In this document: one piece after another, positions 1-64,000 of the stretch | Position numbering within the stretch: the stretch's first letter is position 1 | Layout: each line of letters starts with the position of its first letter | Source: Thermococcus siculi | Lineage (GTDB): Archaea; Methanobacteriota_B; Thermococci; Thermococcales; Thermococcaceae | Direction: 5' to 3' | Length of the DNA stretch: 64,000 bases | NCBI RefSeq assembly: GCF_002214505.1 | Contig: NZ_CP015103.1 | Coordinates: 310,001-374,000, forward strand | Program-made: the position numbers and the translations under genes | Notes under the pieces: generated by a model | Databases searched by the model: none | Told to the model about the DNA's origin: nothing | Seen by the model: only the letters and a program-made list of their open reading frames with translations

Positions 1-614
1 ACATGAGGTATTATGATGAAAACGGAGCCGCATTTGGAAGACCCATCTTCTTTATGAATCCTTTAAGTCCGCCCCGTCGGGATGAACTTTGGATGAACGT
101 TTCGCCGCTGGTTAAGTTGGGGATATCCACAAAAGATCTTGTGGTAAAAAACGTATCCTATTCCTGGATGGCGGATAAAACTCTTCACACGTACTACCGA
201 GATTTTGTTTCGCCGTACATCTATATTGAGAGCAACCGGGCACCCTTTTTCTGGAAACTTCCCGATGGATACATCTCAGGAAGCCTCCATATTGGCGCTG
301 TTTACGACTTTGATACCGGGATAATGCTAACCTCTGTGTTTACCAAATCCTCCCCTGAACTCCTCTCATTGGGTATTGTGCTTGGGAGCGACTATGATTA
401 CCAGGCAGGCGAAAAACTATCAAAACTTTTTGATGAGGAGAAAAGCGACAGGGAATGGTGGCAACCGGGATTTAATCTCTACGACACAAACATCAAGTTT
501 CCAGAGTACAACGTCAGCGACTCCGAATCAACTCCTTCGAAATACTTCTTCCTAGCTGCCCTTCTCGCCCTGTTAATCTCTGCACTCATAGGCTGGAGGT
601 GTAGAGGGGAATGA
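1..614 (+). CDS. secreted paralogue family protein, copy 1 (5' truncated)
   Basis: This is the C-terminal part of a protein whose start lies before the window. Aligned to the full copy at 611-1645, about 140 residues are missing. It keeps the family marks: the GFNLYDTNIKFP motif near the end, a Thr-Pro-Ser spacer and a hydrophobic C-terminal segment (YFFLAALLALLISALIGW) followed by basic residues. This suggests a protein outside the cell held by one membrane anchor. The next gene starts at 611, overlapping this stop (ATGA), so they are co-transcribed. I do not recognise the family by name; function unknown. Confidence 0.85.
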   Translation, partial: MRYYDENGAAFGRPIFFMNPLSPPRRDELWMNVSPLVKLGISTKDLVVKNVSYSWMADKTLHTYYRDFVSPYIYIESNRAPFFWKLPDGYISGSLHIGAVYDFDTGIMLTSVFTKSSPELLSLGIVLGSDYDYQAGEKLSKLFDEEKSDREWWQPGFNLYDTNIKFPEYNVSDSESTPSKYFFLAALLALLISALIGWRCRGE

Positions 615-1645
615 AAAAGAGCATTATAATTCCAATTTCAATTATTCTAATCACCTCAGTGGCCCCGGTCTCTTCCGCAGCTCCCTATTGGTTCAGGGAA
701 GGAACCTACCTCAGGTACGCCGCAAAAATGCCCGAACACCCAGACCGGCACGAGGTGAACGTATTCCCCGTGTGGCCGCAGCTTCTTCCCGGGGATGCAT
801 ACTCCAGAATAAAGAAGGCCTACGAGGGAACCTCAAGCTTGATTAAGATGGATAACAACTCCATAGTGTCCCTAATAGTACAGGGAGATTCGTATCTGAC
901 TTTTGAAATTTTTAACGTCACTAATGAGAGTGCCCTTGTGAGGGTTACTCTGGAGTTGAACAACGTGAGTGTGAGGTCGGGAGCAACACTCCCCCGCCTG
1001 GTTCTATCGAAGGTTCTCCGCTTAAATCTGACTGACATGATGTACTACGAGGAGGACGGCACACCAATCGGACCCCCAACTTTCTTCATAGATCCCAGCA
1101 ATCCCCCAACCAAAGGGGAGCACGTTCTCTCGCCCGAGTTTATGAAAAAACACCGTTTACTGGGAGACGATATTGTTGTGACGAACGTCTCCTTCACGTG
1201 GATGGAGGACAAAATCCTCCACACCCATTACAGGGATTTTCTGCCTCCTTATCTCTACATCGAGGGGAGAAGCAGGTACCTAGTCTATGACCTAAAAACT
1301 GGGGACAGTGTGGAAACCATAACCCAGCTGGTCTACGATATTGACACGGGAATATTGATAACGACGCTGTTCTGTGATGCCACCCCCGAACTCGCCAGCA
1401 TCGGGGTCATCGACCCATCTCCCCTGGATCGGGTTAACTCCAGGAGGCTTGAAAGAACCGTTGAGGAAGGGAAAGCTGACAGGGAGTGGTATGCTCAGGG
1501 TTTCAACCTCTATGACACAAACATTAAGTTCCCGGAGACTTCGTCAACAGCAACTCCAAACACGGGGATGAAGTACTTCTTCGCGGTTTCCCTCGTCTGC
1601 CTGCTCCCCACCATCATTCTCACCTGGAGGTGGAGAAGAGGATGA
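611..1645 (+). CDS. secreted, C-terminally anchored paralogue family protein, copy 2
   Basis: This 344-residue protein has an N-terminal signal peptide (about residues 1-23, ending ...VSSA-A) and starts mature with PYWFREGTYL. The body is likely a beta-rich extracellular domain containing SYLTFEIFNV and the late GFNLYDTNIKFP motif. It ends in one membrane helix (about 319-340) and an Arg-rich tail. Its ATG overlaps the stop of copy 1. An 87-bp stretch (883-969) is nearly identical to copy 3, which points to recent duplication or gene conversion. The operon continues into an ABC transporter, so a role in envelope or export biology is an inference only. Confidence 0.9.
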   Translation: MKKSIIIPISIILITSVAPVSSAAPYWFREGTYLRYAAKMPEHPDRHEVNVFPVWPQLLPGDAYSRIKKAYEGTSSLIKMDNNSIVSLIVQGDSYLTFEIFNVTNESALVRVTLELNNVSVRSGATLPRLVLSKVLRLNLTDMMYYEEDGTPIGPPTFFIDPSNPPTKGEHVLSPEFMKKHRLLGDDIVVTNVSFTWMEDKILHTHYRDFLPPYLYIEGRSRYLVYDLKTGDSVETITQLVYDIDTGILITTLFCDATPELASIGVIDPSPLDRVNSRRLERTVEEGKADREWYAQGFNLYDTNIKFPETSSTATPNTGMKYFFAVSLVCLLPTIILTWRWRRG

Positions 1646-2676
1646 GAAAAACCGCCATCATAGTCCTCGCGGTAATAACGCTCTCAATAATAATACCTCC
1701 CGCCTACTCCCACCCATACTGGTTCAAAGAAGGAGCCTACATCAAATACGTAATGAAAATGCCCGACAACCCCGAGAAAAACGAGGTAAACATCTTTATG
1801 ATCTGGCCAAGACTCCTTCCAAAGGACGCTTACGAGCAGATTAGGGAGATTTATGAGAAGGACACCAACCCCACCAAAATTGACAACCGCAGCATGATAT
1901 CGCTCTTCGTTACGGGAGATTCGTATCTAACTTTTGAAATTTTTAACGTCAGTAATGAGAGTGCCCTCGTGAGGGTTACTCTGGAGTTGAACAACGTGAG
2001 CATGTGGCCGGGAGCAACGCTCCCCCGCCTGATTCTATCAAAGGTTCTTTACCTGAACCTCAGCGATATGGTGTATTACGAAGAAGATGGTACTCCAATC
2101 GGACCCCCAACTTTCTTCATAAATCCATCACACCCGCCGAAAAAGGGTGATTACCTCCTCACACCAGCTTTCCTGAAGAAATACAACATCAAAGGGGACG
2201 ATATTGTTGTAACGAACGTCTCCTTCACGTGGATGGAGGGCAAAATCCTCCACACGCACTACGGGGATTTTATCCCACCATATTTGTTTGTCGAGAGCAA
2301 GGGTGCGTATGTTATTGATGATCTAACGAGGGGTGGGGGGCACACTATACTAACAGAGCTGATTTACGAACCGGATACTGGTGTTCTAGTAACAACAATT
2401 TTTGCGGATATGACGTCAGAAATGACAAGTCTCGGAGTGATAGGAACAGTCGCTCTGGATCGGATTAACTCCAGAAAGCTGCACAAGCTCATCGATGAGG
2501 GGAAGGATGACAGGGAGTGGTACGGGGAGGGTTTCAACCTCTATGACACAAACATCAAGTTCCCGGACTACGGAATAAAACACTCGCCCTCAACTCCCAT
2601 GAAATACTTCTTTGCCCTGACACTGCTCGTCCTCCTGATGACCTTTGTCTGGAATAAACGGAGGTGGAGACGGTGA
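1642..2676 (+). CDS. secreted, C-terminally anchored paralogue family protein, copy 3
   Basis: This 344-residue paralogue of the preceding gene has a signal peptide (about 1-24, ending PAYS-H), the PYWFKEGAYI mature start, the GFNLYDTNIKFP motif and a C-terminal membrane helix followed by RRWRR. I chose the ATG at 1642, which overlaps the upstream stop and sits about 8 bases behind a strong GGAGGTGG ribosome site. A GTG at 1630 would fall inside that site. DNA identity with copy 2 is patchy: some blocks are almost identical while others have diverged strongly. Function unknown. Confidence 0.9.
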   Translation: MRKTAIIVLAVITLSIIIPPAYSHPYWFKEGAYIKYVMKMPDNPEKNEVNIFMIWPRLLPKDAYEQIREIYEKDTNPTKIDNRSMISLFVTGDSYLTFEIFNVSNESALVRVTLELNNVSMWPGATLPRLILSKVLYLNLSDMVYYEEDGTPIGPPTFFINPSHPPKKGDYLLTPAFLKKYNIKGDDIVVTNVSFTWMEGKILHTHYGDFIPPYLFVESKGAYVIDDLTRGGGHTILTELIYEPDTGVLVTTIFADMTSEMTSLGVIGTVALDRINSRKLHKLIDEGKDDREWYGEGFNLYDTNIKFPDYGIKHSPSTPMKYFFALTLLVLLMTFVWNKRRWRR

Positions 2677-4265
2677 GATGGAACGCGCTCTTACTGGCGG
2701 TTTTGGTGGCGGGTCTGCTAATTCCCCCCGTGTACTCTACCGGAGAAAACGGTGAGATGGGATACCTATTCGTTGAGGCACCGGATGGACTGATAGCTGA
2801 GATATCGGGAATGGGTTTCTACTCCACCCCGGTGGGCCTGGCGCTTCCCCCGGGGAACTACACCGTCAGGATACCCGGAAACGTCACAGTGGCTGCCCAG
2901 GTTTCCGTGGTGGCCGGAACTTCTACAATCGTTCGCGTAGATCCCGACACGATCGGAGATGCCGTCTCGGGCGAGGGAATAGTCTCCATAAGGGTTACCT
3001 TCAACGAGAGCGCCAACTACAGCCAGGAAAAGCTACACCCCACCTTCGATCCATTCGCGGTTCCATCGGGAGGATGTGGTGGAGGTTTTCCTTACATCAA
3101 CATCTCTAAGCCCTATCCAATGGGGCTTCTTGTCAGAGGTAGGGAGGAAGTATACATTACTCTCAATGGAACCTTTATGCATCTCGGAGATGAGAGTAGT
3201 GGAAGGGCCTGCATTGAATATGTGGAAGTATATCCTGGAGTAAGCGATAGAATGGAAAACGTTATAAATGCCACCTACACCGTCCCGTTGGCGCGGCTGG
3301 AGATAGACTCAACCCCGGAAAACCTGACGATATACCTCAACGGGGGCCACAACCGCTACATCTTCTACACCCCCATGGGCTTTTACGTCCCCGCGATTCC
3401 CCACGACGTCTACAACGCAACCGCCTTTAGTGGTTTCCACGGAACGATACGAATCCCGGTCATCCATAAGCTCGACACCCACACCGTGGGGATAGCCGAC
3501 TACCACTACCTCGTTGAGAGCGTCGTGAAGGTTGCCCCCAACGAGACGTACCACGTCCACGTGAACATGGAGAAGGTCAAGTCCGGACTAATGGTGGAGA
3601 GGAAGGCCGTGAAAACTGTCCCGCTTGAAATCGGGTCGGAGCCCTCAAACGCATCGGTTATAGTCACGGACGGTGTTCTGAGGGCCTTTGCCACCACCCC
3701 GACTACCCTCTTCCTCCCGCCCGGAAACTACACTGTCATAGCCTCCAGGGGCAATCTCTCCGCCAAGACGCAGGTGGTTCTGCGGGAAAGCTCCAGTGTC
3801 CTCCTGAAACTCACCCCCGCCAACGCGATTCTCAGCCTCTCGGTGCATCCGGAGAACGCGATGGTGCTGCTGGACGGGAAGGAAGTTGAAAGCGGAAACC
3901 TCACCCTGAACCCCGGACGCTACAACCTCACGGTGAAGGCCCCCGGCTACCTAACTAAGAGCATTGAGATAATCCTGGCACCCAACGAGTCGAAGAGGGT
4001 TGAGGTGAGCCTGGAAAAGAAGCCAGCCGTGGAGGATGCTGGGACAGTTATTTCACCATCTCACAGCGGAGCGGACGACTTTAACCCCGGGGAGAATATC
4101 CAGAACGAACAAAAAGAGGCTTTCAATGACACGCAGACCTTCACCACACCCCCGACCGGCAGAGCCCCCCGCACGCCCGGAAGGGACAACGGCTCCCTGC
4201 TGCTTAAGGGGGGACTGCTCGCGGGAATAATTGCCGCGGTCTATCTCGTGCTTAAAAAGAGATGA
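2673..4265 (+). CDS. PEGA-type secreted membrane-anchored protein
   Basis: This 530-residue protein has a signal peptide (about 1-23) and several beta-sandwich repeats typical of PEGA domains. They recognisably include 'PPGNYTV' turns near residues 55 and 350, and a last repeat near 390-450 (LLDGKEVESG...NPGRYNLTVKAPGY). A Pro/Thr/Ser-rich linker and a C-terminal membrane helix (LLAGIIAAVYLVLKKR) follow. PEGA domains are surface-layer-like carbohydrate-binding or structural modules in archaea and bacteria. I chose the GTG at 2673: it overlaps the previous stop (GTGA) and has GGAGGTGG upstream. It sits in the middle of the paralogue operon, so it probably works with those proteins outside the cell. 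Confidence 0.8.
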   Translation: MRWNALLLAVLVAGLLIPPVYSTGENGEMGYLFVEAPDGLIAEISGMGFYSTPVGLALPPGNYTVRIPGNVTVAAQVSVVAGTSTIVRVDPDTIGDAVSGEGIVSIRVTFNESANYSQEKLHPTFDPFAVPSGGCGGGFPYINISKPYPMGLLVRGREEVYITLNGTFMHLGDESSGRACIEYVEVYPGVSDRMENVINATYTVPLARLEIDSTPENLTIYLNGGHNRYIFYTPMGFYVPAIPHDVYNATAFSGFHGTIRIPVIHKLDTHTVGIADYHYLVESVVKVAPNETYHVHVNMEKVKSGLMVERKAVKTVPLEIGSEPSNASVIVTDGVLRAFATTPTTLFLPPGNYTVIASRGNLSAKTQVVLRESSSVLLKLTPANAILSLSVHPENAMVLLDGKEVESGNLTLNPGRYNLTVKAPGYLTKSIEIILAPNESKRVEVSLEKKPAVEDAGTVISPSHSGADDFNPGENIQNEQKEAFNDTQTFTTPPTGRAPRTPGRDNGSLLLKGGLLAGIIAAVYLVLKKR

Positions 4266-4288
4266 GGAGTAATGCGGAGGGGCGGGCA

Positions 4289-5296
4289 GTGGACCACAAG
4301 CACGCATTAGCATTTTTCCTCTTTTCACTTTTCCTGGCACAGCCGGTGTACTCAATTCCCAGCTGGTTCAAAGGAGGAACCTACATTAAATATGCCCTCC
4401 TGTCCCCTAAAGATGGAGACGAAAAGAAGGTCAACATCTTTGAGGTTTATCCCCCGTTGATACCCCCCGATGCAAGGGAGAAGCTGCTGGCAATTAATGA
4501 AGTCAGTGAAGACGAGCTAGTGTCTCTGGTCGTTCGTGGAGATGTATTCCTGACTTTCAGGGTATTAAACGTACAAAACGAGACCGCAGTGGTGAACACC
4601 ACCCTTGAACTCAACGATGTCTGGGTTTACAACAGGTACTACCTGAGAAGAATTGTCATGTCCGCCATCCTCACCCTGGATCTTAAACGCATGGTGTACA
4701 TAGATGACAACGGTTCGGTACTTGGAAGACCGACTTTTCTCGTCTCTCCAGTGGATTTACCCTCCAAGAACAGCCTGTTGGTAAACATGAGTGGTGTTAA
4801 GAGATTAGGGGCCATGACCAAGGATATTCTGGTGGATAATGTGTCCTATTCTCCGTGGGAGGATGCAAAGTTGCATACCTATTACCGCACTTTTGAGCCC
4901 CCGTACATCTGCATCTCAAGCTCACAGGTTCCCTTCTACTGGAAACTCAGCGACGGGTACTACTCGACCACGATTTGGAATTATTACCTCTATGACTTTG
5001 ACACCGGAGTGATGATAACGGGACTTTTTGACGTGACTCCGGAGTTCCTTGCCCTGGGAGTGATAAACGGTGATAGTTATGATTACCTGGCCGCAGAAAA
5101 GAGGGATGAACTGCAGAAAAAGGGAATAAAGCACGAACTCTGGAATCCTGGTTTCAACCTCTATGACACAAACATCAAGTTCCCAGATTACGGAACAAAA
5201 CACTCGCCCCCAACCCCGCTGAGGTACTTCTTCACTCTCTCCCTTGTGCTGCTCGCGGTGGCATTCCTAAAAACCGAACTAACCAAAAGGAGGTGA
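4289..5296 (+). CDS. secreted, C-terminally anchored paralogue family protein, copy 4
   Basis: This fourth family member (335 residues) is separated from copies 1-3 by the PEGA gene. It has a signal peptide (hydrophobic core ALAFFLFSLFLAQPVYS), the mature start SWFKGGTYIKY, the shared GFNLYDTNIKFP motif, the KHSP spacer and a terminal membrane helix. The ATG at 4262 overlaps the upstream stop. I prefer the GTG at 4289, which follows a GGAGGGG ribosome site by about 6-7 bases and gives a normal signal peptide. The part between motifs resembles copy 1 (YFRSNR-type region) more than copies 2 and 3. Function unknown. Confidence 0.85.
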   Translation: MDHKHALAFFLFSLFLAQPVYSIPSWFKGGTYIKYALLSPKDGDEKKVNIFEVYPPLIPPDAREKLLAINEVSEDELVSLVVRGDVFLTFRVLNVQNETAVVNTTLELNDVWVYNRYYLRRIVMSAILTLDLKRMVYIDDNGSVLGRPTFLVSPVDLPSKNSLLVNMSGVKRLGAMTKDILVDNVSYSPWEDAKLHTYYRTFEPPYICISSSQVPFYWKLSDGYYSTTIWNYYLYDFDTGVMITGLFDVTPEFLALGVINGDSYDYLAAEKRDELQKKGIKHELWNPGFNLYDTNIKFPDYGTKHSPPTPLRYFFTLSLVLLAVAFLKTELTKRR

Positions 5297-5300
5297 GTGA

Positions 5301-6071
5301 ATGAGGACCCAGATGAAATGGGAGCTTGAGGATCCCTACAACCTCATAGTGTTTATGTTTGGTTTCGTTATGCTGGGCATCACCTTCTTTTCGGGCTTGA
5401 CAAGCAACGACGTGACATTCATGGTAAGCGGGCCGGACGAGATCATCGTTTCAGAGGCGGCCAAGACCCTGGGTCTAACGCTTCCGAGGCTTGGAACTGA
5501 AGAGTACACGATATTCGCCCTCACCGGGGCCCTGCTGGTTTCGCTGATGATGAGATACGACAGGGACACGAGGGTCGCCAAAAGCGTCTACAGCCTGCCG
5601 GTCAGGAACTATTCCGTGGTGTTCTCAAAGGCATTATCGGCCATGGTGCTGCTCTTCCTTGCCTCCCTTCTTCCCGCGTTCCTGGCGTTCGTCTACATTC
5701 ACGGGGACGTTTCGAGCCTAATCGGGAAGGCACTCTTCGACGAGGGCTTCCTGACGGGTTACCTAATCTACTGGGCGATGATGGTGCTCTACGTGGTCTC
5801 GGTGTCTGCCCTTGTGGCGATGCTCTCCCCCAACACGTTCGCGTCCCTCCTGGGAAGCATCACCATCCTCTACGCCCCCCTCGTGCTCAAACTGAGGAGC
5901 CTCCCACCGGCGGTGATTGACGACGCGTTCTTCAAGGCCTACACAACCCAGTTTTACCCGGCCGATAGGGTAGCGGCGTTCATTGACGGCTCCTTCTACA
6001 TGGGGATCCTCCTTCCGGCGGTGATGCTGGGGGCGGCCCTCATACTTAGCGAGTGGAGGGATGTCTCATGA
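5301..6071 (+). CDS. ABC-2 type transporter permease
   Basis: This 256-residue integral membrane protein has about six hydrophobic helices. A large outer loop (about 35-70) separates helices 1 and 2. The stretch YSLPVRNYSVVFSKALSAMV resembles the cytoplasmic coupling segment seen in ABC-2 permeases. Start ATG 5301 has an AAGGAGGTGA site. It partners with the ATPase at 6502 and lies directly behind the secreted paralogues, so the transporter may export them, modify them or act on the same envelope substrate. The substrate is unknown. Confidence 0.8.
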   Translation: MRTQMKWELEDPYNLIVFMFGFVMLGITFFSGLTSNDVTFMVSGPDEIIVSEAAKTLGLTLPRLGTEEYTIFALTGALLVSLMMRYDRDTRVAKSVYSLPVRNYSVVFSKALSAMVLLFLASLLPAFLAFVYIHGDVSSLIGKALFDEGFLTGYLIYWAMMVLYVVSVSALVAMLSPNTFASLLGSITILYAPLVLKLRSLPPAVIDDAFFKAYTTQFYPADRVAAFIDGSFYMGILLPAVMLGAALILSEWRDVS

Positions 6072-6505
6072 GGCTCCTGAAGGCGATACTGCTGTCGATG
6101 GTCATCTTGACCCTCCTTGTGTTCCCCATAGAGAAGAACGCATTGAGCCAGCCGATTTCCGAGGTTGTGCTCGTGGGGCAGGGCATCATGGTGCCATCGT
6201 CCGGAATCGCCATGTTAAGTTCCAACGCCGATGAGGGGACTCAATACACCGTCAGGGTCTTCGATCCGGAGGAGGGAAGGGCAATCCTTGAAAGAAACGT
6301 GACCGGCAGTTTCAGGGGCAGGGTTAAGCTGGCCCATTCAGGGCCGTACTACTTCTCTGTTCAGACAATGACCCCAGTAACGATGGCGGTGAGGGTCATC
6401 AGCAGGTATCCCTCGGTGACCACACTCAACATCAGGTATGGGGTAGGTGGGATAAGCGCCCTTCTTCTGTCGGTTATCCTGCTGCTGGAGGGGAGGAGAA
6501 GATGA
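6068..6505 (+). CDS. small membrane protein of the ABC transporter operon
   Basis: This 145-residue protein has an N-terminal membrane segment (LLKAILLSMVILTLLVFP), an extracellular beta-type domain and a C-terminal membrane helix (GGISALLLSVILLLE). It is wedged between permease and ATPase with start/stop overlaps on both sides (ATGA at 6068 and at 6502), so translation is probably coupled. It is likely an accessory subunit of the transporter. I chose the ATG at 6068 over a GTG at 6053 because GGAGGG lies 7 bases upstream. I recognise no named domain. Confidence 0.75.
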   Translation: MRLLKAILLSMVILTLLVFPIEKNALSQPISEVVLVGQGIMVPSSGIAMLSSNADEGTQYTVRVFDPEEGRAILERNVTGSFRGRVKLAHSGPYYFSVQTMTPVTMAVRVISRYPSVTTLNIRYGVGGISALLLSVILLLEGRRR

Positions 6506-7164
6506 TAACCGCGAAGAACCTCACAAAGCGGTTCGGAAAGCTCGTGGCCCTGGATTCGGTGAACCTGGAGATCGATAAAGGGGTAACGCTGATACTCGGG
6601 CCCAACGGAGGCGGCAAGAGCACCTTCCTGAACCTCTGCGTCGGATTATACAGGCCAAGCAAGGGGGAGATCAAGGTTCTAGGGGAGAATCCATGGAGCA
6701 ACGACCGCCTGAGGAAGAAAATAGGTGTCTCTTTTGACCCACCCGCGCTTCCCAGACACAGGAGCGGAGGGGAATGGCTCAGATACCTGGCGGAATTCAA
6801 GGGACTCGACGATAGTGAGGTCAACGAGGCCGCGAAGCTCTTCTCTGCCAGCGGCTATCTGGATAGAAAGATAGGCGAGTACTCCGCGGGAATGCTGAAA
6901 AGGATCAGCCTGGCCCAGGCGTTTCTAGGCAGTCCAGAACTCGTCCTTCTCGATGAACCCCTGGCAAACCTCGATCTCAAGGGGATTAAGGAGGTGGCCG
7001 GAATTCTGAAGGAACTGGCGGAGGAGGGCACCAACATGGTGGTGATCTCCCACATATGGCGCCCGCTTGTTGAGTTCTCGGACAGAGTGGTTGTCATTGC
7101 TGCGGGGCGGGTGGTGCTGGAAGGAACCCCCAACGAGGTGATCCCCAATATCGAGGAGATTTAA
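6502..7164 (+). CDS. ABC transporter ATP-binding protein
   Basis: This 220-residue nucleotide-binding subunit has Walker A GPNGGGKST (33-41), a degenerate signature motif (YSAGMLKRISLAQA), Walker B (LVLLDEP) with D-loop, and an H-loop His (VVISHIW). The length matches the small CcmA/NatA-type ATPases that pair with ABC-2 permeases. It is the last gene of the operon. Its stop and that of the convergent DUF2103 gene share one TTAA palindrome (7161-7164), so there is no spacer for a terminator. Confidence 0.93.
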   Translation: MITAKNLTKRFGKLVALDSVNLEIDKGVTLILGPNGGGKSTFLNLCVGLYRPSKGEIKVLGENPWSNDRLRKKIGVSFDPPALPRHRSGGEWLRYLAEFKGLDDSEVNEAAKLFSASGYLDRKIGEYSAGMLKRISLAQAFLGSPELVLLDEPLANLDLKGIKEVAGILKELAEEGTNMVVISHIWRPLVEFSDRVVVIAAGRVVLEGTPNEVIPNIEEI

Positions 7165-7460
7165 GCCTTCCTCCACTCCTCTGCGAGCCTCTTTATCTCC
7201 CTTCTTACCCCCTCCCGGTCCGCTTTACTCACCACTAAAAAGACCTCCTGAACGCTCCCGTCGCTCTTCGCTATGAGCTTCAGACCGGTCTGGGTCTCCC
7301 TCGACACCCTTATTTCGAAGCCCCTGGAGTCACTGGCGTATATCCTACCTGGGATTACCTTCTTAACCCCCGGGATCCGGGCTATATCCTCGAGCGGCTT
7401 TTCTAAACCCTTCAGAAAGTGGTGCTCCCTCTTGACACCTCTCTTGAAGTGCTTGGGCAT
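7161..7460 (-). CDS. DUF2103 family predicted metal-binding protein
   Basis: This 99-residue protein begins MPKHFKRGVKREHHFLKGLE, the typical start of the archaeal DUF2103 family of predicted metal-binding proteins. Function is not established. A longer reading frame exists upstream, but it would run into the next gene. A TATA box (7481-7490) lies about 25 bases before the ATG at 7460, so the transcript is probably leaderless. This supports the short start. Confidence 0.8.
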   Translation of the reverse strand: MPKHFKRGVKREHHFLKGLEKPLEDIARIPGVKKVIPGRIYASDSRGFEIRVSRETQTGLKLIAKSDGSVQEVFLVVSKADREGVRREIKRLAEEWRKA

Positions 7461-7480
7461 GTGAGGTATTCCAAGGAGCG

Positions 7481-7490
7481 GATTTATAAC
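7481..7490 (-). promoter_or_regulatory. TATA box for the DUF2103 gene, probably leaderless
   Basis: On the minus strand this reads GTTATAAATC. Its centre is about 25 bases from the ATG at 7460, the usual distance from an archaeal TATA box to the transcription start, so transcription would begin at or next to the start codon. Confidence 0.6.
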
Positions 7491-7501
7491 CCTGACGCCG
7501 C

Positions 7502-8533
7502 TCACTCTCTGCCCGCCAGCCACCACAGGATGCCCAGAAGGAGGAGCAGACCTATACCAATCCACATCGTTGCCGGATGAGTGGATGGACAGGATTTGAA
7601 CCTTGGTTGTTCGTCAGAGGGCATGAAACTCGATCCCGTCGGTTCCCCGAGTTTAAAGGCCTTGAGTTTCCCATCGTAGTAGAAAATGTAAAGATTGGAG
7701 ACACCCCTAGCCGGAACGCTCTCGTTGCCGAAGATCAGTAACTCCCCAGTTGAGTTGGCGTCCGGGGCGAAGAAGTGTTTAACCGCAGGGGGCACGAGAA
7801 GAACGCCGTTCCCGAGGCGGTATGCTCTGAGGTACCCCACCTCCTCAGAAGTCCACAGGTAAGGGTTCAGCTCATCGATGGGAATTTCGACGTCTCCACC
7901 AGCGTCAAGGAGGCCGTCTCTAACCCCCACCCTCTCGTAGGACGGAGGGTTTTCTGGTTCGTCCCCTACGAGCCTTACCCGCCCATTCTCTTTGACGATC
8001 GTGACACCCTTGAAGTAGGCCCTGTCTTCGACATCCGATAGATCGAACCTGCCGACGGAGACGTTCTTGGCGACGTTGAAGGCCACCAGCTCGTCCTTCG
8101 AGACCTGAGCCACTAAGTAAGGAACGGCGACCGCGAAGTTGGGCTCGGTGGTGCTGGGTTTAACGACCATCAACCTTTCAAAGCAGCCCTCTCCAAGGCG
8201 GTAAACCTCGACGGTTCCTTTTACGGTGGGAACAAAGACGTAGTAGAAATCCCTGTGCCAGTAGACCAGGGGTTCGTCCCAGGATTCGTCCAGAAAGTAG
8301 GCCCCGCTTTCGTTGACGTAGAAGTTGAGATGCAGGCAGCAGAAACCGGAAGGGACGAGTGAGCCGCCTTGGGAAGGCGAATATGGAGTGTATTCCACCG
8401 AGATCAGTGCGGAACTGCCGTAGGTGACCAAGACGTCCGGTTTAATATCCTCCGCACCCAGATAACCCGGGGAAACCGGTGGAAGTAAAAGGGTAGCCAG
8501 CAAAAACAGAAGAACAACGGCTAGGCGCCTCAT
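7502..8533 (-). CDS. secreted protein with C-terminal membrane anchor, unknown
   Basis: This 343-residue protein has a signal peptide (RRLAVVLLFLLATLLLPP), an extracytoplasmic beta-rich body and a C-terminal membrane helix (MWIGIGLLLLLGILWWLAGRE). Two Cys pairs (FCCLH and ...KSCPS) could form disulfides. I chose ATG 8533 over GTG 8539 because AGAGGG lies at a suitable distance. It overlaps or abuts the arcS stop at 8536, so it is probably transcribed with arcS. I recognise no family. Confidence 0.75.
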   Translation of the reverse strand: MRRLAVVLLFLLATLLLPPVSPGYLGAEDIKPDVLVTYGSSALISVEYTPYSPSQGGSLVPSGFCCLHLNFYVNESGAYFLDESWDEPLVYWHRDFYYVFVPTVKGTVEVYRLGEGCFERLMVVKPSTTEPNFAVAVPYLVAQVSKDELVAFNVAKNVSVGRFDLSDVEDRAYFKGVTIVKENGRVRLVGDEPENPPSYERVGVRDGLLDAGGDVEIPIDELNPYLWTSEEVGYLRAYRLGNGVLLVPPAVKHFFAPDANSTGELLIFGNESVPARGVSNLYIFYYDGKLKAFKLGEPTGSSFMPSDEQPRFKSCPSTHPATMWIGIGLLLLLGILWWLAGRE

Positions 8534-8535
8534 AC

Positions 8536-10242
8536 TCACGCCCTCTTCCTGACCTTAACGGCGACGCCCTTTCTGGCTCTAACCATCTCCTCTCCAGCGA
8601 GAACGGCCTTTCCGACGCCGACGACCTTTCCATCGCGGACTATGCCAACGATGTCGTCCGGCCTGATTGCTGGGTCGGCCTCGTCGACGCCAACCGCGAA
8701 GACATCTCCACGTAGCTCGAAGTCCACCTTCACCCAGTAGGCCTTCAGTCTGTCGTATATCCTCTGCATTCCGTAGGGCGTGACGCTTATCACGCCGTCC
8801 TTGTAGGTTCCGGTCTGCTGGCCGTCGACGAAGAGGCGGAGCATTTTGCTGCCCTTGACTTTGCCGTTCTCAGGAAGGACTGCCTCCCCTGCACCGGCGC
8901 CGAAGTGGAAGTCGAAGACCTTCCTGATGTTCTCGAAGTAGCGGTAGGTCCTGTCTTCCTTGGTGGCCTCGAGGGAGAACTCCCTCAGCGTTTCGGTGAG
9001 GGAGCGGAGGCTTTCCCTGCTCGTCGTCCCGTTCTCAACGCGGGTGAAGGTTATCTCCCTTCCGGAAAGCTCACCTGCCAGCTTCGCTATCTCAACGTAG
9101 GCCTCGTCGAGGTGCGCTATTATTGGCACATCCTTCGGGTACTTTTCGAGGGTCCTAGCAAGGAGTTGGGCGGCGGGCTTTATCTCCTCCTCGCTCCAGT
9201 GGCCCGTAACCACTATGTCGTACTTAGCTAACCACTCCCACTCGCGCGGAACCACGCCGAAGGGCGAAGTTAAGATTAGCTCGTGGACTTTGAATATCCC
9301 GGAACCCAATGCTTCCTTAACCGCCTTCCTGTAGAGTGTGTGGCTCCTAGAGAAAGAGTAGGGCTTCTTAGCAGAGCACGGAAAGAGGAGAACCAGCTCG
9401 GTGTTTTCCGGCGGAACGAACCTCTCGGCAACGCGCGAGTGCCACCTCTTCACTTCCGGCCTCCTGATGGAGGCGTCGCTTACGAAGTAGACTGTCTCCT
9501 TCTGGATAGGGGTGTACTTCTCTAGGTAATCCGCGTGCTCCAGATCGGCAATCCTCAGAATTCCCGCGTGGTACTGGGTCGGGAAGTAGTTCTCCACCAG
9601 GTAGCGGAGCTTTCCGCTTTCGAGGGCTTTTCTGACCTCGAGTATGCTCTTACGCGCGAAGTCTAATGAGTTCGGCTCGTCGCTCCAGATGAAAGGTGAG
9701 AACTGGGTAAAACCTTTGCCCTCGAAGTCGTAGAGCTTGAGCGAGCGCGTGTCGAAGGCATCCACACCGAGGTAAACGGCGAGGGGGTAAAAGAAGGGCT
9801 CCAGATCGGCTATGATCATGACGTTCGGGAACCTCTCGCGCAGTTCCCTCAGAATTCTCACGAAGTAGCGGTACTCCTTGATGAGGATTTTTGAGTTGCC
9901 CAGATAAACGGCATCGAAGTTGTACCGCTCGATTATCTTGAAGAACTCTCCTAAATACTCCGTCCTCCTCAATGCCGGCAGGTAGAAGGCGTTGAAGCCC
10001 TCATAGTTCACGCTCCAGAGCCTTCCGATGGCCTTATCTATGACCTCACCAGGGGTGTAGAAGCCGAGCGGGATTGAGGGGGCGAGGTTGAAGTCGTAAT
10101 CTCCAGGCTCCCTCGGGTGGAAGAAGGAGTTGAACGGGGAGAGGGTGAAGTCTACCCCGGCCAGAGCAGGGGTTCTGAAGGAGTGCTCCCCCAGTCTAAC
10201 GAGGCCCAGTCTTCCAGGCCCTTCGTGTCTGATAACCTCCAT
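8536..10242 (-). CDS. arcS: archaeosine synthase ArcS (TgtA2)
   Basis: This 568-residue enzyme of archaeosine biosynthesis acts on preQ0 inserted at position 15 of tRNA by archaeal TGT. ArcS adds lysine, and in Thermococcales RaSEA then splits it to give archaeosine. The N-terminal half is a degenerate TGT-like barrel. The diagnostic motif PCSAKKPYSFSRSH lies at about residue 290. A C-terminal PUA domain (about 495-566, including VGIVRDGKVVGVGKAVL) binds tRNA. The length fits full ArcS. It starts 10 bp after the coiled-coil gene, in the same operon. Confidence 0.92.
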   Translation of the reverse strand: MEVIRHEGPGRLGLVRLGEHSFRTPALAGVDFTLSPFNSFFHPREPGDYDFNLAPSIPLGFYTPGEVIDKAIGRLWSVNYEGFNAFYLPALRRTEYLGEFFKIIERYNFDAVYLGNSKILIKEYRYFVRILRELRERFPNVMIIADLEPFFYPLAVYLGVDAFDTRSLKLYDFEGKGFTQFSPFIWSDEPNSLDFARKSILEVRKALESGKLRYLVENYFPTQYHAGILRIADLEHADYLEKYTPIQKETVYFVSDASIRRPEVKRWHSRVAERFVPPENTELVLLFPCSAKKPYSFSRSHTLYRKAVKEALGSGIFKVHELILTSPFGVVPREWEWLAKYDIVVTGHWSEEEIKPAAQLLARTLEKYPKDVPIIAHLDEAYVEIAKLAGELSGREITFTRVENGTTSRESLRSLTETLREFSLEATKEDRTYRYFENIRKVFDFHFGAGAGEAVLPENGKVKGSKMLRLFVDGQQTGTYKDGVISVTPYGMQRIYDRLKAYWVKVDFELRGDVFAVGVDEADPAIRPDDIVGIVRDGKVVGVGKAVLAGEEMVRARKGVAVKVRKRA

Positions 10243-10251
10243 GTTCCTGCC

Positions 10252-11157
10252 TCAGACGAGATTGTACCTCTGGAGGAGCAGCAGCTCGTCGAGGGTGAGC
10301 TTCTCTCCCCTCTTGAACTTCTCCAGCGCCTCGACGGCCTTCTCGAAGCTGGCGTCCCTCTTGGCGTGCATCCTGGCGACGAGCCTGTAGGCGATTAGCT
10401 CCTTGTGCTTCTCGTCGTACTCGCGTATCTTCTTCTCGATGGCGCGCAGCTCCTTCCTGACCTCTCTAATCTTCTCCCTAAGCTCGACGACCTTGGCGTG
10501 GTACTCGTCGGCCTCCTTCTTGACCTCGTCGGCCTTGTTGAAGGCCGCTATCATCTGCTCGTGGAACTGCTGGCTCTGGTTGGCGAGCTTCTGTATCTCG
10601 AGGCTGATGTTCCTCCTGGCCTTCTTGAGCTGGTCGACCTTCTTCCTCGCCTCAACGAGCTTCTTGTGGAAGCGCTCGGCCTGCTGGAGTATTTCCAGCT
10701 CGGTGGCGAGAACCTGTATCTGGTCGACTATCTGCTTCTCCCTGTCGGGAGTGATGTTCGGGTTGGTCTGGAGCTCCCACTCGAGCTTCTCTATCCTCTC
10801 CTGTATCTTCGCCGGCGGCATCTTGAGCCTGCGGAGCTGGTTGTACTCGTCCCTCTTCGTCCTGTACTCCAAAATCTCCTGGTAGAGGAGGTCAAGCTTC
10901 GCGTTTATCTCCTCGCGGTTCTTCTTAAGCTCCTGTATCTGTTTGTTGATTTCATCGCGCTTGGCCTTGTACTCCCTGCCCTTCTGGCGGAGTGCCTGAA
11001 CCTCCTTGTTCTTCTCGTCCCTCTTGACCACCCAGTTCTGGAGCTCCTTTTCGAGCTCATCAAGTTTGGCCCTTATCTCGTTTCTCTCCTTCTCCAGGGC
11101 CTCTATCTCCCTCTTGATCCTCTTAATTTCCTCTGGGTCCACTTTAACCGTTGGCAT
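10252..11157 (-). CDS. coiled-coil protein (COG1340-like)
   Basis: This 301-residue protein is almost wholly charged heptad repeats (Glu, Lys, Arg, Leu), predicted as long coiled coil, with a short helical C-terminal tail (EKLTLDELLLLQRYNLV). It resembles the archaeal coiled-coil family COG1340, often mislabelled as a phosphoserine phosphatase; I see no phosphatase motif. ATG 11157 is preceded by GGGAGAGGGG and a TATA-like TTTTTATTTAC near 11230. It is the first gene of the operon with arcS. The strong antisense open frames here are a by-product of its biased composition. Confidence 0.85.
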   Translation of the reverse strand: MPTVKVDPEEIKRIKREIEALEKERNEIRAKLDELEKELQNWVVKRDEKNKEVQALRQKGREYKAKRDEINKQIQELKKNREEINAKLDLLYQEILEYRTKRDEYNQLRRLKMPPAKIQERIEKLEWELQTNPNITPDREKQIVDQIQVLATELEILQQAERFHKKLVEARKKVDQLKKARRNISLEIQKLANQSQQFHEQMIAAFNKADEVKKEADEYHAKVVELREKIREVRKELRAIEKKIREYDEKHKELIAYRLVARMHAKRDASFEKAVEALEKFKRGEKLTLDELLLLQRYNLV

Positions 11158-11307
11158 CGCTCTTACCCCTCTCCCTTTTTAGAACAGCTGTCCTGCTCAA
11201 ACATTCTGGACTGAAAAAGGAAGGAGTAAATAAAAACTTTTTGGCTGGGAACACGCGGAAGTTAAAGTCAAAAACGGATGGGAGACTCCCTTTGGATTGG
11301 AGGGAGT

Positions 11308-12255
11308 TCAGCCCCTCACAACCTGCGTCCCGGTCTTTCCTTCCAGTGCCTCAACGGCTTTGTCAAGGGCCGCTATTACGGCCCTCTCGCCGCCCCATTC
11401 AACGAAGCGCATCGCGGCGAGAACCTTCGGCCCCATGCTCCCCTTCTTGAAGTGGCCTTCATTATAATAGCGCCTCAGCTCCTCGACGGTTACCCCGCCG
11501 AGCCACTTCTCATCAGGCTTTCCGAAGTTTATCGCGGCCCCGTTGACGTCGGTCAGGATCATGAATATGTCCGCCTTAACCTCCTCCGCGAGCCTCTCGC
11601 CGGCCAGATCCTTGTCTATGACCGCCTCAACGCCCCTGAGCTGGCCGTTTTCCTCGATGACTGGAACGCCCCCTCCGCCGCTGGCTATGACGATGAAGCC
11701 CTTCTCAACGAGGTCCACTATAACCGGCGCCTCCACGTGGCCCTTCGGGTCGGGGCTGGGCACGACGCGTCTCCATCCCCTTCCGGAGTCCTCTATAACA
11801 GTCCAGCCCTTCTCCTCCGCGAGTTTCTTGGCGGTCTCCTCGTCGTAGAACGGCCCGACCGGCTTGCTCGGGTGCTGGAATGCCGGGTCGTCCTTGTCAA
11901 CGATGGTCTGAGTTACTATCGTCGCAACGGGCCGCTCGATGCCTCTCCTTCTCAGTTCGTTCATTATCGCCTGCTGTATCATGTAACCTATCTGGCCCTG
12001 GGTCATTGCCCCCGCAACGTCCATCGGCTGGGCCGGAATCCCGTGAACCTGCTGGCCGGCGTCCATGTGGAGGAGCAGAGCGCCGACCTGCGGCCCGTTT
12101 CCGTGGGTGATGACGACCTCGTAATCGCCGTCGAGGATTATATCGACTATCTGCTTCGCGGTCTTCATGACGTTCTCCATCTGCTCCTCGTAGGTACCCC
12201 TCTGGCCTCTCTGGAGAATTGCATTCCCGCCGAGAGCTATTACAACCCTCTTCAT
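11308..12255 (-). CDS. carbamate kinase
   Basis: This 315-residue amino-acid-kinase-fold enzyme transfers phosphate between carbamoyl phosphate/ADP and carbamate/ATP. In Pyrococcus the orthologue was described as a carbamate-kinase-like carbamoyl-phosphate synthetase. Key signs are the N-terminal VIALGGNA loop, THGNGPQVG, and ASGGGGVPV with the acidic ILTDVNGA. Start ATG 12255 follows GGAGGTGAGGGT, and the upstream in-frame codons are rejected for lack of a ribosome site. It is a single gene flanked by short gaps. It likely works in nucleotide/arginine catabolism for ATP gain. Confidence 0.93.
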
Positions 12256-12382
12256 ACCCTCACCTCCGGGATGAAGAAATAGGTTCACTGACATAAAAAC
12301 GTTCGTTAGGTGCCAGACCTGTTCACTGGAAAAAGGTTCGGTTCGAGGGGGGATAAGTTGGCAAAGGTAAAAGGAGAGGCAC

Positions 12383-13645
12383 TCAGAGGTACCATTCGGA
12401 AAAGCTCCCGAGGCCGAGCCTCTCGAGCGTTCTCATGACCCCCAGGGCTATGCCCTCGACCTCTATCCCTCCAGGGAGCTTGTAGGCGTCTCCGACGATG
12501 TAGACATCCTTAACCGGGAAATCCTCGACGGTCTGGCCGCTCGCCACCCTGTTTACAGGATTTCCGTCGAGATATGTCTGTACCAGCAGTATCTCGCCCT
12601 CTCCATCGAGGTTCGGGAAGATCCTGTAGATGTCCTCTATGCCCTTCCTCTGCTCAGCCTTGACGTTCTTTGACTGTAGCGCGTGGTGGAACATGAGGAG
12701 CGTGTAGCCCTCTGGAGCGAGCTCCGGGGAAACGCTTGAAGGTTCGTTGTAACCGTTTATTCTCTCCGTATCGAGGGTGAAGACCACGGTGTTCCCTATC
12801 CTCGGTCCCCCCTTTAGAGCCACGTTGTACTTTATCCCCTCGCTCGGTTTCAGCGAATCGACCCGCTTGAGGTATTCGCGGTCGAAGTTCTCCCTTCCAA
12901 TCAGCTCAACCGTTTCTTTGATGCCAACGTTCGATATCAGGATGTCGTAGGGGAACTCATCGCCGTCAGCGGTGATGACTTTCTTAGCCTCGTGATCGAT
13001 CTCAACGGCCTTTTTCCTCGTTAGTATCTTTCCACCGTTTACCTCCGTTATCCTGGCAAGTTCGCCCGTTATCGCTTTACAGCCGCCCTTGACGAGTCCC
13101 GGCCCGCCCCACTTTAGGGCGGCCTTTATCTCCCTCGCCAGCTCTCCGGCTGGAACGTCGAGGACGCTGTCCGCCCAGCCGAGGAAGCTCTTGATGAAGA
13201 GGTCAACGAACTCGTTGTCGCCTGTCTTCTCCCTGATCCACTCCCTCCCGCTCATCTCCGCTTCTTCTCCAGTAGGGAGCTTGTTCCTCTTAACGTCAGC
13301 GAGGAGCTTCATGGCCCCCGCCTTCTCTCTGAAGCCCAGATACTTCCAGCCGTCCCGGTAGGGGAAGGTCTTGCCCCCGTAGGACATCATGCCCTTGGGC
13401 TGGGAGTTCACTATCGTGACGTCCGCACCGAGGAGTTTGAGAAGGTGCGCCAGTGGCCCGTCCTCTCCGTGGGGGAGCATGTGAAAGGCCCCCGTTGAGA
13501 GGCCGAAGCCCTTGTAGCTTAAATTCGTGAAACGGCCGCCGGTGTAGGGGGCCTTTTCAAGAACCGTAACCTCGTGACCGTTCTTGACGAGGAATGATGA
13601 TGTTAGCAGTCCACCGATTCCAGAGCCAATAACCACTGCCCTCAT
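12383..13645 (-). CDS. FAD-dependent oxidoreductase (phytoene-desaturase-like)
   Basis: This 420-residue flavoprotein has an N-terminal dinucleotide-binding motif VIGSGIGG (4-11) ending in Glu30 and followed by TGGRF. The C-terminal FAD motif is [13 protein letters not shown]. This matches the phytoene desaturase/protoporphyrinogen-oxidase-like superfamily (COG1233). The substrate cannot be read from sequence; a role in isoprenoid saturation or other lipid redox work is possible. ATG 13645 has GGTGAT upstream. Confidence 0.8.
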
Positions 13646-13818
13646 TCTATCACCCTGAGAAACCAAAGGTGGGTGGGAATATAAGGGTTTGGTCGTTGCA
13701 TGACCATGCAACTATTTTACTCAGGCTTCTTTTGATTCGTTTTAAGAGAAGAATATGAATTAGGATAAATTTACACTGAAAGAAAAAATAAGAATTTTTA
13801 CTTAAAATAAAAGGAAAA

Positions 13819-13828
13819 ACTTATAAAG
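13819..13828 (+). promoter_or_regulatory. TATA box of the secreted two-gene unit
   Basis: ACTTATAAAG follows a purine-rich BRE-like stretch (AAAGGAAA). Transcription would start near 13848, giving a leader of about 28 bases before the GTG at 13876. Confidence 0.55.
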
Positions 13829-13875
13829 ACAGAGTGATTATAAAGTATTGCAAACAACTTAAGGGGGTGAACTTA

Positions 13876-14736
13876 GTGAGGTGGAAAGTCTTGGTAGCCA
13901 TCATGGTTGGGCTGCTTGTGGGTGCAATGAACCTAGGAACGGTTCACGCAGCTCAACACCTCCCAGGGAATACTGTAGAGAAGGTCGGCGTTCACAAGAT
14001 GGTGATCTCCATCAACGGGACCCGTGTCCCTGTGGAGCAGTTCAATAATGGTGTTATCATCATAGGAAAAACGCCCAAAATTGGTAGGGAAGAGATTTTA
14101 AAGAGGGTAAATCAGATGATGATACAACGTGTTCTGAATAGGTGGAATGATGTGACTATAGAAAGCAACTATGCCAACACAATATCTAAATCTAACTACA
14201 ACTACAGGGTTACCACCTTTAAACTAAACGCAAACGATGATAAGAAGATAAAGCTCTCTGTGGGCACTGCGCTCTCAGCCAAGTTCAGAATAGACTATTA
14301 CGATCCAATTGAGACTATAGACTTCAGCGTATACAACTACGCATACAGCACAGCAGTTTCCGACCACCCACCTTATATCACGTATTACTATGAATGCAAG
14401 AGCATTGCCCTGAATAACAGGCTCTCATTTTCTGGGGAATCGTTCGTTAGTTCCACTGAAGTCGCTTTTACCATCTCAATACCACCCGGGTTCACCGTTG
14501 GCGTTTCCGACAGTAGTTCAGTAGTTTCAATAGACGGCTCTTTCGGGAAAAATAGTGTGTATAACCATGATTCAATCTCAAACACCTACGAGGATTCATT
14601 GACATCTTATGACTACTTTAAGGTGAGAATTTACAGGGTAACCTCATACCCTAAAGCTACCTTTGAAGTTAAGACGGGTACGTTCAGAACCCTTGGCACG
14701 AGCACCTCTGTCTCCGTGGATTCATCAGCTTTCTGA
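13876..14736 (+). CDS. secreted protein of unknown function
   Basis: This 286-residue protein has a signal peptide (VLVAIMVGLLVGAMNLGTVHA-A) and an Asn/Ser/Tyr/Thr-rich, probably beta-stranded mature part. I chose the GTG at 13876 because AAGGGGGTGA lies 6 bases upstream; the ATG at 13834 would start inside the leader. It has no C-terminal anchor, so it may be released or bound to a partner. The toroid protein starts 9 bp later in the same unit. Base composition is more AT-rich than the neighbours, suggesting an accessory or transferred unit. I recognise no family. Confidence 0.75.
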   Translation: MRWKVLVAIMVGLLVGAMNLGTVHAAQHLPGNTVEKVGVHKMVISINGTRVPVEQFNNGVIIIGKTPKIGREEILKRVNQMMIQRVLNRWNDVTIESNYANTISKSNYNYRVTTFKLNANDDKKIKLSVGTALSAKFRIDYYDPIETIDFSVYNYAYSTAVSDHPPYITYYYECKSIALNNRLSFSGESFVSSTEVAFTISIPPGFTVGVSDSSSVVSIDGSFGKNSVYNHDSISNTYEDSLTSYDYFKVRIYRVTSYPKATFEVKTGTFRTLGTSTSVSVDSSAF

Positions 14737-14745
14737 GGTGATATT

Positions 14746-16461
14746 ATGGAGAGAAAAGTCCTTGCCCTTTTCTTGATTTTTTTAGTCGGGCTTGTGCCCA
14801 TATTGGCCAGCATTCTTGAATCCGAAGCGGAATATCAAAACATTATTGACTCTTCCTGGAAAAACTGGACGGTTACCCGCCTCAAGCTTGCCCAAGATCC
14901 AGATACAGGTGGGTGGAATGGCGATTTGTCCGCCACAATACTCCCCTCATTACCTGAAACGTATCATGGAGTTCTGGCACTAGCCCAGTTGAATTTAAGT
15001 CCTGCCAATCTTCCTCAAACAAAGAATTTCTTGAGAGAATATGAGAGGGAAATCTACAAAAAGATCTATAACAACGAGGGAGATCTCTCATTTGTTGATG
15101 TTTATTATCTGCTGGTGCTTTTCAAGGAGCTGAACATGAGTGTTGAAGATAAGAAAACTATAGGTAATTTTTTAATTGATGACGTAAAAAGATCGAACGA
15201 AACTTACCTGGACATCAAAAGTCTTCTTTTGATTGACTTTTCTAATCGGAGCTACGTAAAAAACGCTTCCATGTCTCTCTGGCTGTCGTTAAAGCCGGAA
15301 TCGTCCGTGGAGTTTTTATGGAGGTTCCTCCTGTATCGGGAACTCCTGATTATGTCCGGGTACTCTCTGGATGAGGTTCCCAACTATAATACACTGCACA
15401 AATTCGCGATGGAGGTGTTTGAAAACTCCTCTCGCAGGACAGACACACTCGGCTTTTTTGAGATTCATACCTTGGCCAGGTTTATGAAAGAAGAGGGAAT
15501 ACAAAATGAAAGCCTCAGGAAAGAGCTACTAAGGATCATTTCTCAATACAAATGTCCGGATGGCTCGTACTCAGATACAAGTGGGTCTAAAAGGGGGTAC
15601 ATCGATACTACCCACTGGGCAGTGGAGGCGATAATTTATCTGGGAGGAAAAGTCGGAGAATATACTATAGGTTATCTGCGGTCTCTGGAGAGTCCACTGG
15701 GGGGTTTCATAGAAGTCCCATATACTGTAATACCGAACCCGTTGGACACGGCTTTCTCGGTGATGACCCTTGGACTTCTGAACTACACGGTGCCGAGAGA
15801 TGAGAAAGTCAGGGATTACCTGCTCTCGGAGATTTCAGACGAGAACAAACCAAGTGTTATATGGGCAGAGTACAGAGCCTTAAGGTCATTGGGTGTTCCC
15901 AACGAGGATCTCAAGAGGATTATAGAACCCCGCTTGCAGAACTTCATTACCGGCCTGAATCTGTCCGCTGTTTATCGCAATCATTATCTCCTCAAGGATG
16001 TGTACTACTTGCTCGTAACAAGTAATGAACTAGGTATTGAAATCGACGAATCATGGAAAGAAAATGTGACCCCCTTCGTTTTAGGCCTGAAGGACGACGA
16101 TGGTGGATTCGGTGGCAGGATATCCTCAGTAAAGATCGTTAGGCTGGAAACAACGCTCTACTCTGTTTTAATCCTCAACGAGCTCGGGTACGAATACAGA
16201 GATAAAAAGACGGCAGAGTTCATTGAATCCAACAGAAACGGCGAATTGTGGTGGTCTTTGCCGATAACTAGATACGCGTTGCTGGCCCTAAACTCAATGG
16301 GGATCGAGGTTAAGGGTAAAGAGGAGATAGTAAAGGCCCTTGAACGGAGAAAGTGTCCCTACGGTTTTTTCTCCTACGCCCCCTGCGAGAGTCCCGAGCA
16401 GGGCGATCCGATAGCAACGTTTTTGGCACTCGATATTCTTGGGCTTCTCGGTTATCGTTGA
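14746..16461 (+). CDS. secreted alpha/alpha-toroid (prenyltransferase/squalene-cyclase-like) protein
   Basis: This 571-residue protein has an N-terminal signal or anchor helix (LALFLIFLVGLVPILASI). It carries repeated motifs of the terpenoid cyclase/protein prenyltransferase alpha-toroid fold: DPDTGGWNGD, CPDGSYSDTS, SPLGGFIEVP, DDDGGFGGR and CPYGFFSYAP, each followed by 'T..A...L..LG' helices. The repeats show the fold, but I do not see a cyclase DxDD catalytic motif. Its location outside the membrane recalls toroid domains that bind peptides or glycans. It is transcribed with the secreted gene just upstream (GAGGTGAT ribosome site). Function unknown. Confidence 0.75.
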   Translation: MERKVLALFLIFLVGLVPILASILESEAEYQNIIDSSWKNWTVTRLKLAQDPDTGGWNGDLSATILPSLPETYHGVLALAQLNLSPANLPQTKNFLREYEREIYKKIYNNEGDLSFVDVYYLLVLFKELNMSVEDKKTIGNFLIDDVKRSNETYLDIKSLLLIDFSNRSYVKNASMSLWLSLKPESSVEFLWRFLLYRELLIMSGYSLDEVPNYNTLHKFAMEVFENSSRRTDTLGFFEIHTLARFMKEEGIQNESLRKELLRIISQYKCPDGSYSDTSGSKRGYIDTTHWAVEAIIYLGGKVGEYTIGYLRSLESPLGGFIEVPYTVIPNPLDTAFSVMTLGLLNYTVPRDEKVRDYLLSEISDENKPSVIWAEYRALRSLGVPNEDLKRIIEPRLQNFITGLNLSAVYRNHYLLKDVYYLLVTSNELGIEIDESWKENVTPFVLGLKDDDGGFGGRISSVKIVRLETTLYSVLILNELGYEYRDKKTAEFIESNRNGELWWSLPITRYALLALNSMGIEVKGKEEIVKALERRKCPYGFFSYAPCESPEQGDPIATFLALDILGLLGYR

Positions 16462-16469
16462 GCATTCAT

Positions 16470-16490
16470 CTTTTATTTTTTTCATTACCC
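16470..16490 (+). terminator. T-rich terminator after the toroid gene
   Basis: CATCTTTTATTTTTTTCATT lies directly behind the stop at 16461. Archaeal RNA polymerase terminates on such oligo-T tracts without a hairpin. Confidence 0.5.
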
Positions 16491-16561
16491 TACCAAACAC
16501 GCTTAAGGGAGTGGGGGACCGACAACTATATTTTCCACAATATATGAAAATGAAAGCTCGC

Positions 16562-18520
16562 TCAGAGCCTCCACTCGACACCCAGGGCCTCGCTGTAGGC
16601 GTCAAGAACCTTCTCAAGGTACTCCTTTGCGGTGCCGACCTTGTCCAGCCTGAACTTCCCGGCCCACTTCTCGTTTCCGAACTCCTCGCTTCCCCTTGCA
16701 ACGAGGTCGATGACGCGCATGCTGTCCCAGAACACGGGAGTGTAGCCGGCTTTCCTCGCGAACTCTATAAGGCGCTTTAGCTGCCTCTTCGCGTGCTCCT
16801 CCATGTCGACGTTCTCCCCGTAGGCGTCCATGAAGAGTGCCTTAAGGACGGGCTTCATCCAGCCGCGGTGGAAGCGGCACCAGCCAACGTTGTCGTACCA
16901 GAACTCCCAGAGAGCAGAGGCTATGATCTTCTGAGCCAGCTCCTCAGGCTCAAGGAACACTCCAAACTGGTAGAACGTCCAGTAGCGGCCCTGAATCGGA
17001 AGCGGGATGTAGTTTCCGATGGCCCAGTACATGGTTGGCGTCATCTCACCGTCCTCGCCGAGCGGCGTAAAGACTGCGTAGTCCTTGAAGCTCTCGCCGT
17101 ACTTTAGGCGATCCTTGAACCTCTCGTCCAGAATAACGCTCGCCTTTCTCTTCCCGAGGCCGATAATCTTGGCTATCTCGTTCTCTCCAAAAGCTACTCT
17201 ATGGGCAAGTTCGGCAACTAACCTAGCGTTCTTCTCGCTGGCCTCTACGGGCCTCTCAAGTAAAGCTTCCTTAGTGAAGTCCGGCCTGTCGCTGAGGCCA
17301 ACTTCCTCTGGCTTGAGTATTCCGCGGTGGACTAACTCCAGAACCCACGCCGCGGTTCCGCCAAACTCTATGGCGTCAAAGCCCATTGCATCAACTGCCG
17401 GAACGCTTATGTCGCTGGCGCGGAGAGTTATCACGCCGCTGAGCGGGCCGTTCGCTTCCCTCGGCTCGTACTCAATGTGGTGGCCGTTGGCGTACTTCTT
17501 ACACACAACAGGGCACGGCTCGCCGCAGTTCGTCCAGTTCTTGGTATCGATTGCCTCCCTGTTAAAGGGTTCCCAGTAGTGCTTCATTATGGCCTCGTGG
17601 ACCTTAATCCTCTCCTCCTTCTCGATGTAGGGCATCTGCCAGTTGAGTATCGGGACGAAGTCTCCCTCAGCCGGATAGTTTCCTCCGAAGGTTCCTCCGG
17701 TCTTGAGCTTGGGGTTGTACTTGTACTTGACGGTCTTTTCAGCTATGATGTCGTTGTAAGGCTTCTTGTGGACGCCCTCGACTATGCCCTTTGCGCTTCT
17801 GAACGATGAGATGTCCTCGCCGGGGAAGGCCCTCTTTCTGGGTTTTCCACCGAAGACTATTCCCACAACGTTGTGCGCCCTCAGAAGGACGCTTCCGGAG
17901 CCACCGCGGGCGGCCCAGTCCTCGCTTCCAACGACGCGCTTTCCTTTCCTGAGGGTCTGGGAGAATATCGCGCCGTAGTTGCTGTTGAGGGCCGCGGGAC
18001 CAACGACGGCAATCCTGTACTCGAAATCAAAGCGCTCTCCAAAGGTGTCTATGAGGTACTGGGTGAGGGCATAGACCCCTTCCTCGCCCTTGTAATCCCG
18101 CCATATCTCGATGAGCTTCTCTAGCTCTATCTCATGGAGTTCCACCTTAACGTTCTCGCCGTCGTTGTAGAGGATGACGACAACCGGCTTCTCGGCCTTT
18201 CCCTCGAAGGTGACGAAGTCGACTCCGACGTTCTTGAAGGCGTAGGCGGCTCCACCCATGGCCGAGGGAAATAGCGTTCCGTAGAGGGGGGAACGGAAGA
18301 AGAACATGAGCCTGTGCGCTCCCGGGAGTATCGAGCCTGAGAACGGCCCCATGCCCATGATGACGACGTTTTGGGGGTCGTAGGGGTCGATGCTGTGAGT
18401 ACCAAGCTCCTCGTGAACCTCAAGGCCGTAGTCGATGACCCCGTAAACTCCCTCTCTCTCAATCTCTTCGCTCTTCACGCTCTTTTCGCCCAGGTTTAGC
18501 CTGAGAACTGTGAACTTCAT
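16562..18520 (-). CDS. gor: glyceraldehyde-3-phosphate:ferredoxin oxidoreductase (GAPOR)
   Basis: This 652-residue tungstopterin, Fe-S enzyme of the aldehyde ferredoxin oxidoreductase family oxidises glyceraldehyde-3-phosphate to 3-phosphoglycerate and reduces ferredoxin. It is the one-way glycolytic step of Thermococcales. The start MKFTVLRLNLGEKSV, HRLMFFFRSPLYG and WTNCGEPCPVVCKKY agree with my memory of Pyrococcus GAPOR; the last supplies the CxxxC-type cluster ligands. ATG 18520 has AAGGGGTGA upstream. A TGM-like site overlaps the expected transcription start, fitting Tgr repression without sugar. FBPase lies just upstream on the same strand with its own control. Confidence 0.92.
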   Translation of the reverse strand: MKFTVLRLNLGEKSVKSEEIEREGVYGVIDYGLEVHEELGTHSIDPYDPQNVVIMGMGPFSGSILPGAHRLMFFFRSPLYGTLFPSAMGGAAYAFKNVGVDFVTFEGKAEKPVVVILYNDGENVKVELHEIELEKLIEIWRDYKGEEGVYALTQYLIDTFGERFDFEYRIAVVGPAALNSNYGAIFSQTLRKGKRVVGSEDWAARGGSGSVLLRAHNVVGIVFGGKPRKRAFPGEDISSFRSAKGIVEGVHKKPYNDIIAEKTVKYKYNPKLKTGGTFGGNYPAEGDFVPILNWQMPYIEKEERIKVHEAIMKHYWEPFNREAIDTKNWTNCGEPCPVVCKKYANGHHIEYEPREANGPLSGVITLRASDISVPAVDAMGFDAIEFGGTAAWVLELVHRGILKPEEVGLSDRPDFTKEALLERPVEASEKNARLVAELAHRVAFGENEIAKIIGLGKRKASVILDERFKDRLKYGESFKDYAVFTPLGEDGEMTPTMYWAIGNYIPLPIQGRYWTFYQFGVFLEPEELAQKIIASALWEFWYDNVGWCRFHRGWMKPVLKALFMDAYGENVDMEEHAKRQLKRLIEFARKAGYTPVFWDSMRVIDLVARGSEEFGNEKWAGKFRLDKVGTAKEYLEKVLDAYSEALGVEWRL

Positions 18521-18535
18521 GAGACTCACCCCTTG

Positions 18536-18552
18536 TATCACTCCGAGTGTTA
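18536..18552 (-). promoter_or_regulatory. TGM-like Tgr operator, repressor position, upstream of GAPOR
   Basis: The minus strand reads TAACAC-TCGGA-GTGATA against the Thermococcales glycolytic motif TATCAC-N5-GTGATA (one mismatch). It lies downstream of the TATA-like CTTAAATAT at about 18567-18576 and overlaps the expected start of transcription. In T. kodakarensis, TGM sites downstream of the TATA box let Tgr repress glycolytic genes. Confidence 0.8.
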
Positions 18553-18672
18553 GTTTTGGGCTGAAGAATATTTAAGGCTTCCGATGGCCACGGAGAACTT
18601 CTCGACTCTCCATAAAAACCTTGGTGAATAGGGGCGTACACCACTTAAATGAACAAAAAGAGGGAAAGGAAA

Positions 18673-19800
18673 TCACTCGATTTCCTCGAACCTCTCCTCG
18701 AGCCTCTTGAGGACGCCCGGAAGGGTCGTGTACTCCATATCCTCGAGCGGGAGCCTGTGCGGCTCGAAGGGGCCGTGCCTGCGCATGTACTCGGCGATCT
18801 CGACGGCTTTCTGCCTCGCACCGTCGAAGGCGGGGTCGTCGAAGAGATCAACCGGGCCGACGAGCTTTCCTTCTGGGCTGATCTGCCAGCCGAGGGCGAC
18901 GACCCTTGGAGGACCGTCGAACCTGGTCGGGTTGGCCTGGTGCATCGGGACGGGCATTATCGGGCCGTTGTGTGAACCCCTCATCCAGCCGCTGACGAGG
19001 TGCGGGAAGGCGAAGGGTTCGAGCACTTCACCGAGGGCCGGAAGGCCGCTCTGGGCGCGGACTATCGCAACGGGATCGTCCTTTCCGACGTACTCGCCGG
19101 CTATCTCGTAGAGCTTCTCGGTGCTGACTACTGCCACCGGCTCGTCCTTGGCTATCTTGTGGCCCTCCTTCGGAAAAACGCGCTTGATGACGTACCTGCT
19201 CTTGGCGCCGATGAGCGCGAGGAGGTCGTAGACTTCCTCCGGGGTGTTGAGGATGACGCGCTTGTGCTTGAGGATGTCCCAGACCTCAAAGCGGAAGCCC
19301 ATGTGCATGTTCGGGTCGATGACGAGGCCTGCGGTGTTGAAGGGATCCGCGAACATCCTGAATATCGGGAGGTTGAAGGCTCCCGGCTCTGTCTTGTCCA
19401 TGTGGAAGGTAACTATCGGCTCGCTCTTCCTGAGGGTTATCTCCATCTCGGCTATTCCCGGACCCATTCCCCTTATGTTGCCGCTGAAGGCATCCTTGAG
19501 GAGGTCCTGGCCGGCGCCATAGAGGCCAAGCTCCTTGGCGACCTTCGTGGCCTCCTCGAAGGCCTTCCATGCCAGACCGTGTATCTCTGAGCTGTCAACA
19601 CCCTTCCTGTGGGTCATGATGAGCTGAAGGTCATCGCCGCAGGTGGCGACGTAGAAGTCGATGAGGGTTCCGTCCTCAACGGCCTTCGAAAGAACTTCCT
19701 CGGCGGTCTCAACGAGCTGCGGGTGAACCCTTGAATGTCCCGGCCAGCCGCCGATGTCCGCCTTGATAACGCTGATAGTAATCTTCTCTCCGACTGCCAT
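18673..19800 (-). CDS. fbp: fructose-1,6-bisphosphatase, archaeal (class V)
   Basis: This 375-residue enzyme of gluconeogenesis turns fructose-1,6-bisphosphate into fructose-6-phosphate. In many archaea the family also shows FBP aldolase activity. The N-terminus ISVIKADIGGWPGHSR, ATCGDDLQL and HMDKTEPGAFN supply acidic metal ligands and are highly typical. The length fits the Thermococcus enzyme. ATG 19800 has GGTGGTTGCC just upstream. A TGM-like site sits immediately upstream of the TATA box, the position where Tgr activates gluconeogenic genes. Confidence 0.95.
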   Translation of the reverse strand: MAVGEKITISVIKADIGGWPGHSRVHPQLVETAEEVLSKAVEDGTLIDFYVATCGDDLQLIMTHRKGVDSSEIHGLAWKAFEEATKVAKELGLYGAGQDLLKDAFSGNIRGMGPGIAEMEITLRKSEPIVTFHMDKTEPGAFNLPIFRMFADPFNTAGLVIDPNMHMGFRFEVWDILKHKRVILNTPEEVYDLLALIGAKSRYVIKRVFPKEGHKIAKDEPVAVVSTEKLYEIAGEYVGKDDPVAIVRAQSGLPALGEVLEPFAFPHLVSGWMRGSHNGPIMPVPMHQANPTRFDGPPRVVALGWQISPEGKLVGPVDLFDDPAFDGARQKAVEIAEYMRRHGPFEPHRLPLEDMEYTTLPGVLKRLEERFEEIE

Positions 19801-19847
19801 GGCAACCACCGGTAACTTTAACCACTTTTATGCTTATAAAACGTTAA

Positions 19848-19864
19848 TATCACCGTCGATGATA
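19848..19864 (-). promoter_or_regulatory. TGM-like Tgr operator, activator position, upstream of fbp
   Basis: The minus strand reads TATCAT-CGACG-GTGATA, one mismatch from TATCAC-N5-GTGATA. The TATA-like TTTTATAAG (about 19834-19843) follows within roughly 5-8 bases, so the site is upstream of BRE/TATA. In T. kodakarensis this arrangement marks genes that Tgr activates during gluconeogenic growth. Confidence 0.85.
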
Positions 19865-19919
19865 CACAAAAAGGCGTCAAAATTCGGAGCCTCTAACGGG
19901 GAAATAGAGAGAAAAGACC

Positions 19920-20156
19920 TCACTCGCAGATGTCGGTCCAGCCAAACTCCTCCTTTGCCACTTTGATGAGGTTTTTGAGTTCCTCCTTCTTGATGTTGAC
20001 GCTGGAGCTGGCCCCGACGAGTGCTATGATGCCGTGAACCTCCTCCTGAACCTGGATCACGTTCTCATCGACCTTGACGACCCGGAGCTCCCTCTTTGCC
20101 GTCTCTCCTTCACCTATCTTGAACTTGTCCTTTCCGAGAAGAATTGGCTCCTCCAT
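19920..20156 (-). CDS. small conserved protein, unknown
   Basis: This 78-residue protein starts MEEPILLGKDKFKIGEGETA. It appears to be a compact alpha/beta protein without signal peptide or membrane segment. ATG 20156 follows GAGGTGGTGGT. A TATA-like TTTTATTAAC lies near 20190-20200, divergent from the tRNA-Trp promoter. I do not recognise a named domain. The short, well-placed gene with a good ribosome site is likely real. Confidence 0.65.
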   Translation of the reverse strand: MEEPILLGKDKFKIGEGETAKRELRVVKVDENVIQVQEEVHGIIALVGASSSVNIKKEELKNLIKVAKEEFGWTDICE

Positions 20157-20216
20157 GACCACCACCTCAAAATATTTTTGTAAGTCAAAGTTAATAAAAC
20201 TTCCGCCAATCATAAA

Positions 20217-20226
20217 GCTTATAAAC
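20217..20226 (+). promoter_or_regulatory. TATA box of tRNA-Trp
   Basis: GCTTATAAAC lies about 30 bases before the tRNA 5' end at 20253, so the transcript would have a short leader of a few bases. Confidence 0.65.
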
Positions 20227-20252
20227 CTCGCACCGCTAAGCTAAAGCCGGAT

Positions 20253-20392
20253 GGGGGCGTGGTGTAGCCTGGTCCATCATCGCGGGCTCCAGAGGTATGA
20301 GGACTTGCGGGTTTGCTGATTGGGGATGAGCCTTTGGAGCTCTGACCCGGAGAAACCCGCGGACCGGGGTTCAAATCCCCGCGCCCCCACCA
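20253..20392 (+). tRNA. tRNA-Trp (CCA) with box C/D-type intron
   Basis: The acceptor stem GGGGGCG pairs with CGCCCCC, followed by A73 and an encoded CCA. The anticodon stem GCGGG/CCCGC and loop CT-CCA-GA give anticodon CCA at 20289-20291. An intron of about 62 bases (about 20293-20354) splits the loop after position 37. It contains a C-like box (ATGAGGA), an internal CTGA, a C'-like GGATGAG and a terminal CTGA before the exon. In related Thermococcales and other Euryarchaeota the tRNA-Trp intron is a box C/D guide RNA that directs 2'-O-methylation of positions 34 and 39 of the same tRNA. Confidence 0.93.
20293..20354 (+). ncRNA. tRNA-Trp intron acting as box C/D guide RNA
   Basis: The intron between anticodon-loop halves carries ordered C, D', C' and D-like boxes: ATGAGGA, CTGA, GGATGAG, CTGA. 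Exact splice points assume the usual position 37/38 junction. The guide role is known from other Euryarchaeota and inferred here. Confidence 0.7.
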
Positions 20393-20492
20393 TAGAAACT
20401 TTTGCCAGGCAAAAGTTTCATCAAAGATGGAATGTCCCTCTAAAAGTGCTTGGTTTCTAGGATTCTCTTATTCAATTAGCAAAATTTCAACA

Positions 20493-20540
20493 GGTTTGCT
20501 CGCAGTATAACGCCCGAAGGGCGTTAAAAAGAAGAAAACC
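20493..20540 (+). repeat. structured palindromic repeat unit, copy A
   Basis: Outer arms GGTTT/AAACC enclose an inner 8-bp stem TAACGCCC-GAA-GGGCGTTA. It is close to the inverted unit at 57509-57559 along its whole length. Confidence 0.75.
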
Positions 20541-20790
20541 AGTGTTTTTTGCAGGATTATTAAGAGAATCTTGCAATATCGAGCAAATTCCTGAGGACAT
20601 TCGAACTTTTGGTGAAGCTTTTTCCAAAAGCTTCCTGCGCGACGTTGAAGCGGAGCTTCAACGCACGGGACGGTAGTCCCGTTGAGTTTGATCAAGGCTC
20701 GTGGTTCCTTTTAGAATCGCCTTTCTATGTGGATTTTCACGATATACGAGCTACAAGTTAGTGAATTCCTTAACTTCAGCCTTCTAAAGG

Positions 20791-20837
20791 GAGTTTCTCC
20801 CCTTGACGCCCTTCGGGCGTAGATTACAAAGAAACTC
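20791..20837 (-). repeat. structured palindromic repeat unit, copy C
   Basis: Outer arms GAGTTTC/GAAACTC enclose the inner stem ACGCCC-GAA-GGGCGT (minus-strand reading). The arms differ from copies A and B in sequence but still pair, as expected for a conserved fold. Confidence 0.7.
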
Positions 20838-21199
20838 ACGGATAACAAGCCTCAAAAAGTGAATTCACACTCAGAAAGCAATTTCTAAGAAAAATCTCCT
20901 CAAAAACCGCCCACGAACAAGAACCACAAACTTTGATGAAACTTTGCCCAGCAACGTTTCAGCGCTGGCGGAAAAATAGTATGTAATTCTAAAAAACTTC
21001 AGCTTGAAGGGTTTCTACTCTTCAATGGCCAAGCTTAACACGAAGGGCAAGTTTTTGGTCAAGCTTTTTCTAAAAGCTTGCTGGCGAAAAGTTTCATCAA
21101 AGTTGGTAGCTCTATTTAAAATGGTCAAAATTTTGGGTAGTTTTCTCGTTGAATGGTCGTTTTGAACTTGAGAACATTCAAAACTGCCCTGTGAATGCA

Positions 21200-21245
21200 G
21201 TTTATTCCCGAAAAGACGCCCAACGGGCATCAAAGATAGATAAAC
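21200..21245 (-). repeat. structured palindromic repeat unit, copy D
   Basis: Outer arms GTTTAT/ATAAAC enclose the inner stem GATGCCC-GTT-GGGCGTC with one G-T pair (minus-strand reading). This is the most diverged of the four copies. Confidence 0.6.
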
Positions 21246-21438
21246 CCTCCGTTAAATATGTACCCCGGTTAGTTCTCGCTCAAGCAAGTTGGTTCATGAT
21301 TCAAACTCCGCTTGAGGCTGCGCTTTAATGTGAGCTACGAACTTTTGGTGAAGCTTTGCCTTGCAAGTCTCCCCGGTTAACCATTCCCGTCCAAAAAAGG
21401 TTATATAGTTCCAGTCGGGTATAATTCCGGAGATCGAA

Positions 21439-22077
21439 ATGGACAAGACAACTCAGGTTTTGGAGAGGGAAGTATCTTTTGGTTCGTGGGTTAAGCAGGT
21501 GTTCGCATGGCTCTTCGTCGGCCTCCTGCTGGCCTTCTTCGTGGCTTTCAATACGCCACCGGCCTACGGCTGGGCGGGACTCGGGGCGTTCGTAGTGACG
21601 ATTCTGGCCCTCGTTGGAATGTGGAAGGCCAAGGGGACCGGAGGAAAGGCCGTCATGTTCCTGATATTCACAGCGGCCATGGGCTATTCAATAAATTACA
21701 TTGCCTATTACTACGCTGTCGAAGACGTTGTGACGGCGCTCTTCACGACATCGGGGATATTCCTGGGGCTTATAATACTGGCCTTCATCAAACCGGACGC
21801 TTTCAGGAGCAACTCCCTCGGGGCGATCCTCGGCTTCTCGCTCCTAGGCATAATCTTCATGGAGATCTTCGCCATAATCTTCGGCTGGGGAAGCGTCTTC
21901 AGCGTCACGAACTGGATCGTTGTCCTCATATTCATGGGCTACACCCTCTGGGATACTGCGAAGCTAAAAGAGCGGTACGAAGCCGGCCAGAGCCCGATCT
22001 ACTCGGCCGCAGCATTCTTCCTGGACTTCATAAACCTGTTCGTCAGGATACTGATAATAAGCAAGGGGAGGGAGTAA
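21439..22077 (+). CDS. Bax inhibitor-1/YccA family membrane protein
   Basis: This 212-residue protein has a cytoplasmic N-terminus and about seven membrane helices. It ends with the family hallmark SAAAFFLDFINLFVRILII, where the 'LDFINLF' helix is typical of Bax inhibitor-1/YccA-like (UPF0005) proteins, some of which are pH-gated calcium leak channels. A TATA-like GGTTATATAG lies near 21400-21410 and a GGAGAT site precedes the ATG. It is monocistronic and follows the repeat-rich gap. Confidence 0.8.
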   Translation: MDKTTQVLEREVSFGSWVKQVFAWLFVGLLLAFFVAFNTPPAYGWAGLGAFVVTILALVGMWKAKGTGGKAVMFLIFTAAMGYSINYIAYYYAVEDVVTALFTTSGIFLGLIILAFIKPDAFRSNSLGAILGFSLLGIIFMEIFAIIFGWGSVFSVTNWIVVLIFMGYTLWDTAKLKERYEAGQSPIYSAAAFFLDFINLFVRILIISKGRE

Positions 22078-22119
22078 ATCCCCTTTCACTTTTTGGGCGT
22101 TTAAATGAAAAAGAGGGTG

Positions 22120-22545
22120 TCACTTCAGCTTCTCGAGAATTATCGCGGGGCAGACCTTGGTGACGCCGTCTATCGAGCCGATTTTGTTGGAGATTATGTC
22201 GGAGAGATCCTCCCCGTCCTTGGCCCAGACCTCGGCCATTATCATGTGGTCGCCGCTGGTGAGGTAAACGCTCCTCACGAACTCAAGCTCCTTGAGCTTG
22301 CTGGCGACTTCGAATATCTTCTCAGGGAGGGTGTCCACCCCGGTCAGGCTGACGAGGTTGTAACCGAGCTTCGAAGGGTCGACGACAACCGTGTACTGCC
22401 TTATAACGCCGGCCTCCTCGAGGGCCTTCACGCGCTTCCTCACTGCGGTCTCACTTATGCCAAGGACCTTGGCTATCTCCGTAAACGGAGTGCGCGCGTC
22501 CTTGGTGAGCATCTCGATTATGATCCTGTCCCTTTCATCAAGCAT
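22120..22545 (-). CDS. lrpA: Lrp/AsnC-type transcription regulator LrpA
   Basis: This 141-residue protein has an N-terminal helix-turn-helix (about 19-39, [20 protein letters not shown]) and a C-terminal RAM/Lrp ligand and oligomer domain ending AIILEKLK. From memory it matches P. furiosus LrpA in length and throughout, and that protein represses its own gene. ATG 22545 follows GAGGTGATAGA, and a TATA-like CTTAATATAC lies about 35 bases upstream. The target set here cannot be read from sequence. Confidence 0.9.
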
Positions 22546-22614
22546 TTTCTATCACCTCTACTTCAACGTATGCGGACTTAGTATATTAAGTTTTTGAACC
22601 AGCCGGTTCTAAAG

Positions 22615-23868
22615 TTAAACCTTGAGTTTCAGTTTGACAACCGTCTCCACGTGCGGCGTGTGAGGAAACATATCGATTCCAAGGGCCTCCTCCACGGAGT
22701 ATTTCTCCGAGAGGGCGGCGAGGTTTTCCGCGAGGGTCTTTGGATTGCAGGAGACGTAAACGATGCTCCGTGGTTCGTCTTTTAAGATTTTCCGAATCAG
22801 TTTGGGGTGAAGACCCGCCCTGGGTGGGTCAAGGATGACCGTGTCGTATTTTGCAAGGTCTTCGACGTCCCTGTCCTCCCCGACCGCGAAAACCGCCTCA
22901 ACGCCGTTCAGCTCAACGTTCCTCCTGGCCATCTCAACCGCGAAGGGATTCGCCTCAATGCCCTCAACATCAAAGCCACGCTTGGCCAGGTATATGCCAA
23001 AGGTTCCAACTCCAGAGTATAGATCGAGGACTTTTTCACCCTCGACCATCCCGGCGACTTCCCTCACGAGGGTTACGGCCCCGTAGCTGTTCGTCTGGAA
23101 GAAGCTGTTGGGGTGGATTAGGTAGGTAACGTCGTCCAGCCTCTCCCTTATGAACTCCCCCTTCCAGAACCTCTCAACGTCGCCGTAGGAGACGTCGCTC
23201 TTGGTCCGATTGACGCTCCAGTATATCGAATCGGCGTAGTCGAAGTAGTTCGGGAAATCCTCGGGAAGGTCCCCCTCGACGGTAACGAGGTTCACCATCA
23301 GCTCGCCGGTGAACTTGCCCTCGCGCATGACGATGTACCTCAGAAAGCCCCCGTTCTTCCTTATATCGTAGAGGCTCAGCCCGTGGTCCTCTATGAACTC
23401 CCTGAGGGAGGAGAGAACCTTCCTGCTCGTTTTTCCAAAGACTGGGCACTCCTCGATGTCAACCGCGTCCCACCAGGTGCCCCTCCTCCTGAAGCCGATG
23501 CCGTTCGTCGAAATGACAACATCTATCCTGTTTCTATGACCATAGATCACGTTGGAAGGAATAACTTCGACGTCTATCCCGAGAATAGTGGATAGTTTCT
23601 CGGCCTTGAACTCAACCTGCCTCTCGTAGGGTAGATGCTGGAGCAGGCAGCCACCGCAGATACCGAAGTGAGGACATCCCGGCTCGATTCTATCCGGAGA
23701 AGGCTCCACGACCTCGAAATCGGTGGCTATTAGCCTGCGCTTTCTTTTCCGCCATTTTCTAACCTCTACGACGTCGCCTGGAGCGGTGAACGGAACGTGT
23801 ACCTCCCTCTTTCCGGCCCTCACCACCCCAAGGCCCTCAAGGTCGAGTCTCTCGACGATCCCCCTCAT
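22615..23868 (-). CDS. RNA (uracil-5-)-methyltransferase, TrmU54/RlmD type
   Basis: This 417-residue SAM-dependent enzyme makes 5-methyluridine in RNA. It has an N-terminal TRAM-like RNA-binding domain (about 1-55). The cysteines C65, C71, C74 and about C145 are the four expected ligands of a 4Fe-4S cluster. A Rossmann methylase core (VLDLYSGVGTFG) follows, with DPPRAG and the catalytic Cys in VSCNPKTLA. Pyrococcus has two such paralogues: one acts at tRNA U54, the other on 23S rRNA. Which this is needs alignment. Confidence 0.88.
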   Translation of the reverse strand: MRGIVERLDLEGLGVVRAGKREVHVPFTAPGDVVEVRKWRKRKRRLIATDFEVVEPSPDRIEPGCPHFGICGGCLLQHLPYERQVEFKAEKLSTILGIDVEVIPSNVIYGHRNRIDVVISTNGIGFRRRGTWWDAVDIEECPVFGKTSRKVLSSLREFIEDHGLSLYDIRKNGGFLRYIVMREGKFTGELMVNLVTVEGDLPEDFPNYFDYADSIYWSVNRTKSDVSYGDVERFWKGEFIRERLDDVTYLIHPNSFFQTNSYGAVTLVREVAGMVEGEKVLDLYSGVGTFGIYLAKRGFDVEGIEANPFAVEMARRNVELNGVEAVFAVGEDRDVEDLAKYDTVILDPPRAGLHPKLIRKILKDEPRSIVYVSCNPKTLAENLAALSEKYSVEEALGIDMFPHTPHVETVVKLKLKV

Positions 23869-23977
23869 GGTTCGGCAGTTCAGTTTTTGCCTTATAAACC
23901 TGCCCTTGGAAGGGTGCCAAAGATGTCCACGGAAGGTTTATTTAGTTCGCCAACGTAACTAGTATCGGTGCCGCTTG

Positions 23978-24193
23978 ATGTTCGGCAGGCGTAAGGACAT
24001 CGTGTATAAAACGCTGGTCACCAAAAAGAGGGCCGTCGCCCTCCAGAAGCTGAGTGCCGAACTCGAAACACCCGCGCCCGCGGTCTTCAAAACGGTTAAA
24101 GAGCTTGAATCCGACGGTTTGGTTGAGGTCTTCTACGGCCAGGACAAAGCCGCCATAATGGTGCGCGCCAAGACGATAGGGGACTACATCTGA
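23978..24193 (+). CDS. small winged-helix-like protein
   Basis: This 71-residue protein starts MFGRRKDIVYKTL. The pattern ALQKLSAELETPAPAVFKTVKELESDGLVEV followed by a beta-hairpin looks like a short winged helix-turn-helix. It precedes the MinD-like ATPase by 51 bp on the same strand and may be its partner or regulator; this is inference. ATG 23978 is chosen over TTG 23975. A TATA-like GGTTTATTTAG lies about 40 bases upstream. Confidence 0.65.
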   Translation: MFGRRKDIVYKTLVTKKRAVALQKLSAELETPAPAVFKTVKELESDGLVEVFYGQDKAAIMVRAKTIGDYI

Positions 24194-24244
24194 TCCTCTC
24201 AATAATTTTTCTTGAATCATAAACGATCACAGGAGGCGTAGTCT

Positions 24245-25078
24245 ATGGTAGCAGTGGTTATCACAGGGAGGGGTGGTGCCGGAAAGACCACGATGACAGC
24301 CAATCTGGGGGCGTACTTCGCGAAGAGCGGCTACCGCTCGCTGGTCATAGACGGCGATCTATATCTCCCGAAGCTGGCCTTCCACTTCGGAATATACACC
24401 CCTCAGTACAACATCCACACCCTCCTGAAGAACCCGGACATGAGGGTCGTCCAGGCGGTCTACCACGACCCAAGAACCGGCGTCGACGTCCTGCCGGGCA
24501 GTTCAAAGCTTTCGGATGTTATAAACCTGGATCAGAGACGGCTGAGGGATATAGTCAGGGAGATACAGACCCGCTACAACATCACGATAATAGACTCACC
24601 CGTTGGGATACCCTTCGACACGATATCGACCTTCCGCCTGGCCCAGTACCAGCTCATCATCGTCGAGATAGAGCGCTGTCCGATCCACTCAGTCCACAGG
24701 ATGATAGAGAACGAGGTCATCAAGCTGAAGTCCATAGGGGACGCGTACGGCCTCAAGGTGGGCGTGATACTCAACAAGGTGAGGGAGTCCTCCGAGAATG
24801 TGAGGGACATAGTGGACTTTCTCGAGTACAGCATTGAGGTTCCGGTCGTTGGGGTTGTTCCCTTCGACCGCAGGGTTCCCGAGGCAACGAACTACGGACG
24901 GCCCGTTATCGACTACGCCCCCAGAACAAAGGCCTCAAAGGCCATATCCGAGGCGGGGGGCATACTGGACGAGTGGGTGTTCGGGAAGAAGGAGAGGAAG
25001 GGGCCGCTGGCCAGGCTCTACGAGGCGCTGCTTTCACTCCTCCACAGAACGAGCGTTCCTTCTCTCAAAAAGCTCTGA
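24245..25078 (+). CDS. MinD/ParA-family ATPase
   Basis: This 277-residue P-loop ATPase has a deviant Walker [10 protein letters not shown] (8-16), where the signature lysine of the usual GKGG is an arginine (R9). Switch motifs [11 protein letters not shown] and IIDSPVG are present. The C-terminus ([14 protein letters not shown]) could form an amphipathic membrane-targeting helix. Many archaea carry several MinD homologues for positioning of motility or other surface structures; the role here is not known. The last 45 bases overlap the convergent pyrE 3' end. Confidence 0.82.
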
Positions 25079-25594
25079 GACCCTGACCAGCGGGATGAAA
25101 GTGTAGCGCTCCCCAATTCTCTCCCCGGCTCCCTCCTCCCTGTCCACAACCACGCTTATCGCCGCTATCTCCGCCCCAAGTTTCTCAAGAACCTCCGCCG
25201 CCCTGAGGACGCTCCCGCCGGTTGTGGTGACGTCCTCGACCAGGAAAACCCTGTCCCCCGGCTTCACCTCACCCTCGATCTGGCTCCCGGTTCCGTGTCC
25301 CTTGGGTTTCTTCCTGACTATAACCAGGGGCCTGTCAGTTTCGATGGACAGGGCCGTGGCTATCGGAACTGCACCCAGCTCCGGACCGGCCACGCGGTCA
25401 AACTCTATCCCCGCCCTCTCGGCCTCTTCGGCCATCAGCCTCGCGATGAGCCTCAAGGCCCCTGGATTCGTGCTCAGCTTCTTGACGTTTATGTAGTAAT
25501 CGCTCTCCTTCCCGGAGGTCAGCACGAAGCGCCCGAAGAGGATCGCGTTCTCTGAGAAGAAGGCCCGGATCAACTCGTCCTTCAAACCCGCCAT
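25034..25594 (-). CDS. pyrE: orotate phosphoribosyltransferase
   Basis: This 186-residue type I PRTase makes OMP from orotate and PRPP in de novo pyrimidine synthesis. The PRPP loop [14 protein letters not shown] and the catalytic lysine/histidine loop [11 protein letters not shown] are clear. I start at MAGLKDELI (25594), with GGGGTG upstream and a TATA-like TTTTTAAAG near 25650. The longer frame would include that promoter. It overlaps the minD-like gene tail to tail. Confidence 0.92.
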
Positions 25595-25700
25595 CTTAAA
25601 CACCCCAATGTCAATTGACCTGAACTCAACACGCTGATTGGACACGGACTTTAAAAACGTTGATGGTAACTTTAATAAAGAGTAATGATGAACTCGACAC

Positions 25701-26420
25701 ATGCCAACGCCGGAAAGAGTCATAGATTATTACTTCAGCATCATAGCCGTCCTTGGAACCCTGGTCGTTTTTCTGAGTGTCAAGTACACGCTCCGGAGGT
25801 GGCGCTCCTTCCCGGAAACGGGCTGGAAGGTCAGGGCGCTCTCCATGGGGATCTTGGGCCTCGTGCTGGCATCGCTGGTCGAACTGCCTGCGATGCTCCT
25901 CAGGGCCTGGGTCGCGCTGGCATTCGTTGCGGGGCTGGCCGAGGAATCCGTGAAGCTCATTCCCCTGAAGTTCTTCGAGAACCTCGACGGCTGGGCCAGA
26001 TGGAAGCTCGTGGTGGGGACGGGCCTCTTCCTGGGTCTCATCGAGGGAATCTTCTACACCGCAGGGATATTCGTCCTCGGGCAGCCGGCCTACCTCGTGG
26101 TGGTCAGGCTCGTCCTCATAGGACTTCACACAATATGGGCGGCCGTATCGGTCGGCTTTCTGCTCGGAGAAACCGGGGTTAAACGGTTCTACGGACTGGC
26201 CTTCTCCGTTATAGCCCACGCCCTCTACGACCTGCCATCGCTGGCGGCCATCCAGGGCTATTCCGGAGACACAGTAGCATACCTGGCGGGACTATCCACC
26301 GTATTCCTCCTAGTTACGCCCCTGATGGCGAAGAAGGCGACGGAAGTTGCCTCGGCACTCTTCTCTCCACAGGATGAGGCGAACGCCCCCGCTATGTCCA
26401 CTCCAGAGGAAAAGTTTTAA
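25701..26420 (+). CDS. PrsW-family intramembrane protease, copy 1
   Basis: This 239-residue multi-helix membrane protein has the PrsW (CAAX-protease/glutamic-type) pattern: E81-E82 in [10 protein letters not shown]115 in GLIEGIFY, H143 and H173 in AHALYDLP. In Bacillus, PrsW cuts an anti-sigma factor; archaeal substrates are unknown. The C-terminal tail is soluble. A paralogue follows 32 bp downstream, but a TATA-like TTTTAAAATA between them suggests it also has its own promoter. Confidence 0.82.
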
Positions 26421-26452
26421 AATACTATTGTGCCAAGTTAGTCGGTGGTCCC

Positions 26453-27187
26453 ATGATAGAGGTAATAGTGCTCGTGCTCTACAGCATCATGGTGCTCGTT
26501 GTAGGTGTGAAACTCTACTTCCGCGCTGACTGGTGGTTAGTCAAGGTAGACAGAGTCCTGCCGGAGGTCAGTACGGGGAAAGCGGCAGTCTACGCCATTC
26601 TGATCATGCTCATAGCGGGTGTTCTCGAGGTTGCCGTGATGTACGTCCTCCAGGAATTTCAGCTTCTCCTGGCCCTAGCATTCCCGTTGGTGGTGGGTTT
26701 AATCGAAGAGGGGGCAAAGCTCCTCCCGTACTTCCTCAAGAAGGGGGACGTGCTCCGCCGTTGGAGGCTTACCTTCAAGGTGGCCCTGGTATTCGCCATC
26801 GCAGAGGCCGTCCTGTACGGAATTGCACTTTTGGCCTCGGGAAACCTGCTGGGTGCACTCTTGAGGATAATAGTCGTCATGTTTCACGTCGCATTCACCT
26901 CCATAGCCCTGGCCTCGGCCCTCGGGGGTTCTCCAGTAAAGGGGTATCTGAAGGCTTCTATCCTTCACGGACTCTACGATGCCCCCATCTTCAGTGTTCT
27001 CGCGGAGAACAATTCACTGTCGGTTCTGATGTCACTGCTGGGTTTTGGAGCAATGGTTTACACATACATCCATATCAATGACGCCTTTGAAATCGTTCAC
27101 ACAATAGGTGAAAGGGCAGTAGAGGAGAGGAAAAAAGAAGCCAGAAGATTCTGGGAGGAGAAAGGGATAGAACTCACGTGGGGCTGA
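26453..27187 (+). CDS. PrsW-family intramembrane protease, copy 2
   Basis: This 244-residue paralogue keeps E85-E86 (GLIEEGAKLLP), E118 (FAIAEAVLYG), H145 and H172 (ILHGLYDAPIF) at the same spacing as copy 1, so both look catalytically intact. The ends differ: this copy has a longer, charged C-terminal helix (ERAVEERKKEARRFWEE). The gene ends 2 bp from the convergent ligase stop. ATG 26453 follows GGTGGTCCC. Confidence 0.82.
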   Translation: MIEVIVLVLYSIMVLVVGVKLYFRADWWLVKVDRVLPEVSTGKAAVYAILIMLIAGVLEVAVMYVLQEFQLLLALAFPLVVGLIEEGAKLLPYFLKKGDVLRRWRLTFKVALVFAIAEAVLYGIALLASGNLLGALLRIIVVMFHVAFTSIALASALGGSPVKGYLKASILHGLYDAPIFSVLAENNSLSVLMSLLGFGAMVYTYIHINDAFEIVHTIGERAVEERKKEARRFWEEKGIELTWG

Positions 27188-27189
27188 AG

Positions 27190-28878
27190 CTATCTCTTCG
27201 CCTTGAACCTCTCCTGGAACTCGTAGAGCTGGGCCACCCTCTCTATCGTGTCGGCCTCCTCAGGGCTTTTATCTTCCCTTAAGGCCACGTAGCGCGGGAA
27301 CCTCAGCGCGAACCCGCTCCTGTACTTCGGACTCCTCTGTATCTCCTGGTAGGTTACCTGGATGACCACCTTCGGCTCTATCTCCACGTACTTCCCCTCT
27401 TCCTTCACTATGAGGGGCTTGAGCATCCTGGTGAACTCGGCGAGGTCTTCATCGGTGAAGCCGCTGCCGACCTTCCCGACCGGTACGAACTCGCCGCTGT
27501 GGGGGTCGAAGGCAGCGACGAGGTAGGAACCGAGCAGGTGCGCCCTCCTTCCTTCGCCCCACTCGGCGCCTATGATAACCAGGTCGAGGTCCTCCATCGT
27601 TGGCTTCACCTTGAGCCACTTCTTGCCCCTGTTGCCAGGCTCGTAAACCGAATCGAGCCGTTTGGCCATAACTCCCTCGTGTCCCAGCTCCAGCGCTTTC
27701 TCATAGAACTTCTGCGCCTCCTCAGCGTTGCTCGTCACGAGCTGGACGGCGATCTTTATCTTTTCACTCTCATCAACAAGCCCCTCGAGTTTTTTCCTCC
27801 TCTCCTCGAACGGGGTCTCGATGAGGCTTTCCCCGTCGATGAACATCACGTCGAAGAGGTTAAGCTCGAGGGGGATCTTCTCTATCATCTCGTCTATGTT
27901 GTACTTCCTCCGGAAGCGCCTGAGGACGAACTGGAAGGGTCTGGGCCTGCCCTCCTCACCGACCGCCACAAGTTCGCCTTCCACTATCGCCCTCTCGGCT
28001 TTGATGCTCTCCAAGATCGCGGAGACAACGTCCGGAATCGACCTGGTGACGTTCTCAAGCCTGCGGGAGTAAACGACAACGCTATCGCCGTCCTTATGAA
28101 CCTGCACACGGGCACCGTCGTACTTTATCTCAAAGGCCGCCTTGCCGCCCATTTCCACCAGGGCCTCTTTCACATCCGCTGCGTTCTGGGCCAGCATCGG
28201 CCTTATGGGCTTTCCAATCTGGATTTTCACCTTTGAGAGACCCTCATTTCCCTCCTCCTTGGCCACCCTCGCGACGTAGCCGAAGTCGCTTGTGAGCATG
28301 TAGGCCCTCTCAACGAGCTCCGGTTTGACGTTGAAGGCGCTCGCTATGGCATCGCGGAGTATGCCCTCGGCGACGCCGGTTCTCATGGTTCCCAGAACGG
28401 TCCTCGCTATGTACTTGCCCTCCTCCGGCTGGGCGTCCATGAAGATGTTTGCCAGGTACTTCATCTTTCTGTCCTGGCTCCTCTCGCCGCTCGCCTCGGC
28501 AACCTTGACCAGTGTGTCGTAAACGCGCTTCACCGTTAGGGGCTGGCTGAAGAAGCTCTTCTGCTTCCTCTTCTTCAAAGCGAGTGCAATGCTCTCACCC
28601 AGATCACCGGTGTCGCGAACGGAATCCTCTATCTCCCTCTCGGAGACCCCCGTTGCCATGGATACGGCCTTTATGAGGAGCTTCTCGCCGACTCCAAGCT
28701 CCCTCTCATCCCAGTCGGGAAAGACCTTCCCCAGAATCAGATACGGGATCACGTCAAGGAGTTCGTCGGGTGTTTTCTTAAGAAAGTCAGCCACGAATTT
28801 GGTCTTCAGGGTTTTGAGCGTGGTCTTCTCAAGCCTCCTGTAGAGGTCGGCAAGTTCGGCATATTTCATGTCACCCAT
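27190..28878 (-). CDS. lig: ATP-dependent DNA ligase
   Basis: This 562-residue ligase seals nicks in replication and repair. It has an N-terminal DNA-binding domain and the nucleotidyltransferase motif with catalytic Lys in [10 protein letters not shown] (about residue 250). The conserved motifs [11 protein letters not shown] and KWLKVKP and an OB fold follow. I start at MGDMKYAEL (28878), which gives the length of the T. kodakarensis enzyme; a second ATG at 28869 is possible. The longer frame upstream overlaps the divergent HEPN gene and is rejected. Confidence 0.95.
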
Positions 28879-28960
28879 TCTCACCACCGGAGTTGATACG
28901 GCGAGGTGGATAAAAGGGTAATGGGGAAATCCTTTAAGGGTTGAATGTGAATGGGTGATC

Positions 28961-29355
28961 ATGTGGGAAGAGATACACCGGGAGCTTGAAGTCGCCGAGG
29001 AAGAGCTTTCATCAGCATACATACTCTTCGAACACGGAAAGTATCGGGACTCAATAAGCAGGGCGTATTATTCCATGTTCCATGCCGCCCGCGCTCTCAT
29101 CTTGCTCAAAGGTATGACCCCGAAGAAGCACTCTGGACAGTTTCACTCTTTGGAAAGTACTACGTCAAGGAAGGTATTGTCGAGGAGCACTACGGGAAAG
29201 CCCTCACCAAGGCGTTTCAGTTGAGGAGCAAAGCTGACTACAACGTGATGTATCTCCCCAGTAGGGAAGAAGCTGAAGAAATTCTGAATTCCGCGGAGGA
29301 TTTTCTTGAAAAAGCCAGGGAGCTGATTGAAGAATGGAGGAGAAAAGAGCAATAG
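28961..29355 (+). pseudogene. HEPN-domain toxin gene, frameshifted
   Basis: The first part reads [16 protein letters not shown] and carries the HEPN signature [15 protein letters not shown]. After ...KKHSGQ (about 29140) the frame breaks. From 29143 another frame continues the family sequence (SLFGKYYVKEGIVEEHYGKA, then AFQLRSKADYNVMY) to a stop at 29355. Adding one base near 29140 restores a protein of about 130 residues. It pairs with the downstream MNT nucleotidyltransferase, as in HepT/MntA toxin-antitoxin modules, in which the HEPN protein is an RNase. A sequencing error cannot be excluded. Confidence 0.8.
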
Positions 29356-29636
29356 AAGAGTTCCTTGGCTATCTGAAAGAACACTTTGGGGAACGTCTTT
29401 ACGGAGTTTACCTTTTTGGGTCCTATGTTAGGGGAGATTACACCGAAGAGAGCGACGTCGATATTCTTGTTGTGGGCGATCTGACTCTGGACGATATTCT
29501 TGATGAGGTATTCAGGATACTCATGGATTACGGTGTGCTCTTAAACGTGATAGTGGAGAAGCCCGAAGAGTTTGAGAGGTGGAAGGGAACCTCCTTCCAC
29601 AGAACCGTCCTCTCCGAGGGCATCAAGATTTACTGA
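29334..29636 (+). CDS. MNT nucleotidyltransferase (antitoxin of HEPN/MNT pair)
   Basis: This 100-residue minimal nucleotidyltransferase has GSYVRGDYTEESDVDIL (catalytic Gly-Ser and Asp-x-Asp). In characterised HEPN/MNT modules the MNT protein AMPylates and silences the HEPN RNase. The start ATG 29334 lies inside the 3' end of the HEPN gene in another frame (22-bp overlap), so translation is coupled. With the HEPN gene broken, it would be an orphan antitoxin. It overlaps the convergent pantoate kinase stop by 7 bp. Confidence 0.85.
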   Translation: MEEKRAIEEFLGYLKEHFGERLYGVYLFGSYVRGDYTEESDVDILVVGDLTLDDILDEVFRILMDYGVLLNVIVEKPEEFERWKGTSFHRTVLSEGIKIY

Positions 29637-30535
29637 CCAATCCACCGCCCGACCTTCGGTTTCTCATCGTATACCTCGGCCACGTCGTAGGGAACGTCGA
29701 GATCAGCCAGCAGGTTCTTAGCATTATCAATTTCTTTCTCCCTCACGAGTGCAAACAGACCCTTACCGAGCATTATCATCGAGCTGGGGTTCGAGAGAAC
29801 TCTGTCCAGTTGCCTGGCAAGCTCAAGGAGCTCTCCGCTCAGGAGGCCTGTATTTTCGGCGAACCCCCTCGCCAGTGCCATCATGCGCTCGGGCCTCGGG
29901 TCTCTCAGGAGACTCTCGAGGGCGAGCTTTCCCTCGCGCTCTATCGCTTTAACGACGTCCCCGTCGAGCACCTCTCTCGTGGAAAGCCTGCCCAGGGGAA
30001 CGACGAGAACCCTGTAGTCTTCAAAGAAGAGGTTGTCAACGACGCCTATTCCCGGCCCTCCTGCTTTAACGCGAACCTCAATACCGCCGGCGAGTTGCGC
30101 TACCACATCTCCAAGGCCACCCTTATTAAGAACCTCGTGCCTGTGTGCCGTTTGGGCGGCTTTGAGCCAGGTTCCGCCGAAGGCGTAGCTTAAAGACAGA
30201 GCCGTTCCCAGGGCACCCCCCGCGCTGTTGCCGAAGCCGTAACCGTTCGGGAAGTCGAAGTACTGCCATATTTCCACCTCCCCGAGGAAACCCCCGGGAA
30301 CGAGTTCTTCCGCGACAGAGTACGTTATGAGGGCCTCACCCTTCTTTACCGGCTCTCCATTGAAGGCAACGTGGATGTGCCTCTCGAGGGTTCCGGTCTC
30401 CACGCTCGCGAAGACCGTGGTTCCCTTACTCAGGTTCACCCCCGCACCGAGGGAGCCGGCCCTGAGGGGATCGTCGTTGAACCTGGGAACGAAGAAGGCA
30501 GTGATGTGAGCGGGAACGAACGACCTGATGAGCAT
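29630..30535 (-). CDS. pantoate kinase (archaeal CoA pathway)
   Basis: This 301-residue GHMP-fold kinase phosphorylates pantoate, the archaeal route to 4'-phosphopantothenate together with phosphopantothenate synthetase. The ATP loop GYGFGNSAGGALGTALSL, the N-terminal FVPAHITAFF and the HRHEVLNKGGLGDVVAQ region match the Thermococcus enzyme. ATG 30535 has GGAGGTGG upstream. It is monocistronic, with convergent and same-strand neighbours of unrelated function. Confidence 0.88.
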   Translation of the reverse strand: MLIRSFVPAHITAFFVPRFNDDPLRAGSLGAGVNLSKGTTVFASVETGTLERHIHVAFNGEPVKKGEALITYSVAEELVPGGFLGEVEIWQYFDFPNGYGFGNSAGGALGTALSLSYAFGGTWLKAAQTAHRHEVLNKGGLGDVVAQLAGGIEVRVKAGGPGIGVVDNLFFEDYRVLVVPLGRLSTREVLDGDVVKAIEREGKLALESLLRDPRPERMMALARGFAENTGLLSGELLELARQLDRVLSNPSSMIMLGKGLFALVREKEIDNAKNLLADLDVPYDVAEVYDEKPKVGRWIGQ

Positions 30536-30631
30536 GTATCCACCTCCAGAGAAAGTGTCTCCGGGTGCTTTTAAATGCTTTCAGATTTCACAAAGTCCGC
30601 AAAAACGGGAAAATGTGGAAAGAAGGAAACC

Positions 30632-32290
30632 TCACTCCTCCACGACATATATCGGGACCTTTCCGTGCGGAATTCCGTACTTCTTGCCGTACCACTCGCT
30701 GAGGACGTACCAGGCCGCTATGAGGAGCACCAGGCCGGCGGGGAGCAGTATCGCCCAGCTCCTGACCCCGATGCCGAAGAGCAGGTAGAGTACGACGCCT
30801 ATCGACGCAACGGTGAACGCATAGGGTATCTGGGTCGTCACGTGGTCTATGTGGTCGCTTCCCGAGAACATCGAGCTCATGATCGTTGTATCGCTGATCG
30901 GCGAGCAGTGGTCACCGAAGATCGAGCCGGTGAAGGTGGCTCCTATGGTGGCGAAAACTATCTCGTTGACCTGTCCGTTGGTGAAGGCGAGGCTGAGCTG
31001 AACGCCGAGCGGAACCATGATGGCAAAGGTACCCCAGCTGGTTCCGGTGGTGAAGGCGACGAACATCGCCGCTAGGAACATTATCAGCGGCATCCACGGA
31101 CCGAGGTTGGCCCCCGAGCTGGTGGCCAGGTCGATGATGTACTGGCCGGTTCCAACGGCGTCGGCGGCGGTTCCGAGGCTCCAGGCCAGAACGAGGATGG
31201 TGTTGGCGAAGAGCATCTGCTTCATGCCCTTGACCACGGTGTCCTCCCACTCCTCGATGCTCATCTTCTTCCTGCCGAGGAGCATCAGGCTGGCGACGAG
31301 GACCATCACGAAGGAACCCCAGAGAAGGGCGGTTGCAGCGTCCGCCTCGCGGAAGGACTCGATGAAGCTGTAGCTGAGGAAGTTCACCCCGAACGGGTTC
31401 TCAAGCTCCGTCCACCATCCCAGGTCCTGGCTGTAGGCGTAGAGGTTGGCCGCACCGGTGTACCAGAGGCCGAGCATTGAAACGATGACGAGGGATATTA
31501 TCGGTATGACGAAGTCCCAGAGGTTGCCTTCCTCCTTGGGCATTCCAAGGTCGGTCTCGGTCGTCATGAGCGGCTTGGCCCCGTCGCGGAGAACCTTGCC
31601 CTCCGTCCTGGCGCGCATCTCAGCCTTGAGCATCGCTCCGTAGTGCCTGTGGGTGTAGGCCACGATGAAGACGAGGATTATCGCGAGTATCGAGTAGAAC
31701 CTGAAGGGCAGGCTCGAGAGCCACGCATCGTAGGAGTTGTATGTTATGCCGAAGTTCTCAAAGCCCGAGCCTATCATGGCCAGCTCGTAGCCGATCCACG
31801 TTGATATGAGCGCAAGGCCCGCAACGGGGGCGGCTGTGGAGTCGTCGATGTAGGCAAGCATCTCGCGGGAAACGCGAGTTTTGTCGGTTATCGGCCTCAT
31901 GGTGTTTCCGACTATTATGGTGTTGGTGTAGTCATCGAAGAACACCAGGACACCCATAAGCCATCCCAGAACCGAGGCGCCCCTGCTCGTTTTCACCCTC
32001 TTGGAAAGGGCGTTGGCCAGGGCATGGACTCCACCGGACTTGTACACGAGTCCTACGCCGGCTCCGATCAGGAAGTCGAAGATGAGTATCCTTGCGTTCC
32101 AGTCGTCGGTCACGCTACCCACTATCCACTCAAGGGTCTGGGTGGTACCCGTCACAGGATTCCAGCCCGCTATCATCAGCCCACCGATCCAAACACCTGC
32201 GAACAGTGCCAGCACGACCCTCTTGGTCCAGATAGCCAGTATAATGGCCACCAATGGCGGCAACAGGGACAGCACACCAAAGTCCGACAC
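30632..32290 (-). CDS. Na+/H+ antiporter, NhaC family
   Basis: This 552-residue polytopic membrane protein (about 12 helices) has the NhaC-type features VFFDDYTNTIIVGNTMRP, STAAPVAGLALISTW and FTGSIFGDHCSPISDTTIMSS. It exchanges sodium for protons or a related solute pair. The start is a GTG (32290) with a strong GGAGGTGAAACC site. A TATA-like CTTATATTCC lies near 32335-32345. Confidence 0.88.
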   Translation of the reverse strand: MSDFGVLSLLPPLVAIILAIWTKRVVLALFAGVWIGGLMIAGWNPVTGTTQTLEWIVGSVTDDWNARILIFDFLIGAGVGLVYKSGGVHALANALSKRVKTSRGASVLGWLMGVLVFFDDYTNTIIVGNTMRPITDKTRVSREMLAYIDDSTAAPVAGLALISTWIGYELAMIGSGFENFGITYNSYDAWLSSLPFRFYSILAIILVFIVAYTHRHYGAMLKAEMRARTEGKVLRDGAKPLMTTETDLGMPKEEGNLWDFVIPIISLVIVSMLGLWYTGAANLYAYSQDLGWWTELENPFGVNFLSYSFIESFREADAATALLWGSFVMVLVASLMLLGRKKMSIEEWEDTVVKGMKQMLFANTILVLAWSLGTAADAVGTGQYIIDLATSSGANLGPWMPLIMFLAAMFVAFTTGTSWGTFAIMVPLGVQLSLAFTNGQVNEIVFATIGATFTGSIFGDHCSPISDTTIMSSMFSGSDHIDHVTTQIPYAFTVASIGVVLYLLFGIGVRSWAILLPAGLVLLIAAWYVLSEWYGKKYGIPHGKVPIYVVEE

Positions 32291-32347
32291 GGTTTCACCT
32301 CCGTAGGGGTTTCACCCCAATAACAATCGGCGGAATATAAGCGTTTC

Positions 32348-32598
32348 TGGAGTACTTTTGGCACATCGTCAATTTGCCGAAAATATTGCTCCACTTCCAC
32401 GGGATATGTTGACGTATTCCTGACCCTACAGTGCACAGCCATGTCATGCTGCATTAATGCATACCTTCAAGTACATTACTGCTCACCATTACCATAAAAA
32501 CCTTTCCCAGAAAAGCTTCAGGGGAGGCCCCTTTACAGCTTAAAAAAGCCAACGAAGCCCGACCCACTCGGAAGGGTAACCGGAAAATGAAGAGGAAT
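32348..32598. other. gap between nhaC promoter and uracil-DNA glycosylase gene end
   Basis: No gene, RNA or clear repeat is visible in this AT-rich stretch upstream of the nhaC promoter and downstream of the UDG stop. GGGGAGGCCCC (32521-32532 area) is a small palindrome. Confidence 0.4.
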
Positions 32599-33192
32599 TC
32601 ATGGGGACTGGTTGATGATCTCCCCCAGCTTCGCGAAGTCCTTCCTCAGCTCCTCCCTTATCGGGGGGCGGTAGAGCGCCGCGGCCGGGTGGTACATCGG
32701 CATTATGACGATCTTACCGAAGAGCGTGTGGGCCTCGAAGGTCTTTCCGTGGATTTTGCTTATCGGCTCGGGGTCAAAGCCGAACTTCTCGAGGATGTAG
32801 CGCATCGAGTGCCTCCCCAGCGGTACGATGACCTTCGGCCTGATTATGTCTATCTGCCTGTCGAGGTAGGGCGAGCAGGCCCTGATTTCATCCTCAGTCG
32901 GGTCGCGGTTTTCTGGAGGGCGGCACTTGACGATGTTGGTTATGTAAACCTCATCCCTGCTGAGGCCTATACCCGCCAGAAGCTCATCGAGAACCTTTCC
33001 GGCCCTTCCAACGAAGGGCAGACCCTTCTGATCCTCCCAGTAGCCCGGTGCCTCACCGACGAACATCACCCTGGCCTCGTAGCTTCCCGCCCCGGGGACT
33101 GCGTTGGTTCTGAGCTGGCCTAGTGGGCACTTCTGACAGTTCTTTATGCGCTCTTCGAGCTTTCTCATGAGTTCTTCCTTCGCCATCTCCAT
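32599..33192 (-). CDS. uracil-DNA glycosylase, family 4 (UDGa, Fe-S)
   Basis: This 197-residue enzyme removes uracil from DNA, important at high temperature where cytosine deaminates. It shows the family-4 motif GEAPG, the Fe-S cysteine set (CQKC, C in KCRPP, C in ACSPYL) and the terminal MYHPAA motif. ATG 33192 forms a TGATG overlap with the upstream gene; ATG 33186 is the alternative. The two genes are translationally coupled. Confidence 0.9.
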   Translation of the reverse strand: MEMAKEELMRKLEERIKNCQKCPLGQLRTNAVPGAGSYEARVMFVGEAPGYWEDQKGLPFVGRAGKVLDELLAGIGLSRDEVYITNIVKCRPPENRDPTEDEIRACSPYLDRQIDIIRPKVIVPLGRHSMRYILEKFGFDPEPISKIHGKTFEAHTLFGKIVIMPMYHPAAALYRPPIREELRKDFAKLGEIINQSP

Positions 33193-33545
33193 CACGCGAG
33201 GGTTTTCTGGCTGAGGTAGGCCTTGAGGAACTCGACCCAAGCTGTGTAGTAGCCCTTCTCGTACTCGTCGCGGAACTCGTGCTCCAGGATGACCTCCTGG
33301 AAGTGCCTGAGGAGCTCCTCCGCCTTTTTCCTGTCGTGCTCGGTTATCAGCTGAACTATGAGGGCATCGGGGTCGTTGTCCTTGATGGCACTCATAAAGC
33401 CGTTTATGGCCCTTCCGTAGCCCCTGCCCCACTCGTCGCTCCCCACCATCTTCTGGAGCTTTTCAAGGTGCCCCCTCGCCCTGCTGAAGTCCCTCTTGAG
33501 CAGAGCCCTCAGGAACATCTCCATCCTCATCTCTCTCGCAGGCAT
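33192..33545 (-). CDS. helical protein of unknown function, coupled to UDG
   Basis: This 117-residue protein is rich in Arg, Glu and Leu and predicted all-helical (MFLRALLKRDFSRARGHLEKLQ...). I recognise no named domain. ATG 33545 follows GGTGGTGA. Its stop overlaps the UDG start, so it may serve the same repair or nucleic-acid function, as inferred from coupling only. Confidence 0.7.
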   Translation of the reverse strand: MPAREMRMEMFLRALLKRDFSRARGHLEKLQKMVGSDEWGRGYGRAINGFMSAIKDNDPDALIVQLITEHDRKKAEELLRHFQEVILEHEFRDEYEKGYYTAWVEFLKAYLSQKTLA

Positions 33546-33646
33546 TTCACCACCGCCCATAAAATCTCGCCAGTGCTTTTAACACTTCGCCCGCTACACA
33601 CATATGACCCATACCTATGAAGGAAAACTTGCATATTTACGCAAAA

Positions 33647-33657
33647 GCTTTTATACC
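33647..33657 (+). promoter_or_regulatory. TATA box of the tes operon
   Basis: GCTTTTATACC lies about 60 bases before the tes ATG. Transcription near 33678 would give a leader of about 34 bases holding the GGGGGG ribosome site. This argues against the longer upstream open frame. Confidence 0.6.
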
Positions 33658-33711
33658 CATGGATTGAATAAACGTGCAAGACGGAGAAGAGTCAAACCAG
33701 GGGGGAACCCC

Positions 33712-35487
33712 ATGGCGGAAAGTGTTGGTGAAGTACCGAGTGGTGAGAAAGAATTCACAGAATCCACGCGCAGGATCAGGGATATAATAGAGTTCCCTGA
33801 GATAAGTGAGGAAGAGTTTGAGAGGATGCTTAAGAGCGCGAGCAGGGCCTACGGAGGGCCCTTGCCCCACAGGACGTATTCAATCTGTCCGGAGACGAGA
33901 CGTATCGTCCCGGCCCTCGTCTGGGAGAAGGACGGCAAGGTCTGGATAACCAAGCGCTGTCCCGAGGGTATGATAACCGACGTCTATTACGAGAGCGTTG
34001 AAATGTACTACCGCTTCCAGAAGTGGAAGTTCGACTTCAAGCTAACCAGCTTCAACGTCGAGAACAGCGGTGTAAACTGCCCGCTCGACTGCGGCCTCTG
34101 CGCCAGGCACCGCTCCCACACGAACCTCCTAAACATCGTCCTCACCAACCGCTGCAACCTGAGCTGCTGGTACTGCTTCTTCTACGCCAAGGAGGGCCAG
34201 CCGATCTATGAACCTACCCTCGAGCAGATACGCATGATGCTCCGCAACGCCAAAAAGGAGTCCCCCGTCGGTGCGAACGCCGTTCAGCTCACCGGCGGCG
34301 AGCCAACGCTGAGGGAGGACCTCATAGAGATCATCAAGATAGCGAAGGAGGAAGGCTACGACCACGTCCAGCTCAACACCGACGGAATAAAGCTCGCCTT
34401 CGATCCAGAACTCGTCAAGAAGATCCGCGAGGCGGGAACCAACGTTCTCTACATGAGCTACGACGGTATGACCCCCCAGACCAACTGGAAGAACCACTGG
34501 GAGGTCCCGCTCATCCTTGAGAACGTGAGGAAGGCCGGCGGACCGGGAATAGTGCTCGTCCCGACGACCATAAGGAACGTCAACGACCACGAGCTTGGAG
34601 CCATAATCAACTTCGGCCTCAACCACCTCGACATAATCCGCGGCGTGAACTTCCAGCCGATCTCCCAGGTCGGAAGGGTGCCCAGGAGGGAGCGCCAGCG
34701 CTTCAGGATAACCATACCCGGCGCAATAAAGAGGATAGAGGAGCAGACGAACGGGGTCATAGCCATGGACGACTGGTACCCGATTCCTATAGCCGGCCAC
34801 ATAGCGCGCTTTTTTGAGGCGTTCACCGGCTCCCGCTACTACATGACCAGCCACTACTGCTGCGGTGCGGCGACCTACGTCTTCCTCGACCGCGAGAACA
34901 AGAGGGTGGTTCCGATAAGCAGGTTCCTCGACGTTGAGGGCTTCGTCGAGTACCTCGAGAGCAAGGCCGAGGAGATCGAGCAGTGGAAGAGCATGGGCAG
35001 ACTTCAGAAGCTCAAGCTCGGCACGGAGATATTCATGAAGTTCCGCTCCTTCTACGATCCCAAGTACGCCCCGAAGGGCATAGGAGTCCTCGACCTCATA
35101 AAGAACGCCTTCATGCACGGCAACTACGACGCCCTCGGAAAGTTCCACAAGAACGCCCTCTTCCTCGGAATGATGCACTTCATGGACGAGTACAACTACG
35201 ATGTCGAGCGCGTTGAGCGCTGCGTCATCCACTACGCGATGCCCGACGGAAGGATAGTGCCCTTCTGTACCTTCAACGTGATTCCGGAGCTGTACAGGGA
35301 CAAGGTGCAGGCCCAGTTCAGCTACACCTGGGAGGAATGGAAAGCCATACACCCTGACTGGGACTACATGAAGGACAAGTACATAAGGACGAAGGAGTTC
35401 GTCGAGAAGATGAAGAACAGCGAGGTTTACCGGAAGACCTACATCGACATAGAAGACTACTTCGGAACGATAAAGACGAAGGCGTGA
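33712..35487 (+). CDS. tes: tetraether lipid synthase Tes (radical SAM)
   Basis: This 591-residue radical SAM enzyme joins the phytanyl chains of two archaeal diether lipids to form membrane-spanning tetraethers (GDGT). The radical SAM cluster ligands are C148, C152 and C155 (CNLSCWYC). A preceding CPLDCGLC (C123, C127, C130) and later Cys (YCCGAA; C in RCVIHY and PFCTFN) can hold the extra clusters known in this family. LTGGEPTLRED is the SAM-binding GGE motif. ATG 33712 fits the TATA box at 33647. The gene at 35497 follows 9 bp later. Confidence 0.9.
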   Translation: MAESVGEVPSGEKEFTESTRRIRDIIEFPEISEEEFERMLKSASRAYGGPLPHRTYSICPETRRIVPALVWEKDGKVWITKRCPEGMITDVYYESVEMYYRFQKWKFDFKLTSFNVENSGVNCPLDCGLCARHRSHTNLLNIVLTNRCNLSCWYCFFYAKEGQPIYEPTLEQIRMMLRNAKKESPVGANAVQLTGGEPTLREDLIEIIKIAKEEGYDHVQLNTDGIKLAFDPELVKKIREAGTNVLYMSYDGMTPQTNWKNHWEVPLILENVRKAGGPGIVLVPTTIRNVNDHELGAIINFGLNHLDIIRGVNFQPISQVGRVPRRERQRFRITIPGAIKRIEEQTNGVIAMDDWYPIPIAGHIARFFEAFTGSRYYMTSHYCCGAATYVFLDRENKRVVPISRFLDVEGFVEYLESKAEEIEQWKSMGRLQKLKLGTEIFMKFRSFYDPKYAPKGIGVLDLIKNAFMHGNYDALGKFHKNALFLGMMHFMDEYNYDVERVERCVIHYAMPDGRIVPFCTFNVIPELYRDKVQAQFSYTWEEWKAIHPDWDYMKDKYIRTKEFVEKMKNSEVYRKTYIDIEDYFGTIKTKA

Positions 35488-35496
35488 GGTGGGAGC

Positions 35497-35802
35497 ATGG
35501 GCGTCAAACCCGACAAAAGGCTCACCAAGCTCGTCCTCAGGTTCGGAAACATCGACTGGGAAAAGGCCAGCGCGAAGCAGTACGAGCTTGAGAAGGAGCT
35601 GGGGGTCTGGAGGATATTCCTCAACGGCTACGCCAAGAACGGCTTCGTGGTCTTCGACGGGGAGATGATTTCCAAGGAGAGCATCATGGAAAAGCTGACG
35701 GAGCTTGAACCAGAGGTAGTCGGTGAGGAAACCATAACGGCCCAGCAGCTCATAGAGTCCAGCTACTCCTGGAACAACATAATTGGAAAGGCAAAGTCAT
35801 AA
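35497..35802 (+). CDS. small protein encoded behind tes
   Basis: This 101-residue soluble protein (MGVKPDKRLTKLVLRF...) has an alpha/beta pattern and no membrane segment. GAGGTGGGAGC precedes the ATG, and only 9 bp separate it from the tes stop, so the two are one transcript. I do not recognise a domain. A role as a Tes partner is suggested by position only. Confidence 0.75.
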   Translation: MGVKPDKRLTKLVLRFGNIDWEKASAKQYELEKELGVWRIFLNGYAKNGFVVFDGEMISKESIMEKLTELEPEVVGEETITAQQLIESSYSWNNIIGKAKS

Positions 35803-35808
35803 AAAGGC

Positions 35809-37275
35809 TCAGCGGAGTTCTATTCTTACCTTCCCCTTTGTTTCCGGTTTTTCCAGCTCGAAGCTCACCATTCCACTGAACGAACTGAGATCCAGGATGT
35901 TCTTGCCCGCTTTGACCTCGAAGGTCTCACTCACCGCTTCCCCGGCAGGCAGGGAGAGATCGTACTCGTAGACCGTCAGCCTGTTGTCGTTGCTCAGATA
36001 GAAGACCACCCTCGGCTCGCGGTAGCCGTCGAGGGGTATTCCCCCGAAGGTTCCGGCGCCCATCGCCCTGGCCATGCTCGGGAGCGCCAGCGGGAGAGAG
36101 AAGCTCACCGATGGAGGCCTCTCTTGGAGTATTTTCTCATCCAGAACCACGATGTCCCTGTTCCCGGTGTCGAAAGGCGTGGCCTCCTTCGCCCCAGTGT
36201 TCGGCGCGCTGTTGGTGGCGATTAAAATCTTCCCCTCCATCTTCTCTATGCTCGTCACCCTCGCGCCAAAGGCCCCTACTATCTTAACCATCGGCGGCGC
36301 GATGTAGACCAGAACACTCGGCCCAGCGACCGTGTTCGTGGTGACCCAGCCGATTCCATTATCTTCCGAATCTGGCCTGTAAACGGCGTCGTGGTGGGCG
36401 TTGAAGGCCGTCAGGATTCCGCCGCCGACGTTTATCGCGTTCACCCTGAAGGGGGCGTAGAAGGTGTAGAAGTCGAAGAGGCGGTAGAACCTGAACCCCT
36501 CGCCCATGAAGGGGTTTCCCGCTATCACACCGCCGCGGACGAAGGCGAAGGCGCGGTTGTATGCGCTCGCCATTGCCCCGAGTTCGGGCCTTGTATAGGG
36601 CCTCCCGTCGACGCTCTCGCCGGGTTTAAAGGTCTCCCACTTCCCGCTTATGAGGTCGAGTGCCCTGAACTCCCTTAGTCCTTCCGTGAAGTTGTTGCCT
36701 ATTCCGAAGAAGGCAACATCGTGGACCAGCGTTCCCTTGGGGGCTGGCTCGTTGATAAGTGCCTCGGCCTTCCCGGTTCTTCTGTCGAGGGAATAAACGC
36801 CGAGGTTCGCGTGCCCGTCCTCCCTAGCGAGGAGAAGCCTGTCCCCGTAGGGGTCGTAGAGGATATCGCTCACCTCACCGGCCCATTCCGTCGCGTGATG
36901 AATCGAATCCTTCCAGAGGAGTTTTACCGAGCCTTCCTCGGTGTCGTAGACGTGAACATGGGAGTACTTGTTCTTGAAGAGTATCCTCCTGTCCTCCCTG
37001 TATATTGCCGGAGCGTGAATCCAGCCGCCGAAGTAGATGAACTCGTCGACCGTTTCCACCGCGTTGTAGGTGTCGCCGCCGCTCGTGGGGGCGTCCCCGA
37101 GAAGTGTGAAGTCGTAGGTCTTCTCATCACCGCTCTTCACGTCGATAAAGTGCGCCTCCGCCTCAAATGCGACCGTGAAGTAAAGCGTCCCGCTGTGGTA
37201 TCTCAGGCCAAATATTCCACCGCTTCCCCACTCCGGACCGTACCTGGGGGAAAACCTGTAGTTCCGCAGGAGCAT
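35809..37275 (-). CDS. DUF2139 beta-propeller-like protein
   Basis: This 488-residue protein (start MLLRNYRFSPRYGPEWGSGG) matches the archaeal DUF2139 family from memory. Repeated four-stranded blades (YDPYGDRLLLAREDGHANLG, HDVAFFGIGNNF and others) suggest a propeller. It has no signal peptide, so it is cytoplasmic. ATG 37275 follows CCGGTGGTGCT. Function unknown; it ends 6 bp from the convergent gene behind tes. Confidence 0.75.
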   Translation of the reverse strand: MLLRNYRFSPRYGPEWGSGGIFGLRYHSGTLYFTVAFEAEAHFIDVKSGDEKTYDFTLLGDAPTSGGDTYNAVETVDEFIYFGGWIHAPAIYREDRRILFKNKYSHVHVYDTEEGSVKLLWKDSIHHATEWAGEVSDILYDPYGDRLLLAREDGHANLGVYSLDRRTGKAEALINEPAPKGTLVHDVAFFGIGNNFTEGLREFRALDLISGKWETFKPGESVDGRPYTRPELGAMASAYNRAFAFVRGGVIAGNPFMGEGFRFYRLFDFYTFYAPFRVNAINVGGGILTAFNAHHDAVYRPDSEDNGIGWVTTNTVAGPSVLVYIAPPMVKIVGAFGARVTSIEKMEGKILIATNSAPNTGAKEATPFDTGNRDIVVLDEKILQERPPSVSFSLPLALPSMARAMGAGTFGGIPLDGYREPRVVFYLSNDNRLTVYEYDLSLPAGEAVSETFEVKAGKNILDLSSFSGMVSFELEKPETKGKVRIELR

Positions 37276-37361
37276 AGCACCACCGGAAAACCTACGCACT
37301 CTCATCTTATTGCCCTTTCGCCTTCGGGAAGCTTTTATAGTCGAACGCCGTAACCGGAAGC

Positions 37362-37709
37362 ATGAGGCCCTACCGCGGACTGGCCATAATTTTCGGCTTC
37401 TACGCGCTGGGAGAGCTTACGGACTCTGTGCTGAACCTTTCAATTCCCGGAAGTGTCATCGGCATGCTCTACCTCCTGGGAGCACTTCTCGGCGGTGCGG
37501 TGAAGCTTGAATGGGTCGAGGGCGAGGCGGAGCTCTTCGTGAGGAACATGAGCGTTATGTTCGTCCCACCTGGGGTCGGGATAGTGACGTACATGGGGCT
37601 GCTTAAGAGCCAGGCAGTCCCGGTCTTCGGGGCGCTGGTAATCAGCTTTCTTATCACCATCCTCGTCACCGCGGAGACCGTCGAATTGATGAGGAGGGGA
37701 AGAGAATGA
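37362..37709 (+). CDS. CidA/LrgA-family membrane protein
   Basis: This 115-residue protein has four membrane helices and the family pattern IPGSVIGMLYLLGALL...VPPGVGIVTYMGLL. In bacteria CidA/LrgA is a holin-like partner of LrgB that affects lysis or pyruvate uptake. The role in archaea is not settled. It overlaps the lrgB-like start by 4 bp (ATGA). Confidence 0.88.
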   Translation: MRPYRGLAIIFGFYALGELTDSVLNLSIPGSVIGMLYLLGALLGGAVKLEWVEGEAELFVRNMSVMFVPPGVGIVTYMGLLKSQAVPVFGALVISFLITILVTAETVELMRRGRE

Positions 37710-38380
37710 ACCCCTACGGGATAGCGGTGACCCTGATAGTCTTCTACCTCTTCTCGGAACTCCACGAGAGGAAAAGGGCCTTCTACACCAACCCGGTGCT
37801 CCTCTCGATACTCACGATAGCGGCCCTCCTCTGGCTGACCGGATACTCCTACGAGTCATACATGGAGAGCGCGGTCATACTGAAGTTCCTCCTCGGACCG
37901 GCGGTGGTGAGCCTCGCGGTTCCGGTTTACAGGGGCCGGGAGACGATAAGGGCCTACGCGCGGGAGATAGCCCTCGGCATAGTCGTCGGTGGAACGGTGG
38001 CGATACTGAGCGCCTTCTACATTGCAGAGTTTCTTGGCGGTAGCGAGGATGTTCTCCTCAGCATAGCCCCAAAGAGCGTGACGACGGCCATAGCGATAGG
38101 GATAAGCGAGAAGATAGGTGGAATTCCGGCACTCACCGCTGTCCTGGTAATCCTGACGGGCATAATGGGCAACGCGGTGGGTGTGGAGCTGCTCGATGCG
38201 CTCAAGGTGAGGGACAGAATAGCGAGGGGGCTGGCTATGGGGATCACTTCCCACGGCCTCGGCACGGCCAGGATAATCCTGGACGACGAGCTGGCTGGAG
38301 CGGTCAGCGGGCTGGCGATGGCCCTAAACGGCGTCTTTACCTCCCTTGTGCTTCCCTATCTCATCGAAGTCCTCAAGTAG
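37706..38380 (+). CDS. LrgB-family membrane protein
   Basis: This 224-residue protein has about seven membrane helices and the conserved LrgB core APKSVTTAIAIGISEKIGG and GMGITSHGLGTARI-like segment (GLAMGITSHGLGTA). With the upstream gene it forms an LrgAB/CidAB-type pair. Its last 57 bases overlap the convergent Tfx gene, an unusually long 3' overlap. Both frames look real there. Confidence 0.9.
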   Translation: MNPYGIAVTLIVFYLFSELHERKRAFYTNPVLLSILTIAALLWLTGYSYESYMESAVILKFLLGPAVVSLAVPVYRGRETIRAYAREIALGIVVGGTVAILSAFYIAEFLGGSEDVLLSIAPKSVTTAIAIGISEKIGGIPALTAVLVILTGIMGNAVGVELLDALKVRDRIARGLAMGITSHGLGTARIILDDELAGAVSGLAMALNGVFTSLVLPYLIEVLK

Positions 38381-38782
38381 GCACTCGCTTATCCTCAGCC
38401 GGTCCTTGGCATCGAGGAAGAGCGTGAAGTCCCTCTTCGCGAGCCTGTCCTCAACCGGCGCGTGTTCAACGAGAAAGGCTATTATCTCCGCCGTGCTGTA
38501 GGGAACCTTTATTCCAAGCTCGTCGGCCTTCTTGAACAGCCTGTCTGGGACGGTGAAGATGTCCTCCCCTGCCATCACCTCAACGCTTATCTTGGAGTTT
38601 ATCTGCTCCCAGAGGAGGAGTGTGTTTCTAGCCTTTTGAATCTTATCGAGTGCGCGCCTCTCGAGGATGCTTATGTTGGCCCTGCTAGTCCCCAAAAGCT
38701 CGGCTATCTCGCTCTGCTTCAGGCCCTTCGCCCTCAAACGGAGGATTTTAATCTGCTGCTCGGTGAGGAAGGTCTTCCCCAT
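38324..38782 (-). CDS. Tfx family DNA-binding protein
   Basis: This 152-residue archaeal regulator has an N-terminal helix-turn-helix (LTEQQIKILRLRAKGLKQSE, then LGTSRANISILERRA) and the Tfx C-terminal domain. In a methanogen, Tfx binds behind the promoter of the molybdenum formylmethanofuran dehydrogenase operon. ATG 38782 has AGGTG six bases upstream. It overlaps the LrgB gene tail to tail. Confidence 0.85.
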   Translation of the reverse strand: MGKTFLTEQQIKILRLRAKGLKQSEIAELLGTSRANISILERRALDKIQKARNTLLLWEQINSKISVEVMAGEDIFTVPDRLFKKADELGIKVPYSTAEIIAFLVEHAPVEDRLAKRDFTLFLDAKDRLRISECLLEDFDEIGKHKGGKDAV

Positions 38783-38948
38783 TTTAAACACCTGAATTTA
38801 ACATGGTAGGGAAGGTTAAAAGTTTTTCTCGAAAAGCCTGTCTGGGCAGGAATCAGAGAACTCGCAGGGGTCCGTAGAAAGGCCAGAACCGATAAACGCT
38901 GCTTCAGTAGAACGCAGAACGAACCGGGATAAGACTTTAGAATTCTGG

Positions 38949-39026
38949 TGGTCCCGCGGCCCGGATTTGAACCGGGGACCTGCGGATCTACAGTCCGCCG
39001 CCGCTCCCAGGCTAGGCTACCGCGGG
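38949..39026 (-). tRNA. tRNA-Tyr (GTA)
   Basis: The acceptor CCCGCGG pairs with CCGCGGG, and C1-G72 is the archaeal tyrosine identity pair. The anticodon loop CT-GTA-GA has the stem CGGA/TCCG, and TTCAAAT marks the T-loop. It has no intron. A73 and CCA are encoded, and a second CCA follows directly. A TATA box lies at 39064-39075. Confidence 0.95.
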
Positions 39027-39063
39027 ACCCTACTGGGCAACCCGTTCCATAATCGCCGGAGTA

Positions 39064-39075
39064 GGTTTATAAATT
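39064..39075. promoter_or_regulatory. shared TATA box for tRNA-Tyr (-) and zinc-ribbon gene (+)
   Basis: GGTTTATAAATT contains the perfect palindrome TTTATAAA (39066-39073). It lies about 44 bases from the tRNA-Tyr 5' end and about 34 bases from the ATG at 39104, so one TATA element could serve both directions. Confidence 0.5.
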
Positions 39076-39103
39076 TTTCTCCCCACTGGGTGACGGTGGG
39101 AGC

Positions 39104-39682
39104 ATGAAGGTATACGAACCGGTCAATCTCGCGATGCCCCTCGCGAAGGAACTCGGCGAGAGGATAATGGAGAAAGGCAAGCTGCCAGATGGGGAGGAGG
39201 TCAGGGAGATACTGAAGGGGTTTGGCCTTGAGGAGAGCTGTCTCGACAGGGGGATTGGGGTTTACAGGAGCAGGAACGTCGTTGCGCTGGTCTTTGTGAA
39301 AGGAGAGGCGCTGGTTGTGGACGCGATATCGTCGAGCGGCGAGCTGAGCGACGCGATGGAGGTAATAGCCTACCGCGACAGGCAGCTCAACACCTTCATC
39401 GTCGAGATACTGCCCGCGAACGACATCGAATACGAGGGCAACGTCGGGATTGAGCCGATAATAATCGACGCAGAAAAGCTCGAACTCGAGAGCAGCCCGG
39501 TCCTCGGGTACTTCGAGGAGGACGATGAGGGGGTATTTCTCGTCATCGACCGCGAGACCTACGGGCGCTGGAAGGAGAGCGGGAACACCGACACCTGCCC
39601 GGTCTGCGGCGGCGAGCTGGCCTGGAAGGGCGAGAGGGCATACTGTCAGGACTGCGGCTACGGGGTCGAGGTAAAGGGTTAA
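39104..39682 (+). CDS. protein with C-terminal zinc ribbon, unknown
   Basis: This 192-residue protein has an alpha/beta N-terminal part (YEPVNLAMPLAKELGERIME...). At the end is a CPVCGG...YCQDCGYG zinc ribbon with four Cys in CxxC pairs, as in transcription- or translation-linked proteins. GGTGGGAGC precedes the ATG. I recognise no family. The HicAB pair begins 34 bp downstream. Confidence 0.75.
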   Translation: MKVYEPVNLAMPLAKELGERIMEKGKLPDGEEVREILKGFGLEESCLDRGIGVYRSRNVVALVFVKGEALVVDAISSSGELSDAMEVIAYRDRQLNTFIVEILPANDIEYEGNVGIEPIIIDAEKLELESSPVLGYFEEDDEGVFLVIDRETYGRWKESGNTDTCPVCGGELAWKGERAYCQDCGYGVEVKG

Positions 39683-39716
39683 GTATTCGTACGGAGATTA
39701 TTATGCTGGTGAGGAC

Positions 39717-39941
39717 ATGATAGTGAAGTTTGATGTGTACTTCGACGGTGAATACTGGTGCGCGAGGGGAATCGACGAGGACATCTTCACGCAGGGGAAG
39801 ACACTAGATGAGCTTATGACGAACCTCCGCGAGGCCGTTGAGATTCATTTCGAGGAGGAAATTGAGCGGGGGGAGGAGATAGTCGTTATGACTCTCTCAC
39901 AGTTCGAGGTGTCCAGGGTTGAGCAGGCTGCCAGTAGTTAG
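39717..39941 (+). CDS. HicB-type antitoxin
   Basis: This 74-residue protein has the HicB partial RNase-H-like fold: an N-terminal beta-hairpin with FDGEYWCARGIDEDIFTQG, then TLDELMTNLREAVEIHFEEE. It lacks a C-terminal DNA-binding domain, as in short HicB forms. It overlaps the HicA gene by 23 bp. Confidence 0.85.
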   Translation: MIVKFDVYFDGEYWCARGIDEDIFTQGKTLDELMTNLREAVEIHFEEEIERGEEIVVMTLSQFEVSRVEQAASS

Positions 39942-40167
39942 CGGCGAAAAGCTGATCAAGCTTCTCAAAAAACTCGGCTACGAGGTCGTGAGACAACGGG
40001 GGAGCCATGTAAGGCTTGAGAAGGACACCCCCCTTGGCAAGCACAAAATAACCGTCCCGTATCACGATGAGATCGCCAAGGGCACTCTAAACGATATTCT
40101 TAACAAAGTCTCACTCTGGAACGGCATTCCAAAGGAAGAACTCGTGGAACTTCTCAAAAAGTTGTGA
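39919..40167 (+). CDS. HicA-type mRNA interferase toxin
   Basis: This 82-residue HicA-fold protein has the catalytic His in RQRGSHVRL and the family start RLPVVSGEKLIKLLKKLGYE. HicA toxins cut mRNA until bound by HicB. The start appears to be a TTG (39919), inside the end of hicB, with GAGGTG about 6 bases upstream. The low-efficiency codon may keep toxin synthesis below antitoxin. The catalytic residues are intact. Confidence 0.85.
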   Translation: MSRLPVVSGEKLIKLLKKLGYEVVRQRGSHVRLEKDTPLGKHKITVPYHDEIAKGTLNDILNKVSLWNGIPKEELVELLKKL

Positions 40168-40176
40168 GGTGATTTT

Positions 40177-40740
40177 ATGAGCCGCGTTATCAAAGCCCAG
40201 CTTGTAAAATACTCCCGTCTGGCCCACGAGAAGGGCCTTACCGCGGCCTTCGGCGGGAACCTGAGCACCAGGAGGGGAAGTTTAATCTTCATCAAGGCAA
40301 CGGGAGCGGTTATGGACGACATGACGGCGGAGCAGGTAGCGGTTATCGACATGAACGGGAGGCAGGTATCTGGGGTAAGGGCATCGAGTGAGTACCGCCT
40401 CCACCTCGTGGTTTATCGGAAGAGGACCGATGTGAGGGCCATAGCGCACCTCCACCCCCCGTATTCGATAGCGGCATCCACCCTCATTGATGTCGAGCTT
40501 CCTATAGTGACGCCGGAGGCCGAGATATACCTGCAGAGGATACCAATAGTTCCGTTCAAACCCGCCGGAACCCAGGAGCTGGCGGATGCGGTTTCCGATG
40601 CCCTCTGCCACTCCGACGCGGCGATAATGGAAAACCACGGAATTGTAACCGTTGGGAGAAGTTTGAGAGAGGCGTTCTACAAGGCGGAGCTGGTTGAGGA
40701 GAGCGCGAAGCTGTGGTACCTCTCCAGAAAAGCACCGTAA
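40177..40740 (+). CDS. class II aldolase (fuculose-1-phosphate aldolase-like)
   Basis: This 187-residue zinc aldolase of the FucA/AraD family has GGNLSTR, the zinc ligands in AHLHPPYS and ENHGIV, and the length of archaeal FucA-type enzymes. In methanogens a homologue makes lactaldehyde for coenzyme F420; in Thermococcales the substrate is uncertain. ATG 40177 follows GAGGTGATTTT, 9 bp after the HicA stop. Confidence 0.85.
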   Translation: MSRVIKAQLVKYSRLAHEKGLTAAFGGNLSTRRGSLIFIKATGAVMDDMTAEQVAVIDMNGRQVSGVRASSEYRLHLVVYRKRTDVRAIAHLHPPYSIAASTLIDVELPIVTPEAEIYLQRIPIVPFKPAGTQELADAVSDALCHSDAAIMENHGIVTVGRSLREAFYKAELVEESAKLWYLSRKAP

Positions 40741-40770
40741 ACGCAGGAAATGAGCGGGAAAAGAAAACGC

Positions 40771-41022
40771 TCACTTAACCTGCTCGAGGGCACCGAGGAC
40801 CTCCCAGATGATAGTCCTCGTGTGCATGGGCATGTTCGGGTCCTCGCTTATCTCCTCAAGGATGGCTATCGCATCCGCCGCCCTGACGGCCGGCTCCTTG
40901 CTCTCGTCGAGGAGGACCTCGATGGCCTGCTCCGCGGCGCGCCTGATGTTCCTCGGGACAACGGTATCCTGAACAACCTGCTCCTTGAGAACCTGCACGA
41001 TCTGTCCGATGAGCTCGCTCAT
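40771..41022 (-). CDS. UPF0147 family protein
   Basis: This 83-residue helical protein matches the archaeal UPF0147 family ([17 protein letters not shown]..., [18 protein letters not shown]). Function is not known. GGGGGTGATGGA precedes the ATG. Confidence 0.88.
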
Positions 41023-41143
41023 TCCATCACCCCCTTTCCTAAAGAATTGTTACTAAAATCTCCTCGGCTTATCTTAAGCTTTCCTAACTAAAAAACTTTT
41101 CGGTTAACGTCGAAATCAGGCCGAGGGGAGAGCGGAAGAGGGC

Positions 41144-41671
41144 CTAAAACTCCACGCCCCTCCTGGCGAGGACGCCCTTCTGATATGGGTGCTTTACCTC
41201 GCGCATCTCGGTCACGTAGTCGGCCAGCTCAAAGAATTCCTCTGGACAGTAGCGCCCCGTGAGAACGAGCTCGGTGTTTGGTGCCTTGCTTTCGATGAGT
41301 TCCCTAACCTCACCGATGTCGAGCATTTTAAAGCCGAGGGCGACGCATATCTCGTCGAGGATAACCAAATCCCACTCTCCGCTTGAGACGACTTCTCTGG
41401 CCCGCTGGAGGGCTTTTTTGGCGGCCTCGATATCCTCTGGCTCCGGTTTTCCGTGGACGAACTTCGGAAGACCGAAGGATTCTATCACAGCGCCGCATTC
41501 CTTTATCTTCCTCTGCTCGCCGTACACATCCGGGGCCTTCATGAACTGGAGGACTATCACCCTCCCACCGGAGCCGAGCATCCTGACCGCGAGGCCGAGG
41601 GCGGCCGTCGTCTTTCCCTTCCCGTTGCCGGTGTAGATGTGGATCATGCCGAGCTTTTCTTTCCAGGACAT
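41144..41671 (-). CDS. corrinoid adenosyltransferase (CobA/BtuR type)
   Basis: This 175-residue P-loop enzyme (Walker A YTGNGKGKTTAALG) transfers adenosyl from ATP to cob(I)alamin or cobyrinate. DLVILDEI and LTGRYCPEE are family marks. It is likely a corrinoid salvage enzyme, since no other cobamide genes are here. I chose ATG 41671, five bases behind GGTGG. Confidence 0.9.
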   Translation of the reverse strand: MSWKEKLGMIHIYTGNGKGKTTAALGLAVRMLGSGGRVIVLQFMKAPDVYGEQRKIKECGAVIESFGLPKFVHGKPEPEDIEAAKKALQRAREVVSSGEWDLVILDEICVALGFKMLDIGEVRELIESKAPNTELVLTGRYCPEEFFELADYVTEMREVKHPYQKGVLARRGVEF

Positions 41672-41752
41672 GAGTTCCACCGAATGGATATTATTGCCAT
41701 GGTTTTTAGGGGTTTGGATGACTTTTAAACTATCAACAAAAGGAGAGAAGGG

Positions 41753-42205
41753 TTAAACCCCAGCCTTCCTTAGAATTTCTCTGTACTCCTTCTCCCTGAC
41801 GTATCTTCCAGAGACGGCGATGAACCTCGGCGGCTTAACGGACTTCGGGTACTTCCTGATGTTCTTCAGCCTGAGAACCATCCAGGGCCTCGGCCTCTTT
41901 CCGCGGGAATTCCACTTCTCACGCTCCTTCTCATACTGTCTGAGCTCCTCTGGCGTGAGGAAAAGCTCGTCTCCATATTTCCTGATAATCTCCTCAACGT
42001 TCGTGAACTGCTTAACTGCCTCAACTTCGGCCTCTCCAAGCCACGCCTGGCCTTCTCTGGAGGCGTAGAAGACGACCTTCATGCCCGGCTGAACTCTCAG
42101 CGTTGAAGGCTTGACGAAGACTGTCTTGCCCTCTTCAAGAATTCTGTCAAGGAACCATTTTGGGACAGGAAAGGTAACGCCAACGATCTTTTCCTCCGTT
42201 TTCAT
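41753..42205 (-). CDS. DUF365-like PUA/ASCH-type protein
   Basis: This 150-residue protein has a beta-rich N-terminal part (FPVPKWFLDRILEEGKTVFVKP..., MKVVFYASREGQAWLGEAEV) that resembles archaeal DUF365 and, more widely, PUA/ASCH/EVE-like folds that bind modified bases in RNA or DNA. A basic C-terminal tail follows (PRPWMVLRLKNIRKYPKS). It sits at one edge of the defence island; an EVE protein sits at the other. The family call is from memory and moderate. Confidence 0.6.
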   Translation of the reverse strand: MKTEEKIVGVTFPVPKWFLDRILEEGKTVFVKPSTLRVQPGMKVVFYASREGQAWLGEAEVEAVKQFTNVEEIIRKYGDELFLTPEELRQYEKEREKWNSRGKRPRPWMVLRLKNIRKYPKSVKPPRFIAVSGRYVREKEYREILRKAGV

Positions 42206-42270
42206 TGCAATCCCCTACTTACAACTAAGTATCTTTGCCTTTTTATTGTTGTCCTTTCAGATAATAAAAA

Positions 42271-45200
42271 TCAGGAAGAGTTCCGAGGTATGAACAGCAG
42301 CCCTGCAACAATATGTGGTTTTGTCCCTTCTATTTCTCTTTTTTTAGCTTCTTCCTGAAGAGTTCTGCGGCGGGTAGCGATGCCAAAACGATCTATCAGT
42401 TCCTTGCAAAGCTCGATTATTTCTTCCGTGCGGGTGTTTCTGTGGACTTTTGCCTTCAGCAAGGCATCTTTAAACGGCTCATGGTTTAGATAACCCCACT
42501 GGACAAGATCTAATAATTTTGATATAACCTCCCTTTCCCCGGGGTTTTTGGTCCTCTCTAGCCTGCTCTGGAGCCTCTGAAGTACCAGTCTGATCTTGGG
42601 AGGGTACTTAGAGGGCCGCCTCCTACCGTATTCAAGGGTGCTGCCACTTATCTTTAGGAGCCTCTTAAAGTCTCTCAAGGCAATTCTTGCAACCTCACGA
42701 TAGAGTTCCATGGCATTTTCATCATTGTACGGTGGCGTTTCCTCTGACAGCCCGGTTCTGCCAATTAACTGCTCTATCGGAACGTTTTGCTTCTTCCATT
42801 CTCCCTCTACAAGCCTGTAGATCAGGTATTGCGACGTAGCACCGTTGGAGAGGACAAAGAAGGCATGAGGCTCCCTGGCCTCTGAAAGGGCAATGCTCCT
42901 CATTGAATACCTTTTTTTCAGTTCTTTAAACCTTTCTCTGTGGGACTCCAGGTATTCCCTTACAAGTTTCTCCGCGAATGTTGTGACCGAAAGGAGGGTC
43001 TTATCAGCTTCAAGTTCGATCTCGTCCAGGCTGCTGGTCCTGTAAATCGCCTCTATCGCGGACGGGTTCCACTCCTCGGACTCTTCGAGGATTTTGCCAT
43101 CGGCACCAAGTGCATTGTTGAACTCTGCAATTCTCCGCCTAACCTTTTCAACCAAACCCAAATTCTCTTCGAGTCTAGTCTCGGGGAAGAAGTTGTAGAC
43201 CAGGATTTCGTCATGTTCCGTTCCTATCCTGTCCACTCTTCCTATGCGCTGTATGAGCTTTATCGGGGTCCAGTGGAGGTCATAATTAACGACGACGTTT
43301 GCATCCTGGAGGTTGAGGCCCTCGCTGAGGACGTCCGTGGAGACAAGAACGTCAAGTTCATCCTCCCTGTCTATGTATTCTTCGTAGTTGTTTGCTCTCG
43401 GTGCAAACCGCCTTATCTTATCGGCGATTCCTTTTGTGTTTGAGCTTACGTAGGCCATCCTGCGTTTGAGCTCTTCATCCTCTATAATCTCTTGGAGCCC
43501 CTCATAGACCCACTGAACGGTCTCCTCAAACTCACTGAATACCAGTATCTTCTTCCCTTCCTTCCAAAGCCTCTGTATTTCTTCAGCGAGGACCTTCAGT
43601 TTCGGATCCCTTTCAGGGTTCTTCTTGAGGTATTCCTTTAAGGGGTACAGAGCCGCCTCCATGGCCCTGAGCTTTTCCAAATCGTAGCGGAGGTCATCCA
43701 GGAGTTCGCCCCTTCTGAAGGCACCGGCCTTGTACTGCGGAGTCCTCGAGGCAGTGAATTCCTTAATGAATTCTTCAACTTCCTCATCACTGAGAACCTT
43801 GGGTGCCCTGTTTCCGTTTATCTTTCCAAGAAGAACGTCATCAAACTCATCTCCAGCTGGGATGAACCTGTGCTCCACGAACTTGATGAAGTTCTCAGTC
43901 TTTATTATGTCCCTTTTCAGGGTCTGGTACATGGCATACCATGAACTCTCAAGGCGTTTGAGATAGAGGATCCTCATTAAGCCTCTCAAGTTTTTCCCGA
44001 TGGAGGACAGGTTTCTGTATGGCTCGGCTTCTCTGTAGTGGGGGATCACATAGTCATAGAGGGCAAACCTCGCGTATTTCATTGAGCTGATACCTGCGAG
44101 GAAGAGGGTGTAGATGTCATCCGGTTTTATCGGGGAGTCGAAGGCTATCCTTGAGACAAGCTCCTTGGGGATGAACTCAATTGGATAAACTTCTGAAATC
44201 TTGTACGTCAGGACTGAAAGCTTCCTCCTGGGGAAGCACAGTGGTTCTTTGCGCTTCTTTACTTTTATGCAGTTGTCCTTCCCCCCGTAGAGGCGCAGGA
44301 TATCGTATCTAGTTCTTCTTATCATGATCTCCCGAAGAACGTACGAGGGGTCTATTTCCCCTTTTTCAATGGCTTTCACAAGTTCGTCCCACGTTTGAGG
44401 GGTTATGGGAAACGGATGCCTCCTCTCAGGCAGGAAAAGACGAATCTGGTTGATTATGTCCCTGTACTGCTTTCTGTATGGGGTGGCGGTGAGTAGGATG
44501 ACCCTCTTGCCGGTAAGGAGCTCCTGAAGGTTTCTGTAGGACTTTGTGTTCGTGTTGGCGTAGTGGTGAGCCTCATCCACCAAAACAGTTTCTACGCTCC
44601 GGATGTATTTTTTCATTTCCTCGTACTTTTCGGGGGAAAGTTCCCTGCGGGGCAATAAACCTGCGGAAAACACCCGTCCTGGAATGCGGAATTCATTGAG
44701 GAGACCTTCCCAGTACCTAACCAGTTCAGGAGGGGCTATAACCGCAACTTCTTTTGAGCGACCTTGGAGGAACTCAAAGAGGGAGAAGTGCTCCAGTAAT
44801 GCAAGCCCTATGTAGCTCTTTCCAAGACCAACAACGTCACTTATGAGAACTCCACCATATTTGTTCACTATCGCTATGGCCCTCCTGACAGCGTCCCTCT
44901 GGAAATCGTAGAGAGTCTCATCCAGTTTTCTAAGGAGAAACCTTGAGTCCTCTTCCAGCACCTCCTTGTAGAGCTCGTAGAGACCCCGGATTAGGACCTC
45001 ATATGGCAGGGGGAGGTTTCCGGGAACTTGGTTTGCCCAGCTCCTCTCAATCACTTCAAGAAGCTTGGGGTTAAATGGTACCGCCTCCTCCCATATCTCA
45101 TCGTACCATTCTTTGAGGCTCTCAAAGTGCGTTGACTGGACGAGCGCGTTTAGCTCAGTATTGCCGGAGAATCCCGCCAGAGTGAAGTTGCTTGAGCCCA

Positions 45201-45744
45201 CCAGTCCAATTCTCGTAACCGAACCCCTTGCAGGGTAGAAGAGATAGGCCTTGGCGTGCATAAACTCCTTTACGTAGACGCGAATCTCAAGGTTCCCGTC
45301 TCTAAGCCATTCTAGCAGTTTTCGAAGGAACTCCTCGTTCTCTAGAGTCTGCTCCATATAGTTTGCGTTAGCCTCGATGTCCCTGCTCTGCTCATCCAAG
45401 TTAGATTTCTCGCTTTCAGTTTTTTCCTTCAATCTCTTCAGGGTTTCGAGTGAGTGGTAAACCATGCTTAACTGTTCGTATGTCTCCCTGTTGGTCTGGT
45501 TCCCAATGACTATGCGCATTTTTCCACCGCGGGAGAAGAACCCTTCAAGCTCATCCTGTATTTCCTTTAACCCGCTGATGAACAGAAAACCCACTGCAAC
45601 GTCTATCTGGCTGTAATCCCCGGATGTTAATATTTCTCTAAGGACATCTATCAGCTTGATTCCCTTTTTCTCGCCGTTCACTTCCCTGAGTCTGTTATCC
45701 ACAAGCCCATATTTATCGAGAAGGGAGATTGCAGATTCGGTCAT
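42271..45744 (-). CDS. PLD-nuclease/SNF2-type helicase fusion (defence)
   Basis: This 1157-residue protein has an N-terminal phospholipase-D-like domain with one HKD-type motif at about 161 (MHAKAYLFY...GSSNFTLAGF). It is followed by a SNF2/superfamily 2 helicase: Walker A VGLGKSY (about 305), DEAH (about 388), LLTATPYRK and motif VI QRIGRVDRIG (about 829). A helical C-terminal region completes it. PLD-SNF2 proteins act with adenine methyltransferases in restriction-like systems, and DrmD of DISARM is a SNF2 relative. ATG 45744 follows AGGTGGGTGA. It shares strand with, but is 11 kb from, the large methyltransferase. Confidence 0.85.
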   Translation of the reverse strand: MTESAISLLDKYGLVDNRLREVNGEKKGIKLIDVLREILTSGDYSQIDVAVGFLFISGLKEIQDELEGFFSRGGKMRIVIGNQTNRETYEQLSMVYHSLETLKRLKEKTESEKSNLDEQSRDIEANANYMEQTLENEEFLRKLLEWLRDGNLEIRVYVKEFMHAKAYLFYPARGSVTRIGLVGSSNFTLAGFSGNTELNALVQSTHFESLKEWYDEIWEEAVPFNPKLLEVIERSWANQVPGNLPLPYEVLIRGLYELYKEVLEEDSRFLLRKLDETLYDFQRDAVRRAIAIVNKYGGVLISDVVGLGKSYIGLALLEHFSLFEFLQGRSKEVAVIAPPELVRYWEGLLNEFRIPGRVFSAGLLPRRELSPEKYEEMKKYIRSVETVLVDEAHHYANTNTKSYRNLQELLTGKRVILLTATPYRKQYRDIINQIRLFLPERRHPFPITPQTWDELVKAIEKGEIDPSYVLREIMIRRTRYDILRLYGGKDNCIKVKKRKEPLCFPRRKLSVLTYKISEVYPIEFIPKELVSRIAFDSPIKPDDIYTLFLAGISSMKYARFALYDYVIPHYREAEPYRNLSSIGKNLRGLMRILYLKRLESSWYAMYQTLKRDIIKTENFIKFVEHRFIPAGDEFDDVLLGKINGNRAPKVLSDEEVEEFIKEFTASRTPQYKAGAFRRGELLDDLRYDLEKLRAMEAALYPLKEYLKKNPERDPKLKVLAEEIQRLWKEGKKILVFSEFEETVQWVYEGLQEIIEDEELKRRMAYVSSNTKGIADKIRRFAPRANNYEEYIDREDELDVLVSTDVLSEGLNLQDANVVVNYDLHWTPIKLIQRIGRVDRIGTEHDEILVYNFFPETRLEENLGLVEKVRRRIAEFNNALGADGKILEESEEWNPSAIEAIYRTSSLDEIELEADKTLLSVTTFAEKLVREYLESHRERFKELKKRYSMRSIALSEAREPHAFFVLSNGATSQYLIYRLVEGEWKKQNVPIEQLIGRTGLSEETPPYNDENAMELYREVARIALRDFKRLLKISGSTLEYGRRRPSKYPPKIRLVLQRLQSRLERTKNPGEREVISKLLDLVQWGYLNHEPFKDALLKAKVHRNTRTEEIIELCKELIDRFGIATRRRTLQEEAKKREIEGTKPHIVAGLLFIPRNSS

Positions 45745-46130
45745 CAGAGTTCACCCACCTGTCAGTGTTTACCGCCTTTTCTTCTTGAAGATATCCTAAC
45801 CAAGTTTTATCAATTTTGTGCAGAAGGTATCTAACACAATCTCTTAGTAGAAAGAGGTCAGTTGACACCAGTGTGTGTTGAGTGTAGCTTACCCGTCATA
45901 TCCTAAATGTGGGATCATAATGGCGTTAATGTACTTTGAATAATATGCTCGTTCAGAAAATGTGGATGATACTAGTCTTGTCTCCTCCTTAGACTGAATG
46001 AACGCTGGACAGAGTAAAAAAACCCATCATTGGTGATGGGTCATCACCTATTTGAGATTTTGAAGAGCTGGTGAGCTGGCCTCAAAGCCATATGGTTCGT
46101 ATTTTCCTGATGATCCACCTTACCTGCTGG
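45745..46130. other. gap between helicase and HEPN operators
   Basis: No gene is visible in this AT-rich stretch. It holds the upstream region of the helicase gene (a TATA-like AAAACTTGGTTAG on the minus strand is weak) and the terminator-like hairpin at 46016-46041. Confidence 0.5.
46016..46041 (-). terminator. hairpin plus T7 terminator on the minus strand
   Basis: The minus strand reads an 8-bp stem ACCCATCA/TGATGGGT with loop CCAA, directly followed by seven T. It lies between the seven-gene defence operon (read-through from 47251) and the helicase gene, so it would stop that transcript after it crosses the HEPN/MNT pair in antisense. Confidence 0.6.
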
Positions 46131-46132
46131 AG

Positions 46133-46224
46133 ATTATCATGGCAACAATACCTGGTGTTTCCACTTTTCCTGTTATCATGATAACAAAAAGCTTTATATA
46201 TATGCTATTGGTTATCATGACAAC
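46133..46224 (+). promoter_or_regulatory. triple palindromic operator around the HEPN/MNT promoter
   Basis: Three copies of GTTATCATGATAAC: 46133-46146 (imperfect), 46172-46185 (perfect; 16-bp palindrome at 46171-46186) and 46211-46224 (imperfect). Their centres are exactly 39 bp apart. The TATA box GCTTTATATATATG (46191-46204) lies between the second and third, and the third overlaps the expected transcription start. This is a layout for repression, probably by the toxin-antitoxin products. Confidence 0.8.
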
Positions 46225-46235
46225 GGGGAGATCGG

Positions 46236-46565
46236 ATGGTTAGTCTTCAGGAACTCAAGGCCAATGCCAAAGAATACCTCGAAGACGCTGACTACCTATT
46301 CAGCAAAGGCCACTACAACTCGGCCTTAAACCTCTACTTCAAGGCCCTCGTGGCAATTTGCGACTACATCATCCTCAGAGATGCCGGAAAACTCCCAAGA
46401 AACCACACCGAACGCTTCAGAATTCTGGAGGCCAAGTATCCAGAGATATACGAGATTGTGGACTTTCACTTCAACAACTACCGCAGAGCATACCTCATGA
46501 GGGCCACAGAGGAGTGGGTGGAGGTGCTAAAGAATGACGTCCACAGACTCTACACCAAAATCTGA
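46236..46565 (+). CDS. HEPN-domain protein (putative toxin)
   Basis: This 109-residue helical protein has HEPN-like features: N-terminal EYLEDADYLFSKGHYNSALN, the polar motif RNHTERFR in the loop, and FHFNNYRRAYLMRAT. Partners of this type are RNases held silent by a nucleotidyltransferase. ATG 46236 follows ACGGGGAG. The next gene overlaps its end by 32 bp. It is transcribed against the surrounding defence genes, so it is likely an inserted module. Confidence 0.75.
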   Translation: MVSLQELKANAKEYLEDADYLFSKGHYNSALNLYFKALVAICDYIILRDAGKLPRNHTERFRILEAKYPEIYEIVDFHFNNYRRAYLMRATEEWVEVLKNDVHRLYTKI

Positions 46566-47178
46566 CAGTCTTTTCTCATTTCCCTCCTTCTGGCATCTTA
46601 GGGATACGGTAAAGGACTTCCTCAAAAGCCACGAGGAAGTCTTCGATGTAGTCCTATACGGCTCAACAGTTCTAGGAAAGGAGAAACCCAACGACATAGA
46701 TCTGATGATACTCACCCGCGGGAAACTTCCGCCCCTGAAGCTCCGGGAGCTGATCCTCCAGCTGAAGGGGACCCTCTCTACAGCGATCCCTCGGGAAAAA
46801 CTCGACGTTAGGGCCATGAGCCTCGAAGAGCTCTTCGATCCCAACAACCTCGCGAGCCTTGGAGTGCTGGTTGAGGGCTACTCCCTCCGCCATAACAAAA
46901 ACCTCGCGGAGCTGATGAACGGGAAAGCCTACGCCATCTTCCGCTTCACTCTGGGAGGGCTTCCGAGGAAGGACAGGGTGCGCTTCCAGTACGCGCTGAA
47001 GGGAAGGGACATGAGAAGCGGTCTGCTGAAGGAGCTCAACGGTGAGCAGTGGGGAGCGTGGGTGGTGGCGGTGCCCATCCAGCACACGTACCGCTTTAGG
47101 GAGTTCCTCGAGCTGTGGGGGGTTAAGTACGAGGCCTTTACAGTCCTTAAAGGGGCGGACCTGTTTTACACGTTTTAG
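46534..47178 (+). CDS. nucleotidyltransferase (antitoxin-type, MNT family)
   Basis: This 214-residue protein has the polymerase-beta-like motif YGSTVLGKEKPNDIDLMIL (Gly-Ser and Asp-x-Asp intact) near residues 42-60. A C-terminal extension (about 100-214) is longer than in minimal MNT proteins. It is co-translated with the HEPN gene (overlap; GAGGTG upstream of ATG 46534). In such pairs the nucleotidyltransferase modifies the HEPN toxin. The extra domain may provide DNA binding to the operators; this is inference. Confidence 0.8.
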   Translation: MTSTDSTPKSDSLFSFPSFWHLRDTVKDFLKSHEEVFDVVLYGSTVLGKEKPNDIDLMILTRGKLPPLKLRELILQLKGTLSTAIPREKLDVRAMSLEELFDPNNLASLGVLVEGYSLRHNKNLAELMNGKAYAIFRFTLGGLPRKDRVRFQYALKGRDMRSGLLKELNGEQWGAWVVAVPIQHTYRFREFLELWGVKYEAFTVLKGADLFYTF

Positions 47179-47250
47179 CATGACATCTATTAAGCCCGGA
47201 CGCCAAGGTGCATGAAGAAACTAAAAAGCATCCATCGGCCTTATTTGTTC

Positions 47251-47730
47251 TCATTTGAGTGATATCCAAGGGGTTCTAACGTTCTCGTCACATGCAGTGA
47301 TCCAGGCTTTGTCAAAATTCTTTAACTCTCCCAGTAGCATTTTATCACGCTTTATGAGTGCCCCAACCACTGAAGTAACCTCTTCTGGGATTACCAAAAC
47401 AGCACAGTACCCTACGTTCTTTTTGCCACTCAATCCAAAAACGGGCATAAGTTCCTCTTTCAAGAGTTTTAGGGTCTGAGGAAACTTGCCCTGAAGGCTT
47501 TCACGAAGGTTTCCCTTAGTAACGTCATTTATCTCTTTGAGTTCTACTACGAGTGCTGTAAATTCCTCATTCTTAAAGGTGATGTACACAAAATCGCAGT
47601 GTGCTCCACCGATGCTCTTTGCCTTATGGTACATTTCGAGATTTAGAATTACGTATGGCTCGCCTCCTTCTATTCCTACACCACAATCGCCATCGCTGTA
47701 TTCTCCCTTTATCCTGTGCAATATTCTCAC
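47251..47730 (-). CDS. small PD-(D/E)xK-like putative nuclease
   Basis: This protein of up to 159 residues has the pattern D46 (HCDFVYITF) then E63-L-K65 (ALVVELKEIND), fitting the nuclease core D...ExK, with helices on either side. It directly follows the AAA ATPase with a 1-bp gap (TGA-G-GTG), so they are one unit. The start is GTG 47730, or a TTG at 47721 that lies better behind GAGGTGAG. The nuclease call rests on the motif alone. Confidence 0.6.
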   Translation of the reverse strand: MRILHRIKGEYSDGDCGVGIEGGEPYVILNLEMYHKAKSIGGAHCDFVYITFKNEEFTALVVELKEINDVTKGNLRESLQGKFPQTLKLLKEELMPVFGLSGKKNVGYCAVLVIPEEVTSVVGALIKRDKMLLGELKNFDKAWITACDENVRTPWISLK

Positions 47731-47731
47731 C

Positions 47732-49423
47732 TCACAAGCTTAGGGCCCATGAGGCTAGAATATCCGTGATTACTGTAATTCCCGGAACTTCTCTAAGGAT
47801 GTCCTTTGCAGAGATTTCAGACACTTCTACACTGCCATCGGGTTTAGGAACATAATAGTAAAACCTCATGTCGAGATCCTTTGCCTGTGAAACAGCTTTG
47901 GCAAGAGGTCTCACCTCTTCCTCCCCTACGTCGATAGCCTGTATTCTGAGCAGTTCCTGTATCAACTTGATTATGCTGTTTTCGTCATAATTAAGCTCCT
48001 TCAAATAGGCCAGTGTGATCGCGAGTACATCGCTGTGAGTGCTGAAGAGGATTTTGTGGTCAAACCCTTTTGAAAGGCCAGCCAGCACTAATGCCATTAA
48101 AATCTGAGCTGAGTAGTGCAGTTGAGCTTCTGGTTCTTCTATGATCAGGTAAGAATTTGGAGGGATGCTTAGAATGGGCAACATGATTCCTGAGACTTCC
48201 CCTGCGAGTGCGGAGGCTAAAGTTATTGGCACATCTGCAGAGCCCCATTTTTGATACCTAAGCTTTTTCACGGTGGTGTCAAACGTTAGTCTTCCTTGAA
48301 GAACTGGATTAAACAGCCTGGCAAGTTTTTCGTCGTATTCGTCCTTCAATAGTTTTCTGCGTCCCCTGGCGAGATGGTGGAGATATGAGTAGAAAACAAT
48401 GTTGTCTCTGTACATTGTAACGAATCTATCCCACAGGTACGGTTCATTGGAGATTGAATCAAGCTGGTAAACAAATGGACTCCTCCCGAAGGGGACGAAT
48501 AGGACTGAACTAATACCGAGGACGTCTTCATGTATGTTCTTAAGTGCCTCACTGATTTCTTTTGTAAGATAAGCCAGAAGATTCATTCCAAACCTAGACA
48601 ACTTTCTAAACATGGATCCAAAGCTTAATTCCAAGGGGAGACGGATTCTTGACCTTTGGAGGACTGTTTTAATCACTAAATCTGCACTCACATTTTCCTT
48701 GTCGGAGGGGAGTTCTTTGCTTACATACACTCTAATCTGTTCCCACAGGGGGCTGTGGAAAGGTATCTTGCTCTCTATTCTGATTGTTATATTCAAGTTT
48801 TTATCTAATCCAAGTTCAGAGGAAGCGTGAAGGAGGGAACTGATCATCAATTGCTCGTCGTTACTGACGTTTTCCCATGTGTGAGGGGTTTTCAAAATGT
48901 CCATAAAAATTGTCTCTAGCTCGGGAACCAACAGCTCGGGGATTTCGATTTTCGTACCCTCCTTAAGGGGCAATATTTCTTGAGTTAGGGAGAGAAGGTT
49001 TTCTTGGAACAAATCAACTATCACATCAATGTTGATGGATTCGGTAATCTTCAGGGCTACTACTAAACTATCGGCTTCTTCTCTTATTACTATTTCATCT
49101 AGCCCAAATCTCTCTCGTAAAATTCCGAGAATTTCATCGAGATTGTCCTGATTGATATAGTCATAAACTGCCATAGCAGTTATCAGACACCGGGGAGTCG
49201 TTCGCCTAATGAATGTTTCAATGCGATCCAAGAGCTCTAACTCCCTCACAGTTTTGACAAAGAGTCTCTCCCTTGCTACTTCATCAAGAAGCATGAGTTG
49301 AATGTAAGCGGATTTCAGGGTGTATGACTTTCCAGAGTTTGGAGGGCCAAGTAGCACGGTTATATCCCCAAGTTCCAGTTCGGCATCTTTTAATGGCCCC
49401 ACGTTTTTGATGGAGATTTTCAT
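47732..49423 (-). CDS. AAA/OLD-like ATPase (defence)
   Basis: This 563-residue protein starts with the SMC/OLD-type pattern KISIKNVGPLKDAELELGD and has Walker A GPPNSGKS (26-33). A long variable helical middle is followed by Walker B with extra Glu (YLIIEEPEAQLH) and the STHSD switch. No TOPRIM domain follows, so it is not a complete OLD nuclease. A separate nuclease-like protein is coded next. ATPase-nuclease pairs of this kind are common in phage defence. Composition is AT-rich, unlike core genes. Confidence 0.82.
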   Translation of the reverse strand: MKISIKNVGPLKDAELELGDITVLLGPPNSGKSYTLKSAYIQLMLLDEVARERLFVKTVRELELLDRIETFIRRTTPRCLITAMAVYDYINQDNLDEILGILRERFGLDEIVIREEADSLVVALKITESINIDVIVDLFQENLLSLTQEILPLKEGTKIEIPELLVPELETIFMDILKTPHTWENVSNDEQLMISSLLHASSELGLDKNLNITIRIESKIPFHSPLWEQIRVYVSKELPSDKENVSADLVIKTVLQRSRIRLPLELSFGSMFRKLSRFGMNLLAYLTKEISEALKNIHEDVLGISSVLFVPFGRSPFVYQLDSISNEPYLWDRFVTMYRDNIVFYSYLHHLARGRRKLLKDEYDEKLARLFNPVLQGRLTFDTTVKKLRYQKWGSADVPITLASALAGEVSGIMLPILSIPPNSYLIIEEPEAQLHYSAQILMALVLAGLSKGFDHKILFSTHSDVLAITLAYLKELNYDENSIIKLIQELLRIQAIDVGEEEVRPLAKAVSQAKDLDMRFYYYVPKPDGSVEVSEISAKDILREVPGITVITDILASWALSL

Positions 49424-49446
49424 TGGAGTCCACCCTCAAAAAGCAT

Positions 49447-50213
49447 TCAGCTTTTATTCTTTTTAACATTTTGGAGATCCCTCTTAAACTGGCATTCATT
49501 GAACTTCTGAGTGAACTCTTTGAGGCCGTGTCTGGCCGCTTTTTTGAAGCACCGCTTGTACCCTCGGTTGATTCCGAGGGCGTGGTTTATCACGATGAGT
49601 CCGGAGGTGGAGTTAAACTTTCCTATTCCCCTAGAAAGCTCCTGGCTAAAGACCTTCCTCTCCTTTTCGGTCTTTCGCATTTCCTGGGCAATCAGGGGCA
49701 GATAATCAGTGAGTGATTCGATATCAGGCTTTTCTTTTTCAAAGGCTTCGATTAGACCTTCGAGTAACACAATTTGTGTTCCATCCAGCTCAATGGCCGA
49801 GATTATCATTTTTTCGTGTCTCTTAACCAATCTCATTAATTCCTGCATGCTCTTCGTCATTTCAATGTAATCATTTTCAAGCTGTTCGATTATGGCCCTG
49901 GCCTTTTCTTTAGGTTCGAAGGGAGGCACTGCCACGGAGTACATTAAGAGTGCTCCAAAGGCGTAAGAAACGTCATCTGCCAGTTTTTCAAGATCCTTAC
50001 TGGCCTTGTCGAGCTTTTTCTGGAACGTGAGTGCTAGCGATCTTTTGAGATTCCTTTTCTCCTCCTCTTTCTTTCTCCACTTGATGAAGTCAACACCGAT
50101 TTTGAAAAACTCGTATAATGCGATGGCAAGGCTGAAGTATGGCTTGAGATTGGCGCAATTGTCCCTCCCGAGCCCGTAAAGATTTCAAATATTGCCTTGT
50201 CGAGCTCGTTCAT
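49447..50213 (-). pseudogene. coiled-coil protein gene with one frameshift
   Basis: The start MNELDKAIFE (ATG 50213, GGTGGGGA site) runs out of frame near 50184. One base removed from an A-run (GAAAATC to GAAATC) would explain it. The restored product is about 255 residues: ...NLYGLGRDNCANLKPYFSLA..., then FKIGVDFIKWRKKEEEKRNL and a long charged helix region to the stop at 49447. I recognise no family. It lies between the nuclease-like gene and the ATPase in the same operon. A sequencing error is possible. Confidence 0.75.
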
Positions 50214-50225
50214 CGGAATCCCCAC

Positions 50226-50237
50226 CTAACATGTTAG
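50226..50237. promoter_or_regulatory. 12-bp palindrome upstream of the coiled-coil gene
   Basis: CTAACATGTTAG is a perfect palindrome just before the ribosome site, in a 60-bp gap with an AT-rich CAATAATAA stretch that could be an internal TATA box. A possible operator; no direct evidence. Confidence 0.3.
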
Positions 50238-50273
50238 TTATTATTGAGATGGCTTTGATTTTGGGAGGGAACT

Positions 50274-51188
50274 TCACTCAAGTCTCCTAAGCTCTCTTTC
50301 GTCTACTGGAGTGAATGTGAACTCAATGACCCCAAATGTTCCTTCCCCGTAGTATTCTTCAAATTCACTTGGGGGATCTGGCTGAAGGCCTGTAAATCTG
50401 TAAATTGTATTAACTAGATCTTTCAATTCCGAATTCGAAGTCATGCCATTGTTGATAACATACCCACCAATTCCATTCTTTCTGAGGAACTTGTAGAGCC
50501 ATAATGCATAGCTTCCGCATACAAATTTATTATACCATGTGCAACCTGAAAATGAGGGTATTGTTGAGTAAATGACTGGGACAAAGAAATCCATTGGGAT
50601 TGTGTAATCTTTGCATGGTTTTTGTCTCCAAAGCTCAACTATCTCGGGACTCGCAGCTAAATTGGGAATATCCTCGGATGTAGACATTAGTAAATATGTA
50701 AACAACCATTTAGATTTAGAGGTTATTTTTCTTTTCCTCTGAGAACCCCACCTTTTTCCAAAGTGAAATGGATACTTGCTAGGGGTAAACAAGAATTCTT
50801 GCTGATGAGCGCTTATTTTCCAGTTATTTGTACTTTTATTTAACTTAGCTTGCAAGAAAGACGTGCGCATCTGGTCGATCATTCTGCGCCCATTATGATA
50901 CTTAATCACAAACAAAATGTCCCCTAGCTCTACACGAGACTTGTTACATGGGCCACTGTTTGAAGAAAAAAGCGCATAAGGCTTTTGATGGACGACTTTA
51001 GATCTGATCTGGAGGCGATAATATCCAAACCCGCGTACCCATATTAGGTACTTGTTATGCTGTTGAAGTCTACCAATATACTCATTAACAATCTGAGGCT
51101 CACTTAACGAGGGATTTTCTAAAATCACCTGTTTTAGCATTCCATCCAAAGATGCCGACAACACATCGAGTGGTACTGGACCAGTCAT
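50274..51188 (-). CDS. putative nuclease (PD-(D/E)xK, QxK variant) of the Kiwa-like cassette
   Basis: This 304-residue protein has D90 in VELGDILFVIKYH and Q113-A-K115 in TSFLQAKLNK. This resembles the QxK variant of the PD-(D/E)xK active site seen in some defence nucleases. The rest has mixed composition with several Trp and Cys (FSGCTWYNKFVCGSYA). It starts 6 bp after the KwaB-like gene with AGGTGAG, so the three genes form one unit. I recognise no named family. Confidence 0.6.
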   Translation of the reverse strand: MTGPVPLDVLSASLDGMLKQVILENPSLSEPQIVNEYIGRLQQHNKYLIWVRGFGYYRLQIRSKVVHQKPYALFSSNSGPCNKSRVELGDILFVIKYHNGRRMIDQMRTSFLQAKLNKSTNNWKISAHQQEFLFTPSKYPFHFGKRWGSQRKRKITSKSKWLFTYLLMSTSEDIPNLAASPEIVELWRQKPCKDYTIPMDFFVPVIYSTIPSFSGCTWYNKFVCGSYALWLYKFLRKNGIGGYVINNGMTSNSELKDLVNTIYRFTGLQPDPPSEFEEYYGEGTFGVIEFTFTPVDERELRRLE

Positions 51189-51194
51189 ACTTTC

Positions 51195-52307
51195 TCACCT
51201 CAGCTCCTCTGGTTTTCCCTTTGAAATGTGCTTGTTATTCAGAGTTTTTGTAAATCTAGCCCCTATCACACCCAGAATCTCCCTAACAGCCTTTTTGTAT
51301 TCCTTAGAGTTAGTAGGTGGAAGTATGACCCTATTTGCAGTTTCATCAATATCAAACGAAACCTCCTCGCCGAACTTCTCTTTTACCCATTTGAAGTCTT
51401 CTATGGTTGCTTCGTTCATGTATTGCCTTGTCACAGGATGGAGTAGCATTTTATAGAGCTGTCTGTTGGATTCCACAACCTGCTTAAAATTCTGGAGGTC
51501 TTCATCTGCGAGAACTGATTGAAGCATATTACATTGCTCCAGGACTTCTAGGGCTTTTTGTTTTTGGTGTTCATAGACATCTAGCAAAGACTCAAAGCCA
51601 CCCTTATTCCAGATTACCCCCCAAGACGACTCTGCCCTATTGGGATCCCTCTCATCAAACCTCACAATGAACACAAAGTCTGCAGAATTATCAAACTCAA
51701 TTCCCTCAACAGTTTCTATGGCATTAAAGGCTAGTATTAGTCCATCATCTCCGGTTTCTTCAATGGAGTTAAGTACAGTTCCTCTATGGACGAGACCACC
51801 TTTTAGGAAACGTTTTTTGACAACTTTGGATTTTGAAAGTCGTTTAGCATATCCAATAGCATACTGTGAACCACGTAGGAAAAATAAGTATCCCCACAAG
51901 TTACTCTCGATGTTCTTGGGCGTTCTCTCTACCTCATAATCAAGTCTAAGAGCTTCAGTAAAATAAGACCAATATGGAAAGTCTATGGGAGACAATTCAA
52001 CATAACAAGGTGTCTCTTCTAAATCAGGATGATACCGAGGGATGCTCTCTGTTTCCAACTTCGAAAGAGAGCCAATGTATGTAGACAAGATTTCCTTTAA
52101 GCTATCTGCAACTTCATCTGTAATTCCTGCATAATAAAAGAGATACTTGTATTGCCTGTTTTCCCCGTCTTGCTTAGGATACCTCTTAATAATAAACATC
52201 TCCGGAACTAAGCCTTCTCTCCCAATTTCGGGAAATCTAGAGGTAATTTCTGAAATATTAATTCTTGCTAGATCGTTCCCATCTGAATCAACTCTTGTTT
52301 GGTTCAT
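51195..52307 (-). CDS. KwaB-like protein (DUF4868), Kiwa-type defence
   Basis: This 370-residue soluble protein resembles the DUF4868 family, to which KwaB of the Kiwa anti-phage system belongs. Support includes strands such as ILAFNAIETVEGIEF, FVFIVRFDE and the WGVIWNKGGFESLLDVYEH region. KwaB acts with the membrane protein KwaA and binds DNA. The gene overlaps the four-helix membrane protein gene by 20 bp in the order kwaA-kwaB, which strengthens the call. The match is from memory and partial; an HMM search is needed. Confidence 0.55.
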   Translation of the reverse strand: MNQTRVDSDGNDLARINISEITSRFPEIGREGLVPEMFIIKRYPKQDGENRQYKYLFYYAGITDEVADSLKEILSTYIGSLSKLETESIPRYHPDLEETPCYVELSPIDFPYWSYFTEALRLDYEVERTPKNIESNLWGYLFFLRGSQYAIGYAKRLSKSKVVKKRFLKGGLVHRGTVLNSIEETGDDGLILAFNAIETVEGIEFDNSADFVFIVRFDERDPNRAESSWGVIWNKGGFESLLDVYEHQKQKALEVLEQCNMLQSVLADEDLQNFKQVVESNRQLYKMLLHPVTRQYMNEATIEDFKWVKEKFGEEVSFDIDETANRVILPPTNSKEYKKAVREILGVIGARFTKTLNNKHISKGKPEELR

Positions 52308-52836
52308 ACTTACTCACGCCCCCCTTGTGATGAATAAAGATATTGGAACCGTTATCGAGTGAATACGCCTGCAAAAATAACTCTTCATTCCTATTAAGCT
52401 TTTCTCTAGATAAGAGTATCCCATCTTTATTATTAATTGTGCATAAATAGAGATTGTATCCGAAGAGTAACTTTAGGAGAGGGTTAACTGCAAAAAGGGA
52501 TGTGGTTAGATAAAGGGCAAAGATAACAACGATTAAAATCCCCATGGAGATTACATCATTCACAGTCTTGATAGTTCCAATAAAAGGAACTATGTATGTG
52601 ACAATAAAACCAACATATTGTTCATTAATATCTCTATCTATCTTGACCACTATTGGTTGTCCGATTAGCTTTTTCACAGAACTCATGACAGCCCAAGCCA
52701 TTAGGAAAATAATAACAAATACTCCCGTACCAACAATAAGTCCCAACTTTAGAGGAAGATTCTTTATTGAGAGTATCACAAAAAGGGGAGAATACGCCAG
52801 CAAACTTAGAATAAGTTTTGCCCATCTCTTAAGCAT
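52288..52836 (-). CDS. KwaA-like four-helix membrane protein
   Basis: This 182-residue protein has four hydrophobic helices (about 8-27, 31-51, 74-90, 97-120) and a cytoplasmic C-terminal domain of about 55 residues. YIVPFIGT lies in helix 3, and NPLLKLLFGYNLYL follows helix 4. Kiwa's KwaA is a small four-helix membrane sensor coded just before KwaB, as here. GGGAGAGG precedes ATG 52836, and the methyltransferase stop lies 15 bp upstream. The membrane topology is clear; the family call is inferred from size and context. Confidence 0.55.
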   Translation of the reverse strand: MLKRWAKLILSLLAYSPLFVILSIKNLPLKLGLIVGTGVFVIIFLMAWAVMSSVKKLIGQPIVVKIDRDINEQYVGFIVTYIVPFIGTIKTVNDVISMGILIVVIFALYLTTSLFAVNPLLKLLFGYNLYLCTINNKDGILLSREKLNRNEELFLQAYSLDNGSNIFIHHKGGVSKYEPNKS

Positions 52837-52851
52837 GGGGCCTCTCCCTCC

Positions 52852-55800
52852 TCACCCCTTCTTTTTCTTCCCTGAAAACGTCTTCGCCTTCACCAGCCTC
52901 GCCTTCACGAGCTCCACGACGGCCCTGTAAACCTCAAGCTGCTCCTCCTCGGTCAAGCCGAGCGCCTCGAAGATCACCCTGTCAAGCTCGCGCCTGTCGG
53001 GTAGAACCTTATCGAGGGAGACGTCCTCAGGGTTGATGTTGCTCAGGTCGCGGTTGGGCTTCGGGAGGCCGAGCTCCTCGAAGATGGATTTGATTGTGCG
53101 GTTGGCCATTTGTTCGAAGGCTTGGAGGAGACGTTGGATCTGAGTCTGAGACAAACTAGTTGGATCGGGGACAAAAATCTCAGCAGTTTCATAAACTTTG
53201 AAATCCAATGCTCCTTCTCCTAGGTTAGCTCTTCCCGTAAGTTCAATTATCATGGGAGTTAAAGTAGTATTTAAAACACCAGCTAGGAGTGCTGAGGGAA
53301 CATTGTTCTTTTTGTAGATGTCATACAAACGAGCATCACATAAAGCAACGTCATTCAACCAAAATGGGAATCTTGTATTGTAGCTCATCATAGAAGCCAG
53401 ATTTCCTATTTTTCTTTCTCCTAATGCCCACCAAGGATTTCTCGCTCTACATGTAGGCTTATCTTGATACCCCTTGCCTTCTCCCCACTCGATGTACTCT
53501 AAGGCGTGAACCTTGCCAGCTCTCTTTAGCTCTTCCTTTGAGAGGTTGCATAGGAACACACGAAGATTCAGATCTTCGGGTCTAATCACATAGGTCTTTA
53601 TCTCTTGTGGACTCTTAACAACAGGCCTCAAAAACTCCTCTTCAATGTACCCCTCCCAACCGGCTCTGTTCCTCACCGCCACCAGGCCCTCTCCCGGCTT
53701 GTGAACCCTTCCACACAGGGGACAGACGGGCCACTCTGTCGGGTTCTTTATCGGCTCCAGATAGAAGAACTCGTTGGCCCCAGTTTTGATGCCAAACCTG
53801 ACCTCTGCAATCTCCCCAAGCTTCACCAGCTTGTCCTTCCCCTTGTCGAGGATCACGTAGAATATCCTCGGCGCCCTTATGAGTATCCCGCCCCACTTCA
53901 TCCCGCTGTATTCACCGAAGATGTTGTAGGTTCCCAGAAGTGGGTTCCTCTTCCCGACCTCGAAGCCCCCCATTTTGGCGAGCTCCACCGCTTTGACGCT
54001 CCTTATCCTCGCCTCATCGTCCTCGTAGCTGTGGACAACCCCTCCGAAGACCTCGACACCCTTCACCTTTCCGGCGTAGCATTCGAGCAGCTTCGCCGCA
54101 ACTTTGGAGTCAACTCCCTCAAAGCCCATCTTCAGCAGGATGAAGTTGACGCACTCTCCCCCCACAGTGTTGAAGAGCTCCTTGGGCTTTCTAGTGAGGA
54201 CAGTTATCACGGTGTTCACATCTGCCTGCTCGAAGCTCCTCCTCGTGTAGTCAATCACCGCCCTCAGGTGGGTGAAGCGGAGGAAGAACTCCTGCAGGGC
54301 CTTTCCGAAGTCCACATCCAGCCACGAGTTTGATGTAATGAATACCAGCGATCCCTTCGGGTTCAGCAGGTTGACCGACTGGATGAAGAAGTACGAGTAG
54401 AGGTCGCTCCTGCCGGGGAGCTTCATCTCACCCTTGAACTTCTCCTTTATTATGGTTTCCATGTGGGTCTTTATCTTGTTCTTGTAGTCCTTCTTCAGCC
54501 TCTCCTGCTCCTTCTTCGGGAGCATCTGGAACTCCGCTAAATCGTAGTACTCCGGGTAGATCTTCTCCTGCCGCACATACGGTGGGTTCGCTATCACGAT
54601 ATCGAAGCCCTTCTTTTCGAGCATCACATCGGGGAAGTCGAGCTCCCAGATGAACGGGGGCTTCTCGAGGGCGGAGAAGTCCTCCTTCTTCACCGCCTCA
54701 AGGAGTAGCCTGATTTCCTTCTTCTCTTTCGCTTTCAGCTCCTCCTGAAGGGCCATCTCAAGGAACTCCTGGAGGACTCCCCACTTGGCTTTCTCTATGT
54801 CCCTGAGCGTTACGGGCTTGCCCTCTATCTTCTCGCCCATGTAGTACTTCCTCACGAGCCCCTTGTAGGCCACTATGGCCTCGCTGGCGCCCCTCCTTGC
54901 ACCAAGAAGCTTGAGGCCCTCACGGAACTTGGCGAGGGGTATCTCAATGACCTTCCTCCCTCCACCGACCTTCAGAACGAAGTGGGGAGGCGCCAAAGAG
55001 TCTCCAACCGTCAGCTTCGTCTCAAGGTTGGGCAGTATCGGCTCGTTGGGGATTCTCTCCTCTTCCTCGATGAGGGCCAGCCAGAGCCTAAGCTTCGCGA
55101 CCCTTATCGCCCACTCCTTGATGTCAACGCCGTAGATGTTGTCTCGTATTATCTCAAGCTTTTTCTTGTAGGTTGCCTTACTGTCCTCCGTCAGCTTCTC
55201 GTGGAGCTCGATGAGAAGGTGATACATGCCAACGAGGAAGGCACCGCTTCCGGCTGCGGGGTCAACTATCTTAACCTCGTTGAGGGCTTTTTCAAGCTCC
55301 TCAATCTCTCCCCACGACAGCTTCCCTGGTTTCCACTCGTGAGCGGGCGTAAAAACGAACTCCCTCACGAGTTCCTCCCCACTCCCCGTGTTCCTGCGGA
55401 GGTACTGGTAAACGGCCATCCTGCACATGAAGTCAACCTCTGCCCGCGGGGTGTAGAATATCCCTGAGGCTCTTCTCTCCTCTTCCTCACCGGCCTTTTC
55501 CTCCTCCGCAATGAGGGACTCGTATATCTTACCGAGCATGGCCGGGTCAACGGCCACCTCAACCTCATAAGGAGTCTCTTCGGTGACGGTGAAGTTGTAT
55601 CCATCAAAGAAGTCAACTATTATCCTCCTGAGCAGGCTGTCGTCAATCTCTGTAACTATCTCGTCTAGGTTCACGCCCTCCATCTTAATTGGGCTGAAGA
55701 GACCGCCGTTGAAGTAGGGGACACCGTAGAGGAAGACGTCCCTAACTGTGGGGGACGGTATTTTAGAGAGGGCCTCCTTGATTTCAGGGGTTTTAAGCCT

Positions 55801-56799
55801 GGCCCAGTCTCTTCTTGGAGTGTTCATCGCGTGGAGGAACAGAGCCCTCAGGTAACCACCGTAAAAGTTGCCCCCATACTCCTCGTGCTGCTCCAGAAGC
55901 CACCTGACGAAGTTCTTAACGTCAACTTTTTCCTGGAGCTCCTTTCTGAGGGCGGCTTTATCGACTATCCACCCCTTCTTCTGGAGGAAGTAGACGAACA
56001 TAAGCCTGTTGAAGAAGGTGTGAGCGAATGTCTTGGCGGCTCTCTCAACAAAAATCTCCTCAGCCTTGTCCCTTGGAACCGTTACGGACTCATCCACGGT
56101 CGAGAGGTAATTCCCCGGACAGGCAGTTCTAAGCATCTCCCCATAATTGGTCTTTATCCAGTCCTTGAGCTTCAGGTAATACCTCTTGTAGTCCTCAAAA
56201 AACTGCTCGGTTAAAGGCTGTACTAGCATGTGTTCATTTATCAGGGCCCTAATCTCACTTGCGGGAGGTACTTTCTTTTTCTTCTCAATTTCTTCAGCAA
56301 CCCTGGCAAGGTTCCAAGCAAGGGTTCTCAATCTCTTATCCTCAGGATCAATTGTGTAGATATTAAGCTTCGTGCTCTCCAACTGTCTCTGATAGACGGG
56401 TACGATGAGCTTCCAAAACTTGCGGGGGCCTCTGGGCGATTTCTTAACGTCGAGAATGAGAATGAAATTTGCAAAGTCCATCCCAACGGAACCTGTGAAC
56501 TCCAAGAGCTTCTTTATCAACCTCTGTCTGTATTTCACGGTGTCGCTCCAGGTCTCGCCGTATATCACAAAGAATTCGGCACCCTCTTCAGGTTTAGTGA
56601 TGGCAATAACCCTTAGAACTCCAGTGTTTTCTTCAACAAAGCCATCAAGGTAATCCATCTCTATGTCCTCATCTTCATAGCCAAATCCCCAGAACCTAGT
56701 AAAAATCTCGCGGAAGGTTCTAACGGCTTCGTCAGTTTTAATCCCCTTTTCAAGCCCCTCAAGAATAGCCCTGATTTTCTCGGCTTTGTCCTTAACCAT
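52852..56799 (-). CDS. Eco57I-like adenine-specific DNA methyltransferase (defence/RM)
   Basis: This 1315-residue protein has an N-terminal helical/nuclease-like region (about 1-200), a long middle region, SAM motif I PAAGSGAFLVG (about 512-523) and the catalytic NPPY (about 736) for N6-adenine methylation. A C-terminal target-recognition region includes a CPLCGRVH zinc-knuckle-like Cys pair. It resembles Eco57I/PglX-type enzymes. I start at MVKDK (56799), six bases behind AGGTGGG. A segment at about 53140-53600 is much more AT-rich than the rest, as expected for an exchanged recognition domain. It heads the defence operon. Confidence 0.85.
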   Translation of the reverse strand: MVKDKAEKIRAILEGLEKGIKTDEAVRTFREIFTRFWGFGYEDEDIEMDYLDGFVEENTGVLRVIAITKPEEGAEFFVIYGETWSDTVKYRQRLIKKLLEFTGSVGMDFANFILILDVKKSPRGPRKFWKLIVPVYQRQLESTKLNIYTIDPEDKRLRTLAWNLARVAEEIEKKKKVPPASEIRALINEHMLVQPLTEQFFEDYKRYYLKLKDWIKTNYGEMLRTACPGNYLSTVDESVTVPRDKAEEIFVERAAKTFAHTFFNRLMFVYFLQKKGWIVDKAALRKELQEKVDVKNFVRWLLEQHEEYGGNFYGGYLRALFLHAMNTPRRDWARLKTPEIKEALSKIPSPTVRDVFLYGVPYFNGGLFSPIKMEGVNLDEIVTEIDDSLLRRIIVDFFDGYNFTVTEETPYEVEVAVDPAMLGKIYESLIAEEEKAGEEEERRASGIFYTPRAEVDFMCRMAVYQYLRRNTGSGEELVREFVFTPAHEWKPGKLSWGEIEELEKALNEVKIVDPAAGSGAFLVGMYHLLIELHEKLTEDSKATYKKKLEIIRDNIYGVDIKEWAIRVAKLRLWLALIEEEERIPNEPILPNLETKLTVGDSLAPPHFVLKVGGGRKVIEIPLAKFREGLKLLGARRGASEAIVAYKGLVRKYYMGEKIEGKPVTLRDIEKAKWGVLQEFLEMALQEELKAKEKKEIRLLLEAVKKEDFSALEKPPFIWELDFPDVMLEKKGFDIVIANPPYVRQEKIYPEYYDLAEFQMLPKKEQERLKKDYKNKIKTHMETIIKEKFKGEMKLPGRSDLYSYFFIQSVNLLNPKGSLVFITSNSWLDVDFGKALQEFFLRFTHLRAVIDYTRRSFEQADVNTVITVLTRKPKELFNTVGGECVNFILLKMGFEGVDSKVAAKLLECYAGKVKGVEVFGGVVHSYEDDEARIRSVKAVELAKMGGFEVGKRNPLLGTYNIFGEYSGMKWGGILIRAPRIFYVILDKGKDKLVKLGEIAEVRFGIKTGANEFFYLEPIKNPTEWPVCPLCGRVHKPGEGLVAVRNRAGWEGYIEEEFLRPVVKSPQEIKTYVIRPEDLNLRVFLCNLSKEELKRAGKVHALEYIEWGEGKGYQDKPTCRARNPWWALGERKIGNLASMMSYNTRFPFWLNDVALCDARLYDIYKKNNVPSALLAGVLNTTLTPMIIELTGRANLGEGALDFKVYETAEIFVPDPTSLSQTQIQRLLQAFEQMANRTIKSIFEELGLPKPNRDLSNINPEDVSLDKVLPDRRELDRVIFEALGLTEEEQLEVYRAVVELVKARLVKAKTFSGKKKKG

Positions 56800-56937
56800 A
56801 GCCATCCCACCTGCGACTTTATCTGGGGAATAATCACCAAGTGGAGTATTTTAGGGTTGCGGTGGCTATTTATAAATTCTGAAGTGGAAGGGAAATTATT
56901 TATTCCCATATCACTATGGAACATCGGGTGAACCGCT

Positions 56938-57369
56938 ATGACCCACTGGCTCTGCATAACCAACCGAGGCAACTGGGAGGTTGTTAAGAAGAAGAACGTC
57001 TGGGGCGTTGCCAAAAGGCACAAAAACACCATTGCCAAAGTCAAGCCCGGTGACAAGCTCGTCTTTTACGTCAAGCAGGAGCGGAAGAATAAAGAAGTCC
57101 TCGAACCTAAGATCGTTGGCATCTTTGAGGTCGTTAGCGAGCCTTACACCGACTTAACAAAGATATTCAAGAGCCCTCCACATTTGAACGAGACTTACCC
57201 ACTGAGGGTGAAGATCAAACCGGTCAAGCTCGGAGAGCTCGACTTTAAGTCGCTCATTCCAAAGCTGAAGTTCATCACGAACAAGAAGAAGTGGAGCGGC
57301 CACTTGATGGGCAAGGCGATGAGGGAAATTCCCGAGGAGGATTACAAGCTTATTGAAAGCCTTCTTTGA
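56938..57369 (+). CDS. EVE-domain protein
   Basis: This 143-residue protein matches the EVE (PUA-like) fold: [31 protein letters not shown] and [16 protein letters not shown] domains bind modified bases in DNA or RNA and often occur near methyltransferase-based defence. It is divergent from the methyltransferase gene, sharing the 138-bp gap. ATG 56938 follows GGGTGAACC. Confidence 0.88.
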
Positions 57370-57690
57370 TCTTTGTTTTTGATTTTGTTGTCATTGCCTT
57401 CCGTTTCAGAAGTTGAATGTACAGGAAGCTTTTTCAAAAGTTTGAATGTCCTCGGATAGTTTGCCTAGTGATGATTAGGATTTTCCTTCAAGGTGGCAAA
57501 AATAATGCGGGTTTCCTTCTCTTTTAACGCCCTTCGGGCGTTATACTACGAGTAAACCCATTGAAAGCAGACATTTGACTAGAATCCAATAAAAACCGGG
57601 CTGAGTACGAAAAGACATTCACTTAAAAGCAAGCCAGTTAAAAACGGTCAACAACATTCCGCCAGCGCTTTGCGAAGCAAAGGGCTGTTA
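57370..57690. other. gene-free repeat-bearing gap next to tRNA-His
   Basis: No gene is visible. It holds copy B of the structured repeat (57509-57559), the motif at 57423-57453 that is an inverted near-copy of 20594-20636, and TTCCGCCAGCGCT, which also occurs inverted near 20965-20977. It thus belongs to the same repeat family as the region behind tRNA-Trp. Confidence 0.7.
57509..57559 (-). repeat. structured palindromic repeat unit, copy B
   Basis: Outer arms GGGTTT/AAACCC enclose the inner stem TAACGCCC-GAA-GGGCGTTA (minus-strand reading), with side loops nearly the same as copy A at 20493-20540. Confidence 0.75.
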
Positions 57691-57768
57691 TGGGGCCGGG
57701 GCCGGGATTTGAACCCGGGCTAGGGGATCCACAGTCCCCTGTGCTGACCAGGCTACACCACCCCGGCC
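57691..57768 (-). tRNA. tRNA-His (GTG)
   Basis: The acceptor GCCGGGG pairs with CCCCGGC. The extra G-1 typical of histidine tRNA is encoded and faces C73, followed by an encoded CCA. The anticodon stem AGGGG/CCCCT holds loop AC-TGTGG-type with anticodon GTG, and TTCAAAT marks the T-loop. A palindromic TATA box CTTTATAAAG lies at 57795-57804. No intron. Confidence 0.94.
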
Positions 57769-57794
57769 ATGTCCAGCTAAACCTTTTGGGTTAG

Positions 57795-57804
57795 CTTTAT
57801 AAAG
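57795..57804 (-). promoter_or_regulatory. TATA box of tRNA-His
   Basis: CTTTATAAAG is a perfect palindrome centred about 31 bases upstream of the tRNA 5' end. Confidence 0.65.
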
Positions 57805-57909
57805 TTTTCGACACAACGGGCTGAAAGAGGAAGGAGATGCCTTTTACTTACCACAACCCCGCTCTGGGGACGATTTCAAGGCAACTGAAAACCGTCCGGA
57901 GGTTTCGAG

Positions 57910-58548
57910 ATGAAAGCCAAGCGCGAGGCGTTGGTAAGCCTCTTCACGGCGATGAAAGATGGAAAAGTCGATGAAGATATCATAGACCTTCTCCTGTTAA
58001 TCAACTCGATCAAAGGAATATACACGACCTCCTCCTGCTCCGGCAGGATAGGCATCATAGAGGAGCCTGCATTGGGAGCCAAACCCCTCTCCCGCTGGCT
58101 GATAAAGGTTCACAGGCCGGTTGAGTTCGAGGAGGCAAGGGAAGCGCTCCGGAACGCACGCGAGGGCCTCATCTTCCTCAAGAGTCAGCCGCCGATATTC
58201 CACATCGTCGCCGAGGATCTCGAAAGGGCCAAAAAGCTCCACGAACTCGGCCTCGCCTCCGGCTTCAAGTACACGACCTTCAAGGTCGTCTCAAAGAGGC
58301 ACCTCGTCGAGATAAACGCCACGGAGTACCTCACCGCTCCCCTCGGCAGGGACGGAAGGGTTCTCGTCGATGACGAATACCTGCGCTTTGCCGTTGGGGT
58401 GGGCAACGACATGCTGAAGCGCTCGAAGGGCAGGCTACCGCGCCTTGAGGCGAGCTTCAGGAAGCTGAAGAAAGAGCTTGGTGAGGATGAGCTGTTCTAC
58501 GAGCTTGCCGAGGAGCATGGAATCGGAGAAAACTGGAAGCTCCCCTAG
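57910..58548 (+). CDS. taw3: tRNA wybutosine-pathway methyltransferase Taw3
   Basis: This 212-residue SAM-dependent N4-methylating enzyme of wyosine-derivative synthesis at position 37 of tRNA-Phe has the TYW3/Taw3 motif TTSSCSGRIGI near the N-terminus and KVHRPVEFEEA, as well as the expected length. ATG 57910 follows GGAGGTTTCGAG. It overlaps the convergent ligase-like gene by 4 bp. Confidence 0.9.
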   Translation: MKAKREALVSLFTAMKDGKVDEDIIDLLLLINSIKGIYTTSSCSGRIGIIEEPALGAKPLSRWLIKVHRPVEFEEAREALRNAREGLIFLKSQPPIFHIVAEDLERAKKLHELGLASGFKYTTFKVVSKRHLVEINATEYLTAPLGRDGRVLVDDEYLRFAVGVGNDMLKRSKGRLPRLEASFRKLKKELGEDELFYELAEEHGIGENWKLP

Positions 58549-59294
58549 CGCATCTCGTTCCACTCCGGATTTCCGTATTTCTCCTCTACCAGCTTTTCGG
58601 CCAGCTCAAGCTCGTAATCCGTCAGCCCCCCCTCCTCCAAGAGGAATGCATTGGCAAAGCTGTTTTTCAGGAGCTCGTAGGCCTCCCAGCGGCTGAGCTT
58701 TATCCCCTCGCGCTCCAGAGTTGTGACGCGCTCCCATATAGAAGAGACGCCTTTGTCCTTCAGCTTCTCCTTTGAAACCCTGAGAACCTTCCCAAGGATC
58801 TCCACCCTCGTTGAGTACATGAAGGTCCCGTGCTGGAGGATTACCCCCTTCCTTCTCGTCTGTGCGGAGCCGCTTATCTTCTTCCCGTTGGCAACTATGT
58901 CGTTTAAACCGGAGAAGCCTGCATCTAGGCCCAGCTCCTTGAGCGCATCCACGAGGGGGCCTGCAAGATAGCGGTAGCTCTCCTCCACGTTCCTCAAGGC
59001 CGGGTGGAGGTCCTCACCGGCTATGACCGAGTAAGTTATCTCGCCGTATTCATCGTGGAAGACGCTCCCTCCGCCGGTTATTCTCCTGACGACTGGAATG
59101 CCGAGCCTCCTGGCTTCCTCAAGGTTAACGTCGTGGACTACGCTCTGGAATCTGCCGATTGTCACGGAACTGGGCGAGAAGGCGTACAGCCGAACCGTGT
59201 CCGGAACTTTACCCTCTATCCTCGCCCTCATTATGGCCTCGTCTATCGCCATCTGGACCTCTGGCCTGGCAACTATGAGCGGGATGAAGCGCAT
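58545..59294 (-). CDS. lipoate-protein ligase A family protein
   Basis: This 249-residue biotin/lipoate ligase-fold protein has VRRITGGGSVFHD (RRxxGGG lipoyl-AMP loop), NDIVANGKKISGSAQTRRKG (catalytic Lys in the KISGSA motif) and LQHGTFMYS. It is a full-length LplA catalytic domain with a short helical tail. It transfers lipoate or a related acyl group to protein lysines. I use ATG 59294; ATG 59300 is closer to GGTGGT and is also possible. Confidence 0.85.
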   Translation of the reverse strand: MRFIPLIVARPEVQMAIDEAIMRARIEGKVPDTVRLYAFSPSSVTIGRFQSVVHDVNLEEARRLGIPVVRRITGGGSVFHDEYGEITYSVIAGEDLHPALRNVEESYRYLAGPLVDALKELGLDAGFSGLNDIVANGKKISGSAQTRRKGVILQHGTFMYSTRVEILGKVLRVSKEKLKDKGVSSIWERVTTLEREGIKLSRWEAYELLKNSFANAFLLEEGGLTDYELELAEKLVEEKYGNPEWNEMR

Positions 59295-59399
59295 GACCAT
59301 CCTGACCACCAACGTTAAAAGATTCCCACCGTTTTTAAGCCCAGCGATGATGACGCCCAAGCCCTCCTGAGGGGTGATGAGAGCGGTCACCACTGAGCG

Positions 59400-59600
59400 G
59401 ACGGAAACTTTGCACAGGCAAGTTTCGGGGGGTGTGGGGGCGTTAGCCCCCCTGGAGGATTGAGAAATAAGGAAGGTGGGGAAACGTAGTTTCCCCGGTT
59501 TTTAGAAAAAGGGGTCGCGGGGTGGAACCCCGCATCGGGGGTTTGAGAGTACAGAGAGATAAGGGGGCGGAGCCCCCTTGTCTTTCGTTGGGTCAGGGGC
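59400..59600. repeat. cluster of GC hairpins with triloops
   Basis: Four hairpins stand in a row: GGGGGC-GTTA-GCCCCC (59436-59451), GGGGAAAC-GTA-GTTTCCCC (59478-59496), GCGGGGT-GGA-ACCCCGC (59517-59533) and AAGGGGGC-GGA-GCCCCCTT (59561-59579). A broken AAACTTTGC...GCAAGTTT palindrome precedes them. No gene is visible. The GGA loops match hairpins behind tRNA-Trp (20643-20663). Confidence 0.75.
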
Positions 59601-59643
59601 CGATTAGCTCATCATCGAGCGCCCTCGGCCACCTACCCTCACA

Positions 59644-60120
59644 TCATCCCAGCCCGAGCCGCTCCCTTATCTCCAGGGGGATGAGGCCTATCTTTGGGAA
59701 GACCAGCAGGGCCTTGTCCTCGACGGCGTAGGCTGGAACGCAGGGGAGCATGCCATAGGGGGTCGGGTATTCAGGATCCGGGGCCCAGTTGTTGTCGCCC
59801 CAGGTCAGGAAGCACTTCTCGGTCTTGCCGTCAAGCTCGACCTCGCTTATCTCCCTGACGCGATGGATGATGGGGTATTTGTACCCGGGCCGCTTGTAGA
59901 CGATGACGTCGTTAACGTGGATGTCATCGATGTTATCCTCGTTTATTCCCTTGAGCAAAACAACGTCGCCACGGTAGAAGACGGGCTCCATCGAGCCGCT
60001 GACGACTATGACGAGGGGAGAATCAGTGTGCAGTGCCACCTTGAGGCCGAACTGGAAAAAGAAGACCACCACTACCGCTATCAGCACCCACGCTAGATCC
60101 TTCTTCCACCCGTCTTCCAT
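59644..60120 (-). CDS. signal peptidase I (archaeal/ER type)
   Basis: This 158-residue membrane-bound protease removes signal peptides outside the membrane. It has an N-terminal membrane helix (DLAWVLIAVVVVFFFQFGLKV), the catalytic Ser in VVSGSMEP, and His in PIIHRVR in place of the bacterial Lys, as in archaeal and ER-type enzymes. The later WGDNN box supplies the Asp. I start at ATG 60120 (GGAGGCGC site), overlapping the DUF531 gene by 28 bp. Confidence 0.92.
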   Translation of the reverse strand: MEDGWKKDLAWVLIAVVVVFFFQFGLKVALHTDSPLVIVVSGSMEPVFYRGDVVLLKGINEDNIDDIHVNDVIVYKRPGYKYPIIHRVREISEVELDGKTEKCFLTWGDNNWAPDPEYPTPYGMLPCVPAYAVEDKALLVFPKIGLIPLEIRERLGLG

Positions 60121-60644
60121 TTCAGCGCCTCCATGAGTGTGCTTATTCTCGCAGGGATCGCACCGATGGCGGTGCACGTTTCAAGGCTCACCCTCTTTCC
60201 GGTTATGTCCATGTGGTAACGGGCCGTCTTAAAGATTTCCTTTGGAAGTCCGTGCCTGCCGAGACCTATTAGGAGGAGGAAGCTCTCTCCCCCAAGGGTC
60301 CTCTCTGCCAGCTCCAGGGGCGTTATCTCCTTCCCCCCGCTCGGTTTTCGGGTCGTCGCAACTGGAATGCCGAACTGTGGTGGAAAGCCCTTCTTCGGGA
60401 AGTCTAAGAGGTGGAAGCGGTTTTTCTGAGCAAGTTCCAGGAGGTATTTACCCCCCTCCCCTATCGTCGTGTGGGAGCTTATCTCCTCCGCCACGTCGAG
60501 GGGTTTACCCACCAGCGGGAAGCCCACCAGCGCCAGATGAAAGCCGTAGGCGTAGGCTATGGGGCCGGCCCTCGCTATGGCCCTCAGATGGGCCTCGTGG
60601 AGCCTCTTGGGGTCGTAGGTGTTGTAGAGCGCCATCGTCAGCAT
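60093..60644 (-). CDS. DUF531 family protein (SPOUT-like)
   Basis: This 183-residue protein starts MLTMALYNTYDPKRLHEAHL and matches the archaeal DUF531 family. LLLIGLGRHGLPKEI followed by GKRVSLETCTAIGAIPARI looks like the knotted SAM-binding end of SPOUT methyltransferases. An RNA methylation role is inferred. It overlaps and is transcribed with the signal peptidase gene. Confidence 0.8.
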   Translation of the reverse strand: MLTMALYNTYDPKRLHEAHLRAIARAGPIAYAYGFHLALVGFPLVGKPLDVAEEISSHTTIGEGGKYLLELAQKNRFHLLDFPKKGFPPQFGIPVATTRKPSGGKEITPLELAERTLGGESFLLLIGLGRHGLPKEIFKTARYHMDITGKRVSLETCTAIGAIPARISTLMEALKWKTGGRRI

Positions 60645-60707
60645 GGTTCCTCGCTGGAAGTGACCAGCGAAGGTTTATAAGGATTTAGAACAAACCAAAA
60701 AGTTAGT

Positions 60708-61787
60708 ATGGCGACGCGAGAAGAGGTGGAGATGTTAATTCAGAGGGGCTACTACGAGGAGGCCTTTTCGGAGATAGAGGGTATTGAAGACCCCCTGGAG
60801 AGGGTGGAACTCCTCACGGATCTAGCCGTTACGATCCACGCAAAGGGCGGGCCAGTTGAGTGGATACCCACAATAATGGAGGACGCCATGTACATCGCCA
60901 AGAAGCTGAAGGACGCCGCGCAGAGGGCCACGGCCTATGCCATCATAGCCTCCGCCCTTGGAATCATAGGCTACGAAGAGGATGCGATGGACTTCTTCGG
61001 AAGGGCACTGGACACTGCCGACGACATAGACGACCCAATCGAAAGGGGGATAGTGCTCTCGACCATCGCCTACCACCTAGCGGTCGGCGGCTACTCCGAG
61101 AGCGCCCTCGATGTATTCAACGCCGCGTTCGACATCATAATAGGTGCGGAGATGAGCTATACCCACAAGGTGGATGGAATAATACAGATAGGGGAACTCA
61201 TGGAGAAGGCCGGGGACAGACTTCCAGCTGGAAAGGCCCTCAACTTCTATCGGATGGCCTTCGATATCTTCGACAAACTTCACGTGAACCAGCGCGCGGC
61301 GGTCGTGGAAAAGAAGATAGAGCTTGCGGAGACGGTCTACGACGTCGGACTGCCGGAGATAAGGGAGTCCCTCCTTGAGGGAAGGTACCACTACGCCCTC
61401 GCCCTCATAGAGAAGAAGTACACCGGAACCGCGAGGCTGATAGGCGAGCTGGAGGTCGCGCTTTGGATGAAGCGCACCAACAACATAGAGTACCTCGAAG
61501 TGGTGGACAAGGCATTCGAAAGGTGCGGGAACCCCGTCTTCACGGAGGCAAACGTCCAGAAGATAGCGAGGCTCCTCACAGAGCTTGGGAGCCTGAACAG
61601 GGCCCTCGAGTTCGCCAGAGAGATAAAGGACCCCCGCAAGAGGGGCGAGGCACTGAAGGCCATAGCGGTGGAGCTTGCCAGAAGGCGGGAATTCGACGAG
61701 GCGAAGAAGGTGATAGAGGGCATTCCCGATCCGGAGATAAAAGCGGAAGCCCTCACCGAACTGGCCACCATGGAAGAGAGCATGTGA
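60708..61787 (+). CDS. TPR-like helical-repeat protein
   Basis: This 359-residue protein consists of paired-helix repeats: MLIQRGYYEEAFSEIEGI, ASALGIIGYEEDAMDFFGRAL, YHLAVGGYSESALDVFNAAF and others. The conserved Gly/Tyr/Ala spacing fits TPR-like solenoids. No catalytic motif is seen, so it is probably a scaffold for protein contacts. It is followed by the dipeptidase gene 10 bp later in the same unit. Confidence 0.8.
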   Translation: MATREEVEMLIQRGYYEEAFSEIEGIEDPLERVELLTDLAVTIHAKGGPVEWIPTIMEDAMYIAKKLKDAAQRATAYAIIASALGIIGYEEDAMDFFGRALDTADDIDDPIERGIVLSTIAYHLAVGGYSESALDVFNAAFDIIIGAEMSYTHKVDGIIQIGELMEKAGDRLPAGKALNFYRMAFDIFDKLHVNQRAAVVEKKIELAETVYDVGLPEIRESLLEGRYHYALALIEKKYTGTARLIGELEVALWMKRTNNIEYLEVVDKAFERCGNPVFTEANVQKIARLLTELGSLNRALEFAREIKDPRKRGEALKAIAVELARRREFDEAKKVIEGIPDPEIKAEALTELATMEESM

Positions 61788-61797
61788 GGTGCCCCCC

Positions 61798-62733
61798 ATG
61801 ATATTCGACGCCCACTCCGACCTTCCCACTCTGGTGTACGACGAGAGGAAGAGCGGGAAGAACGCGGTTCTGGAGGGGAACTTCGAGCGCTTCTTCAACG
61901 GCTGGATTTCATCCCGGGTCATGGCGATATGGACGAGGCCGGAGCGGAGAAAGGACGCCACTACCTACGGACTGGAGGCATTTAACACCCTTCTGAAGGA
62001 CGTCACTGAAAGCGAGCACTTTGAGATAGTCACAAGCGTCGGGGACATGAAGGCGGCCATCAAAAACGGAAGGGTCGCTCTCTGGCTCGGCCTCGAGGGC
62101 GGTGAGCCAATAGGGGAGAGCCTCGATCTCCTGGAGGTCTTCCACAGGCTTGGATTGAGGGTTCTAACCCTGACGTGGAGCCTCAGGAACGCGATAGGGG
62201 ACGGCGTCTTCGAGAGAACCGGAGGCGGACTTACCAACTTCGGCGTCGAGGTGGTTGGAAAGGCAGAGGAACTGGGGATTCTGATAGACCTCAGCCACAT
62301 CAACGAGGCCGGCTTCTGGGATACCCTCGACGTTACAGCTTTTCCGGTTATAGCCTCGCACTCCAACGCAAGGAAGCTCTGCGACAACAGGAGAAACCTG
62401 ACTGACGAACAGATACTCGCGATAGCCGAGCGCGACGGGGTCATAGGGGCTGTGGCCATACCGAGCTTCGTGGACAGCAAGAGGCCGACCCTTGAAAAAT
62501 ACGTGGAGCACATCGAGTACATGGTCGAGCTTGCCGGATACAGGCACGTCGGCCTCGGCTTCGACTTCGTCTACTACCTCCCAGGCTGGAGCGGGAGGAG
62601 CGTTGAGGGCTTCGAGTATGAGTCGAAGATTCCGGACCTCATCGAGGCCCTGAAAGAGAGGTTCAGCGAGAGGGAAGTCGAGGCGATAACCTTCAAGAAC
62701 TTCGAGCGCGTTTTTGAGAGGGTCGTGGGTTAG
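61798..62733 (+). CDS. membrane-dipeptidase-type (M19) peptidase
   Basis: This 311-residue TIM-barrel metallopeptidase has the N-terminal metal site FDAHSDLP, the bridging Glu in LGLEGGEPI, and the later His residues in DLSHINEAG and IASHSNAR. These match renal-dipeptidase (M19) enzymes that split dipeptides. ATG 61798 has GAGGTG upstream; a GTG at 61789 lies inside that site. Confidence 0.9.
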   Translation: MIFDAHSDLPTLVYDERKSGKNAVLEGNFERFFNGWISSRVMAIWTRPERRKDATTYGLEAFNTLLKDVTESEHFEIVTSVGDMKAAIKNGRVALWLGLEGGEPIGESLDLLEVFHRLGLRVLTLTWSLRNAIGDGVFERTGGGLTNFGVEVVGKAEELGILIDLSHINEAGFWDTLDVTAFPVIASHSNARKLCDNRRNLTDEQILAIAERDGVIGAVAIPSFVDSKRPTLEKYVEHIEYMVELAGYRHVGLGFDFVYYLPGWSGRSVEGFEYESKIPDLIEALKERFSEREVEAITFKNFERVFERVVG

Positions 62734-62773
62734 GTTTTTAACGATTTTTTCAAACACCCTGCGGGGAGAGGGA

Positions 62774-62974
62774 ATGGGGACAAAGATAGTAGCCGTCTAC
62801 GAGAACGGAGTTCTGAGGCCCAAGAAGAAACTGGAGCTTCCTGCAGGTACTGAGGTCGAGCTTATAGTCAGACCCTCCCTGAAAGGACTCATAAAACTCT
62901 TTGAGGGTGTGGAGGCCAAGGAAGACGTGGAGAGCGCCCTCAAAGGGAACAGGGAGAGGAAACTATGGGAGTAG
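62774..62974 (+). CDS. DUF104-type antitoxin (VapB-like)
   Basis: This 66-residue protein starts MGTKIVAVYENGVLRPKKKL, the signature of the archaeal/cyanobacterial DUF104 antitoxin family (AF2212-like). A C-terminal helix would wrap the toxin. ATG 62774 follows GGGGAGAGGG. It overlaps the PIN toxin gene by 10 bp. Confidence 0.87.
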   Translation: MGTKIVAVYENGVLRPKKKLELPAGTEVELIVRPSLKGLIKLFEGVEAKEDVESALKGNRERKLWE

Positions 62975-63441
62975 TTCTGGACTCATCGGTCGTCCTTAAG
63001 GCACTCATAGCCCCTCCCAGAAACCTCAAGGAAGATGTGCTTAAACGAGAACTTGAAACCCACAGGAAGTGCCGGCTCGTGCTGGAGAGGATAGAAGAGA
63101 GAGGAATTGAAACCCACGCCCCGGCGGTAATTATCGTTGAGGTGGCTGGAGTCATCAGAAGGATCACCGGAGACGAGTACAGGGCATCTCTTGCCGGCGA
63201 TACCCTTGAAAATAGCTTCATTCTCCACTATGACTCCGAGATACTGGAAAAAGCCAGAGAGGTCGCCACCATTACTGGAGCGTCTGGATTTGATGCGTAC
63301 TTTATAGCCACGGCCCGGCTTCTGAACCTCCCCTTAATAACCGACGATAAGGGAATGCACCTCCGAGCCAGAGAGCTGGGCGTGGATTCCCTACTCGTCA
63401 GGGAGAGCACACCGGAGATGATAGAAAACCTGCTCAGGTGA
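62965..63441 (+). CDS. PIN-domain toxin (VapC type)
   Basis: This 158-residue PIN nuclease has acidic residues D6 (VVLDSSVV), E in [10 protein letters not shown] in SGFDAYFIA and D in PLITDDKGM. It is somewhat longer than typical VapC because of an insertion (about 20-50, [16 protein letters not shown]). The VapC partner of the DUF104 antitoxin likely cuts tRNA or rRNA. The catalytic set is intact. Confidence 0.88.
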
Positions 63442-63446
63442 ATCAC

Positions 63447-64000
63447 ATGGAGGAACTCTACTTTCTAACCGCCAGGGAGGCAAGGAGGCTGCTTCTTTCA
63501 AAAGGTGCCGTGAGGCTGAACCTCGACCTCCGGAAGACCAACAGGACGTTCGAGATAACTAGAGAGGACGATGCGGTCATCTTTCCAGACGGAACGCGCG
63601 TTGAGAGGGACGTCGTTGAGAGGATAGCAAGGGACGAATCGAGCGTTTACTTCGTCAAAAACGGCGGCGTCTACAAGGCGGCGATAGCGGGTGAAGACGG
63701 CTTTTACAAGCTCGTGCCGACGATACCGCCCACCATAGAGATAAACGGCATCAGAATGCACAGAACCAAGGAAGTTAACCCCCTCCAGGACACAAGGAAC
63801 AAGGTCAACGCGGTAAAGCCCAGAGAAGGAGAAACCGTTCTCGACACCTGTATGGGGCTGGGGTACACTGCCATTGAGGCCTCGAAGAGGGGCGCCTACG
63901 TTATAACCATCGAGAAGGACCCCAACGTGCTGGAGCTGGCGAGGATAAACCCCTGGAGCAGGGAGCTGTTCACGGGCGGGAAGGTTCAGGTTATCCAGGG
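63447..64000 (+). CDS. SAM-dependent methyltransferase (COG2521-like), 3' truncated
   Basis: The gene starts at ATG 63447 with AGGTGAATC upstream and runs out of the window after about 184 codons. An N-terminal domain with beta-strands precedes a Rossmann methylase: [20 protein letters not shown] (motif I), then [19 protein letters not shown]. The DTCMGLGYT form is typical of the archaeal COG2521 family. Its substrate is unknown. Confidence 0.8.

Follow-up and report, generated by a model that had tools for sequence, protein, structure and literature searches.

The locus examined here lies in a 64,000-nucleotide stretch of Thermococcus siculi DNA (contig NZ_CP015103.1, positions 310,001 to 374,000; hereafter the window), taken from an archaeal genome of 2.03 Mb that forms a single contig. 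It comprises a kwaA-like gene, a kwaB-like gene and a third gene of unnamed family, set between a large adenine methyltransferase and a helicase together with several further genes (Table 1).

Table 1. Genes of the locus and distant relatives of its third gene. Positions refer to the window unless another locus is named.
Feature	Position	Strand	Description
Type IIG/Eco57I-like adenine methyltransferase	52852..56805	-	1317 aa; upstream border of the slot
kwaA-like gene	52288..52836	-	182 aa membrane protein
kwaB-like gene	51195..52307	-	370 aa
Third gene	50274..51188	-	304 aa, unnamed family; conserved E30, E87, D90, Q113, K115
Gene 4	49447..50225	-	About 245 aa where intact in relatives; frameshifted in the window
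AAA_15 ATPase, cargo	47732..49423	-	563 aa; PF13175 E 2.4e-14; also in G067
HEPN-like/nucleotidyltransferase pair, cargo	46236..47178	+	PF05168 E 1e-3 (weak); PF18765 E 1.9e-7
PLD (HKD) + SNF2 helicase	42271..45744	-	1157 aa; downstream border of the slot
Distant relatives of the third gene, with partners	L046 7955-11130; L047 6144-9276; L111 4277-8136		OLD-type ATPase-TOPRIM or PHP + Ppl-like pair

The genes of the cassette are packed closely. On the window's ORF coordinates kwaA and kwaB, in that order, overlap by 20 bp and the third gene follows kwaB after 6 bp, confirming the three-gene layout and spacing given in a preliminary description of this DNA; the methyltransferase ORF, upstream, ends 15 bp from the start of kwaA. 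The same description saw a four-helix membrane protein in the 182-residue product, and hydrophobic residues 5-59 and 86-121 fit approximately four helices, judged by hydropathy only. Because orthologues with equal order and spacing are found in Thermococcales-type genomes (G039, G041, G110 and contig L008), and because dN/dS is low, all three ORFs are real genes. The ratio lies mostly between 0.04 and 0.25 for kwaA, kwaB and the third gene in those pairs where it could be estimated, with a maximum of 0.42 in one third-gene pair, and the kwaA-kwaB order is kept in all relatives compared. Contig L008 (JALUKO010000075.1, 5 kb) is filed under a Helicobacteraceae MAG and bears the archaeal cassette with the same neighbouring genes; it is most likely misbinned archaeal DNA.

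On profile evidence the 182-residue protein is KwaA. Twelve PADLOC KwaA models match it (best E 2.7e-17), and it scores 59 bits (E 4.1e-16) against the NCBIfam KwaA model NF041622, under the equivalog cut-off of 100. When used as a tblastn query against plasmids, it recovered, among others, genes of Vibrio and Halobacterium that lie immediately 5' of an annotated kwaB; a KwaA scan of viral contigs returned no match. The 370-residue protein matches PADLOC KwaB at E 1.5e-6 and PF16162 at 18 bits, under the cut-off of 26.3. Its AlphaFold model (pLDDT 67) gave five Foldseek matches in the PDB with E<1e-3, all of them KwaB chains (9mtn, 9mrx, 9nyu), with the next match at 0.12. Sequence searches of the PDB with KwaA and KwaB profiles yielded nothing useful, and the KwaB match came via structure. 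As modelled, the protein is a distant KwaB (DUF4868) that aligns with the solved proteins over its full length, at about 12% identity in the structural alignment.

The Kiwa reading put forward in the preliminary description is thus borne out by the PADLOC KwaA matches and by a KwaB model that matches solved KwaB structures only, each protein having found its counterpart in a profile or structure search. The cassette is a genuine but divergent archaeal Kiwa: as in known Kiwa, a small KwaA with several membrane helices comes first and kwaB overlaps its gene; unlike known Kiwa, the cassette carries a third gene and is nested between a methyltransferase and a PLD-helicase. The preliminary description spoke of Kiwa as described in bacteria, and the implied novelty of an archaeal one is not supported. 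Plasmids of Halobacterium and Halomarina already have KwaB by name in their NCBI annotation, with a small unnamed gene preceding each, and the Halobacterium one is recovered with the window's KwaA as query; archaeal Kiwa as such is therefore not new. Kiwa is unmentioned in the main text of a 2026 archaeal defence survey (PMC12988326).

The surroundings of the cassette, absent from the preliminary description, reveal it as cargo. A methyltransferase (PF07669 E 9e-32; PADLOC REase_MTase_IIG E 4e-57), conserved in 16 of 115 genomes, and a PLD-SNF2 helicase (PADLOC C3a139 'HKD+Snf2' E 1e-58; PF00271, PF13091 and PF00176) stand at the two ends of a slot for exchangeable defence cargo; this arrangement occurs in 13 related archaeal genomes, compared over 13 loci (window 41753-57369, L009-L011, L026 and L070-L077). 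The position after the methyltransferase is filled by Kiwa in five loci (window, G039, G041, G110, G033), by a TIR protein in G067 and G038 (Pfam identification in G067), by a 601-606-residue protein without assigned family in G071 and G051, by a metallo-beta-lactamase + OLD pair in G094, by a PIN-domain protein in G089 and by other genes in G097 and G055. AbiEi/AbiEii and other modules sit nearer the helicase end. In relatives gene 4 comes after cargo of several kinds, Kiwa, TIR and OLD among them, and the slot may have it as a shared component; the window copy has suffered a single frameshift, leaving two fragments in different frames that both match the intact orthologue. The G051 methyltransferase (L074 1839-5832) consists of two fragments on opposite strands, which suggests that it was split by an inversion.

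Gene trees show that the cassette has moved. In the combined KwaA and KwaB tree the window groups with G041 and L008, apart from G039 and G110, with support of 98-100. The helicase tree places the window with G039 and G089, and G041 with G110; the helicase closest to that of the window is the one from G089, whose locus lacks Kiwa. When each gene was constrained to the grouping of the other, the constraint was rejected (p-AU from 1e-5 to <1e-30). Because the Kiwa and helicase trees conflict so strongly, we conclude that the cassette has been exchanged within the slot.

The third gene is closely tied to Kiwa among near relatives, and only among these. Our survey covered 115 genomes of the phylum, plasmids, phages, viral contigs and one genome-contig scan. 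Close Kiwa, identified through KwaB, occurs in five of the 115 genomes, and close orthologues of the third gene in four, all within those five; the other 110 have none, and no close orthologue was found away from kwaB among the 115. In all five loci that bear it, L008 included, the gene lies directly 3' of kwaB at a spacing of -4 to +7 bp. This coupling, seen in five of six close loci, sets the cassette apart from a two-gene Kiwa locus, with the kwaA-kwaB core left intact. The sixth Kiwa locus, G033, lacks the third gene: its kwaB runs straight into a gene-4 relative with no room between. HMM searches found no relatives of the third gene at the divergent Kiwa loci of G020, G021, G022, G037 and G049, or at Kiwa on Vibrio, Halobacterium, Hymenobacter, Halomarina and Microvirga plasmids. 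Co-occurrence with Kiwa, which the preliminary description proposed to survey, holds in four of the five genomes with close Kiwa and breaks down in G033 and some ten divergent loci.

Relatives of the gene also keep other company. Profile searches detected distant ones in G034 and G045, each adjoining an OLD-type AAA_15-TOPRIM gene (PF20469 E 2.9e-19; TOPRIM confirmed for the G045 gene), and in G108, beside a PHP + Ppl-like ATPase pair. Such direct adjacency recalls OLD, Gabija GajA-type and Ppl systems, whereas the partner in the window is Kiwa and not an ATPase nuclease. One close Kiwa locus and some ten divergent ones lack the gene, and its relatives partner other defence genes; Kiwa thus does not carry the third gene as a constant component. 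Searches of plasmids and phages by tblastn gave no match with either the third gene or its relative L047, and scans of viral contigs with A1, A5, L047 and L109 gave none. A single Streptomyces match to relative L109 in tblastn was rejected as spurious on inspection. In G041 the third gene (L010 9297-10244) has its HQKPYALF stretch in duplicate, has lost about nine residues elsewhere by deletion and stops early; from its sequence, it may be decaying.

This distribution leaves room for the main rival explanation, in which the third gene neighbours Kiwa within the cargo slot as a defence or toxin gene in its own right, co-transcribed with it and working alone. The G110 copy is only 47% identical to that of G039, beside KwaA and KwaB proteins that are 94% and 81% identical, and because it has diverged while its neighbours are conserved, the third gene may be swapped independently of kwaA and kwaB. 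An independent gene would fit this divergence, the exchange of many unrelated modules through the slot, and the occurrence of relatives without Kiwa and of Kiwa without the gene in G033. Yet all five close orthologues directly follow kwaB and are found nowhere else in the 115 genomes, and the relatives adjoin a partner ATPase instead of standing alone. We regard independence as a serious possibility, and still a doubtful one.

The preliminary description called the third gene nuclease-like from D90, Q113 and K115, residues it named before any alignment had been made. All three are at those positions and are invariant once very distant relatives are added. An alignment of eight members from three subfamilies, reaching down to about 21% identity to the window protein, contains 15 invariant columns, among them E30, E87, D90, Q113 and K115 and, outside the motif, C192, G242, G283 and G286. 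The chance of three preset positions falling among 14 invariant columns (without M1) of 304 is about 8e-5, a figure that ignores inflation by catalytic-type residues and by motif-guided alignment. The five residues follow the ordered E...D...QxK pattern of the PD-(D/E)xK active site, and the 23-residue spacing from D90 to Q113 is typical of a nuclease core. The 304-residue protein matches no family in Pfam, PADLOC, NCBIfam or PHROGs, a PD-(D/E)xK profile included, and a sequence search of the PDB was empty. Its AlphaFold model, built from 5 sequences, is unusable (pLDDT 38) and the Foldseek matches of that model are noise. Of the nuclease-like reading, then, the invariant motif stands and the fold is unmatched by profile or structure comparison; the conserved residues, a pattern in sequence only, are the main support for a PD-(D/E)xK-like site. 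The family shares the ordered and conserved E...D...QxK with PD-(D/E)xK nucleases that have a QxK site, such as those of the Mrr type. It differs from Mrr-type nucleases in profile, hhalign against Mrr from the same genomes giving a probability of 0.1, equal to column-shuffled controls, and from PD-(D/E)xK nucleases in that the third protein is larger, with a long C-terminal part.

The same data can be read as those of an adaptor or sensor that binds nucleic acid or a ligand on behalf of various ATPase or membrane defence partners, and that is no nuclease. Three different partners within one family would suit such a role, as would the absence of a nuclease profile or fold match and the invariant cysteine and glycines outside the motif. 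Against it, the invariant residues stand in the order and at the D-to-Q spacing of a nuclease core, and we judge the adaptor reading improbable.

The methyltransferase invites a further explanation, namely that a single restriction-like system is built from the methyltransferase, Kiwa, gene 4 and the PLD-helicase, with Kiwa as an exchangeable sensor or effector and methylation marking self. The tight spacing, of 15 bp from methyltransferase to kwaA, -20 bp from kwaA to kwaB and 6 bp from kwaB to the third gene, is consistent with this, as are Kiwa genes beside methyltransferases elsewhere, a handful of uncontrolled cases. In G022, kwaA-kwaB stands inside a Type I R-M operon (Pfam-checked), flanked by hsdM, one small ORF away, and by hsdS, and the layout in G037 and G049 is homologous; in Hymenobacter Kiwa follows hsdM, and in Halobacterium it adjoins the BREX-5 gene pglX. 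The frame lacks Kiwa in eight of the 13 loci compared, and the incongruence of Kiwa and helicase trees implies that neither needs the other. A single restriction-like system is accordingly quite unlikely. Identification of the island as DISARM or BREX is rejected: a large adenine methyltransferase and an SNF2 helicase bracket variable cargo here, as in DISARM, BREX and PLD-SNF2-methyltransferase islands, but the best PADLOC matches are the Type IIG methyltransferase and C3a139 HKD+Snf2, ahead of DrmMI, DrmD and PglX, and neither DrmB nor PglZ was found among the large window ORFs scanned (41.7-57.4 kb).

Two arrangements were observed at divergent Kiwa loci. In L029 (5453-15376; also L030 and L031), a Type I R-M operon contains a divergent kwaA-kwaB pair that separates hsdM from hsdS, and a GmrSD-type gene and hsdR come next. 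On a Halobacterium plasmid (L049 7565-8608), a gene annotated with an endonuclease NucS domain stands directly after Kiwa on the opposite strand.

We are now able to propose a mechanism for the extended cassette. A review describes KwaA as a tetramer in the membrane that detects infection, and KwaB as a protein that binds incoming DNA and does not cleave it (PMC12904381). If the archaeal proteins act as those of bacterial Kiwa do, KwaA would detect virus entry at the membrane, and KwaB would attach to the DNA coming in. We take the third protein to be, most probably, a metal-dependent PD-(D/E)xK nuclease with a QxK site, acting beside Kiwa; from its conserved residues, its coupling in the operon and the genes that partner it we infer that it would cut the DNA held by KwaB. 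Tight coupling to kwaB, purifying selection, an invariant motif and relatives partnered with an OLD-type ATPase-TOPRIM gene or a PHP + Ppl-like ATPase pair argue for such a role. Against it stand the missing profile or fold match, the Kiwa of G033 and of the divergent loci, which do without the gene, and the divergent copy in G110.

Taken together, we tentatively favour, with slightly less than even confidence, a divergent archaeal Kiwa that has acquired a co-translated third gene, the putative nuclease, and that travels as exchangeable cargo of the methyltransferase/helicase slot. A broader proposal, that the third family comprises new defence nucleases shuttled among sensor or ATPase modules (Kiwa, OLD, Ppl), which would turn archaeal Kiwa from DNA-binding to DNA-cutting, seems to us unlikely. 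The cassette itself is a real and new form of Kiwa, with a putative nuclease step. Because bacterial Kiwa has been described as binding viral DNA, not cutting it, a third gene that recurs and has a nuclease-like site would make this cassette a natural extension of Kiwa, suited to testing the effector step. More generally, the cargo slot, in which related archaea hold different defence modules within one frame, allows the exchange of whole systems to be studied in a defined setting.
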